From positions 1-28,452 of the IMG/VR virus record IMGVR_UViG_3300044742_000150: a stretch of DNA of 28,452 nucleotides; one strand, 5' to 3'. How positions within the stretch are numbered: the first letter of the stretch is position 1; each line of letters begins with the position of its first letter. The position numbers were made by a program, and so were the translations under genes. The notes beneath the pieces were generated by a model. The model saw only the letters and a program-made list of their open reading frames with translations. It was not told the DNA's origin and ran no database searches. Shown here piece after piece: positions 1-28,452 of the stretch. The DNA is from a virus.

Positions 1-1
1 A

Positions 2-40
2 ATATCGATGCACAACTATAGGCGCAGGCGCACGGGTTAA
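2..40 (+). CDS. Possible 3' end of an upstream gene (partial)
   Basis: A reading frame open from the window edge ends in TAA at 38-40, three bases before the ATG of the first full gene. It encodes only about twelve residues and ends in an arginine-rich stretch (R-R-R-R-T-G). The tight spacing matches the operon style seen downstream, so it could be the tail of a preceding phage gene; the terminase would be expected somewhere upstream. Nothing in so short a piece identifies a family. Confidence 0.3.
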   Translation: MSMHNYRRRRTG

Positions 41-43
41 TCG

Positions 44-2323
44 ATGCAATATCTCAAACAATCAACGGCTACTACAATCGCGATCGGGCCATTTCTGGAC
101 GACACGGATGGGAAAACTCCCGAAACCGGCCTGACGATCTCGCAAGCTGACGTCATCCTGAACAAGCACAATTCTACTACGTTCGCGCAGAAGAACGATG
201 CGACGAGCGCGACGCATCGTTCGAACGGCTGGTATACGGTACCGATCGACACCACGGACACGAACACGCTCGGCCGCTTGGTTGTGGCGATCACGGAAAC
301 CGGCGCACTGCCTGTGTGGCACACATTCGAGGTGCTTGCGGCGAACATCTATGATTCGCTGGTGGGCGGCGGTGCCAATCTCAAGATTGACGTCGAGACG
401 ATCAAGACACAGACCGTGACGGCAGCTGGTGCCGTGACGGTGCTGGCAAGTGTGGGAACTGCGGCTACGAGCACGGCGCAGACGGGTGATTCCTTTGTGC
501 GCATTGGTGCTCCCGCGGGTGCGAGCGTGAGCGCTGACGTCGCGGCGGTCAAGGCCGATACGGCGGCGATCAAAACCAAGACGGACTTTCTACCGAGCGC
601 GACTGCGGGAGCTGCTGGCGGCGTGTTCATCGCCGGGACCAATGCCGCGACGACGATCACGACCGCGCTCACAGCAAACATCACGGGCAACTTGAGCGGC
701 TCAGTCGGCAGCGTGACGGCAGCCGTCACCGTTGGGACCAATAACGATAAGACGGGCTATGGTCTGAGCGGTGCAGCTGTTCAAGCGATCTGGGATGCGC
801 TGACCTCTGCGTTGACGACGGTCGGAAGCATCGGGAAAAAGCTTGCCGACTGGGTAATCGGCACTGCGCAGACAGGCGATTCTTTCGCACGACTTGGCGC
901 ACCTGTTGGCGCTTCAATCAGCGCGGATGTAGCTGCGGTCAAGGCCGCGATCGTGACGGTTCAAGCCGACACGGACGATATTCAGACGCGGCTACCGGCG
1001 GCGCTGGTTTCTGGGCGCATAGATGCGAGCGTGGGCGCGGTCGCCGCAAGCGCCATCACATCCGCCGCGATCGCCACGGACGCCTTTACTGCGGCCAAGT
1101 TCGCCGCTGACGCGAAAACCAAGCTGCGTTCGATCGTGAGCGGAACGGCGCAGAGCGGATCGACCACGACGCTCGTTGACACGGCGCGCACCGAGGCTGA
1201 CACCGATTACTGGAAGGGCTGCATCATTCTCGTTACGAGCGGCTCGAGTGCGGGAGAGGCCCGCTTGATTACCGTGTTTGATGCTGCGACCGACACGCTT
1301 ACGTTTGCGCCTGCGCTGACGCAAGCAATCAGCACGAACACGTATGAGATTCTGCCTGGCGCGCGCGCTGATGTCGGCCTCTGGAATGGCACGCTGCCGA
1401 ACGTGCTTTTGAGCGGACGAGTTGATGCCAGTGTGGGCAGCTATCCTGGCAACTCTCCTCAGACTGGCGATTCCTTTGCACGGCTTGGTGCGCCTGCTGG
1501 CGCGTCCGTGAGCGCAGACGTGGCCGCCGTGAAAGCAGACACCGCTGCAACTCTTACGGCAGTTGACACCGAGGTCGCCGCAATCCTCGCGGCGGTCGAC
1601 ACGGAAGTCGGAGCCATCAAGACAAAGACCGATTTCTTACCAAGCGCGACAGCTGGTGCAGCTGGTGGATTGTTCATTGCTGGAAGCAACGCAGCAACGA
1701 GTATCACGACCGCGCTCACGGCGAATGTCATTGGCAACGTGACGGGCAATCTCAGTGGTTCGGTGGGTAGCGTTACTGGCGCCGTGGGTAGCGTGACTGC
1801 CGCGGTGACGGTAGGAACAAACAACGACAAGACTGGGTATGGCTTGAGCGCGGCCGCGGTGCAGGCAATCTGGGATGCGCTCACCAGCGCATTTACTACG
1901 GCTGGCAGCATTGGCAAGAAGCTGGCCGACTGGGTGCTTGGCAGCGACAACAAAGTGATTCTCTCGAACAACGCACATACCGGCGCGGTGATTCCGACGG
2001 TGACAACGGTAACGACCACGACGACCACGACCAATTTGACAAATGCGCCGACCGCGGGCGATCTTACGGCAACGATGAAAACGAGTGTGAAGACACAGGT
2101 AACTGATGCGCTCGCGGTCGACACTTACGCAGAACCAAGCGCGCCGCCTGCTGCCACGGCGACGCTGAAGGACAAGGTTGGATGGATGGCGGCGCTTTCG
2201 CGGAACAAGATCACGCAGACAGCGACAACTCAGCTGCTGCGCAATGACGGAGACGCTGCAACGATCGGGACAAGTACTCACAGCGACGACGCGACAACTC
2301 ATATTCGCGGGAAGTTTGCGTAA
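44..2323 (+). CDS. Large repeat-rich phage fibre / virion appendage protein
   Basis: This 759-residue protein has the architecture of phage fibres. Residues 1-110 form a beta-rich head that begins MQYLKQSTATT and ends with the NIYDSLVGG motif, which I recognise from many uncharacterised metagenomic phage fibre proteins. Residues 146-640 are Ala/Thr/Val/Gly-rich with internal duplications. QTGDSF..GAP.GAS units start at residues 146, 276 and 473, and a ~100-residue module recurs at 175-273 and 524-633. A threonine run follows at about 653-664. The C-terminal ~65 residues (RNKITQTATTQLLRNDGDAATIG...SDD.TT) look like the conserved trimerisation or tip domain of such fibres. It probably adsorbs to a host surface. 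Its position before the portal leaves open whether it is a tail fibre or a head fibre. The next gene starts inside its stop codon (TAATG). Confidence 0.7.
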   Translation: MQYLKQSTATTIAIGPFLDDTDGKTPETGLTISQADVILNKHNSTTFAQKNDATSATHRSNGWYTVPIDTTDTNTLGRLVVAITETGALPVWHTFEVLAANIYDSLVGGGANLKIDVETIKTQTVTAAGAVTVLASVGTAATSTAQTGDSFVRIGAPAGASVSADVAAVKADTAAIKTKTDFLPSATAGAAGGVFIAGTNAATTITTALTANITGNLSGSVGSVTAAVTVGTNNDKTGYGLSGAAVQAIWDALTSALTTVGSIGKKLADWVIGTAQTGDSFARLGAPVGASISADVAAVKAAIVTVQADTDDIQTRLPAALVSGRIDASVGAVAASAITSAAIATDAFTAAKFAADAKTKLRSIVSGTAQSGSTTTLVDTARTEADTDYWKGCIILVTSGSSAGEARLITVFDAATDTLTFAPALTQAISTNTYEILPGARADVGLWNGTLPNVLLSGRVDASVGSYPGNSPQTGDSFARLGAPAGASVSADVAAVKADTAATLTAVDTEVAAILAAVDTEVGAIKTKTDFLPSATAGAAGGLFIAGSNAATSITTALTANVIGNVTGNLSGSVGSVTGAVGSVTAAVTVGTNNDKTGYGLSAAAVQAIWDALTSAFTTAGSIGKKLADWVLGSDNKVILSNNAHTGAVIPTVTTVTTTTTTTNLTNAPTAGDLTATMKTSVKTQVTDALAVDTYAEPSAPPAATATLKDKVGWMAALSRNKITQTATTQLLRNDGDAATIGTSTHSDDATTHIRGKFA
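479..1537 (+). repeat. Three copies of a ~26-residue coding repeat in the first fibre
   Basis: The unit QTGDSF(V/A)R(I/L)GAP.GAS(V/I)SADVAAVKA is encoded at about 479-556, 869-946 and 1460-1537, at fibre residues 146, 276 and 473. The protein copies are nearly identical while the DNA copies differ mostly at third positions. This indicates old duplications kept by selection on the protein rather than recent copying. Confidence 0.8.
566..1942 (+). repeat. Duplicated ~100-residue fibre module
   Basis: The segment from KTKTDFLPSATAGAAGG to GSIGKKLADWV(I/L)G occurs at 566-862 and again at 1613-1942. The second copy carries about ten extra residues of the GNVTGNLSGSVGSV type, so the copies differ in the length of the Gly/Val repeat. 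A related KTD.LPSA..GAAGGLFIAG.NAAT segment is also found in the second fibre gene near 3748-3822, which points to module exchange among fibres. Confidence 0.8.
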
Positions 2324-3216
2324 TGGCGATAGACACGGCAGCAAAACGCAAGAGCTGCATTGGCATTGCAGCGCCATGGAATCGGACGGGCGTGATCCCG
2401 GATGGCTCGAACCTTTCTGCGGCTCAGCGGCTGCACGCGGACTATCTCTACTCCGGTATCCCGTCGAGCGCACCTGGCGGCGTGACTCTCATGGCAATGG
2501 AGCGGTCGAAGTTTCGACGGGTGTTCGGTCGGATCTTTGGCAGGGTAAACTAGCATGTGGGCATTAAAACAAAGTACCGCTCTAACGGTTCAAGTCTTTG
2601 TCCACGACGCTAACGGCGATGGCATTACAGGCATTGCCGACGGTTCTTTTACAAAGCGAATCAGCAAAGGCGCGGGCGCCTGGGGCGCCATGACGGTCAC
2701 GATCACGGAAGGGGAAGCGGGCTGGTATTTCCTTCCGTTGTCCACAACGCACACCGACACGCTTGGCATGCTCGCCGTGTCGCTTTCGGCTTCTGGCGCC
2801 AAGCGCGTGAACCTGCAATGGCCCGTGAGCGCGCGCGTTCTCGATGACCTCGCAACCGGAGCACAGGCCACGGCGATTCAGGCCGATACGGACGACATAC
2901 AGACGAGGCTGCCGGCGGCGCTCGTGAGCGGGCGCATGGACTCGAGCACGGGCGCGATGGCAGCAAGCGTTGTGACGGCCACGGCAATTGCTGCCGACGC
3001 GATCACTGCGGCCAAGGTCGCTAGCGACGTGAGCGACGAGATCGCTGCCAAGATCCTGGTAACGCCAGCGCAAAAAGTCGCCACGGACGCGAGCGGTTTT
3101 GTGACCGCGAATCTCAACGGCGATCTCACGGCGACCATGAAGACGAGCGTCACGACCGCGGCGACCGCGGCAACACCAGTTGCTGCCAGCGTTACTGGCG
3201 CCGTGGGTAGCGTGAC
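1769..3216 (+). repeat. 29-nt identical direct repeat shared by the two fibre genes
   Basis: Positions 1769-1797 and 3188-3216 are identical over 29 bases and encode the same S-V-T-G-A-V-G-S-V-T peptide in both fibres. Since most other repeats here differ at third positions, this exact match stands out as a possible recombination or recent conversion site between the paralogous fibre genes. Confidence 0.6.
2323..2553 (+). CDS. Small fibre-associated protein (partner of first fibre)
   Basis: This 76-residue protein begins MAIDTAAKRKSCIGIAAPW. I recognise that opening, together with P-D-G and YSGI motifs, from short genes that follow fibre genes in many phage genomes; their function is not known. 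The ATG lies inside the TAA of the fibre (TAATG), so translation is almost certainly coupled. The C-terminus is basic (RSKFRRVFGRIFGRVN). Its N-terminus resembles the product at 4261-4533 (IDTA.KR...IG......P DG), making the two a paralogous pair, each behind a fibre. A role as a chaperone, adaptor or tip subunit of the fibre is inference from position. Confidence 0.6.
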   Translation: MAIDTAAKRKSCIGIAAPWNRTGVIPDGSNLSAAQRLHADYLYSGIPSSAPGGVTLMAMERSKFRRVFGRIFGRVN

Positions 3217-4264
3217 GGCAGCTGTGACCGTTGGCACGATCAACGCCAACGCGCTCAACGCGGCGGCGATTGCTGCTGGAGCCATCACGGCTGCCAAGTT
3301 CGCCGCTGGAGCCATCGACGCTGCCGCGTTCGCCCAGGCGGCCGCTGACAAGGTCTGGGCCACAGCAGTGCGCGCGCTCACGGACAAGGCCGGGTTCTCA
3401 CTCAGCCAGTCTTTTCCAGCCAACTTTGCAGACCTGGCCATCGCGGTCACGACGGGGCGCGTCACGGTCGGCACCAACACGGACAAGACCGGTTATGGGC
3501 TCACGTCGGGAGAGGAAGACGCGATCGTTGACAAGGTGTGGGACGAGCTACTTTCGGGTCACGTGGTCGCCGGTAGCGCTGGCGCAACGCTCGCGGGCGC
3601 GGGTAGTGCGGGCGATCCATGGACGACATTGCTACCTGGTGCGTATGGCGCAGGTACAGCCGGCAAGATCGTGGGAGACAATATCAACGCCACGATCGCG
3701 AGTCGGGCGCCGGAGGCCGGCGGCAACGTCGCAGCGATCAAGGCGAAGACTGACAACTTGCCGAGTGCTGTACCAGGTGCCGCGGGTGGGCTGTTCATTG
3801 CCGGAACCAACGCGGCAACGTCAGTCAATATTACTGGGAATGTGACGGGAAATCTCTCGGGCTCGGTCGGTTCCGTTACCGGCGCTGTTGGCTCTGTCAC
3901 GGGAAACGTTGGAGGTAGTGTCAATGGGTCTGTCGTTGGTTCTGTCGGCTCTGTTGCTGGCAATGTGTTTGGGAATGTTATTGGAACCATTGGTGGCCTG
4001 GCTGCTCAGGCGAAGACCGAAGTCAACGCGGAAGTCGCAGACGTCGTGAAGATCGACACGATTCCAGATCGTGCAGTTGCAGTGCCACCAGCAACACCAA
4101 CGTTCGAGCAAGCGCTTTCTTATATCTATCTCGATGCGATCTCGAAAAAGGTGCTCAATTCGACCACGGGCAAGAAGCAACTCTTCAACAAGGCAGGTGT
4201 CAAGATCGCCGAGGGCAACGCGACTGATGCGGCTGGCGTTGCCACGGTGGAGGCGCTTGCGTGA
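2555..4264 (+). CDS. Second repeat-rich fibre / virion appendage protein
   Basis: This 569-residue protein is organised like the first fibre. Residues 1-100 form a beta-type head (MWALKQSTALTVQVFV, with T.TDTLG matching TDTNTLG upstream). An Ala/Thr-rich shaft follows, with QADTDDIQTRLPAALVSGR at about 109-127, nearly identical to the first fibre. Residues 425-482 form a striking run of short Gly-x-Val-x repeats (GNVTGNLSGSVG...GNVFGNVIGTIG), a likely beta-helical or triangular fibre shaft. The C-terminal ~80 residues (AEVADVVKIDT...ISKKVLNSTTGKKQLFNKAG...DAAG) correspond to the tip domain of the first fibre. It starts one base after the preceding stop, and its own stop overlaps the GTG of the next gene. 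Confidence 0.7.
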   Translation: MWALKQSTALTVQVFVHDANGDGITGIADGSFTKRISKGAGAWGAMTVTITEGEAGWYFLPLSTTHTDTLGMLAVSLSASGAKRVNLQWPVSARVLDDLATGAQATAIQADTDDIQTRLPAALVSGRMDSSTGAMAASVVTATAIAADAITAAKVASDVSDEIAAKILVTPAQKVATDASGFVTANLNGDLTATMKTSVTTAATAATPVAASVTGAVGSVTAAVTVGTINANALNAAAIAAGAITAAKFAAGAIDAAAFAQAAADKVWATAVRALTDKAGFSLSQSFPANFADLAIAVTTGRVTVGTNTDKTGYGLTSGEEDAIVDKVWDELLSGHVVAGSAGATLAGAGSAGDPWTTLLPGAYGAGTAGKIVGDNINATIASRAPEAGGNVAAIKAKTDNLPSAVPGAAGGLFIAGTNAATSVNITGNVTGNLSGSVGSVTGAVGSVTGNVGGSVNGSVVGSVGSVAGNVFGNVIGTIGGLAAQAKTEVNAEVADVVKIDTIPDRAVAVPPATPTFEQALSYIYLDAISKKVLNSTTGKKQLFNKAGVKIAEGNATDAAGVATVEALA

Positions 4265-4533
4265 TCGACACCGCAACGAAACGCTACTCGCTCATCGGCG
4301 TGCTACCCGTCCCGGACGGGGCCATTACCGACGGCGAGAAATACGGCTTTCTCGGGGAGTATGCTGGCGACACGTGGCCATTGCCACCAAGCGGTATTTG
4401 GTTCGCAACGTTGTCTGTAACTGCTGACGTGCTTCCGTCGCCGCTCGCCCTTACGCTGGATTCGCAGCCGGGGGCCCTGACCGTGATCGCCGACAAGCTG
4501 ATTTCAACTCTCGATGTCGTGGTGGATGGATGA
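4261..4533 (+). CDS. Small fibre-associated protein (partner of second fibre)
   Basis: This 90-residue product starts at a GTG that overlaps the stop of the second fibre (GTGA), so it is probably coupled to it. It begins MIDTATKRYSLIGVLPVPDG, aligning with the small protein behind the first fibre (MAIDTAAKRKSCIGIA...PDG), and has the same Y.GFLGEYAG-type middle. The C-terminal half (LALTLDSQPGALTVIADKLISTLDVVVDG) is beta-prone and absent from the first partner. I know the family only as short genes beside phage fibres. Function is unknown. Confidence 0.55.
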   Translation: MIDTATKRYSLIGVLPVPDGAITDGEKYGFLGEYAGDTWPLPPSGIWFATLSVTADVLPSPLALTLDSQPGALTVIADKLISTLDVVVDG

Positions 4534-4542
4534 GACGCCGCA

Positions 4543-5700
4543 ATGAATAGATTGGTTACTTCTAGCGCGACTCCGATTGATACGCTTTCGCTTGTTGCGA
4601 TTAGCTTCTATTCGCGGCCAGGAAATGCGCTGTGTTATTCCGAGCGAAACGGCATTCGACCATGGGCACACTACACACTCGACACGGAAGGCGGGTCGTT
4701 CACATCGCTAGCGCTGGATGGCTCCCGCTTGCCACATATTTCTTATCACGTTGGGACTGAGCTGTCCTCGCTGGCGGGCGAAGGCGATGGAAGCGAGCTG
4801 CGCTATTGTCGATTTACCGGCACATCTTGGGTCACGGAGACGGTCGATCGCTCGAGCAACTATGTTCCCGTGGCAAATGTCGGAGTCGAGGGCGGGATTG
4901 CATTGGGAGCAGATGGCATTCCATGCGTTGCTTATCGTTCTTATGATTACAACCACGGCGGGCTCAACGCGGTCATGTTCGCCGTCAAGAACGGTGTTGC
5001 CTGGGACCGAACGACCATTGCTGGCGCGGACGTCGGATCGTTCGGCGACTTCAACCAGGGTGCCGGCGCAATTCCGCTAGTGGACGCCTCTGGCTCTTAT
5101 CGCGTGATCTATACCGCGGATGTCGACGGCCGCGCATTGATGACCTGGTTTCGTGGCCCAGAGGGTGACTCGACCAGGGTCATCGCGCGCGCGGATATTG
5201 ACGGACTCTCGCAGGGCTTTCTGCACTGGCCAGCCGCGGTCATGGCCAATGGTGTGCCGCATGCCTCCTATGGCGACGTCATTCCCTTCGGTGCGCCGGC
5301 AACGCTCGACAACCTCAAGCATGCGCGGCGTTTGGATACCGGGGCGTGGCAGGCGGAGACCATCGACGGATCGGACAAGGTCGGCCAGTTTTCCTCGATC
5401 GCCGCTGATCCACATACGGGCCAGATTGCCATCTCTTATTTCGATCGGACGACAGAGACTGTCCGAGTCGCGCGGCAGTCTGGGCAAACATGGATTATCG
5501 ATGATATCGACCAGGTGGACACCTCTTTTTGCCAGACGTCAATCGCGTGCGACGGAGCCGGCGGCATCCATGTCAGCTACTACTCGGCGCGTGCGCCAGG
5601 GCTGATGCATGCCTGGCGCAGAACGTTTGGCGGCTGGACGATTGAGACGGTGGCTATGGGCACGGACGTCGGCCTTTACAGCTCTATCGAGGCACTCTGA
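4543..5700 (+). CDS. Seven-unit beta-propeller-like protein (sialidase-type repeats)
   Basis: This 385-residue protein is built of about seven repeats of roughly 50 residues. Their consensus is S(I/L)A.D..G.P.(I/V)SYY....L.(Y/H)A.......W..ETVD....VG, clearest at AVMANGVPHASYGD, SSIAADPHTGQIAISYFD and TSIACDGAGGIHVSYYS. The chain starts in mid-repeat (LSLVAISFYSRPG) and ends with VGLYSSIEAL, which would complete that first repeat. This is the usual velcro closure of a propeller. Such repeats are known from sialidase/BNR-like and other bacterial surface proteins. No catalytic residues can be assigned, so a binding role on the virion, such as a glycan or receptor, is inference. No signal peptide is visible. 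It precedes the next gene with a TGATG overlap. Confidence 0.6.
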   Translation: MNRLVTSSATPIDTLSLVAISFYSRPGNALCYSERNGIRPWAHYTLDTEGGSFTSLALDGSRLPHISYHVGTELSSLAGEGDGSELRYCRFTGTSWVTETVDRSSNYVPVANVGVEGGIALGADGIPCVAYRSYDYNHGGLNAVMFAVKNGVAWDRTTIAGADVGSFGDFNQGAGAIPLVDASGSYRVIYTADVDGRALMTWFRGPEGDSTRVIARADIDGLSQGFLHWPAAVMANGVPHASYGDVIPFGAPATLDNLKHARRLDTGAWQAETIDGSDKVGQFSSIAADPHTGQIAISYFDRTTETVRVARQSGQTWIIDDIDQVDTSFCQTSIACDGAGGIHVSYYSARAPGLMHAWRRTFGGWTIETVAMGTDVGLYSSIEAL

Positions 5701-6092
5701 TGGCTCAGCTTGTCATAGAAGTTCAGAAGCGCCGCGACAAGATCTACGAAATCACAGTGCGTGACAGTGTCGGCGTTGTTGTCAATCTGACCGGTGCGTC
5801 GGCGAAGCTGTCGATTCGACTCGAGGAGAACGAGCCGACCGTCATCAAGACCTATTCCACGACGCCAAGCGGTAGCGAAGGCACAATTAACATCACCGAC
5901 CCTACTGGCGGCAAATTGCAAGTGCTGTTCGATGATACAGACTTTGCTGCCCAAGTGATCCCGAAAGGCAAGACTGGGGTTGAATGGCGCTGGGATCTTC
6001 TCGTCGTGACGAGTGCCGGCACGCGTCTTGACTCGCGCAATGCAAGTGACTACGTGCACCGCTTCTTGCTCAAAACTTCGATCACGGATTGA
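5700..6092 (+). CDS. Small beta-rich structural protein, BppU N-terminal-like
   Basis: This 130-residue protein has the pattern of BppU-N / DUF2479-type domains found at the base of phage fibres. It opens with a beta start (LVIEVQKRRDKIYEITVRD), then V.NLTGAS.KLSIR, then GSEGTINITDPTGGKLQVLF and a final EWRWDLLVV. Those domains attach receptor-binding proteins to baseplates in some siphoviruses. The assignment rests on pattern and length only. Its ATG overlaps the stop of the propeller gene, so it is probably translated together with it. It is the last gene before the portal and could anchor the upstream appendages to the virion. Confidence 0.45.
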   Translation: MAQLVIEVQKRRDKIYEITVRDSVGVVVNLTGASAKLSIRLEENEPTVIKTYSTTPSGSEGTINITDPTGGKLQVLFDDTDFAAQVIPKGKTGVEWRWDLLVVTSAGTRLDSRNASDYVHRFLLKTSITD

Positions 6093-6100
6093 TATTGACC

Positions 6101-8308
6101 ATGGGCCTACTCGATTTCCTCTCACGGCGAACGGCGAAGCCGGCACAGAATGGCCATGCGCCGCCGCGCCATCGTATTTACGACGATGATGCCGACGAGC
6201 ACGATTACATGAAGTCGGCGAGTGATGATTACGCCGCTGCATCGTTTGGCGAGAACCCCAGCGAGATCACGGCAGGCGCTGACGCCGAGCGCTATTTCAA
6301 TTGGTATGTGAATTTCGTTTGGGTAGCGGTCGCAATGAACGCGCGCGCGAACAATGCTGCGAGTGTCCCGAAGCGCTGCGTCAAGGTCAAGGCAGATTAT
6401 ACAACGGAAGACCTCCCGCCAAGCAATCCGCTCTGCAAGCTAATGGCCCAGCCGAACAGGCACCAGGGGCCGCGCAAGTTCATGAAGCGGTTCATGTTAC
6501 ACCTGGACGCGGCGGGAATGGCGTTTGTCTTGATGGACGAGGGAAGAGCGCCGGAAGAAATGTATTTGCTCAAGCCGGAGCGAACGCGGATTGTGCCGGA
6601 CCCGGTCAAGTTCATCAAGGGCTTTCGCTATGACGTTCGGCACAGCAGAACAGAGGTTAACAAGTTCTTTTACACATACCCCGATCAGGCCTGGTATCAC
6701 AATTACGACGACCCGAGAAGCGAGTATCTCGGGCTGTCGCCGCTGACGACTCTGGCGCGCACGATTCAGATTGAAGACTATGTGCAGCGCTGGACGCTTG
6801 CGACGTTCAAGAATAACTGCCGCGTGGATCAAGTGTTTGAGACGGATAACCAGCTTGAGAGAACCGCCAAGCGCCGTTTTCTTTCTGAGTTCTTTGCGGC
6901 CTTTCGCGGTGTCGATAATCAGGGCAAAACGTTCATTGCCGAGAACGGGCTCAAGCTCAAGCAGCTGGGTCTGAACCCAAAAGACACCGAGTTCCTCTCA
7001 TTGCGCAAGGTGAACTGGCGAGAAATCCTGGCGGTCTATGGGGTAACCCCTGCGATTGCTGGCGTCACCGAAGATATTAACTACGCAACGGCCAACGAGC
7101 AGCGTCGCGGATTCTGGGAAAACACCATGATTCCGACGCTGAGCGATATTGACGAGACGTTCACGGCGCGAGTTGCACGGCGGTTTGGTGATGACTACGC
7201 AATCGTCCATGATTACTCGCTGATTGAAGCGCTTCGGGAGAATTCCAACGAGCGCGTTACTAGACTTAGTGTCATGCGCGCGAGCGGTGCAATCAGCGCA
7301 GATGAGTTCCGAGAAGAAATGAATTACGAGGCCATTGGCTCACCGGTGATGGTGGCCGTGATGAAGCCTGGCGTTTTGATGGACCCGATCAGTGGCGAGG
7401 CCGTGGGTCCGGAGCCGGAGCCGGTAGCTGGTCCAGGCGGGATGCCCGGAGATGATGACAAGGATGAGAAGAGTGCGGCCACCGGCAAGGCCTACGGCTC
7501 GCGGGAGTATCGCGAGCTGGCCTGGAAGGCGTTCGACCGCAACGCGCGCAAGCTGATCAAGAGTTTTTCGCGCGAGATGGCCGAGTTCTTCGATGGACAG
7601 AAAGCGCGCGTTGTCGCGAAGCTTCGGCAGTTCACGCAGAAGAAAGACGCCATCGATACCGGCTTTGACCCATTCAATGCCGATGAGGAAGCTCGCCGAT
7701 TCCTCGAGAAGATGCGCGCGGCTTATCTCGATGCCTTGCGTGATGCCGGTGAGAACCGGGTTGATGACTTGGCGGTTGTGCGTCTATCGCAGTTCGACGC
7801 GGCGACTGACCGGGTCTTGCACTACATCCAGAACCAAGCCGCCAAGCGCATCGTCGGAATCAATGTCGAGACGGAAGCGCTGGTGCGCGTCGAGATGGAA
7901 GCGGGATTCAAGGCGGGTGAATCGATTGACCAGCTGGCCGCGCGGCTCGAGTCAATGTTTGATGCCTTCTCGCGTCCGCTCTCTGAGAACGCGCCAAGGT
8001 TCACGCGTGCGGATACGATCGCGCGCACCGAGGTTATGTCGTCGCTCAACTTCGGAAACCACGAGGCCGAGCACCAGGCGGTTGAGGCTGGCGCCAAGCT
8101 GGTCAAGCAGTGGATTGCAAACCCACGACCGAGCGCGCGCGATAATCACGTCGAGATGGGCGAAGAGACCGCAGCTGAACCGATTCCGTGGGAAGAGCTG
8201 TTTAGCAATGGAATGCAGTTTCCGCACGATCCGAATGGTGATGCAAGTGAGACGATCAACTGCACTTGTACGCATATTTCCTACCCGGCAGGGCTTGGCG
8301 GCATATGA
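6101..8308 (+). CDS. Portal protein fused to MuF-like minor head domain
   Basis: This 735-residue protein joins two functions. Residues ~55-400 match HK97-type portals: YFNWYVNFVWVAVAMNARA near the start, MYLLKPERTRIVPDP, the AWYHNYDDP...LGLSPL segment, and the WREILAVYGVTPAIAGV...INYATANEQRRGFW motif. After a Pro/Gly/Asp linker (~430-460) comes a helical region. The last ~140 residues then have the MuF (Mu gpF / SPP1 gp7) signature: TIARTEVMSS, KLVKQWIANPRPSARDNHVEM, NGMQFPHDP and NCTCTH. The dodecameric portal is the DNA entry and exit channel, and MuF proteins are internal minor head proteins. I chose ATG 6101 (MGLLDFLSRR) over the TTG at 6089. The stop overlaps the next ATG (ATGA). Confidence 0.9.
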   Translation: MGLLDFLSRRTAKPAQNGHAPPRHRIYDDDADEHDYMKSASDDYAAASFGENPSEITAGADAERYFNWYVNFVWVAVAMNARANNAASVPKRCVKVKADYTTEDLPPSNPLCKLMAQPNRHQGPRKFMKRFMLHLDAAGMAFVLMDEGRAPEEMYLLKPERTRIVPDPVKFIKGFRYDVRHSRTEVNKFFYTYPDQAWYHNYDDPRSEYLGLSPLTTLARTIQIEDYVQRWTLATFKNNCRVDQVFETDNQLERTAKRRFLSEFFAAFRGVDNQGKTFIAENGLKLKQLGLNPKDTEFLSLRKVNWREILAVYGVTPAIAGVTEDINYATANEQRRGFWENTMIPTLSDIDETFTARVARRFGDDYAIVHDYSLIEALRENSNERVTRLSVMRASGAISADEFREEMNYEAIGSPVMVAVMKPGVLMDPISGEAVGPEPEPVAGPGGMPGDDDKDEKSAATGKAYGSREYRELAWKAFDRNARKLIKSFSREMAEFFDGQKARVVAKLRQFTQKKDAIDTGFDPFNADEEARRFLEKMRAAYLDALRDAGENRVDDLAVVRLSQFDAATDRVLHYIQNQAAKRIVGINVETEALVRVEMEAGFKAGESIDQLAARLESMFDAFSRPLSENAPRFTRADTIARTEVMSSLNFGNHEAEHQAVEAGAKLVKQWIANPRPSARDNHVEMGEETAAEPIPWEELFSNGMQFPHDPNGDASETINCTCTHISYPAGLGGI

Positions 8309-10221
8309 CGGATATGCGAGAGATATGGTTTGAGCTGTTTCGACTTGGAATTAATCCGGGCGACATTGGTGATCTCACACTTGAGCAGGCTGAGTTGCTA
8401 GTTGATCAAGCCAAGAAGAACAAAGCCAGGAAACATACAGCGATGAGCGATTCTAATATTGATGTAATTGATTACGGACCCGGCGCATCAACTGGAAACC
8501 GAGCAACCGCGCAGCCAATCACGATCTCTAAGGCCTGCGGATACTTCCTGGTGCGCCGCCATAACGTGCCGATCATCCTGGGCGACGACTGGCCGGATAC
8601 TGCCATGGCGACTAGCGAACGTGGCAAGGCTGCTCTGCTGATCGAGCGGAACGACGGCAAGCTTGATGCACGCGTGCTGCACGGCGTGAGCGACTGGGAA
8701 GCGGTCGACGCGGCCGAGCGGCTTGCACGCGAGAAAGACACGGCCGCCGTGTCGGTGGCGCGCCTAGCTGGCTCGATCGGCAAGGGGACACCGGCATCGA
8801 TCTGGCAACAGGTCAAGCGGTTCTCGAGCAAACCGCCAAAGATCGAGCTGAAGAGCATTTACAAGGAAGGCTTCAAGGAAGTCCACTTCCAGATCAAGAA
8901 GAGAACGACGGCCGGTGACGATCTGCGTATCGAAGGGTGGGCGTCCACCAAGAACATTGACCGTGACGGCGAGATCGTCGAGCCGCGCTCTGTGGAGAAA
9001 ACGCTTGCGGCATCCATGTCATCCATGGTGCTGCACTTCAACCACCAGCCCGACTATGTGGTTGGCAAGGTAGAGAGTATCGAGCTGCGCGATGAGGGCA
9101 TGTGGCTCAACGCGCTAGTGAGCAAGGCAACCAATCCGCCGCAGGTTCGGACGTGGATCGAAGAAGACACGGTGCGCGCGCTGTCGATCCGGTTCATTGT
9201 GATGGAAGATCGATTTGACGATGACGGCGTGAGGCACATCACCAAGGCTGAGCTGCTTGAGGTATCGGTGGTCACGATGCCGAGCAATCGAGAGAGCACG
9301 TTCTCGATCAGTAAGGGGGTCACCGATGGGACCGACCTTTCTTGTTCGCGTTGCCACGATGCGCATTGTGACGGGACCGATCAGGTGCTGTTTAAGCGGT
9401 GGCCGCTTGAGCCGCCAGGATGGCCGAAATACGAGGGCGCCAGAACAGCCTGGACCGCGGACATCGCTGCGGATGTTCTCAAGGCCGGCGGGTGGGATCT
9501 CTACCGTGACGCGCATGCGCTCTATCGGCCTGTTAAGGCGGACGACCAGGATGGCTACCGCAAGGCTGGCAGCTACCTCCTGCCGCATCACGTGATCGAT
9601 GATGATGGGCTGCTCTTTACTTCACGTGAGGCGGTATGGGATGCCATGGGACAGGTGCTCAGTAAGTCGACCGAGCTTGCCGAGAAGGATCGTCGCGCGG
9701 CTTACGATCATCTCTCGCGCCATCTTCAGGAGTTCAGCGAGACCGCTCCCGAATTTGCACTGCTCGACGAGAAGGCGCTCGCAACTGTGATTGCCAAGAA
9801 AGATTGCAGAAACCAACAAAGTCCAACCTCGCAACCGAGAGCTATTTCTGTAACAAAAGGTGTCACGATGCCAGAGGAAACAGTTTCAGGGACGGTAACG
9901 TCTGGAACGACGACAAGTGTGGGCGACTTTCAGGTGACGACTACGGTAGCGCCTGCGATGACGCCAACCGTGGTGACGCTTCAGGCACAGACGCCAGCTG
10001 TTGTGGTTCAGCCGCTAGCGCCTGCGCAGCCAGCCAGCGAGCCTAGTGTACCCGCTGGCTATGTCGACGTCGACCCGACGGCATATGCGGCCCTACAGCG
10101 CTTTGCCGAGGGAATGACAGAGGCTGAGTATTTGGCCGAGGTGAGTAGCAATCCGGCGGTGCTGAACGAGACCGCGGAGTTGCTTGACCTGGCTCATGTT
10201 CAGGCGAAGAAGAAAACGTGA
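8305..10221 (+). CDS. Prohead protease (peptidase S78) with extra domains and C-terminal scaffold
   Basis: The 638-residue product contains an HK97 gp4-type protease at ~195-340. The candidate catalytic histidine is in MVLHFNHQPDYVVGKV (~247) and the candidate serine is in RALSIRF (~294), followed by ELLEVSVVTMPSN. Flanking regions are unusual. Residues 1-45 (REIWFELFRLGINP...LTLEQAELL) resemble a tail-chaperone gpT motif. Residues 47-190 are unrecognised. Residues ~357-370 hold C..C....C. Residues ~390-485 (YRKAGSYLLPHHVIDDDG...RRAAYDHLSRHLQEF..TAPEF) match a domain I have seen attached to prohead proteases. The last 117 residues look like scaffold. ATG 8305 overlaps the portal stop; a later ATG at 8443 is an alternative start. 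The protease would cleave scaffold and capsid delta domains during maturation. Confidence 0.85.
   Translation: MTDMREIWFELFRLGINPGDIGDLTLEQAELLVDQAKKNKARKHTAMSDSNIDVIDYGPGASTGNRATAQPITISKACGYFLVRRHNVPIILGDDWPDTAMATSERGKAALLIERNDGKLDARVLHGVSDWEAVDAAERLAREKDTAAVSVARLAGSIGKGTPASIWQQVKRFSSKPPKIELKSIYKEGFKEVHFQIKKRTTAGDDLRIEGWASTKNIDRDGEIVEPRSVEKTLAASMSSMVLHFNHQPDYVVGKVESIELRDEGMWLNALVSKATNPPQVRTWIEEDTVRALSIRFIVMEDRFDDDGVRHITKAELLEVSVVTMPSNRESTFSISKGVTDGTDLSCSRCHDAHCDGTDQVLFKRWPLEPPGWPKYEGARTAWTADIAADVLKAGGWDLYRDAHALYRPVKADDQDGYRKAGSYLLPHHVIDDDGLLFTSREAVWDAMGQVLSKSTELAEKDRRAAYDHLSRHLQEFSETAPEFALLDEKALATVIAKKDCRNQQSPTSQPRAISVTKGVTMPEETVSGTVTSGTTTSVGDFQVTTTVAPAMTPTVVTLQAQTPAVVVQPLAPAQPASEPSVPAGYVDVDPTAYAALQRFAEGMTEAEYLAEVSSNPAVLNETAELLDLAHVQAKKKT
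9855..9860 (+). promoter_or_regulatory. Internal ribosome binding site inside the protease gene
   Basis: The sequence AAAAGG lies seven bases before the in-frame ATG at 9868. Few genes in this window have so well placed a Shine-Dalgarno-like site, and it sits exactly where the protease-associated domain gives way to a low-complexity scaffold-like tail. Confidence 0.4.
9868..10221 (+). CDS. Probable scaffold protein from an in-frame internal start
   Basis: The C-terminal 117 residues of the protease frame can be made separately from ATG 9868 (MPEETVSGTVTSGTTTS). The segment is Thr/Val/Pro/Ala-rich and then helical (DPTAYAALQRFAEGMTEAEYLAEV...LLDLAHVQAKKK). It ends in a basic tail and lies directly before the major capsid gene, as expected for a scaffold. 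Nested protease/scaffold genes sharing a C-terminus are known (lambda C/Nu3). The internal start is inferred from the ATG, the AAAAGG before it and the domain boundary. If it is not used, this stretch is simply the scaffold end of the protease polyprotein. Confidence 0.45.
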   Translation: MPEETVSGTVTSGTTTSVGDFQVTTTVAPAMTPTVVTLQAQTPAVVVQPLAPAQPASEPSVPAGYVDVDPTAYAALQRFAEGMTEAEYLAEVSSNPAVLNETAELLDLAHVQAKKKT

Positions 10222-10409
10222 GACAAAGATGTTCGATGGCGGGAAGGGCTGCGGCTTCGCACGATGCGGCGCCGAAATTGGATGGAAGCCGCGGCCAATC
10301 CTTTTTGACTGCGTGACTGGTGATTAATTTTTGCGAGTTCGATTCTCGCACACGCGATATGCACGCGCCCACGCGCGAACGATGACTGTGAGGGATGGAT
10401 GAATAACAA
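10222..10409 (+). other. Non-coding or weakly coding gap before the capsid gene
   Basis: This 188-base gap is the largest in the window and lies directly upstream of the major capsid gene, a usual place for an extra promoter or processing site because capsid protein is needed in excess. It holds the doubtful 32-residue frame and, at 10332-10350, a perfect six-base-pair hairpin whose seven-base loop is TTCGATT, the sequence of a tRNA T-loop. A gap-sized GC-rich inverted segment (ACGCGCCCACGCGCG) follows near 10364. I could not identify a -35/-10 promoter or a terminator with confidence. Confidence 0.4.
10229..10327 (+). CDS. Possible 32-residue Cys-containing peptide
   Basis: An ATG eight bases after the protease stop opens a 32-codon frame, MFDGGKGCGFARCGAEIGWK followed by PRPILFDCVTGD and TAA. 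C-x4-C-G-x-E-I-x-W and a later C resemble half of a small zinc-ribbon protein of the kind scattered through phage genomes, but a full set of four ligands is missing and the ribosome site (GACAAAG) is poor. It may be a genuine tiny gene, a degraded one, or chance. Confidence 0.25.
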   Translation: MFDGGKGCGFARCGAEIGWKPRPILFDCVTGD

Positions 10410-11831
10410 ATGCCGTTGCTTGCCAAGGAAAACAACATCCTTGAGCTACAAGCGAAGCTCAAGGAACGTGCCCAGAAAGCGCTAGAGTCTGACCCCGAAG
10501 GACTAACAACCGAGATCGTCAAGAAGGGCAAGCCGGAAGCATTCCGGAAGATTGCTCGCCACGAGTTCTCTACCGCCGACGCGGCTGGTTGGGACGATGA
10601 GGATGAGCCGGAGATTCTCGGCGCTCCGTCATCTGCCAAGGCTGCAATCCACGAGATCACGGTTAAGCAATCGCCGAATGGCAATGAGGTTCTGAAGCGG
10701 TTTCAAGACCTCAACGACTCCCTGATCATCGTCGCTGCGTTGTTCGGCAACATCGGCAAACGCGCACCGGTGCGAGCTGATTTCGAGGGGCTCAAGGGCT
10801 TCGGCGAATACCAGCGGCTTGGCCGGCACTTGATGTCAACACAGTTCAAGGGCCTGTCTACTGGCGGTTCGGCAACCGGCCTCGAGTTTATCCCGACTAA
10901 CTTTTCTGCGCAGCTAATCGACAAGTGGCGGCTTGCTCTTCGCGTGCCGAGTTTGTTCGATCGGATCAGCATGCCGACCAAGGTTTACAAGCTGCCGCTT
11001 GAGGGTATCGATCCGATTACCTTCTTTGTCGCGGAAAATACGTCTGACAACCTCGTCGACAACACGACACATATTCCGCCGAGCACTCCTGGTACGGCGA
11101 ATATCACGTTCACCGCCAAAAAGCTTGCGCTGCGTACTGTCTGGTCGGAGGAATCCGATCAAGACTCGATCATCAATATGGGTGATTACGCGCGGAACAA
11201 GATCGGCCAGGCACTTGCCAATGGCGATGAAGACGTCGACATCAACGGCGATACCGCTGGCACGATGGACTCTGACTCTGGCACTGCTGGACACCGCCGG
11301 CTTGCATGGAGCGGATTGCGGAAGCTGACCAATGCTGGCGCCAAGGTTGATTTTGGCAACGTTGATACGGCCTGGCTTACCAACCTGCGCGCAATGCGCA
11401 TGAAGCTTGGGAAGTATGGTGTTCAGCCGAGCCAGCTTGCCTTGATTGTAAGCGTCAAGGGCTATTTGAAGATGCTCGCGAACATTCCTGAAATCCAGAC
11501 GCTCGACAAGTATGGCGGGCAAGCCGTTATCTTGACCGGCGAGCTTGGGCGAATTGACGGCATTCCGATTATCCCGAGCGAGTTTGTGCGCGAAGACCTG
11601 AATGCTTCTGGTGTGTTTGACAACGTCACGACTGATCGAACCATTGTGATTCTTGTTAATCGCAATCAGTTTATGCACGGCGACAGATCATTGATGACCT
11701 TGCGCTCTTACGAGGCGCCGCTAAGCGACCAGCTGTACGCGATTGCTAAGCACCGTCTTGATTTCCAGACCGTTGAGGGTTCGGCATCGGTCAACGTCGT
11801 TTCCGTCGGCTTCAATGTGAAGACCACCTAA
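10410..11831 (+). CDS. Major capsid protein, HK97 fold
   Basis: This 473-residue protein has the size and pattern of an HK97-type capsid precursor. Residues 1-~120 are charged and helical (LELQAKLKERAQKALES...), as in the delta domain and N-arm removed by the prohead protease. The body begins around LSTGGSATGLEFIPTNFSAQLID, followed by LFDRISMPTKVYKLPLEG, FTAKKLALRTVWSEE (E-loop and spine region), a NGDEDVDINGD segment typical of this fold, and a C-terminal ILVNRNQFMHGDRSLMTLRSYEAPLSDQ. It assembles the icosahedral shell around the scaffold. It sits directly behind protease/scaffold and before the connector genes, the canonical order. ATG 10410 is preceded by GAGGGA at a long spacing. Confidence 0.93.
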   Translation: MPLLAKENNILELQAKLKERAQKALESDPEGLTTEIVKKGKPEAFRKIARHEFSTADAAGWDDEDEPEILGAPSSAKAAIHEITVKQSPNGNEVLKRFQDLNDSLIIVAALFGNIGKRAPVRADFEGLKGFGEYQRLGRHLMSTQFKGLSTGGSATGLEFIPTNFSAQLIDKWRLALRVPSLFDRISMPTKVYKLPLEGIDPITFFVAENTSDNLVDNTTHIPPSTPGTANITFTAKKLALRTVWSEESDQDSIINMGDYARNKIGQALANGDEDVDINGDTAGTMDSDSGTAGHRRLAWSGLRKLTNAGAKVDFGNVDTAWLTNLRAMRMKLGKYGVQPSQLALIVSVKGYLKMLANIPEIQTLDKYGGQAVILTGELGRIDGIPIIPSEFVREDLNASGVFDNVTTDRTIVILVNRNQFMHGDRSLMTLRSYEAPLSDQLYAIAKHRLDFQTVEGSASVNVVSVGFNVKTT

Positions 11832-11920
11832 TCTCTTGGGGCAGGGTTGGGCTCGACTCGGCATTCTTAGTTTTTCCTCCTTCTTTTCTTTTGTCGGGTC
11901 GGGCCCTGCTCGTAACGCCA
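11832..11920 (+). other. Gap after capsid gene with pyrimidine tract and inverted repeat
   Basis: The 89 bases after the capsid stop contain a GCAGGG...CCCTGC inverted repeat (about 11841-11846 and 11905-11910) flanking a pyrimidine-rich run (TTTTTCCTCCTTCTTTTC, about 11872-11889). A hairpin of only six pairs around a loop of more than fifty bases, with the T-rich tract inside the loop, is not a typical rho-independent terminator. It could be a processing or attenuation site limiting read-through beyond the highly expressed capsid gene, but this is inference. Confidence 0.3.
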
Positions 11921-12154
11921 ATGGCTTACGCCGTTAGATCAAAGTTTGATTCGCGGTGCGTGTGCTCACAAAGGGTGTGCGCGCCGCATGAAGTGTTTGA
12001 GCTAGATAGCCAAGAACGGCGCCATTGGTGGTTGAATTACTGCCCATTTCTCGAGCGGGTGGACGCGGAAATCAAGGCGCTTGGCATCAAGCCAGAGCAG
12101 GACCACAAGAAGCAATTGAAGATTGAGACGAAAGCAATGGGGGCGAATACATGA
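11921..12154 (+). CDS. Small hypothetical protein after the capsid gene
   Basis: This 77-residue product (start MAYAVRSKFDSRCVCSQRVC) has C-x-C-x4-C near its N-terminus and a later WWLNYCPF, then a charged helical C-terminus (ERVDAEIKALGIKPEQDHKKQLK). The cysteines and histidine could bind a metal, but the pattern is not one I can name. I prefer ATG 11921 to the in-frame TTG at 11891. It ends in an ATGA overlap with the next gene, which supports it being real and translated. Its place between capsid and connector genes suggests a head-related accessory protein. Confidence 0.5.
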   Translation: MAYAVRSKFDSRCVCSQRVCAPHEVFELDSQERRHWWLNYCPFLERVDAEIKALGIKPEQDHKKQLKIETKAMGANT

Positions 12155-12477
12155 CGCTAAAAAGCGTGGCCACGATTTGCGATGACGGATCGCCAGATAT
12201 CAAAATGATTGTGCGGCAGATACAAGCGCTCACAAAGACCATGGTGGTCCCTGGTGCAATTACGGCCGGGCAGAATATCGCAGTGGCAGGAATCAAAACT
12301 AGTGCGACTGTGGTTTCGGCAATTGTTCTTGTGGCTAACACCGTCGCAGCCGGTGCGCTGTTTAAGCAGGACGTGCTTGCACAGCTGACGGTTCCGACTG
12401 CTGGCAACATTCAATTGTCAGCCTACAGCACGTTGGCTAGCGAAACGCTTGAGCTGATCTATTTCAACCACGACTGA
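12151..12477 (+). CDS. Small head-associated hypothetical protein
   Basis: This 108-residue protein starts in the ATGA overlap with the previous gene. After a short charged N-terminus (DDGSPDIKMIVRQIQALTK) it is almost wholly beta-prone and hydrophobic (VVPGAITAGQNIAVAGIKTSATVVSAIVLVANTV...), ending ETLELIYFNHD. There is no clear transmembrane helix. The composition fits a compact beta-sandwich such as a capsid decoration or stabilisation protein, and the location between capsid and connector fits that too. I do not recognise the family. Confidence 0.5.
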   Translation: MTLKSVATICDDGSPDIKMIVRQIQALTKTMVVPGAITAGQNIAVAGIKTSATVVSAIVLVANTVAAGALFKQDVLAQLTVPTAGNIQLSAYSTLASETLELIYFNHD

Positions 12478-12487
12478 TCACTAGTCT

Positions 12488-13174
12488 ATGGCACTTGATG
12501 CAGACGCGCTTGTTACACTTGCCGACGCAAAGCTTCAACTCAAGATAGTTGACGGCGATAACTCGAATGATGCTTTTATCGAAAGCATGATCAACTTTGG
12601 GAGTGACTTTGCAGAAGACAAGATCGGGCGCAAGTTCTCGGAACAGACGGTAACGGACAAGTATTTCGACGGCCGCGGAACCGAAAGTCTGCTGCTCGAC
12701 CCATGGCCGGTGATAACGTTCACGTCGTTAAACGTGGATGAGAGCAGGCGATTTCAGGCGGCGACTCTGTTGACCGAGTGGAACCCAACGACCGGGGTTG
12801 GGCACTTCACGCTAGACAAGGAAACCGGCGAAATCAGCTTGATTGATTCGAGCTTTCCGTATGGGCGCGATGTGATCAAGGCGAGTTATCTCGCCGGATA
12901 TACGGCGGCCACGGTTCCAGGGCCGGTCAAGATGGGCGTCTTGCTCTTGATCGATAAGTGGTTTGACGAGAGCAAGCAATCGGCAGACGGCCGCTGGGTG
13001 CTAGCAGAAACGATCGGCAGCTATTCCGTGCGTTATGGGACGGCGTTTGACAGCGCAAGCAGTGGCGGCAGCACAAGCGATCCAATGCTCAGTCGGTTGA
13101 TCGAGCTTTGGAAGCCCTACATGGTGCCGAGCATCCTTGCCGGCGATCGGCCGACCTATGTTCGAACCGTTTAA
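12488..13174 (+). CDS. Head-tail connector (gp6 / gp15-like adaptor)
   Basis: This 228-residue protein has the head-tail adaptor pattern. It opens with LVTLADAKLQLKIVDGDNSND.FIESMINFGSDFAEDKIGRKF, the N-terminal helices of gp6/gp15-type adaptors that start by noting a coding position along a gene list (ADAK..L). A beta segment with YFDGRGTESLLLDPWPVITFTSL.VDE follows, and later GPVKMGVLLLIDKWF and SRLIELWKPYMV. Such proteins form a ring under the portal to which the stopper and tail attach. At 228 residues it is longer than the usual ~100-200. Its neighbours, capsid upstream and stopper, gp10-like and terminator downstream, support the call. Confidence 0.75.
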   Translation: MALDADALVTLADAKLQLKIVDGDNSNDAFIESMINFGSDFAEDKIGRKFSEQTVTDKYFDGRGTESLLLDPWPVITFTSLNVDESRRFQAATLLTEWNPTTGVGHFTLDKETGEISLIDSSFPYGRDVIKASYLAGYTAATVPGPVKMGVLLLIDKWFDESKQSADGRWVLAETIGSYSVRYGTAFDSASSGGSTSDPMLSRLIELWKPYMVPSILAGDRPTYVRTV

Positions 13175-13177
13175 CCG

Positions 13178-13531
13178 ATGACAGCGCTTGACGAGATTCA
13201 GAAATGGCTGGTTCACAAGGCGACCGTGATCAGAGTTGATATGGCCATTGCAGCAAACAAGCGCCAGGTGGATCAAGAGACGGTCCTTGCGTCAGGGGTT
13301 GAGTGTTATTTCGACCGTAGCGTCGGCTCGCTTGAACAGACGATGCTGGGGCAACAACGAGTTATCCAGCGCCGAATCTTCTTTCGTGACGAGCCGGAGA
13401 TCAAAGCGACTTATCGGATTCGGGATGAGGGCGTCGGAATAGGCGCCGTTGCCGGCGAGACGTACACCGTGCTCGACGCCTTCAAGTATCGCAGTGGCCA
13501 CCAGGAAGTGGTCGGGGCGCGCAACGCATGA
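13178..13531 (+). CDS. Head closure / stopper protein
   Basis: This 117-residue protein lies between the adaptor and a gp10-like protein, the standard place for the SPP1 gp16 / HK97 head-closure family. Its beta pattern fits: VECYFDRSVGSLEQ, RRIFFRDEPEIKATYRIRDEG, GETYTVLDAFKY. Such stoppers plug the portal after packaging and join the head to the tail. It starts three bases after the previous stop and its own stop overlaps the next ATG (ATGA), so production of the connector proteins is coupled. The family call comes mostly from position and size. Confidence 0.6.
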   Translation: MTALDEIQKWLVHKATVIRVDMAIAANKRQVDQETVLASGVECYFDRSVGSLEQTMLGQQRVIQRRIFFRDEPEIKATYRIRDEGVGIGAVAGETYTVLDAFKYRSGHQEVVGARNA

Positions 13532-14019
13532 GCGTGACAAGCAACATTGACCAAGTGCAACAACAGCTTGCGACGATCCGCGTGGCTGTGCGCGAGGCGA
13601 TTGTTCGCAGCCTGCATGAGTCAGGGTTGATCGTGCGCGCGCGAGCGGTGGTCAAGGCTCCTGTCTCGGCAGGTCAGCTGCGAGCCTCGATTACGCATGA
13701 GGTGGACGCCGCAGCGCTGACCGTGACGGTGGGATCGACCGCCATGCATGCGGTCTATCAGGAGACCGGCACGCGGCCTGGCTATGGGCCCAATGCGGGC
13801 AGCGGCCGTGGCATGCCGCCCGAGGGATCCCTCTTGCGCTGGGTAATGAGGACGTTCGGCGTTGGGCAGAAGGAAGGCGAGGGAATCGAGTTCCTGGTGA
13901 GGCGCAAGATCCAACGTGAGGGCACCAAGCCGCAGCCGTTCCTGGGCCCTGCGTGGGAGGAGTCGCGTGGTGACATCGCGGCAGCGTTCGAGCGAAACCT
14001 GGCGAGCGTAACGAAATGA
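13528..14019 (+). CDS. HK97 gp10-like neck / tail completion protein
   Basis: This 163-residue protein has the HK97-gp10_like signature: an N-terminal helix (NIDQVQQQLATIRVAVREAIVRSLHESGLIVRARA), then VKAPVSAGQLRASITHEV, GSTAMHAVYQETGTRPGYGPN, and the C-terminal PQPFLGPAWEESRGDIAAAF. In gp10 relatives the [YH].YQE.GT and PQPFL.PA motifs are the most conserved. These proteins act at the neck in tail completion. A Gly/Pro-rich insertion (GSGRGMPPEG) follows the YQETGT motif and may contain extra loops. It is coupled to the gene before by ATGA and followed closely by the terminator-type gene. Confidence 0.8.
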   Translation: MSVTSNIDQVQQQLATIRVAVREAIVRSLHESGLIVRARAVVKAPVSAGQLRASITHEVDAAALTVTVGSTAMHAVYQETGTRPGYGPNAGSGRGMPPEGSLLRWVMRTFGVGQKEGEGIEFLVRRKIQREGTKPQPFLGPAWEESRGDIAAAFERNLASVTK

Positions 14020-14020
14020 C

Positions 14021-14491
14021 ATGGCCAACACGATCAGAACGAAAGAAATCGGGCTGCACATTATCAGCCTGCTCGACGCTGCGGGGCTCTCCCTGGTTAC
14101 GGCGCAACTGGGAATGCTCGAGGATTATCTCGGTGTTGAGGACATCACTGCGATTCTTCCGGCTGTTCTGGTTGCGCCGATTATCACTGACTCTGAGTTC
14201 CGAACGATTGCCGAGTTTCGCGTTATCGACACGTTCCGGATTATCTATGCGCAGGAGTTTGCAACCGGACAAGAGCGTGTCCCCATCATGCTCGACAAGG
14301 CGCGGATTATCGTTGACGCGATTTCGGCAACCAAGAACTTCCCCGGGCTGTTGCCGCCGGTTCTTCCTCAAGTCGAGGTTCAGTTTGTTTCGCGCATCGA
14401 ATGGGAGCCTGAAGAGAACAGGTTTGCTGGCATCGCCGGAACACAAATCAAAGCAATTGCAATCACTGAAACCGTGAGAATGGTCACGTGA
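14021..14491 (+). CDS. Probable tail terminator protein
   Basis: This 156-residue protein occupies the tail terminator position, after the gp10-like gene and before the tail tube. It has the family's alternating helix/strand pattern: KEIGLHIISLLDAAGL at the start, ILPAVLVAPIITDSEF, TFRIIYAQEFATGQERVPIMLDKARIIVDAI, and the final KAIAITETVRMV strand. Proteins of the gp37/DUF1834 and lambda gpU types cap the tube and stop its growth. No single diagnostic motif is visible, so the name rests on order, length and secondary structure pattern. It begins one base after the preceding stop. Confidence 0.6.
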   Translation: MANTIRTKEIGLHIISLLDAAGLSLVTAQLGMLEDYLGVEDITAILPAVLVAPIITDSEFRTIAEFRVIDTFRIIYAQEFATGQERVPIMLDKARIIVDAISATKNFPGLLPPVLPQVEVQFVSRIEWEPEENRFAGIAGTQIKAIAITETVRMVT

Positions 14492-14495
14492 ACCT

Positions 14496-15344
14496 ATGGC
14501 AATCACAAAAGACACAGTGCACAAGCTGACTGCAAAGACCGCCGCGGCTGGCGCCGGCATCCTTACGATTCCAGCCTTCATTGTAGATACACCAACGTCT
14601 TCGGATTCCACGCTTACCGTTGGGGTATCGATCGGGAGCATTGCGGCCGTTAGCTCGATCATGCGCGATGGTCAGTCGCTTACACTTGTCGGTGCGCAGA
14701 CCAATACTGGCAACTGCCGGGCTGAGTTGTGGCGATTGGTCGGACCCAATGAGGGTACGGCCGACATTGTGATTACGTTCTCGATTTCTACTCGCGCGGT
14801 TGCTACCGCTCTCACATTGGTAGATGTCTACGGCCCGACACCATTCGATACGTACCTCGGTGCTACCGGCCTATCGCAGGACGCTACGCTTACCTATACC
14901 AATGGCTCATCGGGAGATCTGGCTGTTGTTGTTGTTGCTAAGCTCGACTCGACCGAGCCCGATCTAACGCCCGGCACAGCCACTGTTCAAGAAGGCGAAG
15001 ACGTTACCGCCGACGGTACCGCAGCGCTCAATGTTGTGCATTTCATGGGAACTGAGCCAATTGCGGCGCCAAGCCAGGTTGTCAATGCGACTTGGGCCAC
15101 GACTGATCGCGAGTGGGCTCTCGTCGTCGCAAGCGCCAATGCCATGGCTGCTATTAGCACGTCCTTTCAATGGAAGGGGCCTAACAATTGTCAGTTGCAA
15201 GGCTTCGCGACCGAGATGGAATTCGACGGCATATACACAATTCCGATGGCTGTCTTTCAGGGATTCTATGGCAATGGCGGGATTGAGCTGGACTCAGACG
15301 GCGTGATCAGCGGCAACGATGATATTCGACTGCTCAAGCAGTAA
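14496..15344 (+). CDS. Beta-sandwich virion protein of unknown role
   Basis: This 282-residue protein is rich in beta strands. It shows a pattern I have seen in phage and bacterial surface proteins: TLTVGVSIGSIAAVSSIMRDGQSLTLVGAQTN, then AELWRLVGPNEGTADIVITFS, then ALTLVDVYGPTPFDTY. The family is an uncharacterised all-beta domain. A second half from ~195 ends in a linker and a separate C-terminal region (WKGPNNCQLQGFATEMEFDGIYTIP...). It lies between tail terminator and tail tube, where a decoration or tube-associated protein could be encoded. The start ATG 14496 is four bases after the preceding stop. Function not assigned. Confidence 0.5.
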   Translation: MAITKDTVHKLTAKTAAAGAGILTIPAFIVDTPTSSDSTLTVGVSIGSIAAVSSIMRDGQSLTLVGAQTNTGNCRAELWRLVGPNEGTADIVITFSISTRAVATALTLVDVYGPTPFDTYLGATGLSQDATLTYTNGSSGDLAVVVVAKLDSTEPDLTPGTATVQEGEDVTADGTAALNVVHFMGTEPIAAPSQVVNATWATTDREWALVVASANAMAAISTSFQWKGPNNCQLQGFATEMEFDGIYTIPMAVFQGFYGNGGIELDSDGVISGNDDIRLLKQ

Positions 15345-15363
15345 TGTTCTGATGCAATAACTT

Positions 15364-15376
15364 GGAGTTGATGCGA
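15364..15376 (+). promoter_or_regulatory. Ribosome binding site of first tail tube gene
   Basis: GGAG at 15364-15367 stands eight bases before the ATG at 15376. The parallel gene at 16440 has GGAG at 16429-16432, seven bases before its ATG, so the two tube genes have duplicated leaders as well as duplicated coding parts. Confidence 0.55.
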
Positions 15377-16410
15377 TGGCAGGTCTAGGTTTCGGTCATG
15401 ACAGTTATATGGGGGTTTCCAAAGAAGCCTCCTACGGTGTCAGTGGCGGAACGCCAACACAGGCCAACACCTTTCACATTGCGCGCGGTGGTGATAGCTG
15501 GGATGCCATGTTTGACAAGATCGAGGCCTCGGCGGTCGGATTACTTGGGCCTGCATATGAACACCTTGGCGATGGCAAGATTGATCCAAAGGGCAGCTTC
15601 CAGGTGGAAATGCCCTATCAGGGGCTCGAGTATCCGATCTGGGCCGCAATGGGTTTTCCCATCGTCACTACCAGCGGCGGGCCAGCCTTTACCCATACGC
15701 TCACGATCAACGATCAGGGGTATCAAAGCGGCATTGCAGAAGGCCTGAGTCTGTTTGTGCAGCGCGGCAAGGAAGCTAATTCGACTTTCGTTTACACCGG
15801 CACGCGCTTTACATCGATGGAGTTTAGCTGTCAAAAAGACGGCTTCCTGATGGTGAATCTGGATGGCTGTTCGCAAAACGTAGCACAGGCCAACGCGTTT
15901 GTGAGCACCGGCGCCACACTGCCCGATCCGAAAGGCATGTTTACTTTCGTTGACGGTGTTGTGCAATTCAACGATGGCGCCGTGAAGACAGTGCCGTGCC
16001 GCAATATGCGGCTGAAGCTGAACAACGCGCTCGAGACCGACCGATTCCTTGCTGGTTCGCGCATCCGCCAATCGCCGGAACGTGGCGGCAAGCTGGAATG
16101 CACCGCTAACTTCACATTTGATTTTGAAGACACTGACCTGTGGAACCTATTCAAAAACCAGACGCTCTTTCAGTTTTTTGCTAATTTCATTTCGCCGACC
16201 GTCATTCCGGGCAGCGGTTCATCTTACGCGATGTTCATTCGCGGTGGGCATTCGGGACAGAATCAGGCGCGCGTGCGACAGCTTCCTCTCCATGCTCAAG
16301 ATGAAGGCATTATCACGGCCGAGCTTGAAATGAAGTTCTACCGCAATGCCGCCGAGACAAATAGAGAGCTGCAACTTGTGTTAGTGAATGGCCGCTCGTC
16401 GATTGTGTGA
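15376..16410 (+). CDS. Major tail tube protein, copy 1
   Basis: This 344-residue protein begins MAGLGFGHDSYMGVSKEASYG, the typical start of a phage tail tube protein family. Beta-rich segments follow: DKIEASAVGLLGPAYEHLGDGKIDPKGSFQVEMPYQGLEYPIW, LSLFVQRGKEANSTFVYTGTRFTSMEFSC, and near the end AELEMKFYRNAAETNRELQLVLVNG. Tube proteins stack as hexameric rings to form the DNA channel. The protein is clearly paralogous to the next gene through GLLG, F.VEMPYQG.E, NSTFVY.G, DR(F/Y)L, R.R..P...ARVRQ.P and (M/I)K.YR(N/D)AAET. It is larger than many tube proteins (~150-250 residues), so it may contain a surface insertion domain. A GGAG site precedes the ATG. Confidence 0.8.
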   Translation: MAGLGFGHDSYMGVSKEASYGVSGGTPTQANTFHIARGGDSWDAMFDKIEASAVGLLGPAYEHLGDGKIDPKGSFQVEMPYQGLEYPIWAAMGFPIVTTSGGPAFTHTLTINDQGYQSGIAEGLSLFVQRGKEANSTFVYTGTRFTSMEFSCQKDGFLMVNLDGCSQNVAQANAFVSTGATLPDPKGMFTFVDGVVQFNDGAVKTVPCRNMRLKLNNALETDRFLAGSRIRQSPERGGKLECTANFTFDFEDTDLWNLFKNQTLFQFFANFISPTVIPGSGSSYAMFIRGGHSGQNQARVRQLPLHAQDEGIITAELEMKFYRNAAETNRELQLVLVNGRSSIV

Positions 16411-16439
16411 TGATATTGCGATGACAATGGAGTCATGAC

Positions 16440-17540
16440 ATGCCAGGCTTTGGGCACAATAGTTATCTAGGTTTCGGCGAAGAAACAACGTGGGGCACCG
16501 CAGTCGCCGCCACTAACTATCTTTGGATTGACAAAGGCGGCGACAATGCCAACCAGACGCAGAACTGGATCGACACCAGTGCGGTCGGATTGCTTGGTAC
16601 CGCCACCGAGTTGTCATTCGCCGGCACGCGCGACGCGAGCGGGGACTTCGGCTTTGAGATGCCATACCAGGGCGTCGAGCGCATTGTCAAGCACGCGCTC
16701 GGGCAGGCATGGTTTGAAAGCCCCTATCTATCACCTGACACAGCTGTTAAACGTTTCACGTTTGATGTGAACGACGACCTTACGGAAATGAGACATGGCG
16801 CAACCCTGTCAGGCAAGAAGGGCCTAACATTGCGCATGACTCGCGACTTCCTCATTCCCAATTCAACGTTTGTATACAACGGCTCGAAGATCGACTCTAT
16901 TGAATGGAGCATGCAGCCAAATCAAAATCTGCGCTGCAAGATCGCATTTGTTGGCAAGGGGTTCGACAACCCAGCAGGCGGACAGGGAACGTTTGCAGCA
17001 ATCAACTTCGGGTTCTTCAACTATTACCAGGGCGTGCTCACCTACACCAGCACGGCGGCTGGTACAGTCATTGTCCCGCTCGAGAGCTGGTCGCTGACCT
17101 TCAAGAATAATCTGGACCGTGACAGGTATTTATTCAGCGGCCAGGATCGCCGCGAGCCCGTGCGTAAGGCAAAGATCGAGTGTACACAGCGCTTTACTGC
17201 CGAGTTCAACAATATCGTTGTTCCGAATCAGAGCACGCTTGCCATGTTCGAGGATATGAAGAACGGCAAGCCGTGTCAGATGGATATGACGTTTCTGGGC
17301 CCGTTCATTAGCCCTAACAAGAAATTCAAGCTGTCGTTCCTTTCAGCAACGCAGGCGGGCCAATTGCAAGCGCGCGTGCGTCAATTCCCGGTCAAGGTCG
17401 CAGACGAAGGCCGAATCAAGGTTGATGTCGAAATCAAGCATTATCGAGACGCGGCGGAAACGCCGCCGGTCATTCCTGGCGATAGTCGGCGCGAACTGCG
17501 CGTTGTGATGGAAAACCTTGCAGCTGGTACGGACATTTAA
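16440..17540 (+). CDS. Major tail tube protein, copy 2 (paralogue)
   Basis: This 366-residue paralogue of the preceding gene starts MPGFGHNSYLGFGEETTWGT. It keeps the same framework: WIDTSAVGLLGTATELSF, GDFGFEMPYQGVERIV, LTLRMTRDFLIPNSTFVYNGSKIDSIEWS, LDRDRYLFSGQDRREPVRKAKIECTQRF, QARVRQFPVKVADEGRIKVDVEIKHYRDAAET. The two differ mainly in loops and in the middle. Either both build the tube (alternating, or one at each end), or one is a specialised initiator, terminal ring or decoration. The sequence does not show which copy is the abundant one. Its start follows a GGAG-type site, 29 bases after the first copy's stop. Confidence 0.8.
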   Translation: MPGFGHNSYLGFGEETTWGTAVAATNYLWIDKGGDNANQTQNWIDTSAVGLLGTATELSFAGTRDASGDFGFEMPYQGVERIVKHALGQAWFESPYLSPDTAVKRFTFDVNDDLTEMRHGATLSGKKGLTLRMTRDFLIPNSTFVYNGSKIDSIEWSMQPNQNLRCKIAFVGKGFDNPAGGQGTFAAINFGFFNYYQGVLTYTSTAAGTVIVPLESWSLTFKNNLDRDRYLFSGQDRREPVRKAKIECTQRFTAEFNNIVVPNQSTLAMFEDMKNGKPCQMDMTFLGPFISPNKKFKLSFLSATQAGQLQARVRQFPVKVADEGRIKVDVEIKHYRDAAETPPVIPGDSRRELRVVMENLAAGTDI

Positions 17541-17560
17541 TGAGCAGTCGATAAAAGAAA

Positions 17561-18094
17561 ATGAAAAGGATGGGTGGTTCTATGGCAGGTGGCAATTCCT
17601 CTCTCGCAACCGTAGTCGGGGCGCCAAAGGCATCGATCGACATTGATGGCAAGACCTACCATCTCATGCCGCTAACCATGCGAGATATGCACGAGTTTGC
17701 AGAGACCGCGGACGCGTTCAATGCTGCAAACGCGGACCGGCTTGAGTGGAAGAACGACGTCAAGAAGTGGGAAAACTATCGCGACGAGTACAACGAAAAG
17801 ACGCTGCGCGGGGAAACCGTCGGCACGCCGCCAGGACCGCGACCACCGAAGCCTCCTTATCTCAGCTCGGCCAAGACGATCGAAGGAACGCTTATGCTCC
17901 TTTGGTCGGCAATTCGCAAGTCAGGGCTGACGCAAGAACAGATCGACCGAAAGAGCTGGGCAATTACCCTTGACGATCTCTTCGACAAGCTCGAGTGGCG
18001 CCGCATCGATGAGGTCAATGAGGTACTCGCGCTTTTTTTCGTACCGGTGAAGAAGACCGAAGCGACGCCATTAGAACCCGCAATGCAGATCTAG
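17561..18094 (+). CDS. Tail assembly chaperone, short (zero-frame) form
   Basis: This 177-residue protein sits between tail tube and tape measure, the fixed position of gpG-type tail chaperones. Features include a short N-terminal strand (KASIDIDGKTYHLMPLTMRDMHEFAE), a lysine/glutamate-rich helical middle, a Pro-rich linker (GTPPGPRPPKPPYLS), and a C-terminal helix pair (TIEGTLMLLWSAIRKSGLTQ...LDDLFDKLEWRRIDEVNEVLALFF). Near its end lies a T TTT TTC slippery site that allows a -1 shift into a 100-codon extension. Start codon choice is uncertain: ATG 17561, ATG 17570 or ATG 17582, the last preceded by AAAAGGA. The short and long forms are expected to coat the tape measure protein during tube assembly. 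Confidence 0.8.
   Translation: MKRMGGSMAGGNSSLATVVGAPKASIDIDGKTYHLMPLTMRDMHEFAETADAFNAANADRLEWKNDVKKWENYRDEYNEKTLRGETVGTPPGPRPPKPPYLSSAKTIEGTLMLLWSAIRKSGLTQEQIDRKSWAITLDDLFDKLEWRRIDEVNEVLALFFVPVKKTEATPLEPAMQI
18034..18040 (+). promoter_or_regulatory. Programmed -1 frameshift slippery site (T TTT TTC)
   Basis: In the chaperone frame the codons read GCG CTT TTT TTC, giving the heptamer T_TTT_TTC, on which both tRNAs can re-pair after slipping back one base. GAGG at 18020-18023 is a Shine-Dalgarno-like element about ten bases upstream, the kind that stimulates -1 shifts. A short CGGT...ACCG hairpin (18045-18059) follows four bases downstream. After the shift the frame stays open for 100 codons. 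Confidence 0.85.
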
Positions 18095-18342
18095 CGGAAA
18101 GGGGTCTGCTGCCGGTTGAGTTTATTCGCCCGCGCGCGTCTGAAACCAACTGGAAAGCGATCTTCTTCGAGCTGGTCAAGCTTGGAATCGAGCCGCACAA
18201 GGTAGCCGACATGCTGTGTATTCACGTGAACATGCTGATGAGCGAGCTTGCAGAGCGCCGCTCAACGCAGTCGCGGAACATCAGCATTGCGGCGGGGCGC
18301 AAGGGCCAGCTAACCAACGTCGTGGTATTGAATCCAGTGTGA
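18040..18342 (+). CDS. Tail assembly chaperone -1 frame extension (gpT-like)
   Basis: Read in the -1 frame from the slippery site, this 100-codon extension ends at TGA 18340-18342 just before the tape measure gene. It contains LPVEFIRPRASETNWKAIFF, ELVKLGIEPHKVADML and SELAERR, typical of the T-part of G/GT pairs, and ends NVVVLNPV. The long form would be 160 + 100 = 260 residues. There is no good ATG in this frame until 18211, so separate translation of the full domain is unlikely. In lambda the ratio of G to GT controls tail assembly and only the GT form binds the tape measure; a similar role is inferred here. Confidence 0.8.
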   Translation, partial: RTGEEDRSDAIRTRNADLAERGLLPVEFIRPRASETNWKAIFFELVKLGIEPHKVADMLCIHVNMLMSELAERRSTQSRNISIAAGRKGQLTNVVVLNPV

Positions 18343-18359
18343 TGCATCTCTAGGCGTCC

Positions 18360-21300
18360 ATGGCCGATCTCGTTCTCAGGCATGTCATCGAGGCAGATGA
18401 CCGGCTAACCCCGGCGCTCGCGGCTATTGAAGAGCGGCTCGCCTCGTTTGCCGAGGCCATGGCCGCAGCCTTCTCACCCACGCAGGCAGGAATCGACACA
18501 GCGGCGCTTGCGCTTGAGGATGTGGCCGCTAGTTCGGGCAAGGCGGCTGAGGCGATTGGCGGGGAAGCTACGGCCGCTACCGAGGCCTTCTCGGCGTCCG
18601 TTGAGTCGGCGACCGGCAGTGCGGTTACCGGCATGGGGGAGGTTCAGGGGGCCGCTGGCGAAGTAGCCACGGCGACGGTGGCGGCAGGCCAGGAGGGCGC
18701 CGCCGGACTGGGAGCGCTCTCAGACGGTGTCGGCGGCGTGACCATCCATTTCAACACTGCTGCCGATGCCGCAGACTTCTTTCGCGAGAAGAGCAAGGCG
18801 GCTGCCGACGATGCCACTTTTTCGTTCACCGAGTTGAATCAGTCGCTTGAGTTGCTCGAGAAAGGATTTCACGCGATCACGGGCGCCATCTCGGGTCTTT
18901 TCCATGGCGCCACTGATCTGGTGCGCGCGTTTGGCGAAGACCAGGCCGCAACGATTCGGTTCAGCAACGCGCTCGAGCTTCAAGGGCCGATCACGCAAGA
19001 GCTGATCGGCGATTACCGCAACCTCGCCGCGATCATTGGCGAGCGCTTCGCCTTCTCTGGTGACGCGATCGAGCGCATGGGCGCGCGCGTCATCGCTTTT
19101 GGCCGGCTGACACGTGAGCAGACCGGTAGCGCGATCCAGGCCGTCGCGACGTTCGCCCGTGCAACCGAGACCGACCTTGATTCGGCAGGCGCCCAGTTTG
19201 GCCGTGTGTTCGCCAGGATCAACGATGCGGTCGAAGGGGAGCAAATCACGCTTGGCCGCACTGGCCTCGCGTTCCGGGCAACTGGCGACGCCGCGCGCGA
19301 CTTCGCCACGTTTGTCGAGCTGGCTGGAGGCAGGTTCACCAAGACTGCGATCGAGATGGCGCAGGGTGCAACAGCGCAGTTCGACCGGATCGCCGACAAG
19401 TGGGAGGACTTGAAGGAAGACCTCGGCGGCAAGCTGTTTGATGCACCAGCAACACAGGCGTTATTCAAAGCGGTGCAGGATGCAATCGACGATCTCATCG
19501 GCGCCGTTCACAACCTGACAGCGACTGATATCAAGGAATGGGTCAATGGCTTTATTGGCGTAATGACGATTGCCGGGAGCACTGTTCTTGCTCTTGCGCG
19601 CGGAGTTGATTTCCTCTCGTCGAAGCTGATCGATGTTGCCAATTTGCCAACAACGTTCAAGCTCGACAATGTCATAACCGAGCTGAAAGCTGTCACTAAT
19701 GAAGCGGTCGCGCTAGATGATCAGATCGCGCAGGTTAAGGCAACAATTGCTGATCTTAGTTCCGCTCCGGATCCATGGGGCGCACAGAAAGCGTCGATCA
19801 CGGAACAAACAGTTGTGCTAAATGCGCTGATCGAGCAGGTTGACAGGCTCAAGGTTAGGAGCAGAGAGCTAGAGGCAGAAGCAACAGGTCTAGAAGATGC
19901 ATTGTTGCCTGCTGTCAATGCACAGAGGTTTCTCGAGTCGATCGATGATGCGCTGATGAAGGCGCAGACGCAAATCACCAATTTCCGCGTGAGCATGGCT
20001 GATGATTTCCAAGGGCCGCCAGCGCCACGCGATTTGATTGGTGATATGCAAGGCCCGCCTATGTTCGATGTCGAAGCGAGCAGGGCGGCAGTTGACGGGT
20101 ACGGCGCTGCGGGATCGGCCAGCGTAGACTATAGCCGCAAGGTCGAAGACGCACGCCAACGACAGCTCGCATTCAACGATGCGCTCGGGCAAATGAACCT
20201 GCGCGCTGCTGTGCCGTTCCGCAATGTCTCGGCAGACTTCATTAGCGACGTGCTCAAGGGAGAGAAAGGTTTCCGCGATGCATTCTCCGACCTTGGCAGG
20301 AACCTAAAGAATAGCTTCATCGACAGCTTTACCGAGGGGCTGACCGATCAGCTCTTCAAGGGCCTGGGCCTCGACACGATCGCAGGGCAGCTCTTCGGCG
20401 GCGGGATCAAGACGGAGCAGGGCGGGATTGCCGGCGGCACGCTGGGGGCCATTCCAAAGGCCTTCGGCAGCATCTTTCCAGGCGGCGACAGTGAGGACGT
20501 TGCCGCCCCGCTGAAGGATGCAGGAGCTGATCTGACTTCTGCGGCTGCTGACGTGGCCAAAGGCGGCAAGGATGTCACTGCTGCGGCTTCCAAAGGCGTC
20601 AGCACGGCCAGCACGACAATCAGCAGCTCGACCACCAACATCCTGATTTCTCTGCTGACGCCGATGACCGCGGGCCAAGTCACGATCGGGAGTAGCATCC
20701 TCACGCCAATCATCACGCTCGGAACGGTCATGGAGTCGGCCGCTGCGACCGTGTTCTCTGCCATCACGTTCATGGTTATCCCCGTGGTCGGCCAAGTCAG
20801 TGCCCCCACAGCAATTGCTGTGATCGTCGGGATTTGCGGCCTGATTCTGACAGCCGCCTATGGCGTTGCTGTCGCCGTTGCAGAAGAAGTGAATATCGCT
20901 GCTGTTGCTGTGACGATCCCGACGGCTTTCGTGATCAATCTCGAGGGCGTGCGTGTGATGGGCGTTGCCGGAGTTGTTCAGGGCATTCTCATCACTAGCC
21001 TGGACGAAGCAAAATTCAGCTCTGTTGTTGGTGGTGTATTTATCGCGCACATCAGCAACGCGGAGTTTACTGGGCAGGTTATTGGTGCGCCTGGTGGTGG
21101 TGGCGGCGGTGGCGGGCTGTTCGGCAAGATCGGCGGCAAGATCAGGGACAAGCTCGGATTCGCTGAAGGCGGCATTACAACATCACCGATTTTCTCGCTG
21201 AACGTTGCTGGCGAGCGCGGGCGCGAAGTCATCGCACCACTGAGTCAATTGCCTGGGTTGCTCTTCCCCATGTTCGCGCGACTCTTCGAGCAGGCAATAA

Positions 21301-21671
21301 CGCTCAACGTGACCATGCCAGCTGTGCGCGGTATTCCAGCAATGCATGGTCCAGGCGTCACCACGCCGCGCATGACAACTCCTGGCGAGTCGCTTTCACG
21401 CAATGCGTTTGACGAGGCCACCATGCGCCGCCCTGGCGGCGGGATAGGAGCGACCATTAATAAAATCGAGATCAATTTGCAGGTTGATTCAAGTGTGTTC
21501 GACGACGAGGCGCAGGCGCGCAAGCTTGGCGAGCGGGTGACGACCTTGCTTGGCGAGAGAATCAGCAGGTCGCTCAAAGCCCGTGGCATTCCTGTTGATC
21601 AGCCAAGCGGCGTCGTGGTCGACAGCTCGAGCCTGCTTTTTCATCGCAAGCGACGCAAGGACAACGTGTAA
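18360..21671 (+). CDS. Tape measure protein
   Basis: This 1103-residue protein is the largest in the window and directly follows the chaperone pair, so it should set tail length. Residues 1-150 are Ala-rich helical (LTPALAAIEERLASFAEAMAAAF...). The middle (~150-560) is helical with TMP-type text such as GFHAITGAISGLFHGATDLVRAFGEDQAATIRFSNAL. A hydrophobic stretch (~760-880; SLLTPMTAGQVTIGSSILTPIITLGTVMES...GICGLILTAAYGVAVAV) follows, as expected of proteins that enter or cross membranes at DNA ejection. A run of glycines (~911-920) precedes FAEGGITTSP...VAGERGREVIAPL, a motif common near tape measure C-termini. At roughly 1.5 angstrom per residue the tail would be about 165 nm. ATG 18360 has a weak ribosome site. 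Confidence 0.88.
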   Translation: MADLVLRHVIEADDRLTPALAAIEERLASFAEAMAAAFSPTQAGIDTAALALEDVAASSGKAAEAIGGEATAATEAFSASVESATGSAVTGMGEVQGAAGEVATATVAAGQEGAAGLGALSDGVGGVTIHFNTAADAADFFREKSKAAADDATFSFTELNQSLELLEKGFHAITGAISGLFHGATDLVRAFGEDQAATIRFSNALELQGPITQELIGDYRNLAAIIGERFAFSGDAIERMGARVIAFGRLTREQTGSAIQAVATFARATETDLDSAGAQFGRVFARINDAVEGEQITLGRTGLAFRATGDAARDFATFVELAGGRFTKTAIEMAQGATAQFDRIADKWEDLKEDLGGKLFDAPATQALFKAVQDAIDDLIGAVHNLTATDIKEWVNGFIGVMTIAGSTVLALARGVDFLSSKLIDVANLPTTFKLDNVITELKAVTNEAVALDDQIAQVKATIADLSSAPDPWGAQKASITEQTVVLNALIEQVDRLKVRSRELEAEATGLEDALLPAVNAQRFLESIDDALMKAQTQITNFRVSMADDFQGPPAPRDLIGDMQGPPMFDVEASRAAVDGYGAAGSASVDYSRKVEDARQRQLAFNDALGQMNLRAAVPFRNVSADFISDVLKGEKGFRDAFSDLGRNLKNSFIDSFTEGLTDQLFKGLGLDTIAGQLFGGGIKTEQGGIAGGTLGAIPKAFGSIFPGGDSEDVAAPLKDAGADLTSAAADVAKGGKDVTAAASKGVSTASTTISSSTTNILISLLTPMTAGQVTIGSSILTPIITLGTVMESAAATVFSAITFMVIPVVGQVSAPTAIAVIVGICGLILTAAYGVAVAVAEEVNIAAVAVTIPTAFVINLEGVRVMGVAGVVQGILITSLDEAKFSSVVGGVFIAHISNAEFTGQVIGAPGGGGGGGGLFGKIGGKIRDKLGFAEGGITTSPIFSLNVAGERGREVIAPLSQLPGLLFPMFARLFEQAITLNVTMPAVRGIPAMHGPGVTTPRMTTPGESLSRNAFDEATMRRPGGGIGATINKIEINLQVDSSVFDDEAQARKLGERVTTLLGERISRSLKARGIPVDQPSGVVVDSSSLLFHRKRRKDNV

Positions 21672-21674
21672 CCA

Positions 21675-22499
21675 GTGCCGCTCGTTGACCCACAGATTGG
21701 CGCCTTTATCTTCTCGAGCGCAAGTGTCGTTCTCGAAGACTGGGCAATCGGTGCGCCGCGCGAGCTGGACATCATGGGTTCCGCACAAGAAGAGCAGGGG
21801 GCATCAAGCCAGGGCAAGCTGGCTGGCCGCACGGTTACGCTCATGGTGGACATCACCGGCACTACGCCATCAAATCTGCAAGACAATGTCTCGGCGTTTA
21901 TTGCTGCGACGTCGAGTGATCTCCCGCAAGACCTACATCTCGAGCCGCAGTTTCCTGGGAGGTATCTGCTGGTCAAGCGGACGGGCGAGCTGGTTGTCAG
22001 GAATGTTCAGGGCGCTCCGGGCACGCGGGTTAAGGCGACGGTCGAGTTTTTCGCGGACGACCCCTACTGGCTCAATGGCGTATCGATTACTCAGCGCGCA
22101 ACGCTGTCAACGATCTCCACCAACGTCACGATCAACCTATCTGGTGTCGGCGCCGCAAATGCCAAATGGATACCGCTGATCTGTGTATTACAAGTCGCGG
22201 GAACGACTTTTCAAGCCGGCAAGACAATCAAGATTACCAATACAACAACGCAGCCAAATGAGATTTTCAGATACAAGGCAAATGCCGATCTCACAGGAGG
22301 CAGTGCCAAGGTTGGATTAATTGACGGAGAGTCGAAAGAGGTGCTCTGGGACGGAGAATTGCAGAACAAGAATGTTGCCGGGATATTTCCGCGGTTGCGT
22401 GGCGGGATTAGCAACGTGATTCAAGTGGATCTTGACTCGACCGGCAGCAATGGGCTCAACTCGACCTTAGACTTTGTGTACGCTGAGCGGTGGTCGTAA
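21675..22499 (+). CDS. Distal tail protein (Dit-like)
   Basis: This 274-residue protein follows the tape measure gene and has the pattern of Dit / siphovirus tail-component proteins. It has an N-terminal belt with ASVVLEDWAIGAPRELDIMGSAQEEQGASSQGKLAGRTVTLMVDITGT, then LHLEPQFPGRYLLVKRTGELVVRNVQGAPGTRVKATVEFFADDPYWL, the strand set that marks the family's first domain. A C-terminal galectin-like half (ISTNVTINLSGVGAANAKW...GISNVIQVDLDSTGSNGLNSTLDFVYAERW) follows. Dit forms a hexameric hub at the tail tip to which the tail-associated protein and receptor-binding parts attach. It begins with GTG at 21675, three bases after the tape measure stop. Confidence 0.75.
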   Translation: MPLVDPQIGAFIFSSASVVLEDWAIGAPRELDIMGSAQEEQGASSQGKLAGRTVTLMVDITGTTPSNLQDNVSAFIAATSSDLPQDLHLEPQFPGRYLLVKRTGELVVRNVQGAPGTRVKATVEFFADDPYWLNGVSITQRATLSTISTNVTINLSGVGAANAKWIPLICVLQVAGTTFQAGKTIKITNTTTQPNEIFRYKANADLTGGSAKVGLIDGESKEVLWDGELQNKNVAGIFPRLRGGISNVIQVDLDSTGSNGLNSTLDFVYAERWS

Positions 22500-22502
22500 G
22501 CA

Positions 22503-25334
22503 ATGGCCGATTTCCTTCAAGAGTTTAAGTGGGCGACCGGTGCGAACGGTTGGGGGAATTTCACGCAAACCGACACGACCCGATTCAGCAATTCGGGTAC
22601 TGCGCCCACGTACATGGCGCAGTATGGCACGTTCCGCGGTGACTCGGCCGGCAACACGTCAGGGGTGGAGCAGTCCGCGCGCATCGGCGCGTTCTCAGGC
22701 GGCACGCTTGCAGCTGCAAGCTTTGCGTTTCGCCTAAGGCGAATGCAGCTGAGCGGCAGCAATGGCTTTGCCGGTACGCTCAACACACATAGGGATTTTC
22801 TTTGCTGGGCGAAGTGCCTGACGTCAGGCAGTAGCAACGTATCAGACGGCGGCTCACCAGCTGGCGCACCATTCAAGATTGCTGTTTATAAGACATCGCA
22901 AACAGGCGCTGCAAATACAGGCGCGGTGTTCCTCGAGTTCGCGGCCAGTGGGCAGAGCGCTGGGCGGGATCCATTGAACGGGCTTGGCTTCGATGGCTAT
23001 GTGGGCCATTGGCTTGGCATGGAGTTTACGCTTGAGCTGCGCCGCTGGCTGAACAATGCGCAGAATGCTTTTGCGTGCACCGCGCGTATCTTCAACCTCG
23101 AGAGCCGCCGGCCGCGTCCCATCATTACAATGGCGATCAAGTCGGAGCTTGGCGACCCGACCCTCTTTACAACTGCCTTTCATACGAACGACATCGTTCT
23201 CGGCGGGAATAAGCTACGCACGACATCAGGCGTCGATGACGAGATCGACGTCGACTATGACGAGTTCCGCGGCGCCAAGGCGCAAGTAGGCTTTCCGCGA
23301 TTGCTGTACGGCGGCGAGTTCCGTGTGCAGACGTTCCTCGACAAATACGACCCTGTTGGCAACGTCCAAGACTTTTCGCACCGATACGTCCTCAACACGG
23401 ATCGCGTCCAAGACCTGACGTGTAATTACCGCGAGCACTTCCTCGAGACGGACGCAAGTGTCACGATTTCAGACCCTGGCATCTATCGACTCGACCTCGG
23501 CCAGACAATTGCTGGCGGCGGGCAGACAGCTAGCTTGTTTGCCACGAATATGAGCTGGGCAACAGCGCCGCTCTATTTCAAATACGCCAAGAACGGTAAC
23601 TGCTGGCTCAAGTTCACGACGGGTGCCCTGGCTGGCCAGGAGCGCCGCGTCACAAGCTGGAATAACAGCATCTTCTATATCAGTGTTGAGCCGGCTTTCA
23701 GTGCTACGCCAGCGGTGGGCGACAAGTTCCAGATTCAGCATCGCTCGACCATCGTCGAGGATTTGCTGAGCGCGCCGCGTGCTGACACGCAGTATCGCCT
23801 GCAAGTCATTGGCACAGATCACGGGTTCCGCGCGCCCATTGTTGATCTCGTGACAGGCTGGGATGAGCTTGGCCCCGTGTGGTGGAGCGGGTTTCTTGAC
23901 ACGATCGAGGCAACAGAGAACCCCAGCAGCAAAGGTGTCAGGCTGCGCGCGTATGGCGTGAGCGATTTTCTCAAGAAGTCGAGAAGCATTTACAAGGTCA
24001 GCAGGAAGGGCGAAAGCCTCGACACCTTCCAGACGATGAAACAACAGTTCGAGGATTACGATCCTTGTATCGACCTTACTCTCGAGGCGATCGACAATGC
24101 CGGCGCTGGTGTGCGGCTGCCTTTCGAATGCTTCGGCGAAGATGCGTCAGAGGTGCAAGGCAGCGTTGCACGCATGATTGGGAATTTCGTTTTTGGCGTT
24201 GAGACCAACGCCTTCCCGCCGGTTGTGCTAGGAGATTTTGGCTTCGGTGCAGACTATCGTTTTCGCGTGTTTGAAAATCGCGATGACAAAGACGACGCCG
24301 CAAAGGTCAGCTTCAACGTTAGAACCGTCTCAACTCTTTCGCCGCGCGCTAGGCAAATCAGCTTCATCAAGGCGGACGAAGGATATGCGAACAAGTGGAA
24401 ATTTGAAGGCGCCAGCTTTGTCAACGAAATCATAACCATTCTTACGCACCGAGCGCGGCGTGACGATGCACTCGGCAAGCCGGCCGGGTTTACGTCAATT
24501 CCGTTCCTGCAAAATGTGCAAATGGAATTTGGCACGCAGGGGTCCCCTGTCACTGGAAGCGAAATCTACCCAGCGACATTCGTAGGATGGCAGGTCGAAA
24601 TCATCGACCTTATCAATCGTGTTGGCTTTCGGAACGAGGACACTGGCGATTTTGTTTATGAGGGTGGCAGCAAGAGGCTCAAGGGGGACCTCTCTGGCCG
24701 GCGCGTGCGGACAATCTATGAGTGGATGACAGTTGCAAATCAAATGGACTTCAGAACCACAAGAAACTTCCCCGGTGCGATCAGTGGCTTTGAAGTCATG
24801 AATAATTTGACCGAGGCGCATATCCTGAGACTCACGCCAAACGGTCGACCGATTGAGCGAATTCTTGGCAACTCCAAGAGCATGGCGCTGCTTGGTGCAA
24901 GGCTCAAAATCATTCAATCTGCCGACGTGATTGGCTGGCTGCAAGCTGGCATCGCGGCGCAGATCGACAACTTTGCGTCAGTGCGCCAGCGGTATTCTGG
25001 TCGAGTTGTTGAGCATTCGATGCGTGAGCGGCCAGACGCCAACAACAACAGAGTTGCGATTGCGACGCCTGAAATCCAAATGATCCGTTGGGGGACCACA
25101 GCGAACGGTGGCGACGGGTTGAAGGTTGGAGCGCGCAACCCAGCTACGGGAACGAGCTTCGGGGTTCGGCAGAAGTTCAAGGTTGGGATGACGCGGCTTG
25201 GAAGTGTGAGAGGGCTAAGCCTGAAACTGAATCGCGGTGGGTGGCTGGCGGAATGGTCACTGGCCAGCATGGTGGTCAGCGCGCCAGATGTGATAGCGCG
25301 GTTTGCAGCGAGCGCGAAGACTCCAGGAAGGTAA
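22503..25334 (+). CDS. Large tail hub / tail-associated protein with N-terminal lectin-like domain
   Basis: This 943-residue protein follows Dit, the place of tail-associated (Tal/hub) proteins. Residues ~1-255 form an all-beta region (ASFAFRLRRMQLSGSNGFAGTLNTHRDFLCWAK...HWLGMEFTLELRRWLNNAQNAFACTARIF...DEIDVDYDEFRGAKAQ). It resembles LamG/concanavalin-like sandwiches ending in a short D-E-F strand, and is probably a carbohydrate-binding domain. The remainder holds hub-type beta segments (YRLQVIGTDHGFRAPIVDLVTGWDELGPVWWSGFLDTIEATE) and a helical C-terminus. No catalytic glycosidase or peptidase motif is evident. Mid-protein QTVAGGGQT-like and AT.LYFKYA text is not diagnostic. It ends four bases before the leader of the lectin-type genes. 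Confidence 0.6.
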   Translation: MADFLQEFKWATGANGWGNFTQTDTTRFSNSGTAPTYMAQYGTFRGDSAGNTSGVEQSARIGAFSGGTLAAASFAFRLRRMQLSGSNGFAGTLNTHRDFLCWAKCLTSGSSNVSDGGSPAGAPFKIAVYKTSQTGAANTGAVFLEFAASGQSAGRDPLNGLGFDGYVGHWLGMEFTLELRRWLNNAQNAFACTARIFNLESRRPRPIITMAIKSELGDPTLFTTAFHTNDIVLGGNKLRTTSGVDDEIDVDYDEFRGAKAQVGFPRLLYGGEFRVQTFLDKYDPVGNVQDFSHRYVLNTDRVQDLTCNYREHFLETDASVTISDPGIYRLDLGQTIAGGGQTASLFATNMSWATAPLYFKYAKNGNCWLKFTTGALAGQERRVTSWNNSIFYISVEPAFSATPAVGDKFQIQHRSTIVEDLLSAPRADTQYRLQVIGTDHGFRAPIVDLVTGWDELGPVWWSGFLDTIEATENPSSKGVRLRAYGVSDFLKKSRSIYKVSRKGESLDTFQTMKQQFEDYDPCIDLTLEAIDNAGAGVRLPFECFGEDASEVQGSVARMIGNFVFGVETNAFPPVVLGDFGFGADYRFRVFENRDDKDDAAKVSFNVRTVSTLSPRARQISFIKADEGYANKWKFEGASFVNEIITILTHRARRDDALGKPAGFTSIPFLQNVQMEFGTQGSPVTGSEIYPATFVGWQVEIIDLINRVGFRNEDTGDFVYEGGSKRLKGDLSGRRVRTIYEWMTVANQMDFRTTRNFPGAISGFEVMNNLTEAHILRLTPNGRPIERILGNSKSMALLGARLKIIQSADVIGWLQAGIAAQIDNFASVRQRYSGRVVEHSMRERPDANNNRVAIATPEIQMIRWGTTANGGDGLKVGARNPATGTSFGVRQKFKVGMTRLGSVRGLSLKLNRGGWLAEWSLASMVVSAPDVIARFAASAKTPGR
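25324..25332 (+). promoter_or_regulatory. Ribosome binding site deciding the start of the first lectin-like gene
   Basis: CCAGGAAGG ends six bases before ATG 25339 and is one of the better Shine-Dalgarno sequences here. It supports starting the product with MAAYPGAIVS rather than at an upstream in-frame start at 25303. Confidence 0.55.
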
Positions 25335-25338
25335 GCTT

Positions 25339-25878
25339 ATGGCAGCATATCCTGGCGCAATTGTCTCTTTCGCCAACGTCGTTGATGACGATGGGGCTGG
25401 TGCTGGGACCCTTCTTGAGGCGTCTCTCTGCACGACGACCAATGACGAGCTTGAGGCGATCGAGGCCGAGCTGGGAGTTGAGCCACACGGTACATGCGGC
25501 AGCGTTGCCGAACGCATGATGTTCGAGTTTCAGCTTGACGGACGATTTCGGAACATGCTTGAGAACTGGGAGGGCATGGCCGGCGCTCCATTCCCTGGCA
25601 TGTGCCGCAAGATTCAGGGTGATCGATTCCAGTATGGCGGGTTCTCTGCTGCTCTCACGTTCCAAGAAGCTTTTGTGCAAACGCCGATTGTATTTATTGC
25701 GTCGGAATTGAACAACAACAAAGACGGCGATGCCGGGTGCGTGGTGATTAAGGACCCAGTGACGACGACTGGGTTTTCGTTTCAGGCGTTTACCAGAACG
25801 GGTGCAGCTACCGTGTTCCACAATAAATACAATTGGATTGCAATAACACGTGACCCGCCTGTGGCACCGCCGGTGTAA
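25339..25878 (+). CDS. Tail receptor-binding protein 1 (H-type lectin-like)
   Basis: This 179-residue protein begins MAAYPGAIVSFANVVDDDGA, followed by the helical collar DELEAIEAELGVEPHGTCGSVAERM, a pattern that opens many short phage tail proteins. The C-terminal ~85 residues (ALTFQEAFVQTPIVFIASEL...CVVIKDPVTTTGFSFQAFTRTG...YNWIAI) match the H-type lectin pattern: F...F...P.VF, TTTGF.F, W.AI. Such domains bind glycans and are used by some tail proteins. Its stop is three bases before the next gene. The three genes at 25339, 25882 and 26472 share a YP start and a collar, so they form a tandem family. Confidence 0.6.
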   Translation: MAAYPGAIVSFANVVDDDGAGAGTLLEASLCTTTNDELEAIEAELGVEPHGTCGSVAERMMFEFQLDGRFRNMLENWEGMAGAPFPGMCRKIQGDRFQYGGFSAALTFQEAFVQTPIVFIASELNNNKDGDAGCVVIKDPVTTTGFSFQAFTRTGAATVFHNKYNWIAITRDPPVAPPV

Positions 25879-25881
25879 CCT

Positions 25882-26475
25882 ATGGCTGATTATCCAACTT
25901 CCATCTTTGTCAGAGACCCGATCGTTGAGGGATGGACCGACCTTGAGGCGTCGTTATTTAACGATTATCGCAGCGAGGTTGTACAGGCGGAGACGATCCT
26001 TGGTGCAGGCGCTGGCGGTTTAACCCCGAAAGGCGGTTTTGCCTCCCTTGCTGAGCGGCTAGACGGCATTCTTTCCGATGGTGGCAGGCGCCGACGCAAG
26101 CTCTCTGTGTATTACAAGAACGACGACGGCGCAACGGTTCCAGGAATAGCGGGTAATGTCAGGTCAGATATTCAGGTTGGGACGACTGGGCTTGTGAGCG
26201 GCCCAGGCCCGCACACGATTACCTATCCAGTCGTTTACATTAGCCTTCCGTCGCCAGTGCCGCCAGACTCGGTCATGTGTGGAATCTACATACCAAGCGG
26301 TGAGACGGTGCAGCCGCTTGTGTGCTGGTGGATCTTCGGGGATGGCACCTATCTATACAATCAGTTCCGCGTTTACGTGAAGCTGTGTACGGGCGCAGGC
26401 CTGGTCGATCCGCCGACCGGTGCGCCAAATCGTTTTAAGATTAATTGGGCCGCATTTGCAGGCATTCCGCCATGA
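25882..26475 (+). CDS. Tail receptor-binding protein 2 (paralogue, divergent)
   Basis: This 197-residue protein starts MADYPTSIFVRDPIVEGWTD, followed by LFNDYRSEVVQAETILGAGAGGL.PKGGFASLAERL, so it keeps the YP start and collar of its neighbours. Its C-terminal region has more cysteine and tryptophan (SVMCGIYIPSG..VQPLVCWWIFGDG...VYVKLCTGAG) and ends FKINWAAFAG, comparable to the last strand of the lectin-like domain in the genes beside it. A beta-sandwich receptor-binding tip is inferred. It overlaps the next start (ATGA). Confidence 0.5.
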   Translation: MADYPTSIFVRDPIVEGWTDLEASLFNDYRSEVVQAETILGAGAGGLTPKGGFASLAERLDGILSDGGRRRRKLSVYYKNDDGATVPGIAGNVRSDIQVGTTGLVSGPGPHTITYPVVYISLPSPVPPDSVMCGIYIPSGETVQPLVCWWIFGDGTYLYNQFRVYVKLCTGAGLVDPPTGAPNRFKINWAAFAGIPP

Positions 26476-27065
26476 CGATTAGGTATCCGTTTGTTGTTGC
26501 AACGATGATCAACCCGCTTGACGGCGAGTGTCCGCGGGATCAGGATTTCAACCGGATATATACTGAGCTGAACGCCATCGAAGCAACACTAGGCGTGAAT
26601 GTTCATGGCACGGCGACTACTCTTGCAAGCCGGCTCAATCAGACCATGCAGCCAAACCCTGCCGGCGGCGAAGGCTGGCCAAAGAATGGCGTCGTGTGCG
26701 AAGACGATCCAGCCGGCGGCAAGCGCGGCACGAGGCGCTGGTATGTTCAAAATATCGAAGATACCGTCGTATGGGGCACTGGCTCAGAAGCAGGCGAGAA
26801 ATCAATTGGCTTTCCCTACAACATTTTTGATGCGCCGCCAATTGTGTGCTTCTCGATTGGGATTCAAACAAGCGCGCAGGCACTGCCACTTGCGACGAGC
26901 ATGTTGCAGACAGTGAGCAAGCACCTCGTCAGGTTCAAGGCAACCAACAATACAGGTGCTCCAACATCGCAGGTGTGCAAGATTACTTACCTGGCGCTGG
27001 GACAGCTCGAGGTATTCGATGAGGCGACAGGGCCGTTCATGTGGCGCGAGGAGAGGCTAGGATGA
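26472..27065 (+). CDS. Tail receptor-binding protein 3 (lectin-like paralogue)
   Basis: This 197-residue product starts at ATG 26472 in the ATGA overlap (MTIRYPFVVATMINPLDGEC). The collar DFNRIYTELNAIEATLGVNVHGTATTLASRL aligns with DELEAIEAELGVEPHGTCGSVAERM of the first paralogue. The C-terminal domain (KSIGFPYNIFDAPPIVCFSIGI...VSKHLVRFKATNNTGA...CKITYLALGQ) again has the F...F..PP.V pattern of H-type lectin-like sandwiches. After it comes a short charged tail (EVFDEATGPFMWREERLG). It is coupled to the next gene by another ATGA overlap and presumably forms part of the tail tip. Confidence 0.55.
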   Translation: MTIRYPFVVATMINPLDGECPRDQDFNRIYTELNAIEATLGVNVHGTATTLASRLNQTMQPNPAGGEGWPKNGVVCEDDPAGGKRGTRRWYVQNIEDTVVWGTGSEAGEKSIGFPYNIFDAPPIVCFSIGIQTSAQALPLATSMLQTVSKHLVRFKATNNTGAPTSQVCKITYLALGQLEVFDEATGPFMWREERLG

Positions 27066-27481
27066 GCGAAGATAATGGCAATGACGAGATGGTTAATCGA
27101 GTGAATGGCCACGAGCAAGTGCACAAGCGCGCGACTCATATTCGCATGACGTATGACCTCAGGTGGGCAGATCGACTCGTCTCGTTCAAGGCGCAAATTA
27201 CGACCGATGATCACGACGTGATCTATGTCGGTGCCGAGCGCGCCGTGCGCGGAACAATGATTACAGATCATGGCTTCTGCCAGGCACTTTGGGACAAGGT
27301 GCTTGAGCCAGTCCGTGAGCACGTGTTGGCCAGCATGCATAATCAGCCGATTATGTTCTTTTTGCCGAAGCAATTGAACGATGGACCCAGGTTTGTTGAC
27401 GCGAGGGGGGAAGCTGCGTCCGAGCCGGAGTGTGAGCCGGCACAGGAGCCAGTAACCATGGAGAGCGAGAGCAACACATGA
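27062..27481 (+). CDS. Hypothetical protein downstream of tail tip genes
   Basis: This 139-residue protein starts at ATG 27062 with GAGGAGAGG at 27048-27056 as a strong ribosome site; the ATG overlaps the previous stop. Its middle is mixed alpha/beta (HIRMTYDLRWADRLVSFKAQITTDDHDVIYVGAERAVRG...FCQALWDKVLEPVREHVLASM). It ends with an acidic Glu/Pro/Ser-rich tail (EAASEPECEPAQEPVTMESES). I do not recognise the family. The position between tail tip and a holin-like gene could make it a lysis or tail accessory gene. Confidence 0.55.
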   Translation: MSEDNGNDEMVNRVNGHEQVHKRATHIRMTYDLRWADRLVSFKAQITTDDHDVIYVGAERAVRGTMITDHGFCQALWDKVLEPVREHVLASMHNQPIMFFLPKQLNDGPRFVDARGEAASEPECEPAQEPVTMESESNT

Positions 27482-27972
27482 TGACCATGCTGCAAGCTGT
27501 TGTACAAAATCCTGCTGCACAGAACAGCGCCAACAATGCCATGCAATGGCTCAGCATCCTGATTCCGACGTTCACGGCCCTTGCCGCCGCTGTAATCGGC
27601 GTAATCAATGCACTGAAAACGAACACCATCGCGACGAAGACGGATGACGTAGTTGTCAAGACAGATAACATTGTCGTGCAGTCGACTGAGCTTGCCAAAC
27701 AATCTGCCGTCATTGCCGAGAAGACCGTGCAAATGGAGCAGCAAGGAAACTCCCGCTGGGCGGCGCAGGCCAAGAAGCTGGAGGATGCCATACGAGAAAC
27801 CGCCGAGCTGAAGATGCTGGTTGCGCAATTGCTTCCAGGCGCGCGAGCGGAGGGCGTCAAGAAAGCTGACGAGTTTGCTGCGAGGCCGGCGGTACCGCCG
27901 CCTGTCGTTAATCATGGCCAGCCGGGGGAGTACGGGAGGCCGCCAGCAATTGAGCCTGAAAAGCCCAAGTGA
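27478..27972 (+). CDS. Single-membrane-segment coiled-coil protein (holin-like)
   Basis: This 164-residue protein starts in an ATGA overlap. A hydrophobic stretch at ~23-44 (WLSILIPTFTALAAAVIGVINAL) is a membrane helix candidate. A long coiled coil (~46-120) follows, with repeats such as KTNTIATKTDDVVVKTDNIVV and QSTELAKQSAVIAEKTVQM, then a proline-rich tail (RPAVPPPVVNHG...PPAIEPEKPK). Small one-helix proteins at the end of tail operons are often holins or other membrane accessory proteins; the long coiled coil is unusual for a holin. It could alternatively be a membrane-anchored spanin-like or tail accessory protein. I do not see an endolysin next to it. Confidence 0.5.
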   Translation: MMTMLQAVVQNPAAQNSANNAMQWLSILIPTFTALAAAVIGVINALKTNTIATKTDDVVVKTDNIVVQSTELAKQSAVIAEKTVQMEQQGNSRWAAQAKKLEDAIRETAELKMLVAQLLPGARAEGVKKADEFAARPAVPPPVVNHGQPGEYGRPPAIEPEKPK

Positions 27973-27991
27973 TTTTGTAGGGGATGATGCA

Positions 27992-28183
27992 TTGCAGGCT
28001 GCTGTTGAGCGTAACGCGGTAGTGGACGCGAGTGCAATCGAGTTGATTAAGGGCATCGCGACGCAGCTGATCGCGATCAAGCAAGACCCGGCGAAGATCC
28101 AGGCATTCGCCGACGAATTGAATCAGAAAAGCGATGCCTTGGCGGCCGCGGTCATCGAGAACACGCCAGCAGCGGAGGCGTAA
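27992..28183 (+). CDS. Small helical protein at the operon end
   Basis: The frame ending at TAA 28181-28183 encodes LQAAVERNAVVDASAIELI followed by helical GIATQLIAIKQDPAKIQAFADELNQKSDALAAAVIENTPAAEA. I recognise this text from small helical genes at the end of phage tail clusters; their role is unknown. No ATG lies close to the domain. TTG 27992 with AGGGGA at 27979-27984 gives 63 residues, while ATG 27914 or TTG 27950 would add residues that overlap the previous gene in another frame and look uninformative. I therefore prefer 27992 but with low certainty on the start. Confidence 0.5.
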   Translation: MQAAVERNAVVDASAIELIKGIATQLIAIKQDPAKIQAFADELNQKSDALAAAVIENTPAAEA

Positions 28184-28209
28184 TGGCGTGAGCCGTGACG
28201 AGAGGAAAG

Positions 28210-28247
28210 AGGCCGGCGGGGTGAATGCCCCGCTGGCCTAGCTTTTT
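28210..28247 (+). terminator. Strong rho-independent terminator ending the structural operon
   Basis: AGGCCGGCGGGG at 28210-28221 and CCCCGCTGGCCT at 28228-28239 pair over twelve bases with one G-U wobble around the six-base loop TGAATG. The stem is followed by AGC and a T run (28243-28247). It lies 26 bases after the last + strand stop. The minus strand side has only a weak T tract (CTTTCC), so it may end the convergent transcript less well. Confidence 0.9.
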
Positions 28248-28446
28248 ACGTAGTGGGCGGCTGTTTTTTTCCTCGGCCATTGCCGCCGGCAAGGCCGCCT
28301 TTTCTTGCGATTGCAGAGCGTTGCTCGGCTGTGAGCTTGCGCGCGCGCTTCCTGCCGCCCTTGCTCGGCCCGCCGACCTTGGCAGCGGCGTGGCCGCCGA
28401 GGGCACCGAGGGCGTGCGCGTGTGGGTTTTTCTTGGGTTTGGTCAT
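28246..28446 (-). CDS. Small, highly basic protein on the opposite strand
   Basis: This minus-strand frame of 66 residues begins MTKPKKNPHAHALGALGGHA, continues GGRKRARKLTAEQRSAIARKGG and ends GRGKKQPPTT. The text KGGRKRARKLTAEQRSAIARKGG resembles short basic proteins common in bacteria and phages (KGG....KLTPEERSEIARKAA). It is rich in Gly, Lys and Arg and may bind nucleic acid, but function is unknown. Its stop lies within the T run of the operon terminator, so it converges on the structural operon and marks a module boundary. Confidence 0.55.
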   Translation of the reverse strand: MTKPKKNPHAHALGALGGHAAAKVGGPSKGGRKRARKLTAEQRSAIARKGGLAGGNGRGKKQPPTT

Positions 28447-28452
28447 GATCTA

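Follow-up and report, generated by a model that had tools for sequence, protein, structure and literature searches.

A conserved tag encoded beside phage fibres that probably docks on the fibre C-terminal domain

In a viral cassette of two fibre genes, each followed by the gene of a small partner protein, the partner starts with a tag of about 45 residues that recurs together with one particular fibre C-terminal domain (C-dom). Tag and C-dom co-occur and are mostly encoded next to each other, the tag depends on the presence of the C-dom, it is conserved at the level of the protein, and it is also found inside virion proteins. The tag probably docks on the C-dom and thereby joins it to a part of the virion or to the next component. 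From these patterns we infer a physical binding of tag and C-dom, its stoichiometry and the end that would face the virion.

A duplicated fibre-partner cassette

The window (the whole stretch of viral DNA that was analysed, 28,452 nucleotides) had been described in an earlier note as containing a duplicated cassette of fibre and partner, located ahead of the portal and capsid genes. Both descriptions hold: the four ORFs lie exactly where they had been placed and form homologous pairs (Table 1), and the genes for portal (position 6089), protease (8266) and capsid (10410) all come after the cassette. The stretch 6089-8308 is a single ORF that contains the portal and a Mu F-like head morphogenesis domain (PF04860, PF04233).

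Table 1. Coordinates of the cassette and of the adjoining gene in the window
Feature	Position	Strand	Description or basis
Fibre 1	44-2323	+	759 aa ORF; N-domain, repetitive shaft, conserved C-terminal domain
Fibre 1 N-domain	44-400	+	N-domain profile
Fibre 1 C-dom, proposed socket	2081-2317	+	iterated HMM
Partner 1	2323-2553	+	76 aa ORF
Partner 1 tag module, proposed plug	2323-2460	+	tag HMM
Partner 1 tail, second module	2461-2550	+	common to L147; ...FRRVFGRIFGRVN
Fibre 2	2555-4264	+	569 aa, ATG start; N-domain, shaft, C-dom
Fibre 2 N-domain, subtype DANGDGITG..KRISKG	2555-2881	+	N-domain profile
Fibre 2 C-terminal domain, divergent C-dom	4016-4252	+	C-dom HMM
Partner 2	4261-4533	+	90 aa ORF, GTG start
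Partner 2 tag module	4264-4368	+	tag HMM; shortened, without the middle loop
385-aa protein adjoining the cassette	4543-5700	+	weak BNR/propeller resemblance (BNR_4 E=0.05, below cut-off)

The similarity of the two fibres extends over their N-terminal, shaft and C-terminal parts, as had been proposed. In pairwise comparisons, the N-terminal 120 aa match with E=4e-11, blocks of the shaft match at 72% over 57 aa (E=1e-17) and at 54% over 85 aa (E=9e-14), and the C-terminal 90 aa show weak homology (E=7e-6). The partners indeed share their opening, to which the alignment is limited (44% over 27 aa, pairwise E=2.5e-4), and both match one 46-position profile built from relatives (partner 2 with an E of about 1e-7). 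Repeats that both cassettes have in common at the DNA level agree with this homology. Furthermore, blocks of about 160-180 nt recur in the shaft, both within fibre 1, at a spacing of about 1,050 nt, and between the fibres, which suggests that shaft modules may recombine among themselves.

The stop of fibre 1 and the start of partner 1 overlap by 1 nt (TAATG), and fibre 2 and partner 2 overlap by 4 nt (GTGA). Because of these overlaps, translational coupling of fibre and partner is likely. Read-through of the stop codon, which would fuse fibre and partner, is not favoured, with the stop always being TAA in 12 in-frame pairs. Many other fibre-partner pairs overlap out of frame.

Downstream of partner 2, the 385-aa protein might, speculatively, be a further adhesion component. 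It is followed by a 130-aa protein (5700-6092) that matches phrog_1084 (unknown function, E=3e-8). Small proteins that resemble this protein come after the partners in L003, L005 and L016, which may place it in one adhesion region with the cassette.

Tag and fibre C-terminal domain occur together

Partner queries retrieved ten and fifteen viral contigs, the query with the fibre C-terminal domain retrieved 80 viral loci and two bacterial contigs, and two further tag queries retrieved 40 and 21 loci. An iterated HMM cut the partner down to a tag of 46 positions and the fibre end to the C-dom. By this HMM, the partner consists of a tag of about 45 residues ([IL]DTxxKRxS ... PDG ... DRQ ... YxGI) and a variable tail. 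The partner is a module plus tail rather than a single protein family of fixed length; the small partner family of the earlier note thus recurs beside fibres, as was claimed, but is better viewed as a transferable, putative docking module to which a tail is added. The conserved positions of the tag are encoded by freely varying synonymous codons, among them TCN and AGY for serine and CGN and AGR for arginine. The motif is thus conserved as protein and not as DNA, which rules out an element that acts at the nucleic-acid level.

To quantify co-occurrence, we removed only DNA-identical duplicates and counted tandem second tags, such that the events in the following numbers are not independent. 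Starting from the fibre, 54 of 74 distinct C-dom genes have a tag directly downstream and 13 more have one within 2.5 kb, that is, 67 of 74 are paired and seven are not. Two of these seven (L068 and L070) have sub-threshold tags, and in L088 a tag is located about 4 kb further along the record; for a few C-dom genes, for instance in L069, L103 and the second copy in L107, no tag was found in the locus DNA examined. Starting from the tag, a C-dom lies directly upstream of 51 of 67 distinct tags and within 2.5 kb of another 15. Most tags start 0-4 nt from the fibre stop, and in some loci the pairing persists across one intervening small gene. The proposal that fibre and partner form a recurrent unit in other phages is thus confirmed, and partners without fibres, which would speak against such a unit, are rare (66 of 67 tags are paired). 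The sole tag without a detectable upstream C-dom is located at L142:3888-4475.

The C-dom HMM was trained before the loci L117-L176 were retrieved. In these loci, the tag has a C-dom on its upstream side with two exceptions, L142, where none was found, and L134, which meets the contig edge. To gauge the background, we ran the tag model on 599 genomes from two phyla, of which only the two seed genomes matched, and a single-tag scan of genome contigs detected no relative. When 50,697 phage records were searched by tblastn, those partner and fibre queries that gave any match all pointed to one phage, the Microcystis phage Mvi-Yong1342-1 (proteins XAN61292.1 and XAN61293.1), where the two genes are adjacent; tblastn of partner 1 and partner 2 against annotated phages detected no homologue.

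We next consider which part of the fibre the tag depends on. Among fibres with an N-domain of the window type, a tag follows immediately in 43 of 52 that have the C-dom compared to none of five that lack it (Fisher p=5e-4). C-dom fibres without the window-type N-domain are immediately followed by a tag in 34 of 47 cases. Furthermore, the second fibres of L010 and L173 have kept the N-domain and have a different C-terminus, and no tag comes after them. The tag tracks the fibre C-dom irrespective of the fibre N-terminus.

Neither fibres nor C-dom have a Pfam match above the cut-off or a PHROG match (fibre 1 has one sub-threshold Pfam match), and tag and partners have no significant match in Pfam, PHROGs or NCBIfam. 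A sequence search of the PDB with fibres and partners or tag yielded nothing useful, with one weak, meaningless match. When C-dom and tag were artificially joined and modelled with AlphaFold2, the C-dom reached a pLDDT of about 90 and the tag 50-64 (pTM 0.50); no sign of docking is visible in this monomer model, which cannot show a trimeric interface and speaks neither for nor against docking, and Foldseek with the same model found no significant structural homologue. A literature search aimed at this fibre-partner gene pair found nothing. The pair is apparently an undescribed recurrent unit, in line with the earlier suggestion of an undescribed functional unit, and it is absent from the libraries searched (Pfam and PHROGs, and NCBIfam for the tag).

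Tags in larger proteins and the tails of partners

The tag is not restricted to small partners. In L025, it lies ahead of a tail terminator (Tail_completion_gp17, PF11367 E=3e-9 from residue 58; phrog_347), and in L033 ahead of a distal tail protein (phrog_1302, 1e-14; phrog_12948, 3e-33). L087/G028 has two tags inside a phrog_376 tail protein (450 bits), which we read as a podovirus-type nozzle. In an alignment with two untagged relatives, the first tag of G028 occupies a loop that is empty in G037 and holds another insert in G005. The phrog_376 profile picks up again on both flanks of the second tag, which in our reading would lie in a hairpin. This untagged phrog_376 protein of G005, L178 (G005:C1:5000-8200), carries a different insert in the tag loop of G028, and this loop looks like an insertion-tolerant surface loop. 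The tag of L127 precedes DUF2341 and a BNR-like region, the latter below the cut-off, and that of L109 lies within a 720-aa repeat protein. All of these fusion genes are downstream of a C-dom fibre. Since the tag recurs within tail ring proteins and beside one fibre end, it is probably a plug between fibre and virion.

Some partners are conserved over their whole length; for instance, partner 1 and its L173 counterpart are 72% identical over all 76 aa, and the C-dom of fibre 1 is 47-63% identical to those of L173 and L108. In other cases, tail and tag differ in their conservation. The tail of partner 1 is common to L147 (59% over 27 aa, E=8e-8), whereas the tags are just 39% identical, and one group of genomes has two partner types with tails that are about 75% alike and tags that are about 46% identical. 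The residues after the tag thus look like a second module, and similar tails with different tags within a genome are what a two-faced adaptor would be expected to show. The window, L147 and L173 share the partner tail, and in all three the next gene is a fibre of the same N-domain subtype; the same holds for L010 and L148, which have a tail and the N-domain subtype of the next fibre in common. This pattern fits an adaptor that would link fibre 1 to fibre 2, although close linkage explains it too.

There is also a second type of tag (GVTPN..EWRQE.GWGYSGI), which is paired with variants of the C-dom distinct from the common form, including in genomes that have both types. Several ORFs contain tandem tags. 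In L050, L058, L062 and L023, the tag proteins end with an acidic and then Leu-rich stretch (such as DDEEELLLLL).

A proposed docking mechanism and its alternatives

We propose that the tag at the partner start would be a docking plug for the C-dom of the fibre encoded just upstream, with fibre and partner probably being translated as a coupled pair. The tag would link the C-terminal end of the fibre to whatever sequence comes after the tag. In some phages this attached part would be a virion ring protein itself, that is, the tail terminator, the distal tail protein or the nozzle, and these ring proteins would hold the fibre through the tag. In the window and in most relatives, the tag would instead be part of a short adaptor whose C-terminal tail binds another component. 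The ring-protein fusions seem to favour an anchor on the virion; variable tails and the enzyme-like fusion of L127 would allow a distal tip.

The latter points to the best-placed alternative, namely that the partner is a tip adhesin similar to gp38, with an N-terminus that caps the distal trimeric C-terminus of the fibre and a hypervariable C-terminus that touches the receptor. The overlapping partner gene directly after the fibre, the conserved N-terminus combined with variable, repetitive or Gly-rich C-termini, the DUF2341 and BNR-like region of L127 and the precedent of S16 gp38 (PMC6851490) are all consistent with such an adhesin. However, the same tag is carried by three proteins that are not fibre tips, namely a tail terminator, a distal tail protein and a nozzle-type protein, and many partner tails have only about 19-40 aa or are common to partners with different tags. 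We thus consider a tip adhesin rather unlikely.

Based on the gene order, the earlier note had suggested head fibres or appendages at the neck. The cassette does precede the portal in the window, a portal-like ORF follows fibre 2 in L173 too, the cassettes of L010 and L007 are followed by genes that read as connector-like or MuF-like, and the tail terminator that carries the tag in L025 is located at the neck. Nevertheless, when we surveyed portal positions, no consistent cassette location was found: in eight other phages the pair is separated from the portal by about 4 to 36 kb, either up- or downstream, and in the Microcystis phage it lies after the tail and lytic transglycosylase genes and before the lysin gene. 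As the gene position varies among phages and tags elsewhere are carried by a distal tail protein or nozzle, the term head fibre is not supported, and it is unlikely that the cassette encodes specifically head or neck fibres.

A fibre assembly chaperone of the Tfa or T4 gp38 type, absent from the virion, would likewise be a small protein whose gene lies directly downstream of the fibre with an overlapping start codon; this is highly improbable, as the tag is covalently fused to structural ring proteins, inserted within the nozzle-type protein and found in tandem in one ORF, and no chaperone family in Pfam, PHROG or NCBIfam matches significantly. Lastly, distances between C-doms correlate with those between tags (Mantel r=0.30, or a partial r of 0.26 once the fibre N-terminus is taken into account, compared to a partial 0.17 for fibre N-terminus and tag given the C-dom), a modest covariation that adjacency or linkage alone could yield. 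Yet mere co-inheritance as a linked segment without contact leaves unexplained that tags occur in unrelated ring genes right after a C-dom fibre, that the tag is absent where another C-terminus replaces the C-dom, and that the pairing is kept across one small intervening gene, so that we give it very little weight.

Docking of the tag on the C-dom remains our preferred reading. More tentatively, phages of several morphologies might share such a plug and socket as an undescribed portable system, which would move between tail rings, adaptors and enzyme-like proteins. The window would then encode a chain that runs from fibre 1 through partner 1, fibre 2 and partner 2 to the propeller-like protein, with each partner tail gripping the component after it, as could be the case in the two groups of loci with shared tails. 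Host range is shaped by the way in which fibres attach to the virion and to one another, which is understood in few phages. If docking is true, attachment sites of fibres (neck, tail tip or nozzle) would become predictable in uncultured phages. The putative plug and socket are recognizable by sequence, are absent from the libraries searched and would provide a protein-protein interface that can be tested directly; the pair is carried by the Microcystis phage record.

Comparison with known systems

Cohesin and dockerin modules are a portable plug and socket. By analogy, and with no claim of homology, the tag would work in a similar way, including tandem plugs in some proteins. In the joints of the T4 long tail fibre (gp34-gp35-gp36-gp37), a small protein lies between two fibre segments. 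The gene order of the window would match such an assembly order, which is a consistency and not a demonstrated homology. Chaperones of the Tfa or T4 gp38 type are recognized by a family sequence match, which was not found for the partners.

Functionally nearest are the tip of S16 (gp37/gp38) and the docking peptides of branched receptor-binding proteins (RBPs), and we claim membership in neither. In S16, the N-terminal helical bundle of gp38 caps the trimeric gp37; like gp38, the partner is encoded by a small gene directly after the fibre and has a conserved N-terminal attachment part and a variable C-terminus (PMC6851490). In contrast to gp38, the tag is short and is also a module on ring proteins, and no sequence link was found to gp38, which has a helical attachment bundle and a Gly-rich sandwich: the PDB gave no sequence match and the fold search, for which the tag model was poor, no significant match.

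Conserved N-terminal docking peptides of branched RBPs have been described for Klebsiella phages and for SP6, K1E and K1-5 (Latka et al. 2019, PMC6872550). These peptides may have as few as 7 residues, are located at the N-terminus of the RBP and use a T4gp10-like domain or an anchor protein as their docking site (PMC6872550). The T4gp10-like branching domain was not detected in the fibres (Pfam, PHROG) or the C-dom (PHROG, fold search). Whereas the peptides are N-terminal, the tag has about 45 residues, is N-terminal or internal, occurs on terminator, distal tail and nozzle proteins, and is tied to a fibre C-terminal domain without Pfam or PHROG match. What the tag has in common with these peptides is that a short conserved segment is shared by otherwise different virion proteins and is proposed to dock to a partner protein of the virion.
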